A stretch of DNA of 64,000 nucleotides from Hyphomicrobium sulfonivorans (GTDB lineage: Bacteria > Pseudomonadota > Alphaproteobacteria > Rhizobiales > Hyphomicrobiaceae), in the NCBI RefSeq assembly GCF_013306565.1, contig NZ_PZPO01000005.1:248001-312000 (forward strand), in the 5' to 3' direction. Positions within the stretch are counted from its first letter, which is position 1, and each line of letters begins with the position of its first letter. Positions 1 through 64,000 of this stretch are shown one piece after another. Position numbers and translations under genes: made by a program. The notes under the pieces were generated by a model, which had not been told where the DNA came from, ran no database searches, and saw nothing but the letters and a program-made list of their open reading frames with translations.

Positions 1-349
1 AAGCGACATCCAGCGGGTGCGCGCGCGCCTGCTCCGCCGAACCCATGCCACGCTGGCCGATCCAGATGCGCAATGGTGCTTGCGCGGTGAGCTGCGCCAT
101 TCGGTCGAGTATCGCCGCAACGCCCGTCACGCGATCCGGGAAGGCCTCGCACAACTCTCCGGTCATCGTCACCGCATGATGTTGTGCGCGGTCGGTGAGG
201 TCGCGTGCAGTTGCGAAGGCCTCATCGAGAGCAGCCAATCCCTGCCACAGCGGACACGGAATTTGCCGCACTGCAACAGTGCGTCCGTCTTCGGCCAGCG
301 CCACTTTCAGGTGTGCGCCCCCAACATCGTATCCGGCAGTGATGGACAT
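1..349 (-). CDS. MfnF-like H4MPT-linked C1 transfer protein (partial, N-terminal part)
   Basis: The 5' part of a leftward gene cut by the window edge; about 116 residues are visible with no stop. It starts with ATG at 349. The N-terminus reads MSITAGYDVGGAHLKVALAE, an ASKHA-type phosphate-binding start (GYDVGGAHLK) typical of the hydantoinase/MfnF family called 'probable H4MPT-linked C1 transfer pathway protein'. In methanogens MfnF joins the furan and glutamyl-tyramine halves of methanofuran, so a role in the methanofuran-like cofactor used with H4MPT is inferred. Its divergent neighbour 70 bp away is the HisA-like gene of the same C1 locus. The C-terminal catalytic part cannot be seen. Confidence 0.7.
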   Translation of the reverse strand, partial: MSITAGYDVGGAHLKVALAEDGRTVAVRQIPCPLWQGLAALDEAFATARDLTDRAQHHAVTMTGELCEAFPDRVTGVAAILDRMAQLTAQAPLRIWIGQRGMGSAEQARAHPLDVA

Positions 350-419
350 GGAATCTCCGCGCCTGCAAACTTCGTCGCGTCCGGGCCGTGTTGCACGGGT
401 GGAGCGCGGAGGCAAGCAG

Positions 420-1124
420 ATGGACATCATACCGGTTCTCGACGTGCGCCACGGGGCGGCGGTGGCGGCGGTAAAAGGGGACCGGGCCAACTATCGCCCA
501 CTCGAAACGCCTCTTGCCGCCGGCAGCGATCCTGTCGTGGTGGCACGGGGGTTTGCGACGCTCTATCCGTTTTCCGGGCTTTACGTTGCCGACCTCGATG
601 GCATCGAGGGCCGAGGCGGCAACCCGCAGCTCGGCCGCCAGCTGCACGATGCTGTGCCATCGATGCGGGTGTGGCTGGATGAGGGCGCGCGCCCAGAGGA
701 GGCTGCGCAACGGGTTTCCGAAGGCCTGGTGATGCCGGTGATCGGCTCGGAGAGCCTCAGGGACGAAAGCGATATCAAAGCGCTGCAGGCTTTACCCGCC
801 GACGCGTATGTTCTGTCGCTGGATTTCAGGGGCGAGACGTTCGAGGGGCCGCCGGAACTGCTGCTCAATGCGCATGTGTGGCCCAACAGCGTGATCGCGA
901 TGACGCTGGCGCGCGTTGGCTCCGGCGAAGGCCCGGATATCGCGCGCCTCGTGGCCATCGTTACGCTTGCAGGGGATCGCCGTGTCTATGCCGCCGGCGG
1001 AGTGCGCGACCGCTCTGACATCGATACCGCGCACCGTGCTGGCGCATCGGGCGTGCTGCTCGCAACGGCGTTGCACCGTGAAAGCATAAAGGCCGACGAC
1101 CTCAGGGAGATCGCCGGCCTTTAA
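420..1124 (+). CDS. HisA-related TIM-barrel protein of H4MPT methylotrophs
   Basis: 234 residues. The ATG at 420 is chosen because GGAGG lies just upstream and the homologous protein begins MDIIPVLDVRHG; the frame is open further upstream but that part has no protein-like character. The N-terminal IPVLDVRHGxAVxA and the late YAAGGVRDRSDID phosphate-binding motif match HisA (ProFAR isomerase) relatives. It sits inside an H4MPT/PQQ region rather than with histidine genes, and HisA-like proteins of this kind accompany H4MPT genes in methanogens and methylotrophs. I infer a role in C1 cofactor biosynthesis rather than histidine synthesis; the substrate is unknown. It converges on fae. Confidence 0.75.
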   Translation: MDIIPVLDVRHGAAVAAVKGDRANYRPLETPLAAGSDPVVVARGFATLYPFSGLYVADLDGIEGRGGNPQLGRQLHDAVPSMRVWLDEGARPEEAAQRVSEGLVMPVIGSESLRDESDIKALQALPADAYVLSLDFRGETFEGPPELLLNAHVWPNSVIAMTLARVGSGEGPDIARLVAIVTLAGDRRVYAAGGVRDRSDIDTAHRAGASGVLLATALHRESIKADDLREIAGL

Positions 1125-1140
1125 TGTCGTCATGCGAAGG

Positions 1141-1222
1141 GGAAGAGCAGAACGTAAGGGTGTTCCACCCATTCCAACCAGGGGGAAAGAGCAGAACGTA
1201 ACGGTGTCCTACCCGTTCCAAC
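1141..1222. repeat. Two imperfect 38-39 bp direct repeats between convergent genes
   Basis: Copies at 1141-1178 and 1184-1222 share GAGCAGAACGTAA followed by a GGTGT..C.ACCC core and end in TTCCAAC. Each contains a small dyad (GGGTG/CACCC in the first, AACGG/CCGTT in the second). They lie between the 3' ends of the HisA-like gene and fae, so they may act as transcript-end structures. The function is unknown. Confidence 0.55.
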
Positions 1223-1304
1223 GTCCAGAAAGCAGTCTACCCAATCGCTGCAGCAGGCCCGTCTTCAAAGGCGGGTTGTCATTCTGCTGTGGACGGTGTC
1301 CGCT

Positions 1305-1817
1305 TCAAGCCTTGGCGCCGAAGGGATGCTGAACCGAGTTGCGCTGAGCGGTTGCTTCAGCAGCGGTCGGCTTGCCTTCGACGGCGCGAGCGATCGCTTC
1401 CTTCGTGGCGCGGTAGTTGTAGTCCTGGATCTTGGCGTCGTCGGCGGCTTCCCAGTGAATGAACACGCCAACCGAGATGAACAGGTCATCAGCTTCAGCA
1501 GCCGGGATCACGCCTTCAGCAACCGAGTCCTGAACAGCCTTGGCAACGCCGTACTGAGCAGGGCCAAACATCTGAACGGCCTGGCGGGCGTCCTTGATGG
1601 TGACCTTGTTGTACAGGATCGTGTTCGGCTTGCAGGGCAGGTTCGGAGCGATAACGGCCAGAAGGGTGGTGAAACCATCCTTGTTGTTCGTCAGCGCGTT
1701 GCAGAATGCGGTCTCAGCGGCAGAGCCACGCGGACCAATCAGAAGGTCGATGTGCGCCACTTCATTGCCGTCGCCGACGAGCGACTCGCCGAGAAGTACC
1801 TTGTTGATCTTAGACAT
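1305..1817 (-). CDS. fae: Formaldehyde-activating enzyme Fae
   Basis: 170 residues, the usual length for Fae. It condenses formaldehyde with H4MPT to methylene-H4MPT in the cytoplasm, the entry step of the H4MPT pathway. The N-terminal half shows [17 protein letters not shown], in which His22 is the catalytic histidine of the family, followed by conserved stretches around [14 protein letters not shown] and VFIHWEA. The ATG at 1817 gives the canonical [11 protein letters not shown] start; in-frame codons upstream are not protein-like. A 230-bp gap separates it from the upstream citG-like gene, which fits a separate strong promoter. It is the last gene of the leftward C1 cluster. Confidence 0.96.
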
Positions 1818-2047
1818 TTCGGGGGGATCTCCCAAGCTATAAACACAACGAGCGCCAATGCCACCCTGCCTGGGCTGGGTGCATCGGTTCTGCCCGATTC
1901 GAATAGCCATCCTTGTCTGCGTCCGGTGAACGTGTCCCCGAACCGGTTAGCTAGATAGCGGCGCGCCTTGTTTCGGCACGGGCACTAAATAGCCTGAGGC
2001 CTAGGCCGGACACAAGGGGGCTAAACACTTCCCACAGAGGTTAGCGC

Positions 2048-2884
2048 TCAACTGAGAATAGCGGCGAACAAAGTTGCTACAACAAAATCTGCGGTGGTAC
2101 CCGGATTAATATTGCGATGCTTAAGGGACGCATCGAATTCTAGTAATTTATCAAAGGCGTTAGCCTCGCCGGCCTGCTGCCAGACGGGCGCCATCGCGAG
2201 CGCTTCGAGGCGGATTGCCTCAGCGAGATTGACGTCATACTTGCGGGCAATGTGGCTGTCGGGGAAGTAGCTCAGGAACGCCATGTGCAGATTTGTGATG
2301 GCGAGTTGTGGATTTCCCGTCGCCTCGATGGCGTTTGCGAACACCGGCAGGCCAAAATCGAAGATCTCGCTGAAGCCGGAGACGTAGGCGCCGGCGATGC
2401 GGTCGCGCTCGGCGGCCATCGCCATGGCATCGATCAGCCCGACGGTCGGTGATTCTGCCACGTCCTGCTCGGCAGCCGACCCCAGGCCGCCGGGGTTGGC
2501 CAAGCGGATGGCCTCGTAAACGGCGACGGTATCTTCAGCGTCGAGGTCGATCAGCACATCCTGTAGCCGCGCCTGCAGCGGTACGCTGTCATCGCGCTGC
2601 GCAGCGGCGGCGAGCGGTGCGCACAGCAGCAGGATGCCGAGATTGGTATTGCAGCCGGCAACCGCAAATGACGCCTGCATCGCCCGCAGAATGCGCACGC
2701 CAACCTTGTCACCGACGGCAGCAATGTGCGGTGCGGCAGCTTCGGCGCTGCGTTCGAAATGCGTGATGTCCATGCCGTGTCCGGGCGCATGGATGTGAAC
2801 GTTGCCAGGCTTGAGCGCATTGAGTTCGGCACGGCAGGCCGCGACAAATGACGCGGCCAGTTCTGCTTCACTCACGCGGGGCAT
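2048..2884 (-). CDS. CitG/MdcB-like protein of the H4MPT cluster (Orf7-type)
   Basis: 278 residues related to triphosphoribosyl-dephospho-CoA synthases (CitG/MdcB). Family features seen are LKPGNVHIHAPGHGM near residue 25, CNTNLGILLLCAPLAAA near 78 and NPGGLG near 130. There are no citrate or malonate lyase genes nearby. Instead it overlaps the 3' end of the RimK-like gene by 13 bp and precedes fae, the order found in Methylobacterium, where the corresponding gene is called orf7. I infer a nucleotide-transfer or pyrophosphorylase-like step in making a C1 cofactor; the real substrate is unknown. Confidence 0.8.
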   Translation of the reverse strand: MPRVSEAELAASFVAACRAELNALKPGNVHIHAPGHGMDITHFERSAEAAAPHIAAVGDKVGVRILRAMQASFAVAGCNTNLGILLLCAPLAAAAQRDDSVPLQARLQDVLIDLDAEDTVAVYEAIRLANPGGLGSAAEQDVAESPTVGLIDAMAMAAERDRIAGAYVSGFSEIFDFGLPVFANAIEATGNPQLAITNLHMAFLSYFPDSHIARKYDVNLAEAIRLEALAMAPVWQQAGEANAFDKLLEFDASLKHRNINPGTTADFVVATLFAAILS

Positions 2885-3981
2885 GGCGTTGTTTTCTCCG
2901 GATCACGTTCAACCGAAACGCCGGTTGTTGCGGCAGGCGAAGTGCCCGCAGGCGCGAAGCCGCTGTTTGCGGTCAGCGGCAGTTCGGCGTGTGGGCCTGA
3001 GGCTGCGGGATACGCCGCGCGCGCGCCGTTCTGGCGATGCGCGATCACCGTATGCAGGAAATCTTCCGCAATCACGGCTGCAATGTCGACGTCGGTCACG
3101 GTCTGCAAACCGCGCCACGATGGATTGCTGTTGACCTCAAGCACCAACAGGCGCCCATCCGGAGCACGGATGAGATCGATGCCGGCATAATCGCCGCCAA
3201 CCGCAGCCAGCGCACGCTGCGAAAGTTCGGCCATCTGCGCGTCGGGTTCGTGCGCAACCGGCGCGCCGCCCAGATGCACGTTCGTCACCCACGTATCGGC
3301 ACGGCGCGCCATGGCGGCCACAACGCGGCGGCGGGTGACGATAACGCGCCAGTCTTCAAACACCGATCCGCTCGGGCCGACGAAATCCTGCAGGTAATAC
3401 ATGCTGTCGGCGGCGACGGGATCGGGCAGTTCGGCCACGTCGTCGATGCGCAGCAGGCCTTTGCCCTGCGAGCCGAACAGCGGCTTGTAAATCAGTCCGC
3501 GCCCTGCCTCGGCAACGTAGGCATCGGCGGGCGGCTTGGTTTCCATCGTCCGTGTGCGTGGTGTCGGCACGCCAGCGCGATGCAGCAGAAATGTGGTGGC
3601 GGATTTGTCGACGCAGCGCTCGATTGCGCGCGCATCGTTCCACACCCGCACGCCGCACTCACGCAGCGCATGCAGGATGCCGAGGCGGAATGTGATCTGT
3701 TCCAGCGTGCCGGCGGAAATGGAGCGGACGAAAACCGCGTCGGGCAGTTCGCCATTGAAGCCGGGGATGTCGATGCCGCTGGCAATGCCGGTATCGAATG
3801 CGCAGCGCGGCAGCGAGGTGACGACAACGTCAGCGCCGCGCGCGCGCAACGCACTGGCCAGCCGGCGCACATGCCAGTGGCCCGCTTCCTCTTCCAGAAA
3901 AACGGCAATGCGCAGGCCCTTGGAGCCTGCGCATTCGCCTGTTGTGATGACTTCGTTAGCGGAAGCTTTTGTCGACGACAT
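2872..3981 (-). CDS. RimK-like ATP-grasp ligase of the H4MPT cluster (Orf5-type)
   Basis: 369 residues from the ATG at 3981, which has GGTGAG upstream; a GTG at 3996 is an alternative. The ATP-grasp core shows DKSATTFLLHRAGVPTPRT, IYKPLFGSQGKGLLRI and the metal/ATP signature LLVLEVNSNPSWRGLQ. Proteins of this type add an amino acid, often glutamate, to a carboxylate. It overlaps the mch stop by 26 bp and the next gene by 13 bp, so it is translationally coupled. Its position in the cluster suggests addition of glutamyl units to the methanofuran or H4MPT side chain (inference). The last 50 residues are low-complexity Ala/Pro/Thr. Confidence 0.82.
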   Translation of the reverse strand: MSSTKASANEVITTGECAGSKGLRIAVFLEEEAGHWHVRRLASALRARGADVVVTSLPRCAFDTGIASGIDIPGFNGELPDAVFVRSISAGTLEQITFRLGILHALRECGVRVWNDARAIERCVDKSATTFLLHRAGVPTPRTRTMETKPPADAYVAEAGRGLIYKPLFGSQGKGLLRIDDVAELPDPVAADSMYYLQDFVGPSGSVFEDWRVIVTRRRVVAAMARRADTWVTNVHLGGAPVAHEPDAQMAELSQRALAAVGGDYAGIDLIRAPDGRLLVLEVNSNPSWRGLQTVTDVDIAAVIAEDFLHTVIAHRQNGARAAYPAASGPHAELPLTANSGFAPAGTSPAATTGVSVERDPEKTTPCPA

Positions 3982-4927
3982 CGGGTGCCAACTCACCAGC
4001 GTGGAAGGTGGTGCCGGTGTCGAGGTTGGATACGATCACCTCGGCCGGGCTGAACAGCATCGGGTCGATCTTGTAGAAGTCGCCGCCCGCTGCCGCAAAG
4101 ATGTCGGCGAATGGCTCGCCGTATGCCGAGCACGTATTCGACGGCAGCTGCTTGGCCAGCTTCTCGGCAGCTTCGTTGGAACCGCGCACAAACAACTGCA
4201 CGCGTCCGCCATAGATGATCGCGTCGTTGGTGCGGCCCATGGCGCCGATGAAGTCCGGCACCGGCGGAGCCAGCGGAGCAGTGCCGATACCGTCAGCAAT
4301 GTTCTCGAGCGGGAAGTGCAGCGCGTGCGCCTTGTGCAGCGCTACCTCAAGCACGCGCGCAGCAATCTGCACCGTACCGGCAAGGCTGCCCGTCGGTGCG
4401 AACAGCACCGTCAGATCTTCCGGCTTCACGCCGCAGGCGGCTGCAATCTTGCGCGCCGCCGGGGCGGGCGGAGCCTTGTCACCTTCGATGACAATCGTGG
4501 CCTTGTTGAACTGGTCGACGTAGCCCAGCTCCTTGTAGAGTTCTTCCACGCGCGACAGTGCGCGGGCCGGGCCGGAGCCAAGCGCGAAGAAGCCGGTTTC
4601 TTCGTCGGTGATCTGCCAACCGGCATACTGGCTGCCGAGGCACGCGGTGATGGATTCCATCGCATGGACGGTGACGGCCAGCGGCCAGCGCTTCAGACCG
4701 GAGTCCATCGTCAGCGTCACGGTGCCAAGTCCGCCGAGGCAAATCTCGGCGAGACGGCGACCGGCTTCAAGACCGCCAGGAACCTCAGCACCAAGATCAA
4801 TGCAGCGCTCGCCGGCTGCACCGGTCGTCACCGAGCAGCGCAGCGCATCTGCATCGGCGATGAGTGTTTCAACGAGTTTAGCAGCGCGGGCCGAAACGCT
4901 AGGGGCGGGGCCTTTGAATATCTGCAT
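3956..4927 (-). CDS. mch: Methenyl-H4MPT cyclohydrolase
   Basis: 323 residues, normal for Mch. It hydrolyses methenyl-H4MPT to formyl-H4MPT between MtdB and the formyltransferase/hydrolase complex. The protein begins MQIFKGPAPSVSARA and contains family blocks at GGLEAGRRLAEICLGGLG, ADGIGTAPLAPPVPDFIGAM and GRTNDAIIYGGRVQL. The ATG at 4927 has AGGGAG about 10 bases upstream. It overlaps the preceding ATP-grasp gene by 29 bp and the following RimK-like gene by 26 bp, so the cluster is a tightly coupled operon. Confidence 0.96.
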   Translation of the reverse strand: MQIFKGPAPSVSARAAKLVETLIADADALRCSVTTGAAGERCIDLGAEVPGGLEAGRRLAEICLGGLGTVTLTMDSGLKRWPLAVTVHAMESITACLGSQYAGWQITDEETGFFALGSGPARALSRVEELYKELGYVDQFNKATIVIEGDKAPPAPAARKIAAACGVKPEDLTVLFAPTGSLAGTVQIAARVLEVALHKAHALHFPLENIADGIGTAPLAPPVPDFIGAMGRTNDAIIYGGRVQLFVRGSNEAAEKLAKQLPSNTCSAYGEPFADIFAAAGGDFYKIDPMLFSPAEVIVSNLDTGTTFHAGELAPDVVDKSFR

Positions 4928-6092
4928 CTGTAGTACGCTCCCTGTTTTGCGCCTGTGCATACAGCATTGACCCCAATTCCTCCAAGCGTTCACGGCAGCG
5001 TTGCAATGCCTCATCTGTGGTTGAAGCATCGGCATAGACCGTCGCTATCGGGCGATAGCGGGGGATACGGCTGGCAGGATCGGGGATGTCGGCGGCCCAC
5101 TGCGGCCACTGAAAAGCACGGGGGATGGTTAAGCGGTCGCGGTCTGCATAGAGGATGGCAGACGCCTTGGCGCCTTCCAGTTCGGGCAATGCGATGCCCG
5201 CAAGATTTTCGCCGCTGCATGCCGCCATGTGGGCGTGAAACAGCGTGCCATGCTCGTCGTCGAAAACATCCAGCGTCGCGCCGGGGCGTGGGTTGACCTC
5301 TAACAGATAGGGGATCGCGCCGCAGAGCAGAAAATCAAACGAGACAAGGCCGGAAAGCTGCAGCGCATTGCACACCTCATGCGTTGCGAACGCCATCGCG
5401 TCAGCAACAGCGGGTGCAAGTTCGACAGGTCCTACAGCGCCGCCATAACGAAATGGCCGCGGGCCATTGCCCGCCGACCACTGACGGCTGAAACCGACAA
5501 TGCGCGCTGCGCCATTGGCGGCGAGCGCGAGCGTTGAAACAGCTTCGCCGTGGAGGCGCCGCTGATAGTAGCGACGTGGTGCCGGAGCGCGCGTCGGCTT
5601 GGCTGATATGTGGGTGCCGCCGCTGCCACCGATACGCTTGGCCAGCCAGCCATCGAGGTTCTCAGGCGGCAGCTTGCGCGTCTCAGGATGGGGAATGCCG
5701 CGCGCGTGCAGTAAGGCTGATAGAGCTACGGGATCGTTGCAGGCACGGATGGCGTCGGCGCTGTTGCCAAGCATGCGATAGCGCTGGGCGAGAGCGGCCA
5801 CCAGCTTCGGCCGGTCTTCAAAGCCGGAGCCGAGCAGCAAGCCAATAGATGGATTTCCGGCGGCAGGTTTCGGAGCCGCATCGATCAGTGCATCGAGGGC
5901 ATGAAACAGCGGCTTTGCGCGGATGCCAAGCCGCATCGCATCGCCAATGCGCAGCGCCTGTGCCGCCATTAAGCGCGTGTCGCGATCGCTGAAGGCATCG
6001 GCGACGTATGGCAGGTAGCCAGCTCGACGGGCGGAGGCACAAAGCCCCCGCCCGGAAAGAGCTGCAATGAGGACGGGAACGCCCGTCTTCAA
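4899..6092 (-). CDS. ATP-grasp protein of the H4MPT cluster (Orf17-type)
   Basis: 397 residues. The start is a TTG at 6092 whose TTGA overlaps the mtdB stop, the best-supported start because the domain begins at once (GVPVLIAALSGRGLCASA). An ATP-grasp domain is visible: a lysine/glycine-rich loop at RIGGSGGTHI (about 150-160), and the acidic metal site SFDFLLCG then LLEVNPRPGATLDVFD near 260-280. It resembles the COG2232-type carboligase called Orf17 in methylotrophs. The substrate is unknown; side-chain ligation during methanofuran or H4MPT synthesis is a reasonable inference from context. It lies between mtdB and mch and overlaps both. Confidence 0.8.
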   Translation of the reverse strand: MKTGVPVLIAALSGRGLCASARRAGYLPYVADAFSDRDTRLMAAQALRIGDAMRLGIRAKPLFHALDALIDAAPKPAAGNPSIGLLLGSGFEDRPKLVAALAQRYRMLGNSADAIRACNDPVALSALLHARGIPHPETRKLPPENLDGWLAKRIGGSGGTHISAKPTRAPAPRRYYQRRLHGEAVSTLALAANGAARIVGFSRQWSAGNGPRPFRYGGAVGPVELAPAVADAMAFATHEVCNALQLSGLVSFDFLLCGAIPYLLEVNPRPGATLDVFDDEHGTLFHAHMAACSGENLAGIALPELEGAKASAILYADRDRLTIPRAFQWPQWAADIPDPASRIPRYRPIATVYADASTTDEALQRCRERLEELGSMLYAQAQNRERTTDADIQRPRP

Positions 6093-6988
6093 GCTGTCAG
6101 CGTCCGTGCCAGCGCGAACGCGGCGCGGAAGTCGAAGTGAACCGGCTCGGTCGAGTTGATCATCTGCTTGAACAGGCCAGACTCGGTCTTGTACTTGATG
6201 TCGCCGATGGCGAGCGGACCAACGCCGAGAGCCTTCGAGCCCGGCAGTTCGCCACCGTCCATGAACAGCTCCATGCCTTCGACACCGGCCGGCGGCACAG
6301 CGTTGACGTCGGCAACGGCGAGCAGGTTCTTGGCCAAAGCAAGATCTTCAGCCGAGAGCACGCGCACGCCAGCGGCGGCGGCGGCGAACACCACTTCAGC
6401 GTCGGCGATAATGGCCTGCTTCTGCTCCAGCGTTTCGCCCGACTTGGCGATCAGATCGACGCCAAAGCGCTCCTTGGAGACTTCAGCCGACTTGATGACG
6501 CGGTCAACGCCGCGGTGGGCGACCAGCGTAACCTCGGCGCCTTCCAGCGCGGCGATGATCGAGGAGGCGAAGCCGACGACACCGGTAGCGCCGAACACGG
6601 CAACCTTGGTGCCCTTCCAGCCGCGATTGAACTTCGTGCGCAGCACGCGCTCAACGCAGGCGACCATGGCGGCAGCGGTGGTGAACGAACCAGCCGGGTC
6701 AGCGAAGGTGGAAAGGCCGAACGGCGGCACCAGTGCCTTCTGCGCGGCGTCCAGCATGTCGAGGGCCAGAATGGCATCCTTGCCGCCGATGAACAGGCCG
6801 GTGCGGGTGCCGTAGTTCGGCGGGCGCGAGAAGATGGCGTCCTGCGTGAGCGCGGTCACTTCTTCGAGGGTCACGTTGATGTAGGGAACGATGACCTTAT
6901 AGCCGGCGTCCGCTGCCATGTTCACGTCGAAGGGAGACATGTGCTTCTGCGGCGAGAGCATGTGCAGAATAGGAGTGGCGTCGCTCAT
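6089..6988 (-). CDS. mtdB: NAD(P)-dependent methylene-H4MPT dehydrogenase MtdB
   Basis: 299 residues. It oxidises methylene-H4MPT to methenyl-H4MPT with NAD(P)+ in the cytoplasm. The N-terminal substrate domain starts ILHMLSPQKHMSPFDVNMA, and a Rossmann dinucleotide loop VAVFGATGVVGFA lies near residues 128-140. The ADVNAVPPAGVEGME block and C-terminal segment fit the MtdA/MtdB family; the mch/orf context and N-terminus favour MtdB. The ATG at 6988 is 29 bp after the mptG stop. The 3' end overlaps the TTG start of the next gene by 4 bp. Confidence 0.95.
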   Translation of the reverse strand: MSDATPILHMLSPQKHMSPFDVNMAADAGYKVIVPYINVTLEEVTALTQDAIFSRPPNYGTRTGLFIGGKDAILALDMLDAAQKALVPPFGLSTFADPAGSFTTAAAMVACVERVLRTKFNRGWKGTKVAVFGATGVVGFASSIIAALEGAEVTLVAHRGVDRVIKSAEVSKERFGVDLIAKSGETLEQKQAIIADAEVVFAAAAAGVRVLSAEDLALAKNLLAVADVNAVPPAGVEGMELFMDGGELPGSKALGVGPLAIGDIKYKTESGLFKQMINSTEPVHFDFRAAFALARTLTA

Positions 6989-7017
6989 GTTAGGACTTTC
7001 CTTGGCTTTTTTATCGA

Positions 7018-8037
7018 CTACGTGTTCGTGATCTTTTCGATGGTGGCGCCCCTGTTGCGACCCTCGACGATCATGATTTCAAGCCCCACGCCTCTAGCGA
7101 GTTCGATGGAAGAATCATAGAGGCGCTGGGCAATTTCCTGCGAAGGCGCGAATGCGAAGCCGGTCGGGCCCCACGAACTTTGGCCGATGCCGATGGCGCC
7201 ATTGGCCCGCAGGGCTTCTACAACGCGGCCCACCGCCGGGCTGGTCCACGGGCTACCCCCCTGGGCAGCGGCGAAGTGGCCACCGACAATTTTCTGAATC
7301 TCGGTCAGGGCGTCGCCGAAGGGCTCGATCTCTTCCTCCATCAAGGCGGGTACGAGCTGCATAAGCACGAGACGACAAACACTTGCGGCAGCCGCATCGG
7401 GCAGCGGCGGCAGGGTGGCAAAAGCATTCGTTTCCGCCTCGCCGTGTACGCCGGAGGCTTTTGGGTCCGTGACCAGCAGGGCTCGCCACGCCTCGGGAAA
7501 ATCGGTGCGGATCATGATCGGCGGGGCCCGGTCGCTGCCCCCCTTGCCGCCGTCGACGATGAACCCGCCGCGCTCAAACGACGCAATGCCGATTGCGGAG
7601 CGGGCGCCCCGGTCGACGACTTCGCCGAGCCGGGTGGGGGTGATGTCAATGCCCTCGAGCGCGGCCAGCGCTACCCCGGCGGCCACCGCCAGCTGCGTGC
7701 CGGAACCGAGCCCGGCGTGGGGCGGAATGGCGTTCTTGATAGAGATTTCGTAGCTGCTGGTGAGGTCGAACAGTTTCGCAAAACGCTGCAGCTGCCGGAC
7801 CGCGCGCTCATGATCGGGGCCATCGCCACGGAAAACGTCGCTGCGGCGCAGCACCAGTTCGGTACGCGGGCGGTTGATGGCGAGGCCAATGCTGCCGAAA
7901 AGCCGTCCCAGGCTGCCGTTGAGATCCAGAAAACCCAGATGCAGGCGCGCGGCGGCTTCCACGCGCACGGCCTCGGGTCGGGCAGTCGACTTCTGCCCAG
8001 GCGCTTCAGATTGCATTGCGTCGGCCAGTGGTGGCAT
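7018..8037 (-). CDS. mptG: Beta-ribofuranosylaminobenzene 5'-phosphate synthase
   Basis: 339 residues from the ATG at 8037; a TTG at 8046 is possible. This enzyme condenses 4-aminobenzoate with PRPP, releasing CO2 and pyrophosphate, in the first committed step of methanopterin synthesis. It has the GHMP-kinase-like fold with the glycine-rich loop IPPHAGLGSGTQLAVA near residues 103-118, an N-terminal AARLHLGFLDLNGSLGR block and SSWGPTGFAF near the end. It heads the leftward C1 operon, and only 45 bp separate it from the divergent carbinolamine dehydratase gene. It corresponds to orf4 of Methylobacterium. Confidence 0.92.
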   Translation of the reverse strand: MPPLADAMQSEAPGQKSTARPEAVRVEAAARLHLGFLDLNGSLGRLFGSIGLAINRPRTELVLRRSDVFRGDGPDHERAVRQLQRFAKLFDLTSSYEISIKNAIPPHAGLGSGTQLAVAAGVALAALEGIDITPTRLGEVVDRGARSAIGIASFERGGFIVDGGKGGSDRAPPIMIRTDFPEAWRALLVTDPKASGVHGEAETNAFATLPPLPDAAAASVCRLVLMQLVPALMEEEIEPFGDALTEIQKIVGGHFAAAQGGSPWTSPAVGRVVEALRANGAIGIGQSSWGPTGFAFAPSQEIAQRLYDSSIELARGVGLEIMIVEGRNRGATIEKITNT

Positions 8038-8082
8038 TACGGTCAACCTGCAGGTGCGAAAAATCCCCTAGGAGAGGACAAT

Positions 8083-8460
8083 ATGGCGGCTGAGCGCGAA
8101 AAGCCCATGCCTGATGCCGAAGTCAACGCGTGGCTCGAAAAAAATCTACCCACGTGGCGCTTCGAGGATGGCTGGATCAGGCGGACATACAAGACCAGCG
8201 GATGGAAGGGGACGCTGATGGTCATCAGCACGGTCGGGCATCTGGCCGAAGCGGCGTGGCATCACCCTGATATTACAGCCTCCTATGCCTGGGTTGAGGT
8301 GCGTCTCGTCACCCACTCCGCCAAGGGTATCACACCCAAGGATCTGGAATTGGCCCAGAAAATTGAAGAGGTCGTGCACTGGCGCCCTGGCAAGGCCGGG
8401 GGAGCTCTGGAGGGGACGCCGGAAGCCGACCAGCGCTTTGCCTATATCAAATACGACTGA
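8083..8460 (+). CDS. 4a-hydroxytetrahydrobiopterin (pterin-4a-carbinolamine) dehydratase family protein
   Basis: 125 residues from the ATG at 8083, preceded by GGAGAGG at 8071-8077. The frame is open far upstream but that part overlaps mptG antisense and is not used. The PCD/DCoH signature is clear: GHLAEAAWHHPDIT supplies the paired histidines, followed by YAWVEVRLVTHSAKGIT and DLELAQKIE. There is no phenylalanine hydroxylase nearby. Its place divergent from mptG and upstream of folK points to pterin or H4MPT metabolism, a linkage known in methylotrophs; the exact reaction is inferred. Confidence 0.88.
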   Translation: MAAEREKPMPDAEVNAWLEKNLPTWRFEDGWIRRTYKTSGWKGTLMVISTVGHLAEAAWHHPDITASYAWVEVRLVTHSAKGITPKDLELAQKIEEVVHWRPGKAGGALEGTPEADQRFAYIKYD

Positions 8461-8727
8461 TCGGAAAGCCTTCGTTTACCTTTTGGCAAGCTAGAGTGCC
8501 GAACTTGCCTTGCAGCCGGCTGCGCTATATCGAGCGTAGCCGGTTGTCCCGATGATTGGGCAGCAGTTTGGGCGTATTCCTAGTGGGTTGCCGCCGGGCA
8601 TGAAATTGGCATGGCGCAGGCGAAACTTCGCAACGTCCCATCGCTACCCGCCAATCCGAAGCCCGCATGAATATAGCCGCCACTTTCCTGCGGCGCCGAA
8701 ATCACCAATGGCCAAGTGTCCCGTCGC

Positions 8728-9252
8728 ATGAAGCACGTATTTCCTGCCCCGTCCTCAGCTACGCCCAATGGGCTCGCGTTCGACAGCATTGTCGCGCTGG
8801 GCTCGAACATGGGCGATAAAACCGCCAACATCGACCGCGCTATCGCGCTGTTGACCCAAAGCGGTGAGGTGCGCCTTGTTGCGCGCTCCGGCGATTATGC
8901 GACGCCGCCCTGGGGCAAGACCGATCAGGATTGGTTCGTGAACGCCGCAATGTCTGTGAAGACTGAGCTGGCGCCGCATGATCTGCTGGCCCGCTGCAAA
9001 CAGATTGAGCGTGAGATGGGGCGCGTCGAGATCGAGCGCTGGGGGCCGCGTGTCATTGATCTTGATGTGCTCGTCTATCGTGACACGATACTCAACACGC
9101 CCGAGCTCACGTTGCCGCATCCGCACATCGGTGCGCGCGCATTTGTGCTTGGTCCGCTGATGGACATCGCACCCGCTCTCGTCATCGGTGGCCGGACTGT
9201 GCGCGAGCTGTATGACGCCGTCGACAAGACCGGCATGGAGCGGCTGGACTGA
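8728..9252 (+). CDS. folK: 6-hydroxymethyl-7,8-dihydropterin pyrophosphokinase
   Basis: 174 residues from the ATG at 8728; GTG at 8716 is also possible. FolK activates the pterin precursor with ATP for coupling to p-aminobenzoate (folate), and the same dihydropterin feeds H4MPT synthesis. Motifs: IVALGSNMGDK at about residue 20, TPPWGKTDQDWFVNAA, the ATP-binding WGPRVIDLDVLVY and LPHPHIGARAFVL. No folP or folB is beside it. A 267-bp gap after the dehydratase gene probably holds its promoter. A strong hairpin follows at 9323-9352. Confidence 0.94.
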   Translation: MKHVFPAPSSATPNGLAFDSIVALGSNMGDKTANIDRAIALLTQSGEVRLVARSGDYATPPWGKTDQDWFVNAAMSVKTELAPHDLLARCKQIEREMGRVEIERWGPRVIDLDVLVYRDTILNTPELTLPHPHIGARAFVLGPLMDIAPALVIGGRTVRELYDAVDKTGMERLD

Positions 9253-9322
9253 TCGTCGGCGATTGATTGTCGTCAATGCACCGGCCTCCGGATCAGCTTT
9301 ATAAGAGCCCCTGAAATATAAA

Positions 9323-9352
9323 AACGCCGCCAACCCGAAGGCTGACGGCGTT
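9323..9352. terminator. Hairpin terminator between folK and the cytochrome c gene
   Basis: Outer arms AACGCCG (9323-9329) and CGGCGTT (9346-9352) extend inward to 13 bp with two G:T-type mismatches. It is A-rich upstream and AT-rich downstream, so it could end transcripts from either side of this convergent junction. Confidence 0.7.
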
Positions 9353-9445
9353 CTAAATTGAGTGCGTCGGCGACACCCCGGCGGGGCGCCGGCCGCCAGC
9401 GCTATCGAAATTCTGCGCGCGCTGGCCGCCGACGCAGCAAACCTA

Positions 9446-9832
9446 TTACTTCGAGCTGCCGTCAGCGTTCAGCGACTCAAGATAGGCAACCAGGTCGCCA
9501 CGCTTCAGCTCGTCCTTGACGCCCGGGAACGGCATGCGGTTGCCGGGGATCTTCTTCTTCGGATCGGCAAGCCACTCGTCGAGGTTCTCTGCGGTCCACT
9601 CAATCGCAGCGGTCTTCAGCGCTGGCGAGAAGTTGTAGCCTTCAAGCGAACCCGACTTGCGCTCGGACAAGCCGTTGAGCTCCGGACCGACGGCGTTCTT
9701 GGCGCCCGGACCAACCTTGTGACAGGCAGCGCACTGCTGTGCGAAAACCTTCTGACCGGCTTCAACGTCCTGAGCAGAAGCCATTGTTGGCATCGCAAGC
9801 ACAGCGCTTGCGGCCAGTACCCACTTAAGCAT
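9446..9832 (-). CDS. Periplasmic class I cytochrome c (c2/c550-like)
   Basis: 128 residues with a signal peptide (cleavage after about residue 20, MASA|QD). One haem site CAACH at residues 34-38 and the Met ligand in GNRMPFPG (Met100) define a small class I cytochrome. An AGGGAGAA site precedes the ATG at 9832. It lies directly downstream of pqqE, separated by 157 bp, so a role carrying electrons from a PQQ-dependent alcohol dehydrogenase to the oxidase is plausible. It lacks the size of the specialised methanol-dehydrogenase cytochrome cL, so a cH/c2-like role is the better guess. Confidence 0.88.
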   Translation of the reverse strand: MLKWVLAASAVLAMPTMASAQDVEAGQKVFAQQCAACHKVGPGAKNAVGPELNGLSERKSGSLEGYNFSPALKTAAIEWTAENLDEWLADPKKKIPGNRMPFPGVKDELKRGDLVAYLESLNADGSSK

Positions 9833-9989
9833 CCCGTTTTCTCCCTAGTTACGACGTCGCGCGTCGTTTGGATGGCGCGCGCATCATCGGATGGCACCTG
9901 TGACTGTGCCAAGTCTTTTCTGAACTTGGACTGAACACGATGCCGCACCCTTTGGTACTTGCGCTTCCAGGTCGTGGGAGAAAACGGTC

Positions 9990-11246
9990 TTAAGCGTCGC
10001 TTGAAACTGGTGTTTTTTCGGCCGCCGGCTTGGGTGTTGCACCGCCCGGGCGACGGTAAACAAATGCTGGTGGAGATTGATGGGATTCGACATCAGCCAC
10101 CTTGGCCCACTCCTCATGCAACGGAGAAAGTGAACACGCAGGGTCAGTATTTGCTGCATCGCCGGTGAGCGCAAACGCCTGACAACGGCAGCCGCCGTAG
10201 TCGATCTCGCGCCGCGGACAAGTGCGGCAGGGCTCTTTCATCCAGCTCGTACCGCGATACTTCTGGAACGCGTCGCCATTGAGCCAGATGTCGGCAAGCG
10301 GCTTGTCGCGCACGTTATCGAACTCAAGGTGCGTGATCGATTCCGCCGCGTGGCACGGCAACACCCGGCCCGACGGCGTGATGTTGATGATGCCCCTGCC
10401 CCAGCCGCCCATGCAGGGCTTCGGATACTTGGCGTAATAGTCCGGAACCACGGCGTCGATGACGATGATGCCCTTCAATTCTTCACGCTTGCGCTCAACG
10501 AGGCGCGCTGCGGCCATGAAGGCATCGCGCGTCGGCATCAGCGATGAGCGGTTCTTGAGTGCCCAGGCATAATACTGCACGTGGGCGATCTCGACGCGGC
10601 CGGCGCCCAGTTCCACGGCGTAGTTGATGATGGCTTCGACGCTGTGGATGTTATGGCGATGGATCGGCGCGTTGATCGTCAGCGGCATGCCCAGCTCGCG
10701 AACCCAGCCGGCAACTTCCTTTTTCTTCGCGCTGCCGCCCTTGTAGCCAGCGATGCGATCGGCGTTTTCCGCCTGCGTGTCGACGTCCTGAATGGAGATC
10801 TGGACGTGATCCAGCCCGCACTCTTTCAGCTTCTCCAGCCGTTCGCGCTTCAGCAGAACAGCGGCGGTGATGAGGTTGGTGTAAAGGCCTGCCTCAGCGG
10901 CAGTCTTCACGATTTCTTCCAGGTCACGGCGCGCGGTTGGCTCGCCACCGGAAAGATGCACCTGCAGGATGCCAAGCTGCGCCGCCTCCCGCATCACCTT
11001 CTGCCAATCCTCCGTCGACAGCTCGACGTTGACCTTCTCAAGCTCCAGCGGGTTGGAGCAGTAGGGGCACTGGAGCGGGCAGCGGTGGGTCAGCTCGGCC
11101 AGCAGGCCGATCGGCGCACGCACGACGCAAGAAGGATCTGGCGCGGTGGGCGATGACGGGTTTGCATCACAGCGCATCTCGCCGGCATCCATGGTTATGG
11201 TGCCTTCCTTGACGTGGCCTTCCGGGGATGGGGCAATCTCGTTCAT
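9990..11246 (-). CDS. pqqE: PQQ biosynthesis radical SAM enzyme PqqE
   Basis: 418 residues. PqqE makes the C-C bond between the Glu and Tyr side chains of PqqA, bound to PqqD. The radical SAM motif CPLQCPYC has cysteines at residues 56, 60 and 63, and the SPASM-type auxiliary cluster cysteines appear in CMGGWG, LPCHAAES, CRTCPRR and GGCRCQAF. The N-terminus carries about 40 residues more than many PqqE proteins, but the start is fixed by the ATGA overlap with the pqqD stop (11243-11246). It is the last gene of the operon. Confidence 0.96.
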   Translation of the reverse strand: MNEIAPSPEGHVKEGTITMDAGEMRCDANPSSPTAPDPSCVVRAPIGLLAELTHRCPLQCPYCSNPLELEKVNVELSTEDWQKVMREAAQLGILQVHLSGGEPTARRDLEEIVKTAAEAGLYTNLITAAVLLKRERLEKLKECGLDHVQISIQDVDTQAENADRIAGYKGGSAKKKEVAGWVRELGMPLTINAPIHRHNIHSVEAIINYAVELGAGRVEIAHVQYYAWALKNRSSLMPTRDAFMAAARLVERKREELKGIIVIDAVVPDYYAKYPKPCMGGWGRGIINITPSGRVLPCHAAESITHLEFDNVRDKPLADIWLNGDAFQKYRGTSWMKEPCRTCPRREIDYGGCRCQAFALTGDAANTDPACSLSPLHEEWAKVADVESHQSPPAFVYRRPGGATPKPAAEKTPVSSDA

Positions 11247-11545
11247 GCCTTCACAACTCCCTTGTCGGAGAGGTCTTGCAACATCGCGATGATGTCGACC
11301 TCGATATCCTGCGCCGGAGCATTGTATTCATTAGATAGGTGGGCGGCGATGTCTCCGACAGTGCGCGCGCCATCACAAAGCTTCAAAACTTCGACAGCGA
11401 TGGGATCGGGATCGAACAGCCGTTCAGGCGCCAGGATGATCCAGCGGTTGCGCCCGGCGTCGTAGCGCATCTTGATGTATGGGGGCATCACCGGCTTGCT
11501 GTCGGTTGCGATCACCGTTCGCTGGCGTGGTGTAGGTTCGCCCAT
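11243..11545 (-). CDS. pqqD: PqqA-binding chaperone PqqD
   Basis: 100 residues. PqqD binds the PqqA peptide and presents it to PqqE. The family pattern is visible: RMRYD-like KMRYDAGRNRWIILAPERLF, then a winged-helix tail with VLKLCDGARTVGDIAAHL and DIIAMLQDLSDKGVV. In several Methylobacterium strains PqqD is fused to PqqC; here it is separate, 3 bp after pqqC, and overlaps pqqE by 4 bp. Confidence 0.95.
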   Translation of the reverse strand: MGEPTPRQRTVIATDSKPVMPPYIKMRYDAGRNRWIILAPERLFDPDPIAVEVLKLCDGARTVGDIAAHLSNEYNAPAQDIEVDIIAMLQDLSDKGVVKA

Positions 11546-11548
11546 TTT

Positions 11549-12325
11549 TCAGGCCTCCGGTCGGAATGCGCCGGGCGGAACACGCCCTTCGACATAGGCA
11601 TTTTGCAGTGCATCAAGCTGTGACCACAGCACGTTGCATTTGAAGCGAACAGCATCGACGCACGCTTCCTGTTCGTCGCGGGTTTTGGCGTGCTCCAGCA
11701 CGTAGCCGAGCGCGAAGTCGGCATCGCGCGGGGCCTGTGTCAGTCGACGCTTGAAGTAGGCCATAACCTTGTCGTCGATGAAGTCCGGATAGTTCTCCAG
11801 CATGCCGGAGATGCGCTCCTTATGGATCTTGGGCGCGAACAGTTCCGTCAGCGATGAGGCGATGGCGACCGTGATCGGCTGCTCGCGCACGAAGGTTACA
11901 TAAGCTTCAACGGCGAACTTGGTGGCGGGCAGCGCGCCCTTCATCGAGACGACGTAATCGCGATCGAGGCCAAGTCCGTCCGTCAGCACCAGCCAGCGCT
12001 CGATGCCGCCTTCTTCTTCGCCGTAGCCATCGTGATCCAGCAGGCGGTGAACCCATTCGCGGCGCAGCTCGCGATCGTAAAGGCGGCTGATGAGAGCGGC
12101 GTCCTTGCGTGGCACCGCCGACTGATAGCAATAGCGGTTCAGCGCCCAGGCCTGAACCTGCGGCTTGGTCAGCTCGCCGCCGTGCAGCATGTGATGGAAC
12201 GGATGCTTGTCGTGATAGCGCTCAGCGCCCACGGCGCGGATCGCAGCTTCGAACTCCGCCACCGGCATCAATTGCTGCGCGTCGCGTTCGGCGCTTTTGC
12301 GCTCAAGGCTCACCGCATCGCTCAT
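11549..12325 (-). CDS. pqqC: Pyrroloquinoline-quinone synthase PqqC
   Basis: 258 residues. This cofactor-free oxidase carries out the last ring closure and eight-electron oxidation to PQQ. Active-site blocks are visible: RYHDKHPFHHMLHGGELT near 37-54, NRYCYQSAVPRKDA near 64-77, HDGYGEEEGGIERW near 98-111 and SSLTELFAP near 155. It overlaps the pqqB stop by ATGA (12322-12325) and is not fused to pqqD. Confidence 0.97.
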   Translation of the reverse strand: MSDAVSLERKSAERDAQQLMPVAEFEAAIRAVGAERYHDKHPFHHMLHGGELTKPQVQAWALNRYCYQSAVPRKDAALISRLYDRELRREWVHRLLDHDGYGEEEGGIERWLVLTDGLGLDRDYVVSMKGALPATKFAVEAYVTFVREQPITVAIASSLTELFAPKIHKERISGMLENYPDFIDDKVMAYFKRRLTQAPRDADFALGYVLEHAKTRDEQEACVDAVRFKCNVLWSQLDALQNAYVEGRVPPGAFRPEA

Positions 12326-13251
12326 AGCCGCACCTCCATCCCATCATATCCGACTTCACAGCCCGCAGCTTCAATCGTTTTGCGGGCTTCAGAATTTTCA
12401 TCCAACGCCGGATTTGAATTGTTAATGTGAACATAGACCAGCCGGCCCACATTCAGGCCGGAAAATGCAGCAATCGAACCGTCTTCGCCCGACATGCTGA
12501 TATGGCCCATCCGGGCGCCGGTCTTCGGCATCAGACCCTGATCGAGCATCTCGTTGTCGGTGAACAGCGTGCCGTCGAAGAACACAACCGGCGCATCTTT
12601 AAGGCGCGCGGCCAGCTTCTCATCTACCTGCGCGCAGCCTGGAATGTAAAAGAAGGACTTCTTCTCGACCGTATCAGTAATTTTCAAACCGATCGTGTCG
12701 CCGTCCTTGCTGCCGAAATTGTCCGATGACGTATCTTCAAGGTACAGCGCAACCTTGCCCGGCACTGCAAAAGCTTCCACGGTGAGGCCGAGATCGACGC
12801 CCGCGCCGGTCAGCGCGAAGGGCTCGTTCAGCTTCATCTCGATGCGCGGCACGTGCTGTTCGGCCAGCACCTGAAACACCGAGTTGGCGTTGATGGTCGC
12901 CAGCACGCGGTCGGACGCATAGACGGAAAACGGCTGGGCTTCGCGCAGGTTGATCAGTCCGATGATGTGATCCACATCGCCATTGGTCAGCACCGCGGCC
13001 TTGATGGGGCTGTGGCGCATGCCAAATTCGGGCTTTGCGTGCAATTCGGGCGTCTCGTTGATCTGCTGGCGCAGGTCAGGAGAAGCGTTCAGCAGCACCC
13101 AGTTGACGCCGTCGCGGCTGACGGCCAGCGACGATTGGGTGCGCGCGCGGAAGCCGGGCACGCCGGTGCGCACAGCGGTGCAGTTGCGGCAATTGCAGTT
13201 CCACTGCGGAAAGCCACCGCCCGCAGCGGACCCCAGGATTTTTATGATCAT
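12322..13251 (-). CDS. pqqB: PQQ biosynthesis protein PqqB
   Basis: 309 residues from the ATG at 13251, which gives the usual MIIKILGSAAGGGFPQWNC start; a start at 13284 is possible. PqqB has a metallo-beta-lactamase fold and acts as an iron hydroxylase on a tyrosine of the processed peptide. The zinc-site cysteines (CNCRNC), the altered metal motif TNGDVDHIIGL and late GHISMSG are visible. No strong ribosome site precedes the start. A perfect palindrome lies between it and pqqA, so much of its expression may depend on read-through. Confidence 0.95.
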   Translation of the reverse strand: MIIKILGSAAGGGFPQWNCNCRNCTAVRTGVPGFRARTQSSLAVSRDGVNWVLLNASPDLRQQINETPELHAKPEFGMRHSPIKAAVLTNGDVDHIIGLINLREAQPFSVYASDRVLATINANSVFQVLAEQHVPRIEMKLNEPFALTGAGVDLGLTVEAFAVPGKVALYLEDTSSDNFGSKDGDTIGLKITDTVEKKSFFYIPGCAQVDEKLAARLKDAPVVFFDGTLFTDNEMLDQGLMPKTGARMGHISMSGEDGSIAAFSGLNVGRLVYVHINNSNPALDENSEARKTIEAAGCEVGYDGMEVRL

Positions 13252-13338
13252 TTCTGCTGTCTGGATGTGAGCACGCATCGCCATGTGGCTTGGGGCCGTA
13301 CGTCGTAGGCGCTCGATCGTTCTTCGCCCGATAAAACA

Positions 13339-13366
13339 ACGGCGGTCGAGGCCTCGACCGCCGTTG
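13339..13366. terminator. 28-bp perfect palindrome between pqqA and pqqB
   Basis: Arms AACGGCGGTCGAGG (13339-13352) and their exact complement (13353-13366) form a 14-bp stem. On the leftward strand it is followed by TGTTTTATC. It lies 45 bp beyond the pqqA stop and 88 bp before pqqB. It most likely ends most pqqA transcripts and lets a fraction through. Confidence 0.8.
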
Positions 13367-13410
13367 CAAGAAACTCACTGACAGTGTGAGTCAAAGTCGA
13401 CAGTCAAAAA

Positions 13411-13500
13411 TTAGATGATGTCGATCTCAGCCGGCATGTACGAGGTAACCTCGAGGCCAACTTCCTGCTCACGAACTGCGGGCTTGGTCCAAACCTTCAT
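13411..13500 (-). CDS. pqqA: PQQ precursor peptide PqqA
   Basis: A 29-residue peptide, MKVWTKPAVREQ... ending in EIDII. The precursor motif is EVTSY: Glu17 and Tyr21 are the residues joined to form PQQ. The ATG at 13500 has a strong GGAGGAAA site about 6 bases upstream. It lies ahead of pqqBCDE with a palindrome between, an arrangement that gives excess PqqA over the enzymes. Confidence 0.97.
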   Translation of the reverse strand: MKVWTKPAVREQEVGLEVTSYMPAEIDII

Positions 13501-14170
13501 GACTTTTCCTCCGGTTGGCAATTTTGCCGTTTCCATTATTCGGATGTACCCCGCCGAGGGCCCATCCACCGGAGCATTAACCTTCTACGGGTGCCCCGGT
13601 TCGTCGATTTCAGGCACGCGAGCCCTCAATCGCCATAGCGGCTATAAACCACAGGCCCGCCCGAAACGGAAGTCAAAGGCGCTCACAATGCCGTGTGAAA
13701 AACGTCAGCTGAGCATGGGTAGAATGGCAATTGACTCAGGCATTTGGCCGTGAGCGCCGAGGGAGCAGTTGATCTGTGTCAATGCCACCGGAGTGGCCGG
13801 GGATGCGCCGGTTCGGCTGATGTCGGGAAAAATGCCGCAAGCGGCGCAAGGGGCGATGTAGACCAAAGTGTTAGCGCGTCAGGGGCGAGGTCCGGGGCGG
13901 CAGGTTCGCCCGCCCTTTCGGAGTTAGACCCGCCAGGGGTCTTTTACCGGGGGCGTTGGCCCGCAAGATGGAAATGCAATTTCAGAATGCGGTGATGCGA
14001 AGGGATTTTGTTCTTATTTCTCCTCGTTACGGTCGGGAGAATAGAAAAAACTACTTTGTTAAACTATAACGTCAGTCACTGACATGCGGAGCCGCCCTTG
14101 CGCGGTTCGCCCAGTTGGTGCCCTACGCGATATCCGGTTGATCAGCGCGTGAGCAGCGAAAGGCAAGGCG
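13501..14170. other. Intergenic region between pqqA and cysG; no gene seen
   Basis: Holds the pqqA leader and promoter (leftward) and the cysG upstream region (rightward). A GC-rich dyad GGGCGG/CCGCCC lies at 13895-13915. AT-rich DNA at about 14005-14075, with an imperfect TTTCTCC/GGGAGAA dyad, probably contains the cysG promoter. I do not recognise a coding frame, tRNA or riboswitch here. Confidence 0.5.
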
Positions 14171-15640
14171 TTGCGATACTTCCCTGTTTTTCTCGATCTT
14201 GAGCAGCGCGAAGTGCTTGTCGTCGGTGGTGGCGAGAAAGCGCTGCAGAAGCTGCGTCTGCTGGCAAAGACGACGGCGCGGGTGCGCCTTGTCGATGGGG
14301 ACGTGTGCGCCGAGATCCTGGATGCCGGCTTTGAGAACCTGACGGTCGAGGCACGCGCTTTCATCGATAGCGATGTCGATGGCGCGGTGCTGGTTTTTGC
14401 CGCCAGCGATGATGAGGCCCTCGACAAGAGCGTCGCGGCAGCGGCCCACGCGCGGGGCATTGCCGTGAATGTGGTCGACGGCCCGGCCGATAGCAGTTTC
14501 ATCGTGCCCGCGATTGTTGATCGCGATCCGGTTGTTGTCGCCATCGGCACGGAAGGCGCCGCGCCCATTCTCGCCCGCGAGATCAAGGCGCGGCTGGAGG
14601 ACTGGCTGCCGGCACGCTTCGGCGATATCGCCCACCGTGCCCAGGCGCTCCGTCAGCGCGTCAAGGACACTATTCTCGATCCCGTTTTGCGCCGCCGGAC
14701 CTGGGAATCATTGCTGCAGGGGCCTTGGCGCGATGCGGCGCTCGCTGGAAACAGCGAAGAGGCCAACCGTGAGCTTGAGCGCCAGATTGAAGCTGCCCGC
14801 GAGCTTGGCCACCCGGTCGGCAGCGTGGTTCTGATTGGCTGCGGCCCCGGTGAGCCAGACCTCATCACATTGAAAGCGCAGCAATATTTGCAGTCGGCCG
14901 ATGTGCTGGTGACGGATCGGCTGGTCAATCCCGCGATCCTCGAATACGCGCGCCGCGACGCCGCGCGCATCGACGTTGGCAAGGGGCCGGAAGGGGATTC
15001 CCACCGGCAGGAAGAAATCAACCGCATCATCGTGCGCGAGGCTTTGAAAGGCCATCGCGTGGTGCGGCTCAAGGGCGGCGACGCGTTCGTTTTTGGCCGT
15101 GCCGCCGAGGAAATGGCGTCTGTGCGCCAGGCTGGCGTGCCGGTGACGGTGGTGCCGGGCATCACGGCGGCCCACGCCTGCGCGGCCAGCATCGGGCTGC
15201 CGGTTACGCAGCGCAACCGGGTCCGGCAGTTCACCGTTGTGACCGGTGCTTCGTCCGAGGGCGATATCGACCTCGATTGGCCCGCTCTGGCCCGGCCGGG
15301 GCAGGCGTTCGCGATCTACATGGGTGTCAGGACCGCAGATCATTACTGCAAGCACCTGCTGGCCGCCGGAGCAGATCCCGAAACCCCGGTCGTGGTCGTG
15401 GAAAACGGCACGCTGCCCAGCGAGCGGGTCATAGAGACGGATCTTCGATCGCTGGTGCAGGCCATTGCGGATACGGGTATACGCAGTCCCGCAGTGATTT
15501 TTGTTGGTTTGGATTGGGCGAGCGCAGGGCTGTCGCGGCCACAGCGTGTCGAGGTATACCGGGCGCGCATTGCTTCGGGGAGCGGACCTGATAAAGGCTC
15601 GCAGGCCATTGACGCATATGCCGAGCAGGTATGCCGATAG
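14171..15640 (+). CDS. cysG: Multifunctional sirohaem synthase CysG
   Basis: 489 residues from a TTG start at 14171 with AAGG upstream, which begins the conserved MRYFPVFLDL. The N-terminal precorrin-2 dehydrogenase/ferrochelatase domain has VLVVGGGEKALQKLRLL. The C-terminal uroporphyrinogen-III methyltransferase domain (from about 218) has VLIGCGPGEPDLITLKA, RLKGGDAFVFGRAAEE and the MGV/ENGTLPSER segments. It makes sirohaem for the sulfite reductase encoded next to it. It is separate from the second SUMT gene (cobA, 60.6 kb), which serves cobalamin. Confidence 0.95.
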   Translation: MRYFPVFLDLEQREVLVVGGGEKALQKLRLLAKTTARVRLVDGDVCAEILDAGFENLTVEARAFIDSDVDGAVLVFAASDDEALDKSVAAAAHARGIAVNVVDGPADSSFIVPAIVDRDPVVVAIGTEGAAPILAREIKARLEDWLPARFGDIAHRAQALRQRVKDTILDPVLRRRTWESLLQGPWRDAALAGNSEEANRELERQIEAARELGHPVGSVVLIGCGPGEPDLITLKAQQYLQSADVLVTDRLVNPAILEYARRDAARIDVGKGPEGDSHRQEEINRIIVREALKGHRVVRLKGGDAFVFGRAAEEMASVRQAGVPVTVVPGITAAHACAASIGLPVTQRNRVRQFTVVTGASSEGDIDLDWPALARPGQAFAIYMGVRTADHYCKHLLAAGADPETPVVVVENGTLPSERVIETDLRSLVQAIADTGIRSPAVIFVGLDWASAGLSRPQRVEVYRARIASGSGPDKGSQAIDAYAEQVCR

Positions 15641-15719
15641 TCGTGCAGACAAATCAGCATAGTTCAGAAACGATCAGCGCTCCTTTGCGCCGCAGTGCCA
15701 TAAACTCAAGGAGGCGAGT

Positions 15720-17498
15720 GTGACCGCCCAGCCGTTGCTACCGAAGAATGCGCCCTTCACGCAGGAGGAGATTGAAGTCCTCAATAGCGTGGTCGCGCGC
15801 ACGACGCCGCAGCAGCGCGCGTGGTTGGCGGGTTTCTTCGCCGGTTTTGAGGCTGCCCAGGGTGGTGGCGCGGTTGCGGCCGCTCCAGCCCAGAAGCCGC
15901 GCCAGCCGCTGACGGTGCTCTATGCAAGCGAGAGCGGCAACGCCGAAGCGCTGGCGCTGCGATCCAAGAAAATCGCCCAGAAGCACGGACTCGATGCTCG
16001 CATCGTCGATTTCGCCGATGCCGACTTCGACCTGCTGAAGAAAGCCAAGAACATTCTGGTCTATGCGGCCACCTGGGGCGAAGGCGATCCGCCGAGCCGC
16101 GCCGTCGATTTCTATAACGCGCTGATGAGCGATGAGGCGCCGCGCATTGATGGCGTGCGCTTCGCGGTGCTGGCGCTGGGCGATTCCGCTTACGTCGAAT
16201 TCTGCGCTACCGGCAGACTAATCGACGAGCGTCTCGCAGCGCTGGGCGGTGTGCGTGCATTCGATCGCATCGATCTCGACCTCGATTATGCCAAGCAGGC
16301 GGCCGAGTGGACCGAGAAGGCGCTGGGCGAGCTGGCCCCGGCCGATGCGGGCAACGCCACCGTCGTGCATGTTGATTTCAAGTCGCCGCTGCTTGCTGAA
16401 GACGACGACGAGCCGCGCTACACGGTCGAGAGCCCGCTCACCGGTGAGATCACCGCGCTGGTCGATCTCAACGGCACCGGTTCGAGCCGCGAGACCTGGC
16501 ATGTGGAAATCGCAGCCGATGCACCTGGCTTCTCGTATCTGCCCGGCGATGCCATCGGCGTGGTGCCGGAGAACGATCCGCAGCTCGCGCTGGAAGTTGC
16601 CGAAGCCGTTGGTCTTGGCGCCGACGGTGAGGTGGTGAAGAAGCTGCGCGAGCGCTATGACGTCACCACGCTGTCGCGTCCGCTGATCGAGGCGTTCTCG
16701 AAGCTGACGCAGCGCACCGATGCCGCCAAGCTGCTGGAGCCGGAAGCCTTTGCCGCTTTCGCCGCCGATCGCCAGCTTGTCGATTTGTTCGAGACCTACA
16801 GCGAGAAGCTGACGCCCGAGCAGCTGTTCAGTCTGCTGCGTCCGCTGCCGGGCCGCCTCTATTCGGTGGCTTCCAGCCCCAAGGCGCATCCGGGCGAGGC
16901 GCATCTGCTGGTCGGCGCCGTTCGCTGGGCATCCCACGGCCGCGAGCGTCGCGGTGTTTGCTCGACCTATTTCGCCGACCGTCGCAGGACCGGCGATGAA
17001 GTGCGCGTCTACGTGAAGCCGAACCGTCACTTCCGCATTCCGGAGGATGGCAATCGCCCGATCATCATGATCGGCGCCGGCACCGGCGTTGCGCCTTATC
17101 GCGGCTTCATCGAAGAGCGTGCGGAGCTGGAGCACAAGGGCAAAAGCTGGCTGTTCTTCGGTGAGCGCAACTTCACCAACGACTTCCTCTATCAGCTCGA
17201 ATGGCAGGAGCATCTGGCTTCTGAAACGCTCAGCCGTATCGACGTTGCGTTTTCGCGCGATCAGCCGGAAAAGATCTATGTGCAGCATCGTCTGTGGGAT
17301 CGGCGCGAGGAACTGCTCGACTGGATTGCCGATGGTGCGCACCTCTACGTTTGCGGTGACGAAAAGGGCATGGCGCGCGACGTCGATGACACGCTGGCGC
17401 GCATCCTTGCAGAAACGGCGCGCGGCGATGACGAGGTTGGCCGCGCAAAGCTGAAGGAACTCGCCAAGGCGGGCCGGTATCAGCGCGACGTATATTAA
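15720..17498 (+). CDS. cysJ: Sulfite reductase flavoprotein subunit CysJ
   Basis: 592 residues from a GTG at 15720 with AAGGAGG upstream. It passes electrons from NADPH through FAD and FMN to CysI. The order is an N-terminal helical segment, a flavodoxin domain (VLYASESGNAEALA at about 67, then YAATWGEGDPPSRA), an FAD domain (RLYSVASSP near 382) and an NADPH domain (IMIGAGTGVAPYRGFIEER, then VCGDEKGMARDVD), ending in RDVY. It is 38 bp ahead of cysI. Many related Hyphomicrobiales use a ferredoxin-type sulfite reductase instead. Confidence 0.95.
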   Translation: MTAQPLLPKNAPFTQEEIEVLNSVVARTTPQQRAWLAGFFAGFEAAQGGGAVAAAPAQKPRQPLTVLYASESGNAEALALRSKKIAQKHGLDARIVDFADADFDLLKKAKNILVYAATWGEGDPPSRAVDFYNALMSDEAPRIDGVRFAVLALGDSAYVEFCATGRLIDERLAALGGVRAFDRIDLDLDYAKQAAEWTEKALGELAPADAGNATVVHVDFKSPLLAEDDDEPRYTVESPLTGEITALVDLNGTGSSRETWHVEIAADAPGFSYLPGDAIGVVPENDPQLALEVAEAVGLGADGEVVKKLRERYDVTTLSRPLIEAFSKLTQRTDAAKLLEPEAFAAFAADRQLVDLFETYSEKLTPEQLFSLLRPLPGRLYSVASSPKAHPGEAHLLVGAVRWASHGRERRGVCSTYFADRRRTGDEVRVYVKPNRHFRIPEDGNRPIIMIGAGTGVAPYRGFIEERAELEHKGKSWLFFGERNFTNDFLYQLEWQEHLASETLSRIDVAFSRDQPEKIYVQHRLWDRREELLDWIADGAHLYVCGDEKGMARDVDDTLARILAETARGDDEVGRAKLKELAKAGRYQRDVY

Positions 17499-17536
17499 AA
17501 AGGGTGGCCTGGGGGCACTCTGACAGGACGGACGAC

Positions 17537-19270
17537 ATGACTGACAAGCGTTCAAAGAACGAACACATCAAGGAAGACAGCCGGCTGCTGCGCGGGACCA
17601 TCTCAGAAGGTCTTGCGGATGTCTCAACGGGTGCCATCTCCGAGGACGACAGCCAGCTCACGAAGTTCCACGGCACGTACCTACAGGACCATCGCGACGT
17701 GCGCGGTGAGCGCACCAAGAAGAAGCTGGAAAAGGCTTACAGCTTCATGATCCGCGTGCGTCTGCCGGCTGGCGTGACGACGTCGAAGCAGTGGCTGCAG
17801 CTTGATGCGATCGCGGGTACCTATGCCAACGATCAGCTTCGGCTGACGACGCGCCAGACGTTCCAGTTCCACGGCGTCATCAAGCCGAACATGCGGCGCA
17901 CGATGCAGGCCATCAACGCGGCGCTGCTCGATACCCTGGCCGCCTGCGGTGACGTGAACCGCAACGTGCTGGCGGCGTCCAATCCGTATCTGACGAAGGC
18001 GCACACGGCTGCGCACGAACTTGCTGTCAATGTCAGCGAGCATCTGCTGCCGCGCACTGGCGCTTACCACGAGATCTGGCTGGACGGTGAGCAGGTGGTC
18101 GACAAGACGCGCGCTGCGGAGCCGGAGGAAGAGCCAATTTACGGGCAGCATTATCTGCCGCGTAAGTTCAAGATCGTGGTGGCTGTGCCGCCATCGAACG
18201 ACATCGATCTGTTCGCGCACGATCTGGGCTACATCGCTATCGTCGAGGACGGCAAGCTTGTCGGCTGGAACGTCGCTGTCGGTGGCGGCATGGGCATGAC
18301 CCACGGCGATACCGAAACCTTCCCGCGCCCGGCCGACGTGATGGGCTTCTGCACGACGGAGCAGGCCATCGACGTTGCCGAGAAAGTTGTCACTGTCCAG
18401 CGCGACTGGGGCAATCGCGAGAACCGCAAGCGCGCGCGTTTGAAGTACACCATCGAGGATCACGGCCTCGAGAACTTCCGCGCCGAAGTCGAGAAGCGTC
18501 TCGGCTACAAGCTGGGCGAGGCGCGGCCGTACGAGTTCACCTCAACCGGTGACGTGATCGGCTGGACGCAGGGCGCCGACAAGAAATGGCACCTGACGCT
18601 CTACATCGAGAACGGTCGCATCAAGGATGTGCCGGGCTGGACGCTGCGCTCTGCGTTGCGCGAGATTGCGGAAGTCCATCCGGGCGGGTTTGTTGTCACT
18701 GCAAACCAGAACGTCATCGTCACCAACGTGCAAGCCAAGGGCAAGGCGAAGATCGAAGCCATCCTGAAGCAGCATGGCATCGACATCGGCACCGATCTTT
18801 CGGGCATGCGGCGCAACTCGATGTCGTGCGTCGCGTTGCCGACGTGCGGTCTTGCGCTGGCGGAGAGCGAGCGTTTCCTGCCGGAGCTGGTGACGGCGCT
18901 TGAGGATTCACTCGATCGCGCCGGCCTGCGCGACGACGAGATCGTCATCCGCATGACCGGCTGCCCCAACGGCTGCGCGCGTCCCTATCTGGCCGAGATC
19001 GGTCTCGTCGGCCGTAATCCAGGGCTTTACAACCTGTACCTCGGTGCGGCATTTAACGGCGAGCGGCTGAACAAGCTTTATGCCGAGGACGTCGATAAAA
19101 GTGGTATTGTGCGGTTGCTGGATCCGATCTTCGCCCGCTACGCCAAGGAGCGCGAGCAGGGCGAACATTTCGGAGACTTTGCCATCCGCGCCGGTTATGT
19201 TCAGGCAACGACCGGCGGCAATCGCTTCCACGCTGATCTTGCGCCGGTAAAGGTTGCGGCGGCGGAATAG
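17537..19270 (+). CDS. cysI: Sulfite reductase haemoprotein subunit CysI
   Basis: 577 residues from the ATG at 17537, preferred over a GTG at 17504 because MTDKRSKNEHIKEDSRLLRG matches the family start. It reduces sulfite to sulfide at a sirohaem-[4Fe-4S] centre. The cluster ligands are the first pair in SCVALPTCGLAL (C-x5-C) and the second in GCPNGCARPY (C-x3-C). Arginine-rich substrate motifs such as RLTTRQTFQFHG are present. The gene ends at a strong terminator at 19364. Confidence 0.97.
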   Translation: MTDKRSKNEHIKEDSRLLRGTISEGLADVSTGAISEDDSQLTKFHGTYLQDHRDVRGERTKKKLEKAYSFMIRVRLPAGVTTSKQWLQLDAIAGTYANDQLRLTTRQTFQFHGVIKPNMRRTMQAINAALLDTLAACGDVNRNVLAASNPYLTKAHTAAHELAVNVSEHLLPRTGAYHEIWLDGEQVVDKTRAAEPEEEPIYGQHYLPRKFKIVVAVPPSNDIDLFAHDLGYIAIVEDGKLVGWNVAVGGGMGMTHGDTETFPRPADVMGFCTTEQAIDVAEKVVTVQRDWGNRENRKRARLKYTIEDHGLENFRAEVEKRLGYKLGEARPYEFTSTGDVIGWTQGADKKWHLTLYIENGRIKDVPGWTLRSALREIAEVHPGGFVVTANQNVIVTNVQAKGKAKIEAILKQHGIDIGTDLSGMRRNSMSCVALPTCGLALAESERFLPELVTALEDSLDRAGLRDDEIVIRMTGCPNGCARPYLAEIGLVGRNPGLYNLYLGAAFNGERLNKLYAEDVDKSGIVRLLDPIFARYAKEREQGEHFGDFAIRAGYVQATTGGNRFHADLAPVKVAAAE

Positions 19271-19363
19271 CAGCAGCCTGCGGATACCCGGTTTCGCCAG
19301 CGTCAGGCGCGTTGTCGCCACGCTGGCCGATATAGTTACGTCACTTCACCTGCATGTGACGAC

Positions 19364-19406
19364 AGCCGTCGCGCACTGTCCTTGGACAGAGCGCGACGGC
19401 TTTTTC
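19364..19406 (+). terminator. Rho-independent terminator after cysI
   Basis: An 11-bp stem (AGCCGTCGCGC / GCGCGACGGCT) whose loop forms a second hairpin (CTGTCC/GGACAG), followed by TTTTTCG. It closes the cysGJI operon. Confidence 0.88.
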
Positions 19407-19542
19407 GTTATGGGGATGGTTCAGCAACACTGCGCAATCGGATGCAGCGACGCGAGGCGGCGCTCGCTTCGCGCCCACGACGCTGGCCGCGCGTGCGCGT
19501 TCGCAGGCTCGGAGCTCTCGCGGGAACTCAGTGCATCAGCGC

Positions 19543-20358
19543 TCAGTGCGCCAGCGGGCCGATGAGGGAGTAGGCCGCCCAGCCCAGCACCAGCGCCAGC
19601 ACGACGCGCAGCACCCAGTCCGGCACCATGCTGGTGATGCGCGATCCTAATGCGATGCCCGGCACCGAGCCGATCAGCAGCAGGCCCAGTATCGTCAGAT
19701 CGACGTGGCCCATGCCGAAGTGGCTGATGCCCGCCAGGAAGGTGAGCGGGATGGCGTGCACGATGTCGGTGCCGATCAGGCGGCGGGCCGACATGGTGTG
19801 ATACAGCACCGTCAGCGCCACGACGCCGATGGCGCCCGCGCCGACCGACGTGAGCGCGACAAGCACGCCCAGGATGATGCCTAGCGCCAGCGTCGGGGCG
19901 CGCCGCACGGGCGGATTGTCAGTCGCAGCGGCGCCGTTGCCATTACGGTTGGCGCGCCGCTTCAGCAGCGGATAGGCGGCGACACAGAGCGCGCTGATGA
20001 CAAGCGCGGCGGCAAGAACCTCACGGATGATGATCGACAGCACGTGCACATCGGGCTTGGTGAGGTACATCCACGCCAGCACGGCCGCAGCACCCGGCAA
20101 GCTGCCGAGCGCCATCCATTTCACGATCGGCCAGTCGACGTTGCCGAGCCGGTTGTGACGCCAGGCTGCCGATGCCTTGGTGATCGAGGCGAACAGCAGA
20201 TCGGTGCCGACTGCAAGAATGGGCGGCACGCCCAGGCCCGAAATCAGAAACGGCGTCATCAGTGAGCCGGCGCCGACGCCGGTCAGCCCCACCAGAAAGC
20301 CAACCGCAAAGCCGCCGATGATGACGACCGGCCAGCCGGTTGAGAAAAACAATTCCAT
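19543..20358 (-). CDS. TauE/SafE (TSUP) family membrane permease
   Basis: 271 residues with about eight hydrophobic segments. The TSUP repeats are visible at GFLVGLTGVGAGSLMTPFLI near residue 20 and GVLVALTSVGAGAIGVVALT near 163. Members move sulfite, sulfate, taurine or organosulfonates. Its place between the two sulfate assimilation operons suggests sulfite export or sulfate uptake (inference). It belongs to the subtype with a central Asn/Gly-rich cytoplasmic loop. A second, dissimilar TSUP gene lies 220 bp away. Confidence 0.85.
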   Translation of the reverse strand: MELFFSTGWPVVIIGGFAVGFLVGLTGVGAGSLMTPFLISGLGVPPILAVGTDLLFASITKASAAWRHNRLGNVDWPIVKWMALGSLPGAAAVLAWMYLTKPDVHVLSIIIREVLAAALVISALCVAAYPLLKRRANRNGNGAAATDNPPVRRAPTLALGIILGVLVALTSVGAGAIGVVALTVLYHTMSARRLIGTDIVHAIPLTFLAGISHFGMGHVDLTILGLLLIGSVPGIALGSRITSMVPDWVLRVVLALVLGWAAYSLIGPLAH

Positions 20359-20477
20359 CAGGTGCCGATCAGCGATTCAATTGTCCGCGCCGGGAACGCC
20401 GGACGCTCCGTTATGTTGAACAGACCGGACAGCGCTTAGCACGTCTGGCCGACGAAACTGAAATGCGCGGTGCCCCG

Positions 20478-20580
20478 TAGAGTGCTTCCGGAAAAGTGGG
20501 AACCGGCTTTCCGACAAGAAGCACGAGAAAACAAACGTTTAGAGTCTTTCCGCGATTCAACGAAACGCTGATAAGGCTCT
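20478..20580. repeat. Rhizobiales-type dispersed intergenic repeat
   Basis: About 100 bp between the two TSUP genes. It contains GCTTCCGGAAAAGTGGGAAC, then CCGGCTTTCCGACAAGAAGC, then AAACAAACGTTTAGAG and TTTCCGCGATTCAACGAAAC. From memory this matches the AAGTGGGAACCGGTTTTCCG repeats scattered through many Rhizobiales genomes. It forms a partial inverted repeat (GAAAAGTGGGAACC against GGCTTTCC). It appears once in this window. Confidence 0.65.
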
Positions 20581-21322
20581 ATGTGAGTGCCGAGATGATG
20601 GTGCGAAGGCTCAGGATAACGACCACGCAGCCGACCAGGATCATCAAGGCTTTGTCCGGCAACACCTTGGTTGCGTAAGCGGCGAAGGGCGCAGCGATGA
20701 TGCCGCCGATGATCAGACCGGCAATGATGGGCCACAGGTCGAGGCCGATGGTCATGATGAAGGTGGCCGAAATCGTCAGCGTGACGAAAAACTCAGCGAG
20801 ATTGACCGAGCCGATGGCATAGCGCGGTTTGGTGCCCTGGCCGATCAGCGTCGAGGTGACGATCGGACCCCAGCCGCCGCCGCCGATGGAATCGAACAGG
20901 CCACCGAAAAATCCCAACGGCACAACCCGCGACGGCTGAGCACCCTCAGACGGGCGGCTCGCAACCGCTTTCCAGACGATCAGCACGCCAAGCAGCAGCA
21001 GATAGGCGCTGATGAACGGACGGATGGTGTCGCCATCGATATTGGTGAGAACGTAAGCGCCGAGCGCGCCGCCGATCATGCCGGGTACGGCGAGGCGGAC
21101 CAGCAGCTTGCGATCGACGTTGCCGAGTTTCCAGTGGGCCGTGCCCGAAACCGCGGTGGTGAAAGTTTCAGCCGCGTGCACGCAGGCGCTGGTGGTGGCC
21201 GGCGGCACACCCATGCTCAGCAGCACCGAGGAGGACGTGACGCCATAGGCCATGCCGATAGCACCATCCACCATCTGCGCGGCGAAGCCGACGGCGACAA
21301 ACAGCAGAAAGTCTTCCCACAT
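20579..21322 (-). CDS. TauE/SafE (TSUP) family membrane permease, second copy type
   Basis: 247 residues with seven to eight hydrophobic segments. The N-terminal repeat is AAQMVDGAIGMAYGVTSSS and the second is GFFGGLFDSIGGGGWGPIVT; these differ from the first TSUP gene, so this is not a recent duplication. It shares orientation with the other TSUP gene but is separated by a dispersed repeat. By context it is another candidate sulfite/sulfate permease that could feed or protect the cys pathway. The substrate is unknown. Confidence 0.85.
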   Translation of the reverse strand: MWEDFLLFVAVGFAAQMVDGAIGMAYGVTSSSVLLSMGVPPATTSACVHAAETFTTAVSGTAHWKLGNVDRKLLVRLAVPGMIGGALGAYVLTNIDGDTIRPFISAYLLLLGVLIVWKAVASRPSEGAQPSRVVPLGFFGGLFDSIGGGGWGPIVTSTLIGQGTKPRYAIGSVNLAEFFVTLTISATFIMTIGLDLWPIIAGLIIGGIIAAPFAAYATKVLPDKALMILVGCVVVILSLRTIISALT

Positions 21323-21394
21323 GCGGCGAAACTAACCTTTTAATGATCGATAGAGCGACGGATTAATCCATATAACGGACGCTGCGGCCACAAT

Positions 21395-21420
21395 AAAAGG
21401 AGCCGTCTCCGGCTCCTTTT
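21395..21420. terminator. Bidirectional terminator upstream of the TSUP gene and after cysN
   Basis: Stem AAAAGGAGCC / GGCTCCTTTT with a 6-base loop. The A-run and T-run flanks allow function on both strands. It lies 17 bp beyond the cysN stop. Confidence 0.88.
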
Positions 21421-21437
21421 TACTCAATCTCGGCGGA

Positions 21438-22901
21438 TCAGATGTCGATCTTTACCTGCACGCCGGCGGACTGCAGCAGCAACGCTGCTTCGTTGGCGCG
21501 GCGCTGGAATTCGCGGCGGTCTTCGTCGCTTTCGCCCAGATCGCGGCACAGACCCCGCGTCAGCAATTCGCGCGTCAGATGGAATGCGCCTTCATTGCTT
21601 GCTTCGCCCGCGGTTGCGGCGGTGATGACGCCACCGGCAACGCTGGCGCCCGTCAGCGCATCGACGATCAGAAACACGCCCGTCGGCTGATTGTCGGCGA
21701 ACGTGTCGACGGCAATCGGCCTGCCAAGCGTGATGGAGGCGTTGGCGATGTCGTTGACTTCAACAGTCGTCGCCGGCTGCACGGCCAGAGATTCCAGATC
21801 CAGCAGCGACGACACCGTAATGTCGGCAATCGGCGCCAGATCCGTTCCGGTGCGCAGGAGATAGCCGTTGGCGTTGTCGAACGGCGTCTCCCACAGCCAG
21901 ATGATGCGGGCTTCGATCTGACCGGCCACGATGGGCAGTGCGCTATCGGCGGCTGAAATGACAGCGCCGCGTGCCACGTCGATGTCGGTGTCGAGCTGGA
22001 TGGCAACGGCCTGACCCTGACGCGCGATTTCCAGATCGTGGTCCATGGTAGCGATGCGCAGCACGTGTGCGCTCTGGCCGCTCAACACGTCCGTTACGCG
22101 GTCGCCGACGCTGACATAGCCGGAAGCAACAGTGCCAGCGAGGCCGCGGAAATCAACGCCATCGCGCAGCACGGTCTGTACCGGCAGCCGGAAGGGACCG
22201 CGCGGGGCAACGTCACGCGCCTGCGTCTTCTCAAGGTATTCCAGCAGATGCGGGCCGGAGTACCACGGCATGTGCTCCGACTGATGGGCGATGTTGTCAC
22301 CCGTTACAGCGGAGACAGGAACCGCGATCGCATCACGGAAGCCGAAGCGCAGCGTCAGCTTGCGGAAATCAGCTTCGATGGCACGGAACTTTTCCTGCGA
22401 CCAGTCAACCAGATCCATCTTGTTGACGGCCAGGATAACACGGCGCACGCCAACGATGTCGAGAATGGCCGCATGGCGCCGGGTCTGGCGCTTCACGCCA
22501 TGACGCGCATCGACAAGCATGATCGCAACGTCGGCATGCGAAGCACCCGACGCCATGTTGCGCGTGTACTGCTCATGGCCGGGGCTGTCGATGACGACGA
22601 AGCGGCGCTTATCCGTATCGAAATATCGCCATGCGATATCAATGGTGATGCCTTGCTCGCGCTCAGCAACGAGACCGTCGAGCAGCAGTGAATAGTCGGG
22701 CTGACCGCTGGCGGTGGTGGACTTGTCGATCAGAGCGCGCTGATCGTCGGAAAGGTCGGACGCATCATAGAGCAGGCGCCCGATAAGCGTGGACTTGCCG
22801 TCATCAACCGAGCCGCAGGTCAGAAGATGCAGGATGCCGTCCAGCTCCTGTTTGAGGGCAGGCGCAGTGGCTTCGCGCCGGATAGCAGTGACCGCTGTCA
22901 T
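21438..22901 (-). CDS. cysN: Sulfate adenylyltransferase GTPase subunit CysN
   Basis: 487 residues. It couples GTP hydrolysis to APS formation by CysD. The G-domain shows GSVDDGKSTLIGRLLYD (P-loop), DSPGHEQYTRNMASGASHAD and NKMDLVDW, followed by elongation-factor-like beta-barrel domains. It stops after about 487 residues, so it lacks the C-terminal APS kinase (CysC) found in NodQ/CysNC fusions. That fits a pathway that reduces APS directly. It overlaps the cysD stop by one base. Confidence 0.95.
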   Translation of the reverse strand: MTAVTAIRREATAPALKQELDGILHLLTCGSVDDGKSTLIGRLLYDASDLSDDQRALIDKSTTASGQPDYSLLLDGLVAEREQGITIDIAWRYFDTDKRRFVVIDSPGHEQYTRNMASGASHADVAIMLVDARHGVKRQTRRHAAILDIVGVRRVILAVNKMDLVDWSQEKFRAIEADFRKLTLRFGFRDAIAVPVSAVTGDNIAHQSEHMPWYSGPHLLEYLEKTQARDVAPRGPFRLPVQTVLRDGVDFRGLAGTVASGYVSVGDRVTDVLSGQSAHVLRIATMDHDLEIARQGQAVAIQLDTDIDVARGAVISAADSALPIVAGQIEARIIWLWETPFDNANGYLLRTGTDLAPIADITVSSLLDLESLAVQPATTVEVNDIANASITLGRPIAVDTFADNQPTGVFLIVDALTGASVAGGVITAATAGEASNEGAFHLTRELLTRGLCRDLGESDEDRREFQRRANEAALLLQSAGVQVKIDI

Positions 22902-23806
22902 CAGAAGTAGCCTTCCTGCTTCTTGCGCTCCATCGCGCCGGTTTGGTCATGGTCGATAAGCCGGCCCTGGCGTTCCGATGTGCGGGCGCCAAGGGTTTCG
23001 GTTACGACGCTTTCAAGATCGTTTGCGGTCGAGGCTACGGCGGCGGTCAACGGCCAGCAGCCCAGAGTGCGGAACCGCACGCTGCGCAGTTCGGGAACTT
23101 CGTCGGGCTGCAGCGGCAGGCGGTCGTCATCGATGACGAGCAGCTGGCCATTGCGCACGATAGTAGGACGCTCGGCCGCGAAATAGAGCGGCACAACGTC
23201 GAGGTTTTCGCGGGCGATGTAACGCCATACGTCGCGTTCGGTCCAGTTCGACATCGGGAACACGCGCACCGTTTCACCGGGGCCGAGGCGACCGTTCAGC
23301 AGGTTCCACATTTCGGGGCGCTGGCGGCGCGGATCCCAGCGGTGACCGGGCGAGCGGAACGAGAACACGCGCTCTTTCGCGCGCGAGCTTTCTTCATCGC
23401 GGCGCGCGCCACCGAAGGCCGCGTCGAAGCCGTACTTGTCCAGCGCCTGCTTCAGCGGCTGCGTCTTCATCACGTCCGTGTAAACGGATGGCGAGTGATC
23501 GTACGGATTGACGCCCCGCTTCAGCCCGTCCTCATTCGTGTGCACGATGAGATCGAGGTTGAAATCACGCACCGTCTTGTCACGGAACGTGATCATGTCG
23601 CGAAACTTCCACTTGGTGTCGATGTGCAGCAGCGGAAACGGCAGCTTCTGCGGCCAGAACGCCTTGCGGGCGAGGTGGAGCAGAACAGTCGAGTCCTTGC
23701 CGATCGAATACATCAGCACCGGCTTGCGGAACTGAGCCGCAGCCTCACGGAAAATGTGGATCGCTTCTGCTTCAAGCAGATCAAGGTGCGAAAATTGCGC
23801 GCTCAT
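22901..23806 (-). CDS. cysD: Sulfate adenylyltransferase small subunit CysD
   Basis: 301 residues from the ATG at 23806, which overlaps the cysH stop (ATGA, 23803-23806). CysD forms APS from sulfate and ATP. The PP-loop motif is [18 protein letters not shown] near 45; further blocks are [31 protein letters not shown] and [13 protein letters not shown]. The C-terminus ends KKQEGYF, as usual. Order cysH-cysD-cysN. Confidence 0.96.
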
Positions 23807-24618
23807 GCGGCGGCATCCTTTTGGCGGGGGCGATTGTGCAGGCCGCACTCTTTACCGTCTTCGTTCTCCCACCACCAGCGTCCTGCGCGAATGTCCTCGC
23901 CGGGGCGGATGGCGCGCGTGCAGGGCTGGCAGCCGATGGAAGGGAAGCCGCGGTCGTGCAGCGGGTTGATCGGGATGGCGTTGTCGGCCACGAAAGATTC
24001 CAGGCGCTCTAAGCTCCAGTCCGCAAGCGGGTTGAGCTTGACCAGACCGTCCGTTGCATCCCAGGCCGCAAAGGGCACATGGGCGCGACCGGAGGACTGC
24101 TCACGCCGCAGGCCCGTGACCCAACCGGTGGCGCCGTTCAGTGCGCGCTTCAGCGGCCGCACCTTGCGCACGTCACAGCAGGCCTTGCGGTTCTCGATGG
24201 CCATGCGGAAGCCATAGATGCCGTCGCGCGCAACCAGCTCTTCAACTTCGTGCGCCTCCGGGAACATCACGCGGATCTTGAGACCGTAGACGTTCTCGCT
24301 GGCTTCGAGGGTGTCGAGCGTTTCGGGGAAGTGGCGGCCGGTATCCAGAGTAAAGACATCGATGTTGGCGCCGCTGCGGGCGATGCCGTGCAGAACGGCC
24401 TGATCCTCGATGCCAAGGCTGGTAGAGAAAGTGATGCGGCCGGGAACAGCGCGGGTGATCTCAAGCAGCCGCTCTTCGAGGCTGTCGATCTCACTCAGGC
24501 GTTGATCAAGCGCATCCGCTTCGGCCACCCAGTCATGGGGTGTCGAAGTGGGCGAAGGCTGGCGGATGGCACGGGGCGAAGCGTTGGCGGCGCCCGCATT
24601 CGAGGTTTTCGTCGGCAT
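23803..24618 (-). CDS. cysH: Adenylylsulfate (APS) reductase CysH
   Basis: 271 residues. It reduces APS to sulfite. Two cysteine pairs (KACCDVRK and GCQPCTRA) bind a [4Fe-4S] cluster, which marks the APS-specific bacterial type rather than the PAPS type; the catalytic cysteine is in KECGLHN near the C-terminus. The PP-loop is [15 protein letters not shown]. The first 30 residues are low-complexity. It leads the cysHDN operon; AT-rich DNA at 24655-24710 probably holds the promoter. Confidence 0.95.
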
Positions 24619-25334
24619 AGTGGTCCCTAAATCCTCAAGGCCGAACGTAGTGGAAACCTTATTCTACTTAAAGCTATAGTCAGAAATAAAAATAGTATCA
24701 CATTCCCCATCATCCGGAGGGGTGGAATTTTTTGCCAATCCGAGGCTTGGGGGAACGCCGTCCCGAAAGCTCCAGCCTCACCGTCAGCCATGTGCCGCGC
24801 CAGGGCGCCGAGAGCCACTACAGAAGCCGTCTGAGCCCGGCTGGACCCGCCTAGTCGCAAGACTGCTTGTGGACAGCAGCCTTTATAGCGCCCGGCCTTC
24901 TTATTCGCAGCCAAATCGCCCCTGATGATTCGCTTGCCGATTCGCTCTTTTCAGCTGCGGTCGGAAATGATCCACAGCATGTGGATAAACGAATCAGTGC
25001 CGCTGCAATACGTCAGTTCACGGGCTCAATTTGCAAAGACGGATTCATTCGGAGAGCTGTGCCCAAGTTGATCCAGATGAAAATGTGGGGATGAAATAAT
25101 AACCCATAAAAGCCAGCAAAACCAATACCTTGTTTGGTGTGCTTTAATGTGGACATCCCCGTGACATTCCTGCTGCAAGTGCTTTGCGGGAACAAACGAA
25201 CTGGCGGGCAGGTTAACAAATGGTATTCTTCACGTGCTTCGCGACGTCGCCGGCCATGAAGAGGGCTCTTCCATGAGTAGGCGGCGTTCGGAGGCGTAAA
25301 AAGCAAACGTTTGAGAAAGTAGCGGGGTACCACA
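24619..25334. other. Intergenic region between cysH and the cold-shock gene; no gene seen
   Basis: Divergent promoter region. It holds AT-rich DNA at 24655-24710 upstream of cysH, two inverted DnaA-box-like 9-mers (24968-24976 and 24980-24988), and a palindrome GAAGAGGGCTCTTC at 25258-25271 in the leader of the cold-shock gene. Weak open frames occur but lack protein-like composition and ribosome sites. Confidence 0.5.
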
Positions 25335-25934
25335 ATGGGGGATTCTTCAGAGCGTCCGGATTTTCCGCAGTTCGAGCCTATGGCCGACATGTCGAGAGAA
25401 CGGGCCGAAGAAGCCGGTGTCGAAGTCTTCGAGGTCGTCGGATCCATTAAATGGTTCGATGCATCAAAGGGTTATGGCTTTATCGTGCCCGACAACGGGC
25501 TGGCCGACATCCTGCTGCACGTCACCTGCCTGCGCGCCGGTGGTTACCAGACAGCCTACGAAGGTGCCCGGGTTCACGCTGAGATCCTGCGCCGTCCTAA
25601 GGGGATGCAGGCATTCCGCATTCTTAGCATGGACGAGAGCACTGCGATCCATCCCTCGCAGCTTCCGCAGCGTACACACGTTATCGTTACGCCCGAGAGT
25701 GACTGGGAGCGGGCCATGGTAAAGTGGTTTAATAGGGTACGAGGCTTCGGCTTCCTGACGCGTGGCGAAGGAACACCGGACGTGTTCGTACATATGGAAA
25801 CACTGCGGCGCTTCGGCTTCACCGAGCTGCGTCCGGGTCAGATGGTCATGGTTCGCTGGGGTCACGGCTGTAAGGGCTGCATGGCTGCCGAACTGAGGCC
25901 GGATGGTCAGCCGGGGCTGCCGCCAACGCACTGA
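25335..25934 (+). CDS. Double cold-shock-domain protein
   Basis: 199 residues with two CSD folds. The first is at about 36-95 (SIKWFDASKGYGFIVPD), the second at about 128-190 (MVKWFNRVRGFGFLTRGE and DVFVHMETLRR). The RNP1-type motifs KGYGFI and RGFGFL are intact. Tandem CSD proteins of about 200 residues, followed by a DUF192 gene, are common in Rhizobiales. It is probably an RNA chaperone induced by cold or stationary phase. The leader of about 60 bases has a short palindrome. Confidence 0.9.
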   Translation: MGDSSERPDFPQFEPMADMSRERAEEAGVEVFEVVGSIKWFDASKGYGFIVPDNGLADILLHVTCLRAGGYQTAYEGARVHAEILRRPKGMQAFRILSMDESTAIHPSQLPQRTHVIVTPESDWERAMVKWFNRVRGFGFLTRGEGTPDVFVHMETLRRFGFTELRPGQMVMVRWGHGCKGCMAAELRPDGQPGLPPTH

Positions 25935-25942
25935 TAAGGGCG

Positions 25943-26443
25943 ATGGCAAAATTGCAAATTCATCAGAGCAGGGCTGCCCGTGGGGCGGCCCTGTTTGTTA
26001 TGGCGATCGGCACGGCGGCGAGTGTTGCTCTGGCCGATGTGCAGATGCGTGTCGAAAAGCTCTGGCTGCTGCCGTCCGATGGTCGCGAGCTGGCCATCGA
26101 CGTCGAGATTGCGGACGATGCCAAGCAGAAGGCGCTTGGCCTCATGTTCCGTACCGAGCTGGCGGACAACAAGGGAATGCTGTTCCCCTACGGTGAGCCG
26201 CGCGAGATCAGCATGTGGATGCGCAACACGTACATCCCGCTGGATATGCTGTTCATCAAGCCGGATGGCGTCATCCATCGCATCGAGGTGCGCACCGAAC
26301 CCCTGTCCGAGCGCATCATCGCGTCCGGTGGTCCGGTCTCGGCTGTGCTTGAGCTGGCGGGCGGAGCAACGCAGCGGTTGGGCATCAAGGCAGGCGACCG
26401 GGTTCGCCATCCCAGCTTTTCGTCGGCCAGCCCGGAAAACTGA
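25943..26443 (+). CDS. Secreted DUF192 protein
   Basis: 166 residues, 8 bp after the cold-shock gene. A hydrophobic N-terminal segment (residues 14-31, ending in ALA|DV) looks like a signal peptide. The DUF192 domain is clear: KQKALGLMFRTELADNKGM, then REISMWMRNTYIPLDMLFI and AVLELAGG near the end. The biochemical function of the family is unknown. It is probably co-transcribed with the cold-shock gene. Confidence 0.88.
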   Translation: MAKLQIHQSRAARGAALFVMAIGTAASVALADVQMRVEKLWLLPSDGRELAIDVEIADDAKQKALGLMFRTELADNKGMLFPYGEPREISMWMRNTYIPLDMLFIKPDGVIHRIEVRTEPLSERIIASGGPVSAVLELAGGATQRLGIKAGDRVRHPSFSSASPEN

Positions 26444-26679
26444 AACGCCGCTTCCACCGCAAATCGAACAGACTGTTTTCGCGGTTCGCGTTAGCAGCTG
26501 CCCCGCGGCGCGCATCGCATGCTGCGGCTAAAGTCTGGTGGCCAAATCCGAATTATCGCGGACAAGCGCCAGAGGCCGGCCGTGTCTATAAGGCACGGAT
26601 AGCTGTTGCTAAACAGCCACGTCGAATCTGTGCGGGCATTGCCCAGCCGCGTTCTGCATTGACTCATGTGGCCCCGACA
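26444..26679. other. Intergenic stretch upstream of the riboswitch; no gene seen
   Basis: Lies between the DUF192 stop and the cobalamin riboswitch. It probably holds the end of the upstream transcript and the promoter of the riboswitch-controlled transcript. A loose dyad (TTAGCAGC to GCTGCGGCTAA, about 26490-26530) may be the terminator. No coding frame or tRNA recognised. Confidence 0.4.
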
Positions 26680-26855
26680 GGCGCAGATGCAGAGGTGACG
26701 TTCAAGGGAACGCGGTGAGGCATACGCCAAAACCGCGGCTGCGCCCGCAACTGTAATCGGTGAGCTTTTCCGCACACGCCACTGGCGGCCGCATAGGCTG
26801 CTGGGAAGGCCGGATAAAGCGCCAGAGCCGAGAGCCAGGAGACCTGGCGTCACAA
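26680..26855 (+). promoter_or_regulatory. Cobalamin riboswitch
   Basis: All the conserved parts are present in order: the 5' P3-region GAACGCGGTGAGG, the core CGCGGCTGCGCCCGCAACTG followed by TAATCGGTGAGC, the CCACTGG / CTGGGAAGGCCGG segment, and the B12 box GAGCCAGGAGACCTGGC near 26830-26848. It lies about 245 bp upstream of the TonB receptor start. Adenosylcobalamin should repress the genes downstream. Confidence 0.93.
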
Positions 26856-27096
26856 GTCGCCCTTTGCCGTGCGGGCCGCGCGGTAAAACGGAAACCCGTA
26901 GTGGCGACTGATGTGCGACCGTAGGGAAGCTACGTCAGGTTTGTCGTTCTACGGTGTCATTTCCTGACACCAGCTGTTTAGCCAGCGCCATCGGTGCGCA
27001 TCACGGCGGGTGCTGCTGTGATGTATCGCGGTGTGCGGTAGAGTTGCGTTCCGGCGTGTTTCCCTCGGTATAGTTTGCGTTACTGGGGGTAGTGTT

Positions 27097-29457
27097 GTGT
27101 CCAAGCGTTCGGCGTCCCGCGCGTTCCATCCATCCATAAGTGTTTCGTTCGGTGCCCTGGCTGCGGCCACCGCATTCATGCTGGGAGCAGCCGACGCCAA
27201 TGCGCAGTCGGCGGCGGTTCCTGCCGATGAACTGCCAGCGCTCGTTGTCGAGCCGGCGGCCAAAAAGAAAAAAGCTCCGGTAGCCAAGAAAAAGAGCGCG
27301 CCTGCCTCGGCCGCTGCTCCCGTTGCCGTGGCTGCGCAGCCACCCCAGACGGCAACTGCGACCGAAACCGCAGAGTCGAGCGCCTCGCCGCTCTATGCCG
27401 ATCCCGGCCCCGGCGTGAACCTGGACGTGCCGAACACCACCGGCAGCCGCTTAGGCCTGACGCCGCTCGAAACGCCTGCAAGCGTCAGCATCATCTCCGG
27501 TCAGACCGCCCGCGAGCGCGGCCAGCACACCATTACCGAGGCTGTGATGCAAAACGCTCCCGGCATTACGATCGCTACAATTCCGGTACTGGGCACAGCC
27601 TTCACGGCGCGCGGCTTTGTCGGCAACAATTCCATCACGCGGCTTTACGACGGCACGCGCCTTTATCCGGGCACGGGCGGCACCACATCGTTCCCGTTCA
27701 ACATGTGGTCCGTCGAGCGCGTCGAAGTTCTGCATGGCCCTGCGTCCATCCTCTACGGCGACGGAGCGATCGGTGGCGCGATCAATGTTGTGCCCAAAAA
27801 GCCGATCGTTGGCGCGCAGGTCAACGAGGCGCAGGTCTATTACGACAGCAACAACACACGGCGCGCGTCGATCGATAGCGGCGGCTCGCTCACCGATGCG
27901 GTGGCCTATCGCTTCGCGCTCAGCAAGGAAGGGTCGGACGGCTGGGTCGACAACGGCGACTCCGAAAACTTCAACGCCTATGGCGCTCTGCGCATGCAGG
28001 TTTCAGACGACCTCGTGCTCTCGGTCTCGCACGATTACGCTGAACGCGAGCCGATGCAGTATTTCGGCGTTCCCTATCGAGATGGCGTGTTCGACAAGAG
28101 CATCAAGGACAAGAACTTCAACGTCGCTAACTCGCTGGCCGAGTTCCGCGACGAGTGGACTCAGTTCAAGGCCGAATGGCAAGCCACGGACGGTATCACC
28201 GTTCGCAACGTCGCCTATCGTCTGGGCAGCCGGCGCGAGTTCCGCAACGTTGAGGACTACGTGTGGGACACTGCAAACAATCAGATCGACCGGTTCGGCG
28301 GGCTGCATATCCGGCAGAAGCAAAACCAGATCGGCAACCGGCTTGACGCCACTGTCCGCAGTAACTTCTTCGGCTTCGGCAACGAGACCGTGGTTGGCTT
28401 TGACGTAAACAAGGGCACATTCGACTACGCGAATTACAGCGCCGGGGGTATTCCGAGCGTGAACCCCTTCAACCCCAGTCCAGGTCTGTTCCCGAACCCG
28501 CACACGCTCGTGCCGCGGTTCGAATCCGAACTCATGCAGCGCTCGTTCTTCCTGGAGGATCGCCTTGAGCTCAATCGTTACGTCACCGTGGTTGGCGGCG
28601 CGCGGTGGGACACGACGACGTTGACGCGTGAAGATCTAGCGAATGCCAACAATGGCTTTGAAAGCGACTTCAACTCGTTCAACTGGCGCGCTGGCGTAGT
28701 GGTGACGCCGGTTGAAGGCTTGGCACTTTACGGCCAGTACGCCGTCGGCGCGGACCCTCTGGATGTGCCGCTGCTCGACTACGTGAAAAACATCTCCAAC
28801 CTCAAGCAGACGACCGGCACCCAGTACGAGATTGGTATCAAGCAATCGCTTTTTGGCGGCGCGGTTGAATGGTCGCTGGCAGCTTATGAAATCGTGAAGA
28901 ATGACATGTTGATCCGCGGGATCACGCCGGCATTCACTCCGACGCTGCACCAGATTGGTCAGCAGTCGTCGCGCGGCATTGAAGCTACGTTCGGCGCGGA
29001 ACTTGGCAGCGGATGGCGACTGGATGCTAACGGCGCGCTGCTCGACGCCAAATACGATGAGTTTGCTTACCCCGAAATCGATTGGGTCAATTTTGTTGCT
29101 CGAATGGTCGACTACTCGGGTAAGAAGGCAATCATTGTGCCTCGCGAAACCGCGAACATCTGGCTAACCTGGGCGTTCGCTCCGGGCTGGCAGGTTGGCG
29201 GCGGCATCCAGTATGTCGGCAGCAGCTACGAAAACTTCGCCAACACGCTAGAGCGGCCTGCCTACACAATCGCGAACGCAGCTCTGCAGTGGAAGCCTAC
29301 CGCAGCGGCAACACTGGATTTCCAGGTGACCAATCTGTTCGATAAAACCTATGCATCGTACTATCGGACCGATCCGTCGGTCTCGACAGGCAACGATATC
29401 CAGGGCTTTGTCGCGCCACCGCGCACGTTTGCGGTATCGCTCGGCTATAAGTTCTGA
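27097..29457 (+). CDS. TonB-dependent receptor under a cobalamin riboswitch
   Basis: 786 residues from the GTG at 27097, chosen for the GGGGG ribosome site shared with the other two receptors of the window. A signal peptide ends near NAQ|SAA, followed by a TonB box (LPALVVE) and a Lys/Ala-rich linker (PAAKKKKAPVAKKK). The plug domain (TPLETPASVSIISG, VERVEVLHGPASILYGDGAI) and a 22-strand barrel with terminal Phe follow. The sequence resembles ferric-siderophore receptors more than BtuB, but the riboswitch points to a corrinoid, cobalt or cobalt-chelate ligand (inference). The next gene, 52 bp on, is a PepSY protein. Confidence 0.88.
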   Translation: MSKRSASRAFHPSISVSFGALAAATAFMLGAADANAQSAAVPADELPALVVEPAAKKKKAPVAKKKSAPASAAAPVAVAAQPPQTATATETAESSASPLYADPGPGVNLDVPNTTGSRLGLTPLETPASVSIISGQTARERGQHTITEAVMQNAPGITIATIPVLGTAFTARGFVGNNSITRLYDGTRLYPGTGGTTSFPFNMWSVERVEVLHGPASILYGDGAIGGAINVVPKKPIVGAQVNEAQVYYDSNNTRRASIDSGGSLTDAVAYRFALSKEGSDGWVDNGDSENFNAYGALRMQVSDDLVLSVSHDYAEREPMQYFGVPYRDGVFDKSIKDKNFNVANSLAEFRDEWTQFKAEWQATDGITVRNVAYRLGSRREFRNVEDYVWDTANNQIDRFGGLHIRQKQNQIGNRLDATVRSNFFGFGNETVVGFDVNKGTFDYANYSAGGIPSVNPFNPSPGLFPNPHTLVPRFESELMQRSFFLEDRLELNRYVTVVGGARWDTTTLTREDLANANNGFESDFNSFNWRAGVVVTPVEGLALYGQYAVGADPLDVPLLDYVKNISNLKQTTGTQYEIGIKQSLFGGAVEWSLAAYEIVKNDMLIRGITPAFTPTLHQIGQQSSRGIEATFGAELGSGWRLDANGALLDAKYDEFAYPEIDWVNFVARMVDYSGKKAIIVPRETANIWLTWAFAPGWQVGGGIQYVGSSYENFANTLERPAYTIANAALQWKPTAAATLDFQVTNLFDKTYASYYRTDPSVSTGNDIQGFVAPPRTFAVSLGYKF

Positions 29458-29509
29458 TCCGTCGATCCGCGGACACACTTTCGCATAGCGCCGCAGCAAG
29501 AGTTGAGAC

Positions 29510-30985
29510 TTGAAACTGGTAACCACTTCTCCGGTTCGGTGGACAGTCTCGTGGCTGCGGCGCTGGCTTTTCTGGAGCCACCGCTGGCTCGGAGTACTCA
29601 CATGCCTGCTGTGCGCCATGTGGTTTTTCTCCGGCCTCGTGATGCTCTACGTGCCATATCCCGCGTGGCGGGACGCAGAACGTCTGACGGCATTGCCACG
29701 GCTCGATGCCGCCAAAATCAACGTGACACCGAGTGAGGCACTTGCCGCCGTCAATCTCGCCCGGGTGCCGACCGTATTCCGCCTCGAAATGTGGGGCGAT
29801 GAACCGGTCTACCGCATCGTCGATTTCGGCAAGCCCACCTCCGTCTCCGCGCTGGACAGCCGGTTGATCGCCAGCGTTGATACCAATGCCGCCGCCGAGC
29901 GGCTGCAGCGCATCTTTCCCGATAGCCCGGTCAGTCACGCCCGCACAATTCAGCAGGATCAATGGACGGTCTCCGGGTTGTTCTCGCCGCATCGCCCCCT
30001 GCATGTGTTCGAGCTTGCGGATGGTCTCGGCACCGAGATTTACGTCTCATCCAAAACCGGCGAGATCGTTCAGAACACCACCCGCAGCGAGCGCATCTGG
30101 AACTGGCTCGGCTCGGTGCCGCACTGGATTTATTTCACCGTCATCAGAAGCGATCCGCCGTTGTGGCGTCAGGTCATCATGTGGACGGCGGGCCCGGCTG
30201 CCATCGGCGCGGTGCTCGGCATCTGGATCGGTGTGCTGCGCATGCGGCTGCGTAAGCGTTACGCCTCGGGACGGATCACACCCTATCGCGGTTGGATGCG
30301 GTGGCACCATCTCAGTGGGCTTGCTGGCGGCGTGTTTGTTGTCGCCTGGCTGGTCAGCGGATGGCTGTCGGTGTCGCCGCTTGGGGTGATCAGCGGCCTG
30401 AGCATTGGGCCCGACGATCTTGCCCGTTACTATGGCGCGGGGCGCCCTGCGTTCGCGGCTACATTGCCCACGCTGCGGGCCGCAGTTGACGCGAATACTA
30501 AGGAGCTGTCGTTCTCGTGGGTCGAAGGCGCGCCCATCATTATCGCCGATGATGGCGCTGCAAAGCGGGTGCTCGACGCCGGCAGCGGCGAAGCGGCCGA
30601 TCTCGCCGAGCAGCGTCTGACGACGGCTGCGGCTGTCGTGATGCCGGGAGCTAATATCGCGGCAGTCCAGCGACTGGATGCGCCCGATCTCTATTGGTTT
30701 TCGCACCTTGCCCAGCGGCCATTGCCGGTGCTGCGCGTCATGTTCGACGATCCCGCATCCACCTGGCTGATGATCGACCTGACCACCGGGCGCATCGTCG
30801 GCGCTCTGGCGCATGGCGACCGGGTCTATCGGTGGCTGTTCGGGTTTGTGCATCAGTATGATCTGCCGTGGCTGCTTGCGCGCCCTCTGCTCCGCCAGGC
30901 CCTGATCTGGTTGCTTTCGATGCTCGGCATGGCGGTGTCTCTCACCGGCGTGGTGCTGGCGTACCGCATGTTTCGGCTGCGCTGA
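29510..30985 (+). CDS. PepSY-associated membrane protein
   Basis: 491 residues from a TTG at 29510 (weak ribosome site). Membrane segments lie near residues 20-48, 215-245, 265-290 and 460-485, with PepSY-type periplasmic domains between (SSKTGEIVQNTTR near 180; MIDLTTGRIVGALAHGDR near 425). Histidines in HRWLG, PHWIY, RWHHLSG and FVHQYD are placed to bind haem, as in PiuB-like inner-membrane reductases of siderophore loci. It follows the riboswitch-controlled receptor closely, so it probably reduces or handles the imported ligand. The reaction is unproven. Confidence 0.8.
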   Translation: MKLVTTSPVRWTVSWLRRWLFWSHRWLGVLTCLLCAMWFFSGLVMLYVPYPAWRDAERLTALPRLDAAKINVTPSEALAAVNLARVPTVFRLEMWGDEPVYRIVDFGKPTSVSALDSRLIASVDTNAAAERLQRIFPDSPVSHARTIQQDQWTVSGLFSPHRPLHVFELADGLGTEIYVSSKTGEIVQNTTRSERIWNWLGSVPHWIYFTVIRSDPPLWRQVIMWTAGPAAIGAVLGIWIGVLRMRLRKRYASGRITPYRGWMRWHHLSGLAGGVFVVAWLVSGWLSVSPLGVISGLSIGPDDLARYYGAGRPAFAATLPTLRAAVDANTKELSFSWVEGAPIIIADDGAAKRVLDAGSGEAADLAEQRLTTAAAVVMPGANIAAVQRLDAPDLYWFSHLAQRPLPVLRVMFDDPASTWLMIDLTTGRIVGALAHGDRVYRWLFGFVHQYDLPWLLARPLLRQALIWLLSMLGMAVSLTGVVLAYRMFRLR

Positions 30986-31232
30986 CAGCCACCGTCGCAA
31001 GCCCGCGCGCATCCCTGTTCGCGGTGCGGCCGGCACACAGTCGATCAACCAATGATCTTTTAACGGTGTTGCGCATTGATCGTGCGCATAGCCTGCGGCC
31101 GGCACAGTCGGCTACGGACTGATTGATCTCTCACTGCGCCCGCAACTCATACAGGCAACGAAAACTGATCGGGCAGGCGGCGTCCCCGCGTTCCGTATCC
31201 GTAGTTCGGTCTGATCCCTGAAGGAGCATCTC

Positions 31233-32723
31233 ATGGCAGCAGGCGAAGCCTGGAGCATGGATTACGTGAAGCGCCAACTCGAAGCGGCGCTGCTTAATCC
31301 GATCCGAGCCTTCAGGCCCCGCTACCTGCCGCTGCTGATGGTGTACTTCGCCTATGGTGCGCTGGGGCTGATCGCTGTCGCCGAAGCGTTTTGGGTCAAG
31401 AAGGCGCTCACCCTCAGCCCCGCCGAACTCGCCGCGCTCAGCGTCTGGATCACGCTGCCATGGACGGTGAAGATGGTGTTCGGCGAACTGGTCGACGCCG
31501 TGCCCATCTTCGGCTCGCAACGGCGGATCTATGTTTTCATCGGCGCGGCGTTCATTGCCGCTGGCATGCTGCTGCTGGCGGGCGCGTCGGGCGGCTGGCT
31601 TACCTTTGCCAGCCCGGAGAACCTGTATCGGCTGGGCGCGTTTGTCAGCGTGCTCGGTGTTGTCATTCAGGATGTCGTCGCCGATGCGATGAGCACCGAA
31701 GTTGTCGACCGCGAAAATCCCGATGGCACGCCGCGCCCCAAGGAAGATGTCGATCGCGAACTCGGCATGGTGCAGGTGCTGGGGCGGCTTGCGCTGTCGT
31801 TCGGCATGTTCTGCGTCGCTGGCCTCGCGGGCTGGATCGCCAGCATCTATTCATATGAAAGCGTGTTCCTCGCCGGTCTCATCATTCCCGCCATATCGGT
31901 CAGCGGAGCGCTGCTGATTTCGCTGCGGCCGGTTGAACGGCGCCCCATCGACTGGCGCATTCTCGGCGGCGGTATCGTGTTCGGCATCTTCGTGCTGACG
32001 CTTGCGGGTGCTTCGGTGCCGTTCAATCAGGAGATCGTGTTCGCGGTCTCGATGGCGGTCATATGTTCGATGCTGTGGCGCGTGGTGCGTCAGCTCGATC
32101 CCGAAACACAGCGCACGATCTTTTTTGCTGCGCTGATCATTTTCATTTACCGCGCCATGCCGCTGGCGGGGCAGGGCTACACCTGGTTCGTCATCGATGT
32201 GTTGGGCTTTGATGAAGCGTTCCAGGGCACGCTGGCGCAGATCGGCGCCGCCCTCGCGCTGCTCGGCATGTGGCTGTTTTCCGATGCCATCACGCGCCGT
32301 CCGGTTGCGCAGGTTCTGCTATGGCTCACCGTTATCACAACGCTGCTGTCGTTGCCGGCATTCGGTCTCACGCTCGGTCTTGCGGACTGGACTGAGCGTA
32401 TGTTCGGCTTTGGCGCGCGCACCATCGCCATCATCGACGCGGCGACGACGTCACCTTTCGCGCAGCTCAGCATGATACCGTTGCTGACGCTGGTCGCGAT
32501 TTATGCGCCAGCGGGTCATCGTGCAACGTGGTTCGCGTTGATGGCGTCGCTGATGAATCTGGCGCTTGTCGCTGGCGCGCTGCAGACGAAATACCTCAAC
32601 GAGATTTTCGTCATCACGCGCGGCCAATACGACAACCTGCCTTACATCGTCGGCATCAGTCTGGTGATGGGCTTCGTCATTCCCATCGCTGCGATCTTTG
32701 CATTCGGCCGACGCCTGAAGTGA
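31233..32723 (+). CDS. BT1-type (folate/biopterin-like) MFS transporter
   Basis: 496 residues with about twelve hydrophobic segments. The N-terminal FRPRYLPLLMVYFAYGALGL and the loop VIQDVVADAMSTEVVDREN are features of the BT1 folate-biopterin transporter family. GELVDAVPIFGSQRR gives the cytoplasmic loop after segment 2. The substrate is unknown; pterins fit an organism that makes folate and H4MPT, but the cobalamin riboswitch 4.5 kb upstream raises a corrinoid-related option if the transcript extends this far. ATG at 31233 with GAAGGAG upstream. Confidence 0.78.
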   Translation: MAAGEAWSMDYVKRQLEAALLNPIRAFRPRYLPLLMVYFAYGALGLIAVAEAFWVKKALTLSPAELAALSVWITLPWTVKMVFGELVDAVPIFGSQRRIYVFIGAAFIAAGMLLLAGASGGWLTFASPENLYRLGAFVSVLGVVIQDVVADAMSTEVVDRENPDGTPRPKEDVDRELGMVQVLGRLALSFGMFCVAGLAGWIASIYSYESVFLAGLIIPAISVSGALLISLRPVERRPIDWRILGGGIVFGIFVLTLAGASVPFNQEIVFAVSMAVICSMLWRVVRQLDPETQRTIFFAALIIFIYRAMPLAGQGYTWFVIDVLGFDEAFQGTLAQIGAALALLGMWLFSDAITRRPVAQVLLWLTVITTLLSLPAFGLTLGLADWTERMFGFGARTIAIIDAATTSPFAQLSMIPLLTLVAIYAPAGHRATWFALMASLMNLALVAGALQTKYLNEIFVITRGQYDNLPYIVGISLVMGFVIPIAAIFAFGRRLK

Positions 32724-32873
32724 GTCCATCAAGCTGCACGGCAGTTGGCTAAAATTGGATGCATTAAGCGTTCGTTGCAGGTGCGTGCCGGCGTCAATGA
32801 CCTGGTGACACTTCCCACGCACTCTCTTTGCACAGCGAGGCAACAGCCGACGCGCAACGGGAGAGCTTGCAGC

Positions 32874-33317
32874 ATGAAAGCGACAACCACCTGGATTCTG
32901 ATCGCCGATGGCGCCCATGCGCGCCTGTTTGCAAATCGCGGCCCCGGTAAAGGCATCGAGCAGATTGAAGTCATCAACGGCGATGATCGTCCGGACAGTG
33001 AGCTTGTGCGCGACAAGCTGGGGCGCACACACGAATCCGTCGGCGATACCCGCCACGCGATCACGCCGCGTGTCGATCCGCACCGCGAGTTGAAGCGCGC
33101 GTTCGCGCAGCATCTGGGTAAGGTGCTGGAGCAGGGGTTGTCGAAGGATGCCTATGACCGGCTGGTGCTGGTCGCGCCGCCGACGGCGCTGGGGGACCTG
33201 CGCGAGGTGCTGTCCGAGCCGGTCAAGCACAAGGTCTATGCTGAGCTCGACAAGGATCTGGTGAAGGTGCCTACCAAGGCGCTGCCGGAACACCTGGGTG
33301 CGGTGATGCCGATCTGA
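32874..33317 (+). CDS. Host-attachment (Hat) family protein
   Basis: 147 residues from the ATG at 32874, with GGGAGAG upstream; upstream codons in frame are not protein-like. It matches the family annotated as 'protein required for attachment to host cells': it starts with TTWILIADGAHARLFANRG and has DPHRELKRAFAQHLGKVLEQG and LVLVAPPTALGDLRE. The fold is related to eRF1/baeRF-like domains. The name comes from an Agrobacterium phenotype and may not apply in a methylotroph. It stands alone. Confidence 0.82.
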   Translation: MKATTTWILIADGAHARLFANRGPGKGIEQIEVINGDDRPDSELVRDKLGRTHESVGDTRHAITPRVDPHRELKRAFAQHLGKVLEQGLSKDAYDRLVLVAPPTALGDLREVLSEPVKHKVYAELDKDLVKVPTKALPEHLGAVMPI

Positions 33318-33493
33318 AGCGCCCTTTCCGCGCGTTGCACTTGTCCGCAGCGCGCGGGATTGCCGTTGTTTGGAACGGCTGTAACAACGGCGCGCTGTTG
33401 CGCTGCAATGGGTTTCGAAGCAGCGGTGCAGCCTGTTGCTGGCGTGCTGCTCCGGCACAGGATGGCTTAAAAATGTATGCATGACGCTTGAGA

Positions 33494-33907
33494 ATGCGAC
33501 ACTTCGCGGATACATTCGCGGCCATGATGTGGGGTGTATCGCGTATCCGTAACAGAGTGGCCGCAGCCTTGGCGCTGCTGGGCGTCGCTCTGTACGCGTT
33601 TGTGATCCCCGGTCATCTCACCTCACAATTCAACGCGCAGCTTCAGCATGTCTCTCACGCCCTGCTGGCTGAGGCACAGCTTGAAGGCGCCATCTGTGCC
33701 ACCGACGGCACCGATCCTGCAGCACCGCAAACGGAATGCCCGATCTGCAAGGGCGTAAGCGCGCTGCAGTTAGCCTTGGCACCGCGCTCGGCCGTGACGC
33801 TTCCGGTCATGCCGCACGCCGCGCCGATGCCGACGTTCCTGCATGACGATCTGGCATCGTCCACCAATCCCGTTTACCGCAGTCGCGGACCACCTCTCCC
33901 AGCCTGA
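33494..33907 (+). CDS. DUF2946-type small protein of the copper locus
   Basis: 137 residues from the ATG at 33494; a TTG at 33488 is possible. One hydrophobic segment (residues 21-40), then a short periplasmic part with the paired cysteines CPICKG near 78 and a His/Met-containing tail (PVMPHAAPMPTF). This matches the DUF2946 family found beside copper genes. It is 150 bp ahead of the TonB receptor and transcribed with it. A metal-binding or accessory role in copper uptake is inferred. Confidence 0.7.
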   Translation: MRHFADTFAAMMWGVSRIRNRVAAALALLGVALYAFVIPGHLTSQFNAQLQHVSHALLAEAQLEGAICATDGTDPAAPQTECPICKGVSALQLALAPRSAVTLPVMPHAAPMPTFLHDDLASSTNPVYRSRGPPLPA

Positions 33908-34057
33908 CGACGAATGCGCTCGGCTTCGGGCCGCCTGCTGCCTTTGCAGCCCGCCGGTTCCGTTGTGCCAGCGCTGAAGTAATGCGTCGCCGAAGTGCGT
34001 GGCAAATGCCTGCGCCTGCACGCACGGCTTCCAGTAATGCGTTGGGGGAATTGAGTA

Positions 34058-36277
34058 ATGTATCGGAGTTCAGGGCTGCCGGTGGCATGTGCCACGGCTG
34101 TAGCCGCCCTGTGCGGTCCGCTCGCCGGAGCAGGCGTCGCACAGACAGCAGAGAATGGCGAGGTGGCGTTGCCGCCGGTGGTGGTCGAGCAGACTGCAGC
34201 GCCCACGAAGAAGGCCAAGAAAAAGGCCGTGTCCAATAAGGTTGCCGCGCCGTCCAGCGCGCCGCTTGTGCCGTCGGAAACGGCAGCCCCGTCAGCCAAT
34301 ACCGGCGTTGGCGTCACGGTGCGTGCCGGCAGCCTCACGGTGCCGAACACGGCCGAAGCGCAAACGGCGATCCAGCAGACGCCGGGCGGCGTGGCGCTGG
34401 TTCCCGGTAGCGCCTATCAGACCTCGACGCCGGCCAGCACGGTCAAGGACGTGCTCGATTACGTGCCCGGTGTGTTCGTGCAACCCAAGTGGGGCGATGA
34501 CTCGCGCCTGTCCATCCGTGGCTCCGGCCTGTCGCGCAACTTCCATCTGCGCTCAATCCAGCTCTACATGGACGGCATCCCGATCAACACCGCTGACGGC
34601 TACGGCGACTTCCAGGAAATCGATCCCACCGCCTACCGCTATACGGAAGTGTTCAAGGGCGGCAACGGGCTGCGCTTCGGCGCCAATGCGCTCGGCGGCG
34701 CCATCAACTTCGTGATGCCGACCGGCTATGACGCCGACGCCGCCAAGGTGCGCACGGACTTCGGCAGCTACGGTTTCCATAAGCTGTCGGTCAGCTCCGG
34801 CGGCGTTGCCGGCGCGGCCGACTATTTCATCGCTGGCACATGGATGGAAACGGACGGCTTCCGCGATCACTCCGGCGGCGAGAGCTATCGCGGCAGCATG
34901 AACGTCGGCTACCGCCTGTCGGAGAACGTCGAGACGCGCTTCTACATCAACGCCAACCACGTCCGCCAGGACATCCCCGGCAGCTTGACGCGGCAGGCGG
35001 CGTTGACCACGCCCGATGCGGCCAACCCCGGCAACATCGCGCTCGATCAGAAGCGCAATATCGACACCGTGCGCATCGCCAACAAGACCGCCGTGCGTCT
35101 GGCTCCGGGCACGCTGCTGGAATTCGGCGCCTTCGGCGTCGACCGGCATCTGATGCATCCAATCTACCAGTGGCTCGATTACCGTTATCAGGACTATGGC
35201 GCCTTCGCGCGTATCGCGGACGAAAGCCGCATCGCCGGCATGCGTAATCGCTTCATCGGCGGCGTGAACCTGCACAACGGCACGCTCGACAACAAGCATT
35301 ATGCCAACGTCGCTGGGCGCAAGGGCAATCTGGCTTCCAGCTCCGAAGATACCTCTGAAAACCTGTCCGTTTATGCCGAGAACGCGCTGTATGTGCTGAG
35401 CGACGTTGCGCTCGTCGGCGGGGTGCAGTTCCTCCATGCCACGCGTGATCGCTACAACCGTATCAACGGGCAGACGAGCCAGACCGAGTTCAATCTGTGG
35501 AGCCCCAAGGTTGGCGTGCTGTGGGATGTGACGCCGAACGCGCAGGTGTTCGCCAACGTCTCGCGCTCAGCCGAGGTGCCAAGTTTCGGTGAAAGTTCGG
35601 CCGCGTTGGGTGTGGCGTTCACCGACATCCGTGCGCAGCGTGCAACCACCTACGAGATCGGCACGCGCGGCGGCACCGCCGATTACACGTGGGATCTGGC
35701 GCTTTATCGTGCCAACATCGACAACGAGCTGCTGTGCTTCACGGCGGCCAACACCTTCGGTAGTGCCTGTCAGGTAGCCAACGCGGACAGCACGATCCAT
35801 CAGGGCGTTGAGCTTGGCTTCGGGCTGGCCATCGCGCGCGGCGTGCTGACCGAAGGCCGCGACGCGGACGAGTTGTGGCTCAACACCGCCTATACGTTCA
35901 ACGATTTCCGCTACGATGGTGACGCAACGTGGGGCGACAACGAACTGCCGGGCGCGCCGCGTCACTTCCTGCGCGCGGAGCTGCTCTATAAGCATCCCAC
36001 CGGCTTTTACTTCGGGCCGAACATCGAATGGGTGCCGGAGGCCTATTACGTTGATAGCGCCAACACTGTGAAAACCGCTTCGTATGCCATTTGGGGTGCG
36101 AAGGTCGGCTTCGACAATGGCGGCCCGATCAGCGCCTATATCGAAGGCCGCAACCTTTCCGATGAAGCGTACATCGCCAGTGCAAGCACGTCGGCCAACC
36201 TCGGCGGCCTGGATGCGGCGGTGTTTGAACCGGGCACCGGCCGCGCATTCTATGCCGGCGTGCAGTTCAAATGGTGA
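34058..36277 (+). CDS. TonB-dependent receptor of the copper locus
   Basis: 739 residues. A signal peptide ends near GVAQ|TA, then a TonB box (LPPVVVE) and a Lys-rich linker (KKAKKKAVSNK). The plug contains VKDVLDYVPGVFVQPKWGDD, SIRGSGL and YTEVFKGGNGLRFGANALGG; the barrel ends in Trp (AGVQFKW). It is of the FecA/CirA-like type. Its neighbours (DUF2946, His-rich protein, YcnI-PCuAC) suggest it imports copper or a copper chelate. It starts with ATG after TTGGGGGA. The next gene begins 4 bp after its stop. Confidence 0.88.
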   Translation: MYRSSGLPVACATAVAALCGPLAGAGVAQTAENGEVALPPVVVEQTAAPTKKAKKKAVSNKVAAPSSAPLVPSETAAPSANTGVGVTVRAGSLTVPNTAEAQTAIQQTPGGVALVPGSAYQTSTPASTVKDVLDYVPGVFVQPKWGDDSRLSIRGSGLSRNFHLRSIQLYMDGIPINTADGYGDFQEIDPTAYRYTEVFKGGNGLRFGANALGGAINFVMPTGYDADAAKVRTDFGSYGFHKLSVSSGGVAGAADYFIAGTWMETDGFRDHSGGESYRGSMNVGYRLSENVETRFYINANHVRQDIPGSLTRQAALTTPDAANPGNIALDQKRNIDTVRIANKTAVRLAPGTLLEFGAFGVDRHLMHPIYQWLDYRYQDYGAFARIADESRIAGMRNRFIGGVNLHNGTLDNKHYANVAGRKGNLASSSEDTSENLSVYAENALYVLSDVALVGGVQFLHATRDRYNRINGQTSQTEFNLWSPKVGVLWDVTPNAQVFANVSRSAEVPSFGESSAALGVAFTDIRAQRATTYEIGTRGGTADYTWDLALYRANIDNELLCFTAANTFGSACQVANADSTIHQGVELGFGLAIARGVLTEGRDADELWLNTAYTFNDFRYDGDATWGDNELPGAPRHFLRAELLYKHPTGFYFGPNIEWVPEAYYVDSANTVKTASYAIWGAKVGFDNGGPISAYIEGRNLSDEAYIASASTSANLGGLDAAVFEPGTGRAFYAGVQFKW

Positions 36278-36281
36278 TGCC

Positions 36282-36806
36282 ATGAATTTGCATACAACGC
36301 AGCGCTGCGGGCGCTATCTGTTGCGCATCGCAGCCGTTGCGTTTCTCGTCGGCGGCATGTCGATTGCCCCTGCAGTCGCGGATGATGCAAACGACATCCG
36401 CGCACTGCTGGCGCAGACGTGGGACAAGCCGGATAATCGTCTCGCTGTCGATCCTGTTGTCATCGTCGAGGGCAACGCGCTCGCAAGCTGGACGCAGGGC
36501 GATCGCGGTGGCCGCGCATTGCTGCGTCGAGACGATGGCGGCCAATGGAAAGTGGTGTTGTGCAGCGGTGAGCCGCTGCGCCATGCCAGCACGCTCATTG
36601 CCACCGGCATTGCGGAGGCGGATGCCCATGCGCTGGCGGATCGCCTTAACGAAGCGGAAAGCAAGTTGCCAGCGGAGCAGGCGCGATTGTTTTCAACATT
36701 TGAAGGCGTGGTGCACGTTGCGGAAGATGACCACCACGGCCACTCTACGCCCGGCGGCAATGATGCGCCCGCAGACAACCATAGCGGCAAACACCACGGC
36801 CATTAG
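36282..36806 (+). CDS. Periplasmic His-rich protein associated with copper uptake
   Basis: 174 residues from the ATG at 36282, 4 bp after the receptor stop. A signal peptide runs to about residue 33 (PAVA|DD). The body has DIRALLAQTWDKPDNRLAVD, then ASWTQGDRGGRALLRR and WKVVLCSGEPL, a pattern seen in proteins annotated 'copper uptake system-associated'. The C-terminal 25 residues are His-rich (DDHHGHS and SGKHHGH), a likely metal buffer. It sits between the receptor and the YcnI-PCuAC gene, so it probably binds copper in the periplasm. Confidence 0.75.
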   Translation: MNLHTTQRCGRYLLRIAAVAFLVGGMSIAPAVADDANDIRALLAQTWDKPDNRLAVDPVVIVEGNALASWTQGDRGGRALLRRDDGGQWKVVLCSGEPLRHASTLIATGIAEADAHALADRLNEAESKLPAEQARLFSTFEGVVHVAEDDHHGHSTPGGNDAPADNHSGKHHGH

Positions 36807-36847
36807 CATCGGCTACACTTCGATGCTGCACCTCGGAGAAATACCAA

Positions 36848-37861
36848 ATGACGAATGCCAATACGGGTAAGATCGCAGCTCTGGCAGGTGTGCTGACGCT
36901 GGCAATGGCAGGCGGCGCATCTGCGCACGTCTCGCTGGAGCGCAGTGAAGCACCGACCGGTGCGGGCTATAAGGCTGTGTTCAGTGTGCCGCACGGCTGC
37001 AAGGGGCAGGCGACGAACGAAGTCATCATCGACATTCCGGAAGGCGTCATCGCCGTTAAGCCGATGCCGAAGGCAGGCTGGAAACTGTCGCTGGAAAAAG
37101 GTCCCTATGCGCGCAGCTACGGCTTCTATCACGGCGATACAAAAAGCGAGGGCGTGAAGCGCGTCACGTGGAGCGGTGGTGAACTGGCCGATGAGCACTT
37201 CGACCAGTTTGTGCTGTCGAGCTTCATCGCCGCTGAGCTGCCTGCCGACGGCACGCTTGTGTTTCCGGTGACGCAGAAGTGCGCCGATGGCGAACTGCGC
37301 TGGGAGCAGGTGGCCGCGCCCGGACAGGACCCGCACAGCCTTGAATATCCCGCGCCGGTTCTGCGTCTCGTGGCGGGCGGTGGTCATGATCACCACCACC
37401 ACAATCACGGCGCTGCCGCCGCATCATCTGATGTCACTGTAACGCAGGCGTGGACCCGTCCCGTTGCTGCGGCCGGCGGCATGGGGGTCGGCTATGGCAA
37501 GATCACAAACGCCGGCAAGGAAACCGACGCTGTGATCGGCGCCAGTTCTGATGCCGCCGAGCGCGTCGAATTGCATGAGACGACGATCAACGATGCCGGT
37601 GTCGCCAGCATGAAGAAGGTTGACCGGCTTGAGGTTGGCGGCGGCAACAGCATCGAGCTGAAGCCGGGCGGACTGCACCTGATGCTGATCGGCATGAAGC
37701 AACCGGTGAAGGACGGCGACACGGTCAAGGTGAAGCTGAAGTTCGAACATGCGGGCGATGTTGAGGTAGCGCTGAAGGCGCAGAAGACAGCACCCGATGG
37801 CAAGACCGATGCGCATGACCATAGTCACGATCATCATGATCACGGCGACCACAAGCACTGA
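36848..37861 (+). CDS. YcnI (DUF1775)-PCuAC (DUF461) fusion copper chaperone
   Basis: 337 residues in two periplasmic domains. After a signal peptide that should cleave at ASA|HVS, the mature protein starts with His, the first ligand of the YcnI mono-histidine copper site; the YcnI domain runs to about 175. A His-rich linker (GGHDHHHHNHG) follows. The PCuAC domain (about 195-310) has the copper motif: His in VELHE, Met 12 residues later, then 21 residues to HLM. The C-terminal tail is again His-rich. The two chaperones are usually separate proteins; here they are joined. It probably delivers imported copper to oxidases. Confidence 0.88.
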   Translation: MTNANTGKIAALAGVLTLAMAGGASAHVSLERSEAPTGAGYKAVFSVPHGCKGQATNEVIIDIPEGVIAVKPMPKAGWKLSLEKGPYARSYGFYHGDTKSEGVKRVTWSGGELADEHFDQFVLSSFIAAELPADGTLVFPVTQKCADGELRWEQVAAPGQDPHSLEYPAPVLRLVAGGGHDHHHHNHGAAAASSDVTVTQAWTRPVAAAGGMGVGYGKITNAGKETDAVIGASSDAAERVELHETTINDAGVASMKKVDRLEVGGGNSIELKPGGLHLMLIGMKQPVKDGDTVKVKLKFEHAGDVEVALKAQKTAPDGKTDAHDHSHDHHDHGDHKH

Positions 37862-37899
37862 GGTTCAGCGCTTCCCTGACTGGGCGTGGAAAAATAATC

Positions 37900-37930
37900 C
37901 GGCTTGCGCAGATCAATACTGTGCAAGCCG
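37900..37930. terminator. Hairpin between the convergent YcnI-PCuAC and VanZ-like genes
   Basis: Arms CGGCTTGCGCA / TGTGCAAGCCG pair over 10 of 11 bases. On the leftward strand it is followed by GATTATTTTTC, which fits a terminator for the VanZ-like gene; it may also stop the copper operon. Confidence 0.7.
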
Positions 37931-37954
37931 TAACACGCTGCACACCGGCGCGGG

Positions 37955-38380
37955 TCAGGGGCGCAGAGCGCTGGCTGCTGCGTTACGTCTTGCAATGATC
38001 CGGTAATAGCACCAGCGCAGGACGGGGATGGCGATGCGGCCGGCAATTGCGCCCGCGGCGCTAAACATAAAATCGTCGACGCTCGCGATGCGGCCAGCGG
38101 TCATGCCCTGACCAACCTCAAGCAACGCGGCGTAGCCGATGAGCAACGCCAGGTCGGCCAGGATGTGGCGGTTGGATCGTAAAAATCCGACCAGGAACGC
38201 AGTGCCGGCATAGGCGACGAAATGCTCAAAATTCGCGCCCAGGCCAGTGCGTTGAAGCTGTGCCGCCGGCAGCCATGAGAGCACCGCAAGCGTGGCGAGG
38301 CAGGCGATCAGTGCAAGCGTTGCCGGACCGGCGTACCGTTTGCGGAAGGATGACAATTGTCCCGGTGCGGTGAAGAACAA
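37955..38380 (-). CDS. VanZ-like membrane protein
   Basis: 141 residues from a TTG at 38380, with four hydrophobic segments. The VanZ signature is NFEHFVAYAGTAFLVGF near residue 50 and LLEVGQGMTAGRIASVDDFM near 85-105. Function of VanZ-like proteins outside enterococci is unknown. No antibiotic-resistance genes are nearby. The C-terminus is Arg-rich. Confidence 0.78.
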   Translation of the reverse strand: MFFTAPGQLSSFRKRYAGPATLALIACLATLAVLSWLPAAQLQRTGLGANFEHFVAYAGTAFLVGFLRSNRHILADLALLIGYAALLEVGQGMTAGRIASVDDFMFSAAGAIAGRIAIPVLRWCYYRIIARRNAAASALRP

Positions 38381-38398
38381 GGCTCTATCGGATCCTGA

Positions 38399-38776
38399 CT
38401 AATCGGTGCAATCGCAGAGAGACGCTTTCACGCGCACATCAAAGGCGCGCAGAAACCGAACGAGCCTGCACAGTGACGGCTGGCTGGTGGGTGCAGCATC
38501 CGCCCCTGGTGTTGTCGGCGCAGTGAGTGGATGAATTCGTTCCGCGTCATTTGTAGGGCAGGGGGCCGTTGAGGGCACCACAAGTGAAGGTCCATGCATG
38601 TAAATTTTCACAATATCTGTCCGGGCTGAGAAAACACCGGTTGCGGTGGTTGGGGGGCGCAATGCCATCAATGGAGTGGGCCAAAGGGCCGGAAAAAGGC
38701 CATGCAAAATAAGAAAATCGATCAATACGGCGATGTTAGGGGTGGCCGCGAGGAGAAGCAATATTTTCATTGCCAT
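38399..38776 (-). CDS. Possible small secreted or membrane protein, unrecognised
   Basis: 125 residues if started at the ATG at 38776, which has GAGAAAGG 5 bases upstream. The N-terminal 28 residues are hydrophobic (KILLLLAATPNIAVLIDFLI); the rest is Pro/Thr/Ala-rich with a C-terminal cysteine pair (CDC). It ends 18 bp before the VanZ-like gene and runs the same way. I do not recognise it, and its composition is weaker than that of neighbouring genes. It could be non-coding. The 256 bp upstream to 39032 hold nothing else recognisable. Confidence 0.3.
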   Translation of the reverse strand: MAMKILLLLAATPNIAVLIDFLILHGLFPALWPTPLMALRPPTTATGVFSARTDIVKIYMHGPSLVVPSTAPCPTNDAERIHPLTAPTTPGADAAPTSQPSLCRLVRFLRAFDVRVKASLCDCTD

Positions 38777-39032
38777 AGCCTTTCTCGCGCCGACCACCTC
38801 GCCGGATATAGCCCGCTGCATGATCGGTGCGGCTGATTTTCATGACGTTGCACAAGGGCACTTTCCCCCGGTGACGGCGCAGACGGCGCCCGATATGTTC
38901 GGCGCGCGAGGCATCTATGTTTGCGCGCGGCGCAGCGCAGCGGCGGCATTGGCAAGTGCGCGGTAGCGTAGTGGCATGCCTGGGCGCGCGTTGCCGATGC
39001 TCAGACGATTTCTTGAATGCGAAGGAGCGATC

Positions 39033-40067
39033 ATGGGCGACGACAAGGGGCCGACGCGCCGGGTTCTGGTTACTGGAACGGCGGGCTTCATCGGCTTCCA
39101 TCTGGCGCGGTTGCTGCTGGCGGAAGGGTTTGTCGTTCAGGGCTACGACGGCATGACCGACTATTACGACGTCGCTCTTAAGCAGCGTCGTCACGCCATG
39201 CTGCTGCAGACGCCTAACTTCTCGGCAACTGAGGGCATGCTTGAGGATCAAGCGCTGTTCGACGCGGTCGCCGACGCATTCCAGCCGGATGTGATTGTGC
39301 ATCTCGCCGCGCAGGCGGGCGTGCGCTACAGCCTCGAAAATCCGCGCGCGTACATCGATTCAAACATCGTCGGCACCTTCAACGTGATGGAAGCGGCGCG
39401 CCGGCTCAAGGTCCAGCACCTTCTGATGGCGTCGACTTCATCGGTATACGGCGCCAACGACGAGATGCCGTTCAGCGAAACCGAAAAGGCTGACACGCAG
39501 CTCACCATCTATGCCGCGACGAAAAAGGCCAATGAGAGCATGGCCCACTCCTACGCGCATCTGTGGGACCTGCCGACGACGATGTTCCGCTTCTTCACCG
39601 TCTATGGACCATGGGGCCGGCCGGACATGGCTCTCTACAAGTTCGTAGATGCCATTCTCGATGACCGCCCCATCGACATCTATAACAACGGCGATCTTTA
39701 TCGCGACTTCACCTACGTAGAGGATCTGGTGCGCGGCATCCGGCTTCTCATCGACGCGGTTCCGCAGCGGCCGGAAACGAAGGATGCGATCGAGCCGGGC
39801 GACAGCCTTTCGCCGGTGGCACCGTTCCGGGTGGTCAACATCGGCAATTCCGACAAGGTGCGCCTGCTGGATTTTGTGGAGGCAATCGAAGCGAGCCTCG
39901 GCAAGACCGCCATCCGGAATTACATGCCGATGCAGATGGGCGACGTGCCCGCGACATGGGCGAACGCAGGGCTTCTACAGCGGCTGACGGGGTATCGCCC
40001 GCAAACCGACTTCCATGACGGCGTTGCCCGTTTCGTGGCGTGGTTCCGCGACTACTACGGCAAGTGA
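39033..40067 (+). CDS. NAD-dependent epimerase, UDP-glucuronate 4-epimerase type
   Basis: 344 residues from the ATG at 39033 with GAAGGAG upstream. It is an extended SDR: the NAD loop [17 protein letters not shown] near 13-29, the catalytic Ser/Thr stretch ASTSSVYG near 130 and YAATKKANE (catalytic Tyr and Lys) near 155. The lengthy [15 protein letters not shown] segment and [19 protein letters not shown] are typical of the UDP-GlcA/UDP-Gal 4-epimerases of LPS and capsule synthesis (LpsL/WbpP-like). No other polysaccharide genes are beside it. It interconverts UDP-glucuronate and UDP-galacturonate, most likely. Confidence 0.85.
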
Positions 40068-40406
40068 GCAGCCCGCGCGGCCGTGGCCGCAATCTCCGCG
40101 TGCTCAAAATGCGCGTTTGGGATTAAACGGTGAATGCTGCCTTGCAGGCGTATATCGCAACGCGATGCATGTGTGTGCTGTTCAAAACGCCGACAAACCT
40201 GGCAAATCGGCCGCCGCCGGATTGCTGCTCCGCACTCTCATCGTAGCCCATTAGCCACACCAAATTTGCACATTGATGGCAATGCCCATCTTGGCAGTTT
40301 GGAACCTTGCTAAGCGAAGTATCCCGTGGGATACAGCGTTCATGTGCTGTATCTCATGGGATATAGCGAGCGTATCACTTCAAGTACTGAGTTTGTGGGG
40401 GTAATC
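40068..40406 (+). other. Upstream region of the third TonB receptor; no gene seen
   Basis: 339 bp without a recognisable coding frame. The distal half is AT-richer than its surroundings and ends in two tandem palindromes (40319-40364). A GGGGG ribosome site lies at 40397-40401, just ahead of the GTG start at 40407. The DNA before 40260 is featureless to me. Confidence 0.5.
40319..40364. promoter_or_regulatory. Two tandem palindromic operator candidates
   Basis: GTATCCCGTGGGATAC (40319-40334) is a perfect 16-bp palindrome. GTATCTCATGGGATAT (40349-40364) is a degenerate copy exactly 30 bp away, so both face the same side of the helix; AGCG follows each. They lie 43-88 bp before the receptor start. 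This looks like a repressor or metal-sensor binding region; the A/T-C3-N2-G3-A/T form is reminiscent of CsoR-family sites, but the regulator is unknown. Confidence 0.6.
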
Positions 40407-42635
40407 GTGCGTAAAGTTGCGTACGCGGTGCTATGTAGCGCCGCGATGGGTGTCCTGTTGTCTGATGCTATCGCGCAGGAAGCGCCGGTGACGGCGGCAG
40501 GTGATATTTCGGCTTCGGAAGCAACACCACTTCCGCCATTGGACGTGACGGCGCCATCGCAGCCGATCGTCAAGCGCAAGGCCAGGAAATCACAATCGAG
40601 CGGTTCGGGCAGCGCTGTAGCTGCGTCCGATGGCATGGACGAAGGCATCGGCCTTGAGGACACGGCCGCACCGCCGTCCGTCTTCACGCTCGGCCAGAAC
40701 AGCATGATCGGCGGCTCGACCGTCGGCAGCGAAGCCATCTGGACCTTCAACAAGCTCACGCTCGATCAGGCCGTCGCCATGGCGCCGGGCGTATCGATGA
40801 GCAACCTTGGCGGTTCGCGCAACGAACGCGACATCTTCGTGCGCGGCTTCGACCGTTGGCGCGTGCCACTGACGATGGACGGCGTGCGCATCTATCTGCC
40901 GGCCGATAACCGTCTCGATATGAACCGCTTCCTGACGCCCGATCTGGCCGAAATCCAGATCGAAAAGGGCTACGTTTCGGTGCTCAACGGTCCGGGCGGC
41001 ATGGGCGGCGCGATCAACCTTGTCAGCCGCAAGCCCACCAAGGCATTTGAGGCCGAGGCCCGCGTTGGCGTCGTGTTCGATGGCGATCTGGAAGGCCGCA
41101 ACGCCGTCAACAGCTACGGCATGATGGGTACGCGCAAGTCAGAAGGCTATGCGCAGATCAGCGGCACCATTGTCAGCCAGGATCACTGGAATCTGTCTAA
41201 CGACTTCACGCCGACGCCGTACGAGAATGGCGGTCTGCGCGATAATTCGGAGACTGAGGATTGGCGCATCAACGCCAAGATCGGCTACACGCCGAACCCA
41301 ACCGACGAATACGCCATCAGCTACACGTCGCAGGCCGGTTCCAAGAGCGCACCGCTGCATATCGAAGGCGGTAACCGCTTCTGGAAGTGGCCGACTTGGG
41401 ACATCACCAGCCTTGCGGGCTTCTCGCACACCAAGATCGGCGAAGCGTCCTATGTGAAGTCCAACGTCTATTACAACCAGCTCAACAACAATCTGCGATC
41501 GTTCGACGACGCAACGTATACGACCCAGGCGCTCGGCCGCGGTTTCAACAGCTGGTACGACGATTTCGCCTATGGCGGCATGATCGAAATGGGCACGCAG
41601 CTCATTCCGATGAATACGCTCAAGGGCTCGGTGCACTATCGCCTCGATAACCACAGCGAGTACGATCACAACCGCCCGGATCACTCCAGCGGCTATATCG
41701 AGCCGAAGCAGGAAACCGAAGAGCGTAACTGGTACTATGCGCTTGAGAACACGTTCCACGCCACGTCCTGGCTCGACATCGTCGGCGGCGTCAGCAAGGA
41801 CCACGCACGCCTGTTGAAGGCTGAGAAGTTCAACAGCACAAAGCGGCTCGTCGAAAGCTATCCGACGGGTGAGGGTGAAGCCTGGAACTGGCAGTCGGCG
41901 ATAATCGCTCGCTACAGCGACACCGGTAAGGTGCACGCCAGCGTCTCCAACCGCACGCGTTTCCCGAATATCTTTGAGCGCTTCTCGACACGCTTCGGCA
42001 CCGCCGAGCCCAATCCGGATCTCAATGCTGAAGAGGCCCGCAACTACGAACTGGGCTGGAGCGACACGTTCAATCGCCGCCTGCGTTTGTCCGGTGCGGT
42101 CTTCTACAGCGAGATCGACAATGCAATTCAGTCGGTGCTGGTCAGAAGCTATCAGGACAGCAACGGCAGCACTGTGCAGGTGACGCAGAACCAGAACGTG
42201 GGTGACGGCACGCACAAGGGCATCGAACTTGCGGTCGACTATGACCTGATGCCAGGCCTGCGCGTTGGCGGCAACTACACCTATCTGCGCCGCGATATTC
42301 GCGATCCGTTGCGGCCGGGCCTGAAGTCTGAGAGCACACCGGAGCACGAGGGCTTCGTCTATCTGGCCTGGGATGCGATGTCGAACCTGACCATCACGCC
42401 CAGCCTGGAACTGGCGAGCGATCGTTGGAGCCTGGCAAGCCAGGGCGCGGACGCCAATCAGTTCATACAGATCGGCTCCTACGCCCTCGTGAACCTCAAC
42501 GTCGAATACCGCGTCAACGAGATCTTCTCGGCCTCCGTTGGCGGTCGCAACCTCACCGACCAGAACTACATGCTGGTTGAAGGTTTCCCGGAGCCGGGTC
42601 GCCAGTTCTTCGCCAACGTGCGCGCAAGATACTGA
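40407..42635 (+). CDS. TonB-dependent receptor of the di-haem enzyme locus
   Basis: 742 residues from the GTG at 40407 after a GGGGG ribosome site. A signal peptide ends near AIAQ|EA, then a TonB box-like LPPLDVT and a basic linker (KRKARK). The plug carries LTLDQAVAMAPGVSMSNLGG, DIFVRGFDRWRVPLTMDGV and IEKGYVSVLNGPGGMGGAIN; the barrel ends ANVRARY. The MDGVRIYLPADNRLDMNRF segment is distinctive. The substrate is unknown. Downstream genes (small periplasmic protein, MauG-like enzyme) and the tandem palindromes upstream suggest a regulated metal or metallophore import system. Confidence 0.88.
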   Translation: MRKVAYAVLCSAAMGVLLSDAIAQEAPVTAAGDISASEATPLPPLDVTAPSQPIVKRKARKSQSSGSGSAVAASDGMDEGIGLEDTAAPPSVFTLGQNSMIGGSTVGSEAIWTFNKLTLDQAVAMAPGVSMSNLGGSRNERDIFVRGFDRWRVPLTMDGVRIYLPADNRLDMNRFLTPDLAEIQIEKGYVSVLNGPGGMGGAINLVSRKPTKAFEAEARVGVVFDGDLEGRNAVNSYGMMGTRKSEGYAQISGTIVSQDHWNLSNDFTPTPYENGGLRDNSETEDWRINAKIGYTPNPTDEYAISYTSQAGSKSAPLHIEGGNRFWKWPTWDITSLAGFSHTKIGEASYVKSNVYYNQLNNNLRSFDDATYTTQALGRGFNSWYDDFAYGGMIEMGTQLIPMNTLKGSVHYRLDNHSEYDHNRPDHSSGYIEPKQETEERNWYYALENTFHATSWLDIVGGVSKDHARLLKAEKFNSTKRLVESYPTGEGEAWNWQSAIIARYSDTGKVHASVSNRTRFPNIFERFSTRFGTAEPNPDLNAEEARNYELGWSDTFNRRLRLSGAVFYSEIDNAIQSVLVRSYQDSNGSTVQVTQNQNVGDGTHKGIELAVDYDLMPGLRVGGNYTYLRRDIRDPLRPGLKSESTPEHEGFVYLAWDAMSNLTITPSLELASDRWSLASQGADANQFIQIGSYALVNLNVEYRVNEIFSASVGGRNLTDQNYMLVEGFPEPGRQFFANVRARY

Positions 42636-42653
42636 TCGATCCCGCCTCAACTG

Positions 42654-42693
42654 AGGTGCCGGCGCATGACACCCCGTCCATGCGTCGGCACCT
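42654..42693 (+). terminator. Strong hairpin between the TonB receptor and the next gene
   Basis: Arms AGGTGCCGGCGCATG (42654-42668) and CATGCGTCGGCACCT (42679-42693) pair over 14 of 15 bases, followed by TCTTTGTT. It should end most receptor transcripts, so the downstream pair is expressed by read-through or from its own promoter in 42694-42796. Confidence 0.82.
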
Positions 42694-42796
42694 TCTTTGT
42701 TCACAAAGCGCTGATTGACCCGCAAAGGCTTTCAGTGCCGCTGCATGCTAAACGTTCCTCTGCGCTCCCCCGGCGCATACCTTGCGGAGATAGACA

Positions 42797-43333
42797 ATGC
42801 GCAACACCAACAAGCCCACCGTTTCCATGCTCGCGCTATCGGCGCTGCTCGCTGGCGTTGCGATCGCAAGCCCTGCCATCGCAGATGAAGGCTGCAAGGG
42901 CTTCAAGTGGCCGGTCGATACCGAGGTTGGTTGGCTGAAGGCTGACGATCATCTGCAGATCAAGAGCGGCGCTGAGATCGATCCGCAGCCGACGCGCGCA
43001 ATTACGCTTGAGCTTGAGCCGGCTAAAGATGTGAAGATGCCGGTGGCCGCCGGTGTGAAGCCGCAGGCCATTGGCGCGGGCACGTTCTCGGGCTGGTTCA
43101 CGCTGCCGGCCGGCGTGAAGCCGGGCATCTATCAGGTTTCGCTGTCAACCAACGGATGGCTGGATGCCGCCCAGAATGGCCAGCTCATTCGTTCGAACGG
43201 GTTCACCGGCCGCCGTGAATGCGATGTGATTCACAAGAGCGTGCGGTTTGAGCTGGGCGAAGGCCCGGTAACGATCCAGATCAGCGGCGCACCTAAGCAA
43301 ACGGTGCTGGTAACCTTCAAGGCGGCTGAATAA
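42797..43333 (+). CDS. Small periplasmic protein beside the MauG-like enzyme, unrecognised
   Basis: 178 residues; ATG at 42797 with GGAGA upstream. A signal peptide ends at AIA|DE (residue 29). The mature part is predicted beta-rich, with two cysteines (33 and 142) that could pair and four tryptophans at 38, 46, 100 and 121 (KWPVD, VGWLK, SGWFT, NGWLD). I do not recognise the family. It lies between a TonB receptor and a di-haem MauG-like enzyme, the place MbnP holds in methanobactin loci, where MbnH oxidises an MbnP tryptophan. It is much shorter than MbnP and shows no obvious similarity, so the parallel is of context only. Confidence 0.6.
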   Translation: MRNTNKPTVSMLALSALLAGVAIASPAIADEGCKGFKWPVDTEVGWLKADDHLQIKSGAEIDPQPTRAITLELEPAKDVKMPVAAGVKPQAIGAGTFSGWFTLPAGVKPGIYQVSLSTNGWLDAAQNGQLIRSNGFTGRRECDVIHKSVRFELGEGPVTIQISGAPKQTVLVTFKAAE

Positions 43334-43548
43334 GGCGCTCCAAACGGCGTACCCCTCGGTTCTGCTATGCGCCCTGCGATGCTTCGGCGCGTGAATTGTT
43401 GCCGCCAAGGCGTTATGACATGTTGCGGCGGCGGAAGGCTGAATTGCCTCCGCCACTTAAAGGCCAGGCGCTGGGAAACGGGGCAACACCGGCTGTGCCA
43501 TTGATCGAAGTCAGCAAAAGCGTCGGACTGTTGCGCGGCGGGTGGCGG

Positions 43549-44754
43549 ATGCGTTTGGCCCATCCCGTGCTCGGGATGACGGTGGTTGCCATGCTGGCTT
43601 CGCTGTTCGGTTATCTGCTGAGCGGTTCGGTCCATTCGCAAACGCCCGGTCCACCCATCACCTCCGTTGAGGCGTTGGGCAGCGAACTGTTTGGCGACGT
43701 CAATCTTTCCCTGAACCGATCGCAGGCCTGCACAAGCTGCCACTCGCCCAACCTCGCGTTCACCGATCCGCGCATGGCGCCGGAGGTCGGCGGCGCGGTT
43801 TCGCTTGGCGGCGATGCAAAGTCTCTGGGTGAGCGCAACTCCCCGACCGTCACGTACGCAGCGCTCATCCCGGAGTTTCACATCAACGCCGCCGGCGAGC
43901 CGATCGGTGGCTTCTTTCTTGATGGCCGCGCCAAGACTCTGGCGGAGCAGGCTGGCGGTCCGCCCCTCAATCCGCTTGAGATGGGCATGCCTGATAAGGC
44001 CAGCGTGGTTGAGCGGCTGAAGGAAAATCCGCGCTACGTCGCCGCCTTCAACGCGCTGTTCGCGCCCGGCGTTCTGAATGACGTGGAGCGGGGCTATTCG
44101 GCCATGACGGCGGCGATCGCCAGGTTTGAAAGCACACCTGAATTTTCGACGTTCGATTCCAGATACGATCGCTCCTTGCGCGGCGAGGTGAAACTGACCG
44201 ACCAGGAAGAACTGGGGCGCGTGCTGTTTTTCTCTGAGCAGTTCACAAGCTGCAGCGAGTGCCACAAGGGCAATATGTTCGGCGGCACCGAGAAAGAGCT
44301 ATTCAGCAACTTTGAATTTCACAACATCGGCGTGCCCGCCAACGCGGCGCTGGTTGCCGCCACGGGACGCAGCCCGGATCTCGGCCTCGCCGCCAATGCA
44401 CATCTTGCAGCCGCAGATGGCAAAGCTGCTTCTGTGCCTGTGTCTGCGCATCGCGGCAAGTTCAAGGTACCTACCTTGCGAAACGTGGCCGTCACTGCGC
44501 CCTACATGCACAACGGTGTGTTTGAGGATCTGCGCACGGTGGTGCTGTTCTACGACAAGTTCAACAATCGCAGCGCTGCGCGTCAGATCAACCCCGAGAC
44601 CGGCAAGCCGTGGGGAGATCCTGAAACGGCTGAAAACATTTCGACGGATGATCTTGAGCGCGGCCGCGCAATGGACAACCGACGCATCGACGCGATGGTG
44701 GCGTTTCTGAAAACGCTCACCGACAAGCGCTTCGAGCATCTGATCGCGCCATAG
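43549..44754 (+). CDS. MauG-like di-haem cytochrome c peroxidase family enzyme
   Basis: 401 residues from the ATG at 43549, which starts a signal-anchor (residues 8-28); an ATG at 43420 would add 43 residues. Two haem sites: CTSCH (61-65) and CSECH (235-239). The family blocks FTDPRMAPE, KFKVPTLRNVAVTAPYMHNG and TVVLFYDKF are present. Tyr335 in LFYDK sits where MauG and MbnH have a tyrosine haem ligand and classical peroxidases have methionine, by my alignment from memory. That would favour oxidation of a partner protein over peroxide removal. Its likely partner is the small Trp-containing protein encoded just upstream. Confidence 0.85.
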   Translation: MRLAHPVLGMTVVAMLASLFGYLLSGSVHSQTPGPPITSVEALGSELFGDVNLSLNRSQACTSCHSPNLAFTDPRMAPEVGGAVSLGGDAKSLGERNSPTVTYAALIPEFHINAAGEPIGGFFLDGRAKTLAEQAGGPPLNPLEMGMPDKASVVERLKENPRYVAAFNALFAPGVLNDVERGYSAMTAAIARFESTPEFSTFDSRYDRSLRGEVKLTDQEELGRVLFFSEQFTSCSECHKGNMFGGTEKELFSNFEFHNIGVPANAALVAATGRSPDLGLAANAHLAAADGKAASVPVSAHRGKFKVPTLRNVAVTAPYMHNGVFEDLRTVVLFYDKFNNRSAARQINPETGKPWGDPETAENISTDDLERGRAMDNRRIDAMVAFLKTLTDKRFEHLIAP

Positions 44755-44764
44755 CCATAACGGC

Positions 44765-44799
44765 ATCGGGCGCGCCGGATGATGACCGGTGCGCCCGAT
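44765..44799 (+). terminator. Rho-independent terminator after the di-haem enzyme gene
   Basis: Arms ATCGGGCGC / GCGCCCGAT with a second inner pairing (GCCGG/CCGGT), followed by TTTTGTTGTTTG. It closes the 40.4-44.8 kb unit. Confidence 0.85.
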
Positions 44800-44859
44800 T
44801 TTGTTGTTTGCTTCCGCAGGCTCTGATGCAGCTTAGCGCCCGCAAACCGTCTTTCGCGT

Positions 44860-45393
44860 TTAGCGTCCGCGCAGCCGCTGGCTTATGTCCTGTGGCGATG
44901 GTGCGTCAGCACCGCCACCACCTTTGGTCAGATTGTCGATCAACCCCGGCAGCGCCTTTGCCAGCTGAGACAGCAGGTCATCCTGGCTGTAGCCGGCCTT
45001 GTCCGCCATCTGCCCGACCTTGTCCTGCCCAAGCGCGTTGCCGAGATGGTCGGGTTGCACGGGTTTGTTTTCGCCCGCACCCAGCCATGAACGTACGACA
45101 TCATCGAGGCCGGATGCCTGCAACTGTTCGAGCAAGGCGCCCAGTCCGGCATTCAGATCCGGAATATCGTTTTGCGATGCTGCGTTGCCGGCAGGCGGAG
45201 CAGGGATGTTGCCCGGGATAGGCAGCGGGCTCGGCTGCGCCTGCGGTGCGCTCTGCTGCGGCATAGACTGCGGAGCCTGTGCGTTAGCGTCGGTGGGGTT
45301 ACCGGCAAGAAGCTCCCGGAAGACGACGATCAGGGGCTGTGGAACATCGCCGTTCTGCTGTAGCTGTCGCAACGTGTCGTCAAGAAATCCCAT
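44860..45393 (-). CDS. YidB-like (DUF937) protein
   Basis: 177 residues from the ATG at 45393 with GGAG upstream. The N-terminus MGFLDDTLRQL and the C-terminal half (LGALLEQLQASGLDDVVRSW, then LLSQLAKALPGLIDNLTKGG) match the YidB family. The middle (about 35-85) is Gln/Pro/Ala-rich linker. Function is unknown. It is transcribed leftward, 61 bp after the Cys-repeat protein. Confidence 0.8.
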   Translation of the reverse strand: MGFLDDTLRQLQQNGDVPQPLIVVFRELLAGNPTDANAQAPQSMPQQSAPQAQPSPLPIPGNIPAPPAGNAASQNDIPDLNAGLGALLEQLQASGLDDVVRSWLGAGENKPVQPDHLGNALGQDKVGQMADKAGYSQDDLLSQLAKALPGLIDNLTKGGGGADAPSPQDISQRLRGR

Positions 45394-45454
45394 GATCTTT
45401 ACTCCATTACACGTGTTCAGATGTCTGCATAAACGCGGGTGCACGGTGGCCGGT

Positions 45455-46369
45455 TCAGTGCTCGCTTAGTCGGCGGTTGCATTCGCTGTAGAAGCCGCCG
45501 CCGGCAAGGCTCCACTTGGATTCATCCATGCCCGCTGCCTTGTTCGCCACATACTGGTCGCGACAGGTCAGCATGCGCGCGCGTCCGGCGGGCAGGTGGG
45601 CATACTTGCGCGGGATCGATGAGGGGAAGATTCCCGCCGCCGTTGGCACCATGCTGCCAGCGCGGCCGGTTACCGTTGCAGGGCAGCCCGCCGAGCGGAA
45701 GCTGTTCCATGTCATGCCGCCAAGCGCATCGGCGGCTTTTGCGGCCTGATAGCGCGCGCTGCATTCCTGCTCGCTAACCTTGATATTGCCGGGCCCGGTG
45801 CTGGCCGCCTTCGCCTTTGGCTTTGTAGTCTCAGTGTCGCGCGTCGCAGGCGAGCGCACGGCTTGCTTCTGCGCCGGGGCAGCGTTCACGCCAGCAACGC
45901 AGCCTTCAGCGCGGAAGGTGTTCCACGTCGTGTTGCCCAAAGTGCCGTCCTGTTTAGCGGCGCGATAGCGGGCGCTACACTCAGCCATGCTTGGCCCAGT
46001 GGCATCGGCTTTGACGCTTTTCGGCGCTTTCGTTTCGGCGCTCTTTGCCGACTTGAGCACGTCCTTGCCGGCATCTTTTGCCGCCGCCTTTGCATCCTTG
46101 CCCTTGGCAGGAGCCCGCTTTTCAGCGGCCTTTTTCGGCTCCTTAGCCGGTTTCGTCGCCGCCTGCGGTTTTACCAGATCCATCGTCGCGCCAGCGGCGC
46201 ACTCGGCGGATCGGAACTGGTTCCAGTTCATATCGCCAGCCGCGCCGGATTTCTGCGCCGCTTTATATTTGGCGCTGCATTCTTGCATCGTCAGCGCGCT
46301 TGCCGGCGCCGCGAACACGAACAGCGCAATGCTTGCCGTGCCAGCGGAAAAGATACTGCTAATGCGCAT
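45455..46369 (-). CDS. Secreted protein with repeated Cys/Trp modules
   Basis: 304 residues from the ATG at 46369 with GAGG upstream. A signal peptide ends near ASA|LT. Three modules of about 29 residues follow, each with ECSA-x-Y-x-AA near the start, a central G-x-x-x-W-N-x-FR and a closing Cys; the first is at about 30-57, the second near 130, the third near 200. A fourth, diverged C-terminal module has CRDQYVANK and FYSEC. Lys/Ala-rich linkers separate them. Similar modules occur in unnamed Rhizobiales periplasmic proteins. I cannot assign a function; surface or cell-wall binding is one option. Confidence 0.7.
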   Translation of the reverse strand: MRISSIFSAGTASIALFVFAAPASALTMQECSAKYKAAQKSGAAGDMNWNQFRSAECAAGATMDLVKPQAATKPAKEPKKAAEKRAPAKGKDAKAAAKDAGKDVLKSAKSAETKAPKSVKADATGPSMAECSARYRAAKQDGTLGNTTWNTFRAEGCVAGVNAAPAQKQAVRSPATRDTETTKPKAKAASTGPGNIKVSEQECSARYQAAKAADALGGMTWNSFRSAGCPATVTGRAGSMVPTAAGIFPSSIPRKYAHLPAGRARMLTCRDQYVANKAAGMDESKWSLAGGGFYSECNRRLSEH

Positions 46370-46494
46370 TTCAAACCTCGCTTTCAAACGGCGTAGCCGG
46401 AAACTCAGTTAGCGGTGACGGACGTACGCAGCGTAAGCTTGGCGATAGGTCCGTGTGCGAATGAACGTCCGTTGCTGTTGTCCTTGCCAGAGCA

Positions 46495-46535
46495 GCGCCT
46501 CGCCTCTTCCGCCGAGGAGGCGAGGCGCATTATTT
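46495..46535 (+). terminator. Terminator-like hairpin facing rightward with no rightward gene
   Basis: Perfect 11-bp arms GCGCCTCGCCT / AGGCGAGGCGC (46495-46505, 46518-46528) followed by ATTATTTTTG on the + strand only. Both flanking genes run leftward. It could end a small rightward RNA starting in 46370-46490, or simply be a repeat or decay barrier at the 3' end of the downstream gene. Confidence 0.5.
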
Positions 46536-46539
46536 TTGC

Positions 46540-49323
46540 TCAGCGGCCGAAACTGCCGCGGAACACATCGTTTGCAGATCCGCTGCTGCCGCTCACCCGC
46601 GTGGTGTAACCGCCGCCGCCGCCACTGCTACGTGCGCGGCTGCTGCCGGCTGATCCGCGGGAGGCGGTACGACGCTTGGATGTGGCCCGGTTGCCGGATG
46701 CAGCCTGGCGCGAGCTTGAGCTGGAATTAGCGCTCGATGGACGCTCCTGCGAGCGGGCAACCGTTGCAGGCGCCAGGTGATCGCGGCCCTTGTCGATATC
46801 CTTCCACTTGCCTGCCAGAGCCAGCGATATGCGCTTCTCATGCCCGTACACATCCTTCGCCGTTTGCACGTCGCCATTCTCATCGACGCTCGCGGTGAAA
46901 TAGGTGATGTGGACCGGAATGTGATGCTCAAGCTGGACGCCGTTTTCCTCAGGCGTGCCCTTCAGCAGCGCCTGCACGGTGTCAGCATCCCAACCTTTGT
47001 CGTACTGCAGCAGAACTTCAGCCAGCGTCACCGGATTGCGGACGCGGATGCAGCCATGGCTGAAAGTCCGCTGGGATGAATTGAACAGGCTCTTGCTAGG
47101 CGTGTCGTGCAGGTAGACAGCATGCTTGTTCGGGAAGGTGAATTTCACCTTGCCCAGCACGTTGCTGGGGCCTGGCGGCTGATAGATATCGTAGTTGCGG
47201 ATATCGGATCGCGACCAGTTCACCTTGCTCGGATTCACAACCTTGCCGTTGCGGATCAGCTTGAGACCATTGCTGTAGAAATAGCCGCCGCCCCGTTGCA
47301 GGCTCGGATACACCGTCTGCATCTTGATGGACGGGGGCACTGTCCAGCGCGGGTGGAAATAGATCGTCTCGATGTCATGCGAGAAAATCGGCGTCTGCGT
47401 GCTGGTCGTGCCGACGACAACGCGTTCCTCGTGCACAACATTGCCATTGTGCACAACCTGCACCTTATAGTCCGGCACGTTCACCCACACGTGGGTGTCG
47501 CCGAGGTCATCAGGCATCCAGCGCCACTCTTCCATGTTCGCCAGCAGAGCCTGCGCCGTCACCTTCGGGCTCTCGTTGAAGGCCCTGCGGGTGCGCCAGG
47601 TTATCGTGCCGTTGGCCGGTGAAACGCCCTTGCGTTCCTGGTACTTCTTCACCGCCTCCACAAGTTCGTCGTCATAGAAATATGGATCGCCGCCGCGGAG
47701 CGGAACGCCAAGACGCTCGCGCACCAGAGCAATGTCGTCGTGCGTTGTGCCCGGTCGCATCACGTTACCCTTGGCCGGGATACTCACCGTTGCGGTCTTG
47801 TCGCCTTCGCGCAGCGCCAGATACTGTTGACGCAGACGCTGGAACTGCTGGTGCTGCGGATGCAGCTTTTGCAGAAAGATATCGGGCACACCGCTCGCCG
47901 CGATATCGGAAATGACCAGATACGGCGGCTTTAGCTGCGGCTTGCGATCCAGATACGAACTTAGCTGCGTAGCCGGATCTTCAATGCGGCCACCACGAGC
48001 GTGACGGGCATACTTCAGGATCGCAAGTGACAGGCCAACTTCTGCCGCGGCCAGCTGATTGGCATCCATCTGTTCGGCCATTGCAGGAGACAGCTGCGGA
48101 ATGTCGAATTCGGCTGCGTCCAATCCCCAATCGCCGGCCCGCTTCAGTTCATCGATGGCGGCTTCCGCGCCGCGCGTCCATCCCTGGCGTGTGGTCCACA
48201 ACGGCTTGTCGCGTGCTGAGTAGAACATCCACAGCGCGTTGCGGTCTTCCTGTGTCGCATCGTCAGCGCGCTGCTCGTGCAATTGCTTGCGCACATCAAG
48301 CACGATCTGTCTCTCGGAGCCGACGAAGTAATTTGATTTTGGCGGCTCTATCGGTGCCGCGATCGCGGGCGTAGCGACAAAATTTATGCCGAGTGTGAGC
48401 CCCGCGAAGAGACTGGCGACGTTGGGTGATGGCTTCGGTAGCGGCATTGGAGGCATCTGGGAACTCTCAGCGGCAAGGGGTTCAAGGGCAGCGATGCGCG
48501 CTTCTTCGGGCGTGATGACACCTGCAGCAGCAACCGTCTTCAGCACGAAATTGCGCGCGCGGCGGGCGGCCTTGGCGTGCCTGTCGAGGCGACGGGCTTC
48601 CGGGGCCTGGGGCAGGGCAACGAGCAACGCGGCCTCGCTGATGGTGAGGCTCTTGGGCTCCTTGCCGAAAAGTTTTTGAGAGGCTTCCTGAACGCCTTTG
48701 ATGCGTCCGCCAAAAGGCGCCAGGCCGAGATAGAGGCTCAGGATTTCACGCTTCGTCAGCGTCATCTCAAGCTGAATGGCGCGCAGGATCTGCTGCGTTT
48801 TAACGGATGCAGTACGTTTGTATTTGTTGTCGAGCAGCCGTGCGACCTGCATCGTCAGGGTGGAGCCGCCGGTTATGATGCGCTGTGAGACGACGAGATC
48901 GCGTACCGCCCGCACAAGGCCAACCGGATCAATGCCGTAGTGAGAATAAAAGCGGCGATCCTCGAACGTGAACAGCATCGCCAGATAACGCTGGTCCACT
49001 TCGTTGGGGTCAAGCGCGATAGCCATCGGCTTGGGCGCGGATGTTCCGTTCCTGGCGATCAACGCGCTGCGATCGGTAGTCGACGGACGGAAATGCGCGA
49101 TTTTGGCCAGAGGTGGCGGCCCAAGATTTATCAGCGCGATGCGCAGCGCAATGTAGGCAATGAGCAGCAGGGCGACGACGGTCAGCACAGCAGCCATCAC
49201 ATAGCGCACAATGCGATTGCGCAGGGCATTGCGTAAAAATGAGCGAAAATTTTCGGATGCCTGGTCGGTCAGTGTCTGTGGCTCGATGCCAACAAAGTTG
49301 CCCGCCTCTGTGCGTTCCGACAT
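46540..49323 (-). CDS. GT51 transglycosylase-L,D-transpeptidase fusion protein
   Basis: 927 residues from the ATG at 49323 (GAGGG upstream). One membrane anchor lies at about 39-63. A PbpC-like GT51 glycosyltransferase spans about 85-280, with FEDRRFYSHYG (catalytic Glu121), GGSTLTMQVARLL and the second catalytic Glu186 in RAIQLEMTLTKREIL. A second hydrophobic, signal-peptide-like stretch (about 303-325, ending TPAIAAP) precedes a YcbB-type L,D-transpeptidase part (about 335-880) with the active site FSHGCIRVRNP (Cys758) and its His upstream in YLHDT. The last 75 residues are Ser/Gly/Arg-rich. It would polymerise glycan strands and make 3-3 cross-links. No penicillin-binding domain is present. 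The frame is continuous. Confidence 0.88.
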   Translation of the reverse strand: MSERTEAGNFVGIEPQTLTDQASENFRSFLRNALRNRIVRYVMAAVLTVVALLLIAYIALRIALINLGPPPLAKIAHFRPSTTDRSALIARNGTSAPKPMAIALDPNEVDQRYLAMLFTFEDRRFYSHYGIDPVGLVRAVRDLVVSQRIITGGSTLTMQVARLLDNKYKRTASVKTQQILRAIQLEMTLTKREILSLYLGLAPFGGRIKGVQEASQKLFGKEPKSLTISEAALLVALPQAPEARRLDRHAKAARRARNFVLKTVAAAGVITPEEARIAALEPLAAESSQMPPMPLPKPSPNVASLFAGLTLGINFVATPAIAAPIEPPKSNYFVGSERQIVLDVRKQLHEQRADDATQEDRNALWMFYSARDKPLWTTRQGWTRGAEAAIDELKRAGDWGLDAAEFDIPQLSPAMAEQMDANQLAAAEVGLSLAILKYARHARGGRIEDPATQLSSYLDRKPQLKPPYLVISDIAASGVPDIFLQKLHPQHQQFQRLRQQYLALREGDKTATVSIPAKGNVMRPGTTHDDIALVRERLGVPLRGGDPYFYDDELVEAVKKYQERKGVSPANGTITWRTRRAFNESPKVTAQALLANMEEWRWMPDDLGDTHVWVNVPDYKVQVVHNGNVVHEERVVVGTTSTQTPIFSHDIETIYFHPRWTVPPSIKMQTVYPSLQRGGGYFYSNGLKLIRNGKVVNPSKVNWSRSDIRNYDIYQPPGPSNVLGKVKFTFPNKHAVYLHDTPSKSLFNSSQRTFSHGCIRVRNPVTLAEVLLQYDKGWDADTVQALLKGTPEENGVQLEHHIPVHITYFTASVDENGDVQTAKDVYGHEKRISLALAGKWKDIDKGRDHLAPATVARSQERPSSANSSSSSRQAASGNRATSKRRTASRGSAGSSRARSSGGGGGYTTRVSGSSGSANDVFRGSFGR

Positions 49324-49696
49324 CGCGCCCTCGCCGTCCCAATCGGAGCTGCTGCTCCACCCCGCACAAGCCACATATGCGGGCAGGGCTATCAACAGTC
49401 ATTGCGCGGGGGATCACAATCGAAACGCGAAAAGCGCGTTTACGCGCGCCAAACCGTATTGGCGCGATTTAATTCATAGAGAGATGAAGTGTTTCTCAGA
49501 TTTTCATAACAACGCACAGGGCTGGTCATGTGCGTGGGTGCTGGCCCGCCAAAAAGCCTTATGGTTGGCTGCTAAACGTGCAGTCGTGGCGATGGCCGCC
49601 AGCACATAGGGCACGTGCATGGCGGCTGGGATAGCCGCACAAACTCTCACCATCAGATGAATATCTGTTCGCGGAGGTTGGTGGAGCAATGCGTGT
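49324..49696. other. Intergenic region upstream of the GT51-LDT gene; no gene seen
   Basis: Separates the leftward GT51-LDT start from the murQ 3' end. It contains two small dyads, AACGCG/CGCGTT (49424-49440) and CGCGCCAA/TTGGCGCG (49445-49466), then AT-rich DNA. These could form the murQ terminator or operator sites for the GT51-LDT promoter. No coding frame recognised. Confidence 0.45.
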
Positions 49697-50692
49697 TCAG
49701 CGCGGAGCGTGTGCTCTGGTCGAGCGATGCTCGTCGTCGTCTGAATGGTCAGCAGTTTGCTTCGCTAGGTGATCGATCGCGTCGCCCAATCGGCCGCCCA
49801 CCTTTGTGAGGGCGAGCTCTGCTTCAGCCAGATCATAGCCCTGCAGCAACAGCACGGCGAGCTTCACGCTGCCGTCTGCACGGTCGAGCGCTTCTGAAAC
49901 CACCGCGCCATGCTGGCCGGTCAGATGTGCAACCATGCGCTCGCGTCGCTTGGCAAGCTTGGCGTTGCAGGCCTGCACTTCCACCATCATGCCGCGATAG
50001 ACGCGGCCCAGGCGGATCATGATGAGGGTGGACAAAAGGTTAAGCGTTATGCGCTGCGCGGTGCCAGCATTCATCCGCGTAGAGCCGGCTATCGGTTCGG
50101 GGCCGGTCGCCAGATAGATCGGATGTTCGGCATCGGTCAGCAGCGGTGTATCGGGGTTGTTCGCGATGCCGACAGTCAATGCCCCGCGTGCACGCGCTGC
50201 ACGCAAACATGCCAGCGTGAACGGCGTCGTGCCGCTGGCCGCTACACCGATCAACACGTCGGCTGCGGCAACGCCATGTTCCGCGATCAGTGCTTCGGCG
50301 CGATCAACGTCGTCTTCCGCGCCCTCGACCGCTTGCGTCATCGCAACGTCGCCGCCGGCCAGCAGCAGCAGCAGGCGTTCTTTTGGCCAACTGAAGGTCG
50401 GCAGCAGTTCCGCGCCGTCCTGAACTGCCAGACGGCCCGAAGTACCCGCTCCCGCATAGATCAGACGACCGCCGTTGCGCAGGCGCGCTTCAATCGCCAG
50501 TGCCGCCTGCTCAATGGCGCCGCGGGCTTCGCGTACCGCTGCAACCGACGCCAACTGACCATCGATCATTGCGTCCAGAATGTCGCCGGGCTGCCAGATA
50601 TCAATGTTCGCGTAGCGCGGGCTTAACTGTTCCGTATTCATGTCAGGCAGCAAACGCTCCGGGCCACAGTCGTCGACGTCTATACTGGTCAT
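49697..50692 (-). CDS. murQ: N-acetylmuramic acid 6-phosphate etherase MurQ
   Basis: 331 residues from the ATG at 50692. MurQ splits the lactyl ether of MurNAc-6-phosphate to give GlcNAc-6-phosphate, a peptidoglycan recycling step in the cytoplasm. The SIS-fold signature is LIYAGAGTSGRLAVQDGAEL near 75, followed by VIGVAASGTTPFT-like and GPEPIAGSTRMNAGTAQR blocks. It is transcribed divergently from a BadF-type kinase 36 bp away, with an operator-like palindrome between. The C-terminus is rich in charged residues. Confidence 0.93.
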   Translation of the reverse strand: MTSIDVDDCGPERLLPDMNTEQLSPRYANIDIWQPGDILDAMIDGQLASVAAVREARGAIEQAALAIEARLRNGGRLIYAGAGTSGRLAVQDGAELLPTFSWPKERLLLLLAGGDVAMTQAVEGAEDDVDRAEALIAEHGVAAADVLIGVAASGTTPFTLACLRAARARGALTVGIANNPDTPLLTDAEHPIYLATGPEPIAGSTRMNAGTAQRITLNLLSTLIMIRLGRVYRGMMVEVQACNAKLAKRRERMVAHLTGQHGAVVSEALDRADGSVKLAVLLLQGYDLAEAELALTKVGGRLGDAIDHLAKQTADHSDDDEHRSTRAHAPR

Positions 50693-50709
50693 ACCTACAT
50701 AACGTAGGT
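50693..50709. promoter_or_regulatory. Palindrome between murQ and the kinase gene
   Basis: ACCTAC-ATAAC-GTAGGT (50693-50709), perfect 6-bp arms, begins at the base next to the murQ ATG and sits in a 36-bp divergent gap. It could be an operator for both genes; such a small gap implies that each promoter lies within the other gene. The regulator is unknown. Confidence 0.5.
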
Positions 50710-50728
50710 GGACGGAAAGTGGCATCCA

Positions 50729-51646
50729 ATGGGCCAAACGACGTTACTGCTTGGTGTCGATGGTGGCGGAACCGGTTGCCGGGCCCGATTGACCGATCTC
50801 GATCTTAACGTCCTGGGCGAAGGCACCGCCGGTCCGGCCAACATCCGCATTGGCTTAAAGGAAAGCATTGCGGCGGTAATGCGTGCCGCCGAGGCCAGCT
50901 TCGATGCAGCGGATCTGGTTCCAGGTGATGATGTCAAAGTCATCGCCTGCCTGGCTCTGGCAGGCGCCAGCGAGCCGAGCTGTCTGGCTGCGGCGCGCAC
51001 ATGCAACTTTCCATTTGCCCAAACCGTTCTCACCACCGACGCGCACGCGGCCTGCATCGGCGCCCACGGTGGCAAAAGCGGCGGCATCATCATCATCGGC
51101 ACCGGCAGCATCGGCTGGGGCTTCGCCGCCGGACAGGATTATCGCGTCGGCGGCTGGGGCTATCCGATTTCGGACGAGGGCAGCGGTGCATGGCTGGGCG
51201 GTGAAGCGGTCCGCCGTACGCTGTGGGCCTATGACGGCCGCGCGCCCTGGAGCGATCTGTTAAAGCAGGTTCTGGGCCGCTTCGATGGCGATCCGCACGC
51301 GGTTGTCCGCTGGACGGCGCACGCGCAGCCGCGCGATTACGCGACGTTCGCTCCGCTCGTCATCGAACACGCAAAACGCAATGACCCGGTCGCGCATGAA
51401 ATCCTGCGCGCAGCCGGTCAGCACATCGATGCCATTGCCGCGCGCCTCAATGTGTTGGGTGTGCCCAGGCTGGCGCTATCTGGCGGCCTTGCACCGTTGA
51501 TGAAGCCGTGGCTATCGGCGCAGACGCGCGCGTTACTGGTGGAGCCGCAGGGAGATGCACTGAGCGGTGCCCTACAGCTTGCGCGCGATGCGGCGTTGAG
51601 TGCGCATGCCGGCTATCATTTCGCTGCGGTCGAGCGTTCAGCCTGA
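50729..51646 (+). CDS. BadF/BadG-type amino-sugar kinase (MurNAc/GlcNAc kinase-like)
   Basis: 305 residues from the ATG at 50729 (GGAAAG upstream); GTG at 50708 is an alternative. The ASKHA phosphate motif LLLGVDGGGTGCRARL is at the start, with IIIGTGSIGWG near 120 and WGYPISDEGSGAWLGGEAV near 140. This family includes GlcNAc kinases and the MurNAc/GlcNAc kinase MurK. Paired with murQ, it most likely makes MurNAc-6-phosphate as the MurQ substrate; this organism shows no PTS for MurNAc here. Confidence 0.85.
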   Translation: MGQTTLLLGVDGGGTGCRARLTDLDLNVLGEGTAGPANIRIGLKESIAAVMRAAEASFDAADLVPGDDVKVIACLALAGASEPSCLAAARTCNFPFAQTVLTTDAHAACIGAHGGKSGGIIIIGTGSIGWGFAAGQDYRVGGWGYPISDEGSGAWLGGEAVRRTLWAYDGRAPWSDLLKQVLGRFDGDPHAVVRWTAHAQPRDYATFAPLVIEHAKRNDPVAHEILRAAGQHIDAIAARLNVLGVPRLALSGGLAPLMKPWLSAQTRALLVEPQGDALSGALQLARDAALSAHAGYHFAAVERSA

Positions 51647-51664
51647 CAATCGCGTCTGCATCAA

Positions 51665-52588
51665 CTAAGGTTTGTCCGGCAGCGGAATAAACTCCTCCGT
51701 ATCACCCGGAACGGGTGCAAACCGCTTCGCCTTCCAGTCTGCTTTTGCCGCGTCGATGCGATCCTTCGACGACGATACGAAATTCCACCAGATGTGGCGC
51801 GGACCGTCCATCGGCTCGCCGCCGAGTACGATCAGCCGCGCCTGCGATATGGCGAGCACCGAGATGCGATCGCCCGGGCGGAATATAAGCAGTCGTCCGG
51901 GGCCGAATATGTCGCCTGCGATATCGATTTCTCCGGACACGACAAATATCGCGCGCTCGTCATAGTCGGGATCAAGCGGCAGCACGGCACCCGGCGCCAA
52001 CACGGCTTCGGCATAAAACGCCGGGTGTGGGAACTCCGCCGGCGACGTCTGTCCAAACATCTGGCCCATCACCAGCCGCACGGTTTTGCCTTCGCCACTG
52101 ATGCGCGGCAACCGAGCGGCGTCGAAGTGCTCGAACGTCGGTGCCCGTTCCTCGTGCGATTTGGGCAGCGCCGCCCAGGCCTGAATGCCGAACAGGCGTG
52201 GTCCCCGCACGCGCTCATCGCCCGGTGTCCGCTCCGAATGAACGATGCCAGAACCCGCCGACATGAGATTGAGCTCGCCCGGCCTGATCACCATTTCGGT
52301 GCCCAGGCTGTCCCGGTGCATGATCTCGCCATCAAACAGATAAGTCACCGTTGCGAGGCCAATGTGCGGATGCGGCCGCACATCGATGCCGTTGCCGATC
52401 AGAAATTCTGCCGGACCCATCTGGTCGAAGAAAATAAATGGCCCAACCATCTGCCGCGCCGCCGAGGGCAGGGCGCGCCGCACCGAAAAGCCGCCCAGAT
52501 CATGGGCTCGCGGTACGATGATGTGCTCAATGGCGTCGCAGCTGTGAGCATCGCCCGGTACGGGGTCATCAGCAGGAAGGTGGCTCAT
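51665..52588 (-). CDS. Pirin-family cupin protein
   Basis: 307 residues from the ATG at 52588 (AAGGAG upstream). The pirin signature is complete: VGPFIFFDQMGPAEF near 48, the metal-binding DVRPHPHIGLATVTYLFDGE and GELNLMSAGSGIVHSE, and HIWWNFVSSSKDRID in the C-terminal part. Bacterial pirins have quercetinase-like or regulatory roles; which applies here is unknown. It is divergent from the SDR gene (96 bp gap). Confidence 0.88.
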   Translation of the reverse strand: MSHLPADDPVPGDAHSCDAIEHIIVPRAHDLGGFSVRRALPSAARQMVGPFIFFDQMGPAEFLIGNGIDVRPHPHIGLATVTYLFDGEIMHRDSLGTEMVIRPGELNLMSAGSGIVHSERTPGDERVRGPRLFGIQAWAALPKSHEERAPTFEHFDAARLPRISGEGKTVRLVMGQMFGQTSPAEFPHPAFYAEAVLAPGAVLPLDPDYDERAIFVVSGEIDIAGDIFGPGRLLIFRPGDRISVLAISQARLIVLGGEPMDGPRHIWWNFVSSSKDRIDAAKADWKAKRFAPVPGDTEEFIPLPDKP

Positions 52589-52684
52589 TTGCAAACTTCG
52601 CTCCTTGATCGGGCGGTGACGGTGACACCGCCTCAATGTATAGCTCGTTGCCGTTCCCGATAGTCCAAGACAGGAAAAGAGCAA

Positions 52685-53410
52685 ATGTCAGCCAATCTGC
52701 ACGGCAAGGTGGCCATTGTCACCGGCGTCAGCAACGAAGGTCAGGTCGGTCAGGCCGTCGCCCGCGCCTTGGCCGCCCGGGGTGCATCGCTCGCCATCTG
52801 CGCGCGCACCGAGGCTAATGTTGTGGCACGCGCGGCGGAGTTAAAGGCCGAAGGCGCCAACGTCATTCCCGTCGTCGCCTCGCTCACCGATGAGGCGCAG
52901 GTCAAGCGCCTTGTTGACGAGACGCTTTCAGCGCTGGGCCGCATCGACATCGTTGTCAACATTGCAGGCGGCCTCTCCGTCTACAAACCCTCCGCCGAAG
53001 TTGCCGTGGACGAGTGGACGCGGGAAGTAAACAACAACGTGCTGAGTGCGTTTCTCGTCACCCGCGCGGCGTTCCCGCACATGGCCAAAAGCGGTGGCGG
53101 TTCCATCATCAATTTCGCCCGTGCTGGCAACGCGCAGGCCAACATGCTGCCCTACAACGTCGCCAAGGCCGGTGTCGTCGCACTGACGCGTACGTTCGCG
53201 CTTGAGGGCAAGGATGCGCATATTCGCGTCAACGCCGTGGCGCCGGGGCTCGTCGATACCGGATCGAACGTTGCGATGATGCAGCCGAAGGATACCAGCA
53301 ACTGGGCCAAGCGCGATGAGATCGCCGACGCGGTTGCGTTCCTCAGCGGCGATCAGTCAATCGGCATCACCGGGCAGGTGCTGGAAGTAACCGGCTGGGG
53401 TTACGCCTGA
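52685..53410 (+). CDS. Short-chain dehydrogenase/reductase family protein
   Basis: 241 residues. The Rossmann start is KVAIVTGVSNEGQVGQAVAR, with NIAGG near 92 and the catalytic PYNVAKAG (Tyr, Lys) near 160. The position 13 residues before the Tyr, normally the catalytic Ser, is Phe (IINFARAG), so activity may be altered or lost. The C-terminus GITGQVLEVTGWGYA is typical for the FabG-like class. The substrate is unknown. Confidence 0.85.
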   Translation: MSANLHGKVAIVTGVSNEGQVGQAVARALAARGASLAICARTEANVVARAAELKAEGANVIPVVASLTDEAQVKRLVDETLSALGRIDIVVNIAGGLSVYKPSAEVAVDEWTREVNNNVLSAFLVTRAAFPHMAKSGGGSIINFARAGNAQANMLPYNVAKAGVVALTRTFALEGKDAHIRVNAVAPGLVDTGSNVAMMQPKDTSNWAKRDEIADAVAFLSGDQSIGITGQVLEVTGWGYA

Positions 53411-53466
53411 GTGCTGCCATCACGCGAGCTGTAAATCTGCGCGTTCCGCACGCGATTTAAAATGCT

Positions 53467-53494
53467 TGCATCCCGCATTTCTGCGCGGGATGCA
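53467..53494. terminator. Hairpin between the SDR gene and arsC
   Basis: Arms TGCATCCCGC / GCGGGATGCA with an 8-base loop, between convergent genes. No T-run follows on either side, so termination may be weak. Confidence 0.45.
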
Positions 53495-53584
53495 GGCAGC
53501 TCCGATGTCAACGATTTTTGCTGTCGGTGCCGCAATCGAGGGGAGCACTAGCGCGCGGCACCTCTGTGTTTGAAGCGTCAGCGC

Positions 53585-53932
53585 CTACAGTATTTCCAGC
53601 ACCGATTCCGGCGGCCGCCCCAACCGCACGCCTCTGTCCGACACGACTATCGGCCGCTCGATAAGCCGGGGATGGGCCGCCATTGCCGCGATCAGTTCAT
53701 CATCGCTCAACGCAGGATCATCGAGGCCCAGCTCGCCGTATAGCGCCTCCTTGCGGCGGATCACGTCGCGCGCCTTAAGCCCCATCTTTTTGATCAGGCG
53801 CTTCAGCTCGGTGCTGCTGGGTGGCGTCTTCAGATATTCGATCACATCCGGTTCAATGCCCTTTTCGCGTATCAGCGCAAGTGTCTTCCGCGACGTGCTG
53901 CACGCCGGATTGTGATAGATCGTAACCGTCAT
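53585..53932 (-). CDS. arsC: Arsenate reductase, glutaredoxin-dependent type
   Basis: 115 residues. The thioredoxin-like ArsC fold starts TVTIYHNPACSTSRKTLAL with the catalytic Cys11; the three arginines of the substrate site are represented by VIRRKE, HPRLIERPIV and RGVRLGRPPE. It reduces arsenate to arsenite with glutathione/glutaredoxin. There is no ars transporter or regulator nearby; it follows an AhpD-like gene by 2 bp, so the pair may serve general thiol redox protection. Confidence 0.88.
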   Translation of the reverse strand: MTVTIYHNPACSTSRKTLALIREKGIEPDVIEYLKTPPSSTELKRLIKKMGLKARDVIRRKEALYGELGLDDPALSDDELIAAMAAHPRLIERPIVVSDRGVRLGRPPESVLEIL

Positions 53933-53934
53933 GT

Positions 53935-54309
53935 TCAGCCACCTGAGGTCTCGGACTTTGCCTGCCGGGCCTCGGAGAACTGGCGGAACGCATCGACAGC
54001 ATGCGCCGCATACATCACCGCTGGCCCGGCTCCCATATAGATCGTCATGCCAAGCGTTTCGAGGATTTCTTCCTTAGTTGCGCCTTGCTCAACGGCCGCC
54101 TTGGTGTGAAACGCGATGCAGTCGTCGCAGCGCGTGGAAACGCCGATGGCCAGCGCTATCAGCTCCTTCGTCTTGGTCTCGAGTGCGCCGGTCTTTAGCG
54201 CCGCCTGCGCAATGCCGCCAAACGCCTTCATCACCTCCGGCGCGCCGCCGCGCATCTCGCGCAGGTTCGCGCTCAGGTCACGCGTCAGGGCGATCCAGTC
54301 GTCGGTCAT
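53935..54309 (-). CDS. AhpD-like carboxymuconolactone decarboxylase family protein
   Basis: 124 residues. The core is KTKELIALAIGVSTRCDDCI followed by AFHTKAAVEQGATKEEI: a CxxC pair with the downstream His, as in AhpD peroxidase-type members. The tail MGAGPAVMYAAHAVDAFRQF is typical of the small CMD family. It probably acts in thiol-dependent peroxide or aldehyde chemistry; the true substrate is unknown. It heads a two-gene unit with arsC. Confidence 0.83.
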   Translation of the reverse strand: MTDDWIALTRDLSANLREMRGGAPEVMKAFGGIAQAALKTGALETKTKELIALAIGVSTRCDDCIAFHTKAAVEQGATKEEILETLGMTIYMGAGPAVMYAAHAVDAFRQFSEARQAKSETSGG

Positions 54310-54553
54310 ATAGCTGCTCCAAGCTGCTTTTTATCTCGTTACGCTGAAAAGGAAGCCATTACCTTGCGTTGGAGCAAGCTGACTGTGACCCAGGTCACAA
54401 AGCGGGCAACGCTGACGGTGGAACGTGTGCGGCAAATGCTATCGTCCCGGTATCGAAACCGTTCACCATGGCCAATCATTGCGGTTTGGCGGTGTGAAGC
54501 CGTTCAACAAATGCCGGGACACTGACCGCAAGAGACTGCCGGAGAACACAGCA

Positions 54554-55471
54554 ATGCCCACCAGCCTTGCCGATTATCGTTCCAAGCGCGACTTTGAAAA
54601 AACCGAAGAGCCGAGCGGCAGCCGCAAGGTGCGGACGGCGCCCTATCCGCGCTTTGTCATCCAGAAGCACGACGCCACGCGCCTGCATTACGATCTGCGG
54701 CTGGAGCACGATGGCGTGTTCAAGTCGTGGGCCGTCACCAAGGGGCCGTCGCTGAACCCGAAGGACAAGCGCCTCGCCGTCGAGGTCGAGGATCACCCGC
54801 TCGACTATGGCGACTTCGAAGGCACGATCCCGAAGGGCGAGTACGGCGGCGGCACGGTCATGGTGTGGGATCGCGGCTACTGGCTGCCGGAGGGCGATGA
54901 GGACATCGACAAGGCGCTGGCCAAGGGCGAGCTGAAATTCGTGCTTGCCGGCGAAAAGCTCAAGGGCAGCTACGTGCTGGTCCGCATGAAGGGCGACCGC
55001 TATGGCGGCAAGCGCAACAACTGGCTGCTGATCAAGCATCGTGACGACTGGGCGAACGACGACGGCGATGCGGCGCTGAGAGAAGATCGCTCAATCGCTT
55101 CGGGCCGCACGATGGAGCAGATCGCCAACGGCACCGGCAAGGCGCCCGCGCCGTTCATGCTCGGCGGATCGAAAAAAGCATTCGACGCTGACGCGGTCTG
55201 GCACTCCGTTGCCAAGGCCCGACAGCGCGACGCGGAGACATCCGCAAAGCCTGCCCGGAAAGCGCCGGTTGCCCGCAAGCGGAGCCCGTCAGCAACGACG
55301 GCAGCTACAGCTTCAGCGACAGCTTCCGGCACTACCGCGAAAGCGCCCCGCAAAGCGGCTGCTGCCGCAACCAAACGGGCGGCCCCGGCAAAGAAAGCTG
55401 TAAAGTCGCCGCCGAAGAAAAGCGCTGCCGCCCGCAGCGCACCTGCCCGCAAGGCAGCGACAAAGCGCTAG
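54554..55471 (+). CDS. Stand-alone LigD-type DNA 3'-phosphoesterase with basic tail
   Basis: 305 residues from the ATG at 54554 with GGAG upstream. The phosphoesterase domain (about 30-170) has FVIQKHDATRLHYDLRLEHD with His39, His45, Asp47, Arg49 and later His81, matching the active site of LigD PE domains. There is no ligase or polymerase domain. Residues 220-305 are a Lys/Ala/Pro-rich, histone-H1-like tail that could bind DNA. It should trim 3'-ribonucleotide or 3'-phosphate ends for end joining, in trans to a ligase elsewhere. It is next to a DNA glycosylase gene. Confidence 0.86.
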   Translation: MPTSLADYRSKRDFEKTEEPSGSRKVRTAPYPRFVIQKHDATRLHYDLRLEHDGVFKSWAVTKGPSLNPKDKRLAVEVEDHPLDYGDFEGTIPKGEYGGGTVMVWDRGYWLPEGDEDIDKALAKGELKFVLAGEKLKGSYVLVRMKGDRYGGKRNNWLLIKHRDDWANDDGDAALREDRSIASGRTMEQIANGTGKAPAPFMLGGSKKAFDADAVWHSVAKARQRDAETSAKPARKAPVARKRSPSATTAATASATASGTTAKAPRKAAAAATKRAAPAKKAVKSPPKKSAAARSAPARKAATKR

Positions 55472-55513
55472 CTGCGGTTTTCACGCCGTCCGCCGTCGTC
55501 TATTTTCGCAGGC

Positions 55514-56152
55514 ATGGATCAGCTCGCCCGCAACCTCACACCGCCGACCGCCGGCTTCGCGCCGCTGGCGCGCGCCGATCTGCCGCCTGCAACAATCCCG
55601 CTGGCTCGTTTTCTCATCGGCAAGCTGTTGGTTCGCCGCTGCGGTGAGGGGCTCCGCGTCGGCCGTATCGTCGAGACCGAAGCCTATCCGCCCGGCGATG
55701 ACGCATGCCATGCCCGTAGCGGCCGCACCGCGCGCAATGCATCGCTGTTCCTGCCCCACGGCCACATCTATGTTTATCGCGCCTACGGCACGTCGATGAT
55801 GCTCAACATTTCCAGTGAGGCTGAGGGTGTCGGGGCCGGCGTACTGGTCCGCGCTGTCGAGCCGTTGTCCGGGCTTGCGATCATGCGTGCCCGCCGCGGC
55901 ATCGACGACATACGCCGGCTTGCGCGTGGCCCCGGCTGCCTCGCCCAGGCGTTTGATGTCAATTTCACACTCGATGGTGCCATCTACGCGCCCGCAAACG
56001 GTCTGTGGCTGTCGTCCGATGGAGCGCGCACGGCAATCGCTGCGTCGTCACGCATCGGCATCACCCGCAACGCCGATGCTCCCTGGCGCTTCTTCATTCC
56101 GGCCAGCCGCTGGGTCAGTGGCACGGCAAAACTGAACGCAAGCGGTGTCTGA
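55514..56152 (+). CDS. DNA-3-methyladenine glycosylase, AAG/MPG type
   Basis: 212 residues, the standard length of the bacterial family. The catalytic Glu is in GRIVETEAYPPGDDACHARSG; the substrate pocket is shown by RTARNASLF, HIYVYRAYGTSMMLNISS and GVLVRAVEPLSG. The C-terminal GITRNADAPWRF fits the family. It removes alkylated purines in base excision repair. It starts 42 bp after the phosphoesterase gene, so the two may form a repair unit. Confidence 0.9.
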   Translation: MDQLARNLTPPTAGFAPLARADLPPATIPLARFLIGKLLVRRCGEGLRVGRIVETEAYPPGDDACHARSGRTARNASLFLPHGHIYVYRAYGTSMMLNISSEAEGVGAGVLVRAVEPLSGLAIMRARRGIDDIRRLARGPGCLAQAFDVNFTLDGAIYAPANGLWLSSDGARTAIAASSRIGITRNADAPWRFFIPASRWVSGTAKLNASGV

Positions 56153-56832
56153 TCGGCCGAACGAGCGTTTGTCCAGTGTCATGATCCACAGAATGTGAAT
56201 CAGCGGCGCCGATTTGCGAAATGCGGCTCAAATATCTAACCCGCGCGCGAGCCACGCATATTACCAACGCGGCAGGTGTTGTGCTGCAAAGCCTGCACGT
56301 TGGATGACAGTTGCTCGAACTGCACACTCGCTGTCGTGTGCGCTGTCAAACGCATCGATTGCGACTATTAGGCTCAGAAAATCTATATTCTCAACTCAAA
56401 GGCGAGTTTGTTCCGGGCCGATTCGTCTGGTTCGGATGAGATACGCAATAGGCTGCAACCTAGTACCGGCGTTTAGCCGGAACCGGATTTGCCGGACGTT
56501 CAGGTTGCTTCCCATTCACCGCCTTTTCGGTGGTGACGGAATGCCTCGCCTTGGCCAAGAAGCCCGGCCCCCCGTCGTCGGGCTGCGGACGCCGCTGTCG
56601 GCAATCTGTTCGATTGCCGACAGCGCGCCGGTTTTAAAAGCCCCGGTCTGCGGTTAGCCGCACGGGTTTACATTCCCCGCTGCTGTGCGTCAGCAGCTGA
56701 TGCACAGGCTCATCAATGGAGCCTTGTACGATTCTGGCGAATCACAAACAGCTTGCAACGTCGGTCGGCATTTTCCGTGTGTCCCGGCGAATAATGCGCG
56801 CTCGTCAAAATCAATTTTTCTGAGACCTTCCA
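56153..56832. other. Long upstream region of the subtilase autotransporter; no gene seen
   Basis: 680 bp with no recognisable gene. It carries a large hairpin at 56594-56624 (12-bp arms GCTGTCGGCAAT / ATTGCCGACAGC, 7-base loop) followed 8 bases later by TTTT, and a TGATCCACA 9-mer near 56173. The hairpin is about 210 bp before the autotransporter start and may belong to a structured leader or end a small RNA. Confidence 0.5.
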
Positions 56833-58905
56833 ATGCGAAACAAGCATTCCTTCCCGCTGGCGATGGCGGCATTGCTAGGTGCCGCCTCATTTTCGGCTAC
56901 AGCCAGCGCGCAGTCAGTCATGGATGCGGAATTCAACGCGCAGTGGGGCTTGGCGGCGATCAACGCGCAGTATGCGCTGGAGCGCGGCATCACCGGGCAG
57001 GGCGTCGCTGTTGGCGTCGTCGATGGCATCTTCGAGACCACTCATCCGGAATTCGCCGGCCGCATCTATCCCTTTGAGTACAATCCCAATCACCTCGCCC
57101 CGAACGCCCATGGCACGCACGTTGCGGGCATCATCGGTGCCGCCCGCAACGGTGTGGGCATGGAAGGCGTGGCACCTGATGTGCTGCTCGCGCCAATCTG
57201 GGCTTTTGACACCGACGACAATCTCGCGGTTGCATATCGCAATGCGATGAATGCCGGTGTCACAATCTTCAACAACTCGTGGGGGCTGTCGAACGAGCGC
57301 GACATCACCACTGTCACGCGTGCCGATGCTATTGCAACCATCGGACAGCCGCTGATCAGCGCGCTGTATGAAACGGTTCGCGACGGCGGCGCGCTGATCT
57401 GGGCTGCAGGCAATGCAGGCCTCGCCAATCCGGATCTCTATGCCGGTCTGCCGTATCTGTTTCCCGAAATGGTTCCGGGCTGGATCGTCGTCACCGCAGT
57501 TGACCAGAACTTGCAGAACTGGGGCGTCAACAGTTGCGGCGTCACGGCCATGTTCTGTATGGCTGCGCCCGGCGCTTCCATCTACTCCACGGTGCCCGTC
57601 GATACCTATGGCACCATGGGCGGCACTTCGATGGCCACTCCGCATGTCACGGGCGCAGTGGCGCTGGCCAAGCAGATGTTTCCTAACGCCACCGGTGCTG
57701 AACTCACCGCGCTTGTGCTGCGTACAGCAACCGATATCGGTGCACCGGGCATCGACGCTGAGTTCGGCTGGGGCTTGCTGAATGTTGGCAACCTCGTCAG
57801 CGTTTACGATGCGGCGGGTGACAGCGGCACGCTGTTCGCCAATTCCGCTTTCTCCCGTTTTGCCGCTGTCGATACGTCGATGGTGACGCTGTGGAATCGC
57901 AACGCGCAGCGCATTATGGCGCAGGCGGGCGGTTCTGGTGGTTCGGGCGTAACGGTCGCGCAGCTCATGACGCCCGCACCCACGCCACCGATGGCGCTGG
58001 GCATGGCGCCACCGCGCACCGATATCAGCAACAGCGACGCTGTTGTGTTTGGCGCCAGCTCCGGCCCGGCCATGTGGGCGCAGGGCCTCGGCGGTTATTC
58101 CCGTGTCAGCAGTTCCGGTTCCAAAGCCAGCGCATCGCTTGGTGGCGTCATCGGCGGTTATGACTTCGCGGGCAGCTCCAATTTCTCCGGCGGCGTAGCA
58201 ATCGCCTACACACATTCGCGGCTTGATACACGCGGCGCCAACGACGACAGCTCGGCCGATGGCTGGCACGGCTTCGGCTATGGCACCTGGACCGAGAACC
58301 GCTGGTTCATTGATGGCATTATCGGTGGCAACTGGTTCGACAACAGCTACAAGCGCGGCGGCATTGCAGGGCTTGATAACACCGTGCTGGGTAACGCCGG
58401 CCTCGCGGGAGGATCGTCAAACAGTTCGCGCGGATTTGCAGGTCGCCTCAGCACTGGCTACCTGTTCGACGGTGGCACGTATGCGTGGATGCCATACGCT
58501 TATGCAACATGGCTGCATCAACGCAACGGAGCTGCGCTGGAAGGGGGAGCGGACATCTTCGCTCTCGCGATCAACAGCACAACGCATGACCAGTTTGAGG
58601 GCGGTATTGGCACGCGCATCGCCGCCAACGGTCTCGTCTGGCAGGCGTTCAACATCACGCCGTCCGTTGACATCGGTTACGCCCGCGTTGGTGGCGATGT
58701 TGCCTTGCCCGTCAGCTATGAATTTCTGGGCAGCGCTTTCACCGCACGGGCCAGCGACATCGGCCGCGATGTATTGCGCGTCGGCGCGCAGATCGACGTG
58801 CTGCGCTTTGATGAGATGATCGGCGGTTTCGTCGCCTACGACGGGCGTTTCCAGCAGAACGCGCAGAACAACGCGTTTTCCGGCGGACTTATCGTCCGGT
58901 TCTGA
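56833..58905 (+). CDS. Subtilisin-like serine protease autotransporter
   Basis: 690 residues. A signal peptide ends at SASA|QS (residue 27). The S8 protease domain (about 37-330) has the triad Asp64 (VGVVDGIFETTHPE), His93 (NAHGTHVAGI) and Ser266 (GGTSMATPHVTGA), with oxyanion Asn194 (AAGN). A Gly/Pro-rich linker follows, and the last 280 residues form an autotransporter beta-domain ending in Phe (GLIVRF). The passenger is short, with no beta-helix, so it may stay cell-attached or be released. The substrate is unknown. Several hairpins lie downstream. Confidence 0.92.
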   Translation: MRNKHSFPLAMAALLGAASFSATASAQSVMDAEFNAQWGLAAINAQYALERGITGQGVAVGVVDGIFETTHPEFAGRIYPFEYNPNHLAPNAHGTHVAGIIGAARNGVGMEGVAPDVLLAPIWAFDTDDNLAVAYRNAMNAGVTIFNNSWGLSNERDITTVTRADAIATIGQPLISALYETVRDGGALIWAAGNAGLANPDLYAGLPYLFPEMVPGWIVVTAVDQNLQNWGVNSCGVTAMFCMAAPGASIYSTVPVDTYGTMGGTSMATPHVTGAVALAKQMFPNATGAELTALVLRTATDIGAPGIDAEFGWGLLNVGNLVSVYDAAGDSGTLFANSAFSRFAAVDTSMVTLWNRNAQRIMAQAGGSGGSGVTVAQLMTPAPTPPMALGMAPPRTDISNSDAVVFGASSGPAMWAQGLGGYSRVSSSGSKASASLGGVIGGYDFAGSSNFSGGVAIAYTHSRLDTRGANDDSSADGWHGFGYGTWTENRWFIDGIIGGNWFDNSYKRGGIAGLDNTVLGNAGLAGGSSNSSRGFAGRLSTGYLFDGGTYAWMPYAYATWLHQRNGAALEGGADIFALAINSTTHDQFEGGIGTRIAANGLVWQAFNITPSVDIGYARVGGDVALPVSYEFLGSAFTARASDIGRDVLRVGAQIDVLRFDEMIGGFVAYDGRFQQNAQNNAFSGGLIVRF

Positions 58906-58920
58906 TCGACGCGCCAATGG

Positions 58921-58988
58921 CCGCGCGAGCTAGCGCGGTTGTCCAATCAGCGCTGGCGGCTGGCTGCGCGGAGCGCAGTCGCCAGCGC
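58921..58988. terminator. Hairpin pair after the autotransporter gene
   Basis: CCGCGC/GCGCGG (58921-58938) and GCGCTGGCG/CGCCAGCGC (58950-58988), the latter with an inner CTGCGC/GCGCAG stem. They follow the stop by 15 bp and probably mark the transcript end, although no T-run follows. Confidence 0.5.
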
Positions 58989-59003
58989 AACAAACAACCA
59001 CGG

Positions 59004-59251
59004 CCGGGTTCCCGCAGGGGAGTCGGCAAGCGCCATCAAATCCTCGCGCTCGGCGGCCGGCTCCCCGCAGGAGAGTCGCCGAGCGCCATCAAATCCTCGC
59101 GCTCGGCGGCTGGCTTCCCGCAGGGGAGTCGGCAAGCGCCATCAAATCCTCGCGCTCGGCGGCTGGCTTCCCGCAGGGGAGTCGGCAAGCGCCATCAAAT
59201 CCTCGCGCTCGGCGGCCGGCTTCCCGCAGGGGAGTCGCCGAGCGCAATCAA
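59004..59251. repeat. 53-bp tandem repeat, about five units
   Basis: The landmark CCCGCAGG recurs at 59011, 59064, 59117, 59170 and 59223, a constant 53-bp spacing. Units are nearly identical, with small changes (GTCGGCAAGC or GTCGCCGAGC). Each unit can form a hairpin around TCCCCGCAGGGGA-like DNA and another from GCCGAGCGC to GCGCTCGGC. 53 is not a multiple of three, so it is not a coding repeat. It fills the gap between the convergent autotransporter and cobB genes. Confidence 0.9.
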
Positions 59252-59258
59252 AAGGATT

Positions 59259-60602
59259 CTAATCGGCTCGATCCAGCACATGGAAAAATGAGCCGGTGAC
59301 GTTGCCGCGCCGCGCGCCTTGATCAGGCGTGCGCTGCCCGGAGGCGTCATGGATCACGGCATAGGGTGCATCGGGGTTCGCGATCACCGTGGTGTAGTGG
59401 AACTCATGACCGGTAAATCGCGCGCCCGGCACAGGGGCACCGTCAGCTTCCAGAAGATCCACGCGGCGATAGCCAAGGTTCAGCCGCCGCTTCTTGAATG
59501 ACGTTTCAAGCCCCAGCAATCCCAGCATGGCGAAGCGCTGGCCATCCGCATCTTCAAGCCCTTCGCCTAACACCATGTAGCCGCCGCACTCGCCGTGAAC
59601 AGCAGCGCCGCGCGCCGCGCCGCGGCGCATGCCGGCGCGGAAATTCGCCGCTTGCGCTAACATTCCGGCGTGCAATTCCGGATATCCGCCCGGCAGCCAG
59701 ATCGCGTCGCACGCTTCGTCTGGCGCTTCATCGGCAAGCGGCGAGAACGGAATGATCTCAGCGCCCGCTGCGCGCCAGGCATCCAGCAGGTGCGGATAGA
59801 GGAATGAAAACGCGCGATCTTTCGCAACGGCAATGCGCTGGCCCGGTGGCGGCAATGGCTGCAGCGGCTTCTGTTTGCGATAGTCCGGCACGTTCAGCGG
59901 TTTCGCCAGCGCCGTCAGCCGATCGAGATCCAGCCCGTCGTTGATCGCCCGCGCGATGGCATCGATGCGCGTGTCGAGATCGGCCAGTTCCTGCGCCTGC
60001 ACCAGCCCCAGATGCCGCGAGCCAAGCTGCGCATCGCCCGTGCGCGGGATGGCGCCGATCACCGGAATGTCGAGGTTGGCGATTGCTTCAGCCACCATCG
60101 CGATGTGTCCCGGTCCGCCGACGCGGTTCAGGATCACGCCCGCAATCGGCAGCCCCTTGCGATAGGTGTGCATGCCGAGCGTAACAGCGGCGGCGGTTTC
60201 GGCCTGCGCGGCGACATCCAGCACCAGCACCACCGGCCAACCGGACAGCTGCGCGAAATCCGCCGTCGATCCGGTGCCGGTCTTGCCGGGACCTTTCGCG
60301 CCGTCGAACAATCCCATCACGCCTTCCGCGATGCAAAGGTCGGCGTCGCTGCCCGCGCGCATAATCGTCTGCTCGATGAACGCGGGCCGCATCGCCCATA
60401 CATCGAGGTTGTAGCTTGTGCGCCCGCATGCTGCGGTGTGAAACGCCGGATCGATGTAATCCGGCCCGCACTTGAACGGCTGCACGCCGACGCCGCGCTG
60501 ATGCAGTGCGCGTAGCAGCCCCATCGTCAGCGTTGATTTACCGCTGCCGGACGCCGCAGCAGCGATGATCAATCCGCGTGGCGTTGATGGCGTCGCTGTC
60601 AT
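59259..60602 (-). CDS. cobB: Hydrogenobyrinic acid a,c-diamide synthase CobB
   Basis: 447 residues. It amidates the a and c carboxylates with glutamine and ATP in aerobic cobalamin synthesis. The N-terminal P-loop domain has IIAAAASGSGKSTLTMGL and QPFKCGPDYIDPAFH; the C-terminal glutamine amidotransferase domain has VHGECGGYMVLGEGL with the catalytic Cys. The ATG overlaps the cobA stop (ATGA, 60599-60602). Its 3' end runs into the 53-bp repeat array. Confidence 0.95.
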   Translation of the reverse strand: MTATPSTPRGLIIAAAASGSGKSTLTMGLLRALHQRGVGVQPFKCGPDYIDPAFHTAACGRTSYNLDVWAMRPAFIEQTIMRAGSDADLCIAEGVMGLFDGAKGPGKTGTGSTADFAQLSGWPVVLVLDVAAQAETAAAVTLGMHTYRKGLPIAGVILNRVGGPGHIAMVAEAIANLDIPVIGAIPRTGDAQLGSRHLGLVQAQELADLDTRIDAIARAINDGLDLDRLTALAKPLNVPDYRKQKPLQPLPPPGQRIAVAKDRAFSFLYPHLLDAWRAAGAEIIPFSPLADEAPDEACDAIWLPGGYPELHAGMLAQAANFRAGMRRGAARGAAVHGECGGYMVLGEGLEDADGQRFAMLGLLGLETSFKKRRLNLGYRRVDLLEADGAPVPGARFTGHEFHYTTVIANPDAPYAVIHDASGQRTPDQGARRGNVTGSFFHVLDRAD

Positions 60603-61381
60603 GGCGCACTCCGCAACAGGTGTGGCAGCAGCACCGGCCGTAGCGCCGCGTTGCCGCCAATGATGATGATAGCAGGCGCGCCAATGCCGTTGTCACGCGC
60701 GTCCGTCACAGCGCTGGCCAATGTGGTATCCAGCGCCCGCTCGCTGTCGTAGGTCGCCGATGCGATGATCGTCACCGGTGTGTCGGCTGCAAGCCCCGCA
60801 GCCATCATCACGCTGGCGATGCGCTCCAGATTGGACATCGCCATATAGAAAATGATCGGCTGGCCGGTGCGCGCCATCGCCGCCCAGTCGCGTTCGGCCG
60901 CTTCATCCAGTGCGCGATGTCCCGTCGCCAGAATAACCGCGTGATTGGTCAGTCGCGTCGTCGCCGGAATGCCATTCAGCGCCGCCGCCGTCAGTCCGGA
61001 TGTGAGGCCGGGAATGATGCGGAACGAAATTCCCGCCGCCGCCAGCGCCTGCGCTTCCTCGCCGCCGCGTCCGAACACGAACGGATCGCCGCCCTTCAGC
61101 CGCACAACCTTGCGCCCTTCGCGCGCCAGCTCGATCAGCCGCCCGTTAATGTCCGACTGATGCGGCGACGGCTTGCCGCCACGCTTTCCGGCCGAAACGA
61201 TGGTCGCCTCGGGGGCGGCAAAATCCAGTATGCGGCGGTCGATCAGATCATCGTGCACCACGACATCGCCGGAGCGGATCGCGTGCACGGCAAACAGCGT
61301 CAGCAGGCGCGGATCGCCGGGGCCGGCGCCAACCAGCCAGACTTCGCCGGCATTGAACTCGGGATACGATAGATCAGTCAT
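60599..61381 (-). CDS. cobA: Uroporphyrinogen-III C-methyltransferase CobA
   Basis: 260 residues from the ATG at 61381, which overlaps the cobM end by 8 bp. It makes precorrin-2 from uroporphyrinogen III and SAM. Motifs: [39 protein letters not shown] and [11 protein letters not shown]. It is distinct from the methyltransferase domain of CysG, so the window holds two such enzymes, one for sirohaem and one for cobalamin. Confidence 0.94.
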
Positions 61382-62141
61382 GCAGGCCCCTGCGAAAGCG
61401 CCGCTCATAGTCCTTGGAATAAAGCGCGCTATTGGGAAAATCGTCGCTGCCAAGTGCCGGACCGACGAGTATCAGCGCCGTGCGTTCCACCGGTCCGCTG
61501 CTCGCAAGCGCTGCGGTTATGCCGCTCAGCGTCGAACGCACAATGCGTTCATCCGGCCATGTCGCGCGATAGACAACCGCCACGGGGCAATCGCTGCCAT
61601 AGTGCGGCATGAGCTGCTCCACCACTTCATCCAGCACGTGAATGGAAAGGTGCACGGCAAGCGTTGCGCCCGTTGCCGCATAAGCGCTCAGCGTTTCGCG
61701 CGGTGGCATAGTTGATGCGCGCCCCGGCGTACGCGTCAGCACAACGGTCTGCGCCACGCCGGGCAATGTCAGCTCGCGACGCAATGCAGCCGCAGCGGCA
61801 GAAAATGCGGGCACGCCAGGCGTCACCGTATAGGCTATGCCAGCGTCATCCAGGCGGCGCAGCTGTTCGCCAAGCGCGCTCCATATCGCCAGATCGCCGG
61901 AATGCAGCCGCGCGATGTCGCGCCCCGCCGCGGTTTCCTCGCGCATGATGTCGATGATGTCATCCAGCGCCAGCGGTGCGGTGTCGACAATGCGCGCATC
62001 CTGCGGGCAGTATTGCAGCAGCGCGCGCGGCACCAGCGATCCCGCATAGAGACACACAGGCGATTGTGCGATCAGGTCGCGTCCGCGCACGGTGATGAGA
62101 TCGGCGGCGCCCGGTCCCGCGCCGATAAAGTGAACCGTCAT
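61374..62141 (-). CDS. cobM: Precorrin-4 C11-methyltransferase CobM
   Basis: 255 residues from the ATG at 62141; open frame upstream overlaps cobE and is not used. It methylates C11 of precorrin-4. The start [20 protein letters not shown] and the [16 protein letters not shown] block are typical, as is the C-terminal LILVGPAL with the short basic tail YERRFRRG. It overlaps the cobE stop by ATGA. Confidence 0.94.
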
Positions 62142-62524
62142 CGCCCGTCTCCCGTTGCGATTGCGCAGGTTGCCATCGTGTTGGCGCTGCGTGGGGCAAG
62201 CAGGCGTGCGCCGTTGCCCGCTGCCGCCAATGCCGCTGTCTCCGCCACCGATGGAACGCCCTTTAAATTTTGCACGCGCGCGGAATTCGTCAACGCGCCG
62301 GCGCTCACGCGCTCCATCGCCTGTTGCGTCACCGGAGCAACGGCAACACCCACATCGCGCGCGGCCGCATGAATGCCCGCTTCGTGCATTTTCTCGTCCG
62401 GCACCGCCAGCAGCGCAAGCTGTGTGCGTGTCAGCCCGCTCGTACGCAACGCCATATCGATGGCCTCGACGACGACGTCGCCTGTCGCGCCGCGACGGCA
62501 TCCAATTCCGGCAACGATCAGCAT
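62138..62524 (-). CDS. cobE: CobE (CbiG C-terminal domain-like) protein
   Basis: 128 residues from the ATG at 62524. The start [20 protein letters not shown], then [16 protein letters not shown] and [20 protein letters not shown], match CobE, the stand-alone form of the CbiG C-terminal domain. It is a cobalamin biosynthesis protein whose exact step is uncertain. It overlaps cobL by 7 bp and cobM by 4 bp. Confidence 0.9.
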
Positions 62525-63786
62525 GGCTTCACAGCCCGCCATTGCGTCACCGGAATCGCCGCACGCCACGCCGTTAGGCTGCCCAGCTTCGATGCGCGTG
62601 CAACATCTATCCGCGTCAGCTCGCCGCCATGGCGCTGCCACGCCGCGAACAGCGCCGTTTCACCTTCCAGCGTCACCGCGTTGACGACCATGCGTCCGCC
62701 CGGCTTCAACGCCTGCCATGCCGGATCGAGCACGCCATCGCCAAGCCCGCCACCGATGAATATAGCGTCCGGCGCTTCCAGTCCTGCAAGCGCAGCCGGT
62801 GCCGTGCCATTGATGATCTGCAGCTCAGGCACGCCGAACGCAGCTGCGTTGCGTGCAGCCGTCAATGCGCGCGCGTCATTGGTCTCGATACCGATGGCGC
62901 GCATATTACGCCCCGTCAGCAACCACTCGACGGCGATAGATCCCGCGCCAACACCGATATCCCACAGCAGTTCGCCCTCGCGCGGCGCCAGTGATGACAG
63001 CGTAACGGCGCGCACTTCGCGCTTGGTCAGTTGACCGTCGTTTTCAAACAGCGCGTCGTCGCGTCCGGCTGCAAGGGTTGGCCACAATGCATCGAGATCG
63101 CCAATAACTTCCAGCGCTATGGTGTTGAGCCCATCGAAGCTGTGCGCGGCAAAGCCTTCCGTCGCGCGCGCGCTTGTCATGCGTTCATGTGCGCCGCCCA
63201 TGCGCTCCAGCACGGTCAGTCGCGATGCGCTCAAGCCGCGCGCATGCAGAAGTCCACCAAGTTTTTCCGGCGTTGTGCCATCCCACGACAGCGCGAGAAT
63301 GCGCGCGCCGTTGTGTAGATAGCGGATGATGCCTTCCAGCGCGCGGCCATGCAGCGAAACGGTGGTGACATCCTGCAGCGCCCAGCCCATGCGTGCGGCC
63401 GCCAGCGAAAACGCCGATGGCTGTGGCAGGCAGATCATTTCCGCCGTCGGAACGATCGCGGCAAGCTGCTTGCCGATGCCGAAATTGAACGGATCGCCCG
63501 ACGCCAGCACGACAACGGGACGGCCGCGAAGACTCGCTATGACGGGATATGCATCGTCGATCGGGCGCGGCCAGGGGTGCGACTTTCCCTTGATCAGCGG
63601 TTGCACCAACTTAAGATGGCGCTCGCCGCCAAACACGATATCGGCATCCGATATGAGATGCCGTGCCGTCGGGCTCAGGCCATCAATCCCGTCCTCACCG
63701 AGGCCGATGATCGACAGCCACGGTGCCAGCGGTGGGGGCAGGGGCAACGTTTCGTCAGGCGGCGAAGCATCATCACGGGGTGTCAT
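62518..63786 (-). CDS. cobL: Bifunctional precorrin-6Y C5,15-methyltransferase/decarboxylase CobL
   Basis: 422 residues from the ATG at 63786. The N-terminal CbiE half has [20 protein letters not shown] and [13 protein letters not shown]; the C-terminal CbiT half has the SAM-binding [18 protein letters not shown] and FIGGGLGDG. It methylates C5 and C15 and decarboxylates the acetate side chain. It heads the leftward cob operon. Its start codon shares two bases with the start codon of the divergent cobK. Confidence 0.94.
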
Positions 63787-64000
63787 GCGCGTTCTCATTC
63801 TCGGCGGCACGACGGAAGCTTTTCAGCTGGCCCAGCGTCTTGCGGGCGATGCCCGTTTCGACGCCCTTTATGCGCTTGCGGGTCGTACGCAGAAGCCGCT
63901 GCTGCCCGCCACAACCTGCCGCATCGGCGGCTTCGGCGGTGTGGATGGTCTGGCGCGCTGGCTGGTGGATGAGCGCGTCGGTGCGATGATCGATGCAACC
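63785..64000 (+). CDS. cobK: Precorrin-6A reductase CobK (partial, N-terminal part)
   Basis: 72 residues before the window edge. It starts [20 protein letters not shown], the NADPH-binding start of CobK/CbiJ, followed by YALAGRTQKPLLP and RIGGFGGVDGLARWLVDE. It reduces precorrin-6A. It is transcribed away from cobL; GGGG at about 63777 serves as a ribosome site inside the cobL coding sequence or leader. Confidence 0.92.
   Translation, partial: MRVLILGGTTEAFQLAQRLAGDARFDALYALAGRTQKPLLPATTCRIGGFGGVDGLARWLVDERVGAMIDAT

Follow-up and report, generated by a model that had tools for sequence, protein, structure and literature searches.

A GT51 glycosyltransferase joined to a YcbB-type L,D-transpeptidase in Hyphomicrobium: a conserved gene fusion and a candidate bifunctional peptidoglycan synthase

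The fusion gene and its predicted active sites

The window, the whole 64,000-nucleotide stretch of Hyphomicrobium sulfonivorans DNA analyzed here, carries on its minus strand a gene that is open through all 927 codons and has a ribosome-binding-like GAGGG immediately 5' of its ATG (Table 1). From the N to the C terminus, the encoded protein consists of a membrane segment, a PbpC-type GT51 glycosyltransferase (GT) domain, a linker, and a Scaffold domain followed by the YkuD catalytic domain of an L,D-transpeptidase (LDT). Strand-building and L,D cross-linking domains ordinarily reside on two separate proteins. A sequence-only reading of this DNA had proposed an uninterrupted frame from a PbpC-like GT51 into a YcbB-like L,D-transpeptidase; the continuity of the frame and the nature of both halves are borne out by the open reading frame and by Pfam and NCBIfam domain matches.

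Table 1. Positions of the fusion gene, its parts and two adjoining genes in the window
Feature	Position	Strand	Basis
Complete fusion gene, 927 aa (ATG 49323; stop 46540-46542)	46540..49323	-	ORF and Pfam/NCBIfam domains; also in five other genomes
N-terminal membrane anchor (VMAAVLTVVALLLIAYIAL, residues about 42-60), basic residues before it	49144..49200	-	hydropathy
GT51 (PF00912), residues 106-264, PbpC type	48532..49008	-	Pfam, NCBIfam, tree among PbpC
Glu121, predicted catalytic Glu, FEDRRF	48961..48963	-	alignment
Gln178, column of second catalytic Glu of PBP1a/PBP1b	48790..48792	-	alignment
Linker hydrophobic stretch, residues 301-323 (NVASLFAGLTLGINFVATPAIAA), signal-peptide-like	48355..48423	-	6/6 fusions, hydropathy
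Scaffold (PF20142), residues 366-500, occurs in YcbB-type LDTs	47824..48228	-	Pfam
YkuD catalytic domain (PF03734), residues 610-770	47014..47496	-	Pfam, sequence and structure matches
His739, predicted catalytic His, YLHD	47107..47109	-	alignment
Cys758, predicted catalytic Cys, SHGCIRV	47050..47052	-	alignment
Ser/Gly/Arg-rich C-terminal tail, ends ANDVFRxSFG, like tail of standalone LDT of another genus	46543..46788	-	
MurQ, MurNAc-6-phosphate etherase, upstream of fusion in 6/6 species	49697..50737	-	
BadF-family amino-sugar kinase, divergent from murQ; best model NagK, below its cut-off	50708..51646	+	

The Pfam matches of all three domains exceed the curated cut-offs (Transgly, E 4.9e-45; Scaffold, E 1.1e-23; YkuD, E 5.8e-24). 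Hydropathy, profiles and the tree place an N-terminal anchor alongside a PbpC-type GT51, for which the closest NCBIfam model is PBP_1c (a partial match) and which a sequence search matched to the GT domain of Aquifex PBP1a. The closest NCBIfam model of the LDT half is PRK10594, a YcbB-type L,D-transpeptidase (also a partial match). When compared by sequence with crystal structures, this half matches YcbB (6ntw, E 2.4e-53) and also Vibrio LdtA, and its best structural matches are 6ntw, 7kgm and 7ajx. The features of the YcbB/LdtD type were found, namely the Scaffold and YkuD pair and the His and Cys of H...SHGCxR. His739 and Cys758 are invariant across 28 aligned proteins, the latter being the cysteine of the SHGCIRV motif, which is present as claimed.

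The glycosyltransferase active site is less straightforward. Glu121 had been named as a catalytic residue, and the alignment agrees, since this residue of the FEDRRF motif aligns with the first catalytic Glu of GT51 enzymes (E83 in Aquifex, E233 in E. coli PBP1b). Glu186 had been named as the second; a Glu does exist there, but the column of the second catalytic Glu (E140 in Aquifex, E290 in PBP1b) is occupied by Gln178, and the replacement is found in all six fusions. Among the other class A PBPs of the host, three have Glu in this column. Because Gln is found there in nearly all PbpC proteins examined, E. coli PbpC included, Gln178 is on this comparison a trait of the PbpC family and not a sign of decay. 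Glu occupies the position in one PbpC-type protein from another family of the order (L114, genome G187). Schiffer and Holtje reportedly described E. coli PBP1c as a glycosyltransferase in 1999. As judged from the alignment, it is the PF00912 match, with the remaining motifs, that places the domain in GT51, and Gln178 bears on activity.

Conservation, neighboring genes and origin

A complete fusion is present in six of the eight Hyphomicrobium genomes, including that of the host (3.55 Mb in 14 contigs), at 55-93% identity to the host protein; strains D-2, NDB2Meth4, SB8 and BWSM_147 are among the carriers with names. The other two genomes of the genus, G035 and G038, lack it, and both are highly fragmented assemblies. 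No fusion was seen in the remaining 95 genomes of the family, nor outside the genus in an order sample of about 100 genomes searched with the GT half or in class and phylum samples of about 100 genomes each searched with the full-length protein. Forty regions fetched from other genomes, mostly long open reading frames with a GT51 or LDT match, were screened with home-made GT51 and YkuD profiles, and none contained both. Within the genomes searched, the fusion is therefore no general device of the Hyphomicrobiales, being carried by just six species of a single genus. Two other families have a PbpC-type GT51 near residue 595 of frames of about 1215 codons (L133 in G185 and L134 in G146).

The gene order murQ, fusion, an unknown protein and a YidB-like protein, together with the divergent kinase gene, is common to five of the six fusion genomes. 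G034 keeps murQ and the kinase, and the two genes downstream of its fusion are unmatched. An assembly or frameshift error, a concern raised when the frame was first noticed, is ruled out, as is chance, by the recurrence of the fusion in the genomes of five other species with conserved neighbors. The fusion of GT51 and L,D-transpeptidase is thus genuine, conserved and, within the genomes searched, restricted to one genus. A literature search, confined to open-licence papers and so a weak negative, found no report of a GT51-LDT fusion, which is undescribed as far as could be found.

G035 and G038 also lack the corresponding murQ, which is absent from 11 of the 12 fusion-less relatives searched; G067 has one elsewhere. 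The block of murQ, kinase and fusion may have spread, or been lost, as a unit. Five of the six species have, downstream of the fusion, a gene (45455-46387, minus strand) whose exported 310-aa product contains three repeats following the pattern ECSAKYKAAK...G..WN.FR.AEC and gave no match in Pfam or NCBIfam. Further along, a MauG/MbnH-like di-heme enzyme (PF03150) is encoded at 43396-44754 on the plus strand, and genes for TonB-dependent receptors lie in the same stretch, at 27031, 34058 and 40326.

In phylogenetic trees, the fused LDT halves form a single clade (support 100/100) nested among the free YcbB-type LDTs of the family, and the fused GT halves form a single clade among PbpC (support 100/100) on a long stem (0.72). 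On this evidence the transpeptidase half of the fusions has a single origin. A free LDT with a tail similar to that of the fusions (ANDV/I-RRAFG) and a signal peptide of its own occurs in two genomes of another genus, and it is not the sister of the fused LDTs in the tree. The fusion would have arisen once in the Hyphomicrobium lineage, probably when a duplicated pbpC GT region was joined to a ycbB-type gene, and an L,D-transpeptidase would thereby have taken the place of the D,D-transpeptidase module found in a class A PBP.

The long stem, like the Gln in place of the second catalytic Glu, would suit a protein in which the LDT alone works and GT51 persists as a relic, or as an anchor that binds lipid II or strands and holds the YcbB-type enzyme at the membrane. 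We consider this unlikely. Gln at this position is the rule among PbpC proteins, Glu121 and the adjacent GT motifs are intact, and GT51 is the most conserved section of the fusion protein (mean identity 0.78 across the six species). Between the host protein and that of G036, dN is 0.008 against a dS of 0.251 in GT51, and the corresponding values for YkuD are 0.005 and 0.469; by this measure the GT51 and LDT halves are both under purifying selection within one frame. In the same pair, synonymous change is limited to 1 of about 60 codons over residues 250-309 (48397-48576), and the neighboring parts differ. This low synonymous change was not seen in other species pairs, and local recombination, chance or an embedded element could account for it.

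The linker and the topology of the protein

Behind GT51 the host protein has a signal-peptide-like stretch (MPPMPLPKPSPNVASLFAGLTLGINFVATPAIAAP), with a moderately hydrophobic equivalent in all six fusions. Across the six species its signature is a conserved Met, a Lys, a hydrophobic core and usually AxA-P. Kyte-Doolittle hydropathy of the stretch is about 1.1-1.8 over 19 residues, and in the host protein it is 1.68 compared with 2.83 for the N-terminal anchor. It may be the remnant of the former signal peptide of the LDT, which is consistent with an exported LDT having been joined behind a GT. The stretch, which does not figure in the sequence-only reading, bears above all on topology, and so on any reading that places the LDT in the periplasm.

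With the linker stretch as a second membrane span, the LDT would lie on the cytoplasmic side, where it might act on recycled muropeptides or not at all. Such an arrangement would fit the adjacent murQ gene; the hydropathy of the stretch is borderline for a span, and in the G037 protein it is at least as hydrophobic as the N-terminal segment. However, the stretch has many Gly, Thr, Asn and Pro residues and is far less hydrophobic than the host's own N-terminal anchor, and AlphaFold predicts no membrane helix in it, albeit with low confidence. No substrate is known for a YcbB-type LDT in the cytoplasm. A cytoplasmic LDT is also unlikely given the strong conservation of its active site, and altogether we regard this arrangement as very improbable. 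In the AlphaFold model of the whole protein, the LDT is good, and GT51 and the linker are weak (pLDDT mostly <65), so that the model is no guide to how the domains are arranged relative to one another. The poor GT51 is explained by the coverage of the GT half, which consisted of just five fusion sequences. A structure search with this model returned YcbB/LdtA first and the Aquifex GT domain next.

The linker also raises the possibility that one gene yields two proteins, in which translation beginning internally at Met290, or cleavage at the signal-peptide-like segment, would also free an exported YcbB-type LDT, leaving GT and LDT apart. The segment itself is found in all six species, and in five of them a Shine-Dalgarno-like GAGAG lies 7 nt 5' of the Met290 codon. 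Yet a conserved Met-Pro pre-exists at the same place in E. coli PbpC, and GAG-AGY encodes Glu-Ser, which may be conserved for the sake of the protein. Synonymous codons near Met290 are conserved between the host and G036 but not in other species pairs. An internal start at Met290 is at best suggestive on these signals. Signal peptidase, for its part, is ill suited to an N-out orientation behind a periplasmic GT51. A two-protein arrangement would moreover leave the fused frame in all six species without explanation, and it seems to us improbable.

Proposed function and comparison with known systems

The fusion is likely, in our view, to be a bifunctional peptidoglycan synthase, anchored in the membrane, that uses lipid II to extend strands and also forms 3-3 cross-links. 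The idea of one machine combining a glycosyltransferase with an L,D-transpeptidase was part of the sequence-only reading, and it gains support from the domains, the catalytic residues of the LDT, the conservation of the fusion and purifying selection. The N-terminal helix would anchor the protein in the membrane, and on the outer side of the inner membrane the PbpC-type GT51 would polymerize lipid II to glycan strands. The YcbB/LdtD-type domain would use tetrapeptide stems, supplied by separate D,D-carboxypeptidases, as donors, and 3-3 cross-links would be formed via Cys758. We infer that the protein is one intact polypeptide in the cell, that both domains are periplasmic and that both enzyme activities are present and coupled, and likewise infer any beta-lactam tolerance or polar role that it may have. 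Pfam gave no match to a penicillin-binding (Ser) transpeptidase domain in the fusion protein, where YkuD is found instead. This excludes the protein from the class A PBPs, although it probably acts in the same manner by L,D chemistry. Cross-linking domains of the L,D-transpeptidase type are not inhibited by most penicillins.

The host genome contains 17 YkuD matches and eight GT51 matches, an ordinary PbpC among the latter, and it retains at least four ordinary class A PBPs. The sequence-only reading had called the machine self-contained and probably beta-lactam-tolerant; both labels are tentative, since YcbB-type enzymes depend on D,D-carboxypeptidases for tetrapeptide donors and the host has these PBPs as well. 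Four genes of the S11 D,D-carboxypeptidase family are a possible source of tetrapeptide donors. Given this complement of GT51 and YkuD matches, the best reading is that the fusion adds a dedicated bifunctional synthase of the L,D type and is not the only synthase of the cell; judging from the gene content, it supplements the host's penicillin-binding synthases and does not replace them. A role as substitute for the host's PbpC is ruled out, since all six fusion genomes also have a separate PbpC-type GT51 match. The host genome further encodes two highly divergent GT51 proteins (L024 and L025, frames of 249 and 825 aa), the branch of the first being very long.

For beta-lactam-resistant wall synthesis, E. 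coli YcbB depends on PBP1b for GT activity and on PBP5 as D,D-carboxypeptidase, and according to the authors YcbB itself has no GT-related domain (PMC5089857). Overproduced PBP1c restores LdtD-dependent labelling in an E. coli PBP1b mutant (PMC6131605). These precedents, together with the S11 genes of the host, support the reading as a bifunctional synthase, and by analogy the fusion is most likely a covalent version of the YcbB/LdtD partnership with PBP1b (and overproduced PBP1c). Counting against a bifunctional synthase are Gln178, a residue shared with E. coli PbpC, where PBP1a/1b have their second catalytic Glu, and the linker as a possible second span that would place the LDT in the cytoplasm. 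In addition, the native partner of E. coli YcbB is PBP1b and not PBP1c, whereas the GT of the fusion is of the PbpC type. As to coupling, we lean towards GT51 and LDT both being active in one chain, covalent coupling then giving nascent 3-3 cross-linking during polymerization and not later remodelling.

If this is true, the chain of GT51 and LDT would be the L,D counterpart of class A PBPs, and its novelty would probably be that of a two-in-one wall synthase with an L,D-transpeptidase in place of the penicillin-binding domain. The fusion of a YcbB-like enzyme with a GT partner would support the idea that strand synthesis and 3-3 cross-linking are directly coupled, and it would offer a single protein in which to study that coupling. 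It is relevant to how polar-growing, budding Hyphomicrobiales build walls rich in L,D links, to whether nascent strands can receive 3-3 links, and to the ways in which wall synthesis may circumvent penicillin targets.

Hyphomicrobiales-specific LDTs are described from Agrobacterium, a member of the same order, in which L,D cross-links are abundant and LDTs are important for growth; the part of that study considered here mentions no GT51 fusion (PMC11527210), and the fusion was found in Hyphomicrobium only. PbpC/PBP1c (E. coli pbpC, TIGR02073) resembles the fusion in its N-terminal anchor and same-subfamily GT51 (45% identity over the GT region), in the Gln at the second catalytic position and in the conserved Met-Pro just past the GT. 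However, PbpC has a D,D-transpeptidase and C-terminal domains where the fusion has Scaffold and YkuD, and E. coli pbpC adjoins yfhM (alpha-2-macroglobulin), which the fusion gene does not. YcbB/LdtD and Vibrio LdtA share with the fusion a Scaffold followed by YkuD and the catalytic His and Cys, but the members known so far are exported as free proteins and lack a GT domain. In outline, the fusion would work like PBP1a and PBP1b, in which one anchored chain bears GT51 and a cross-linking domain; their cross-linker is of the Ser D,D type and makes 4-3 links, whereas that of the fusion is of the unrelated Cys L,D type, for which 3-3 links are predicted.
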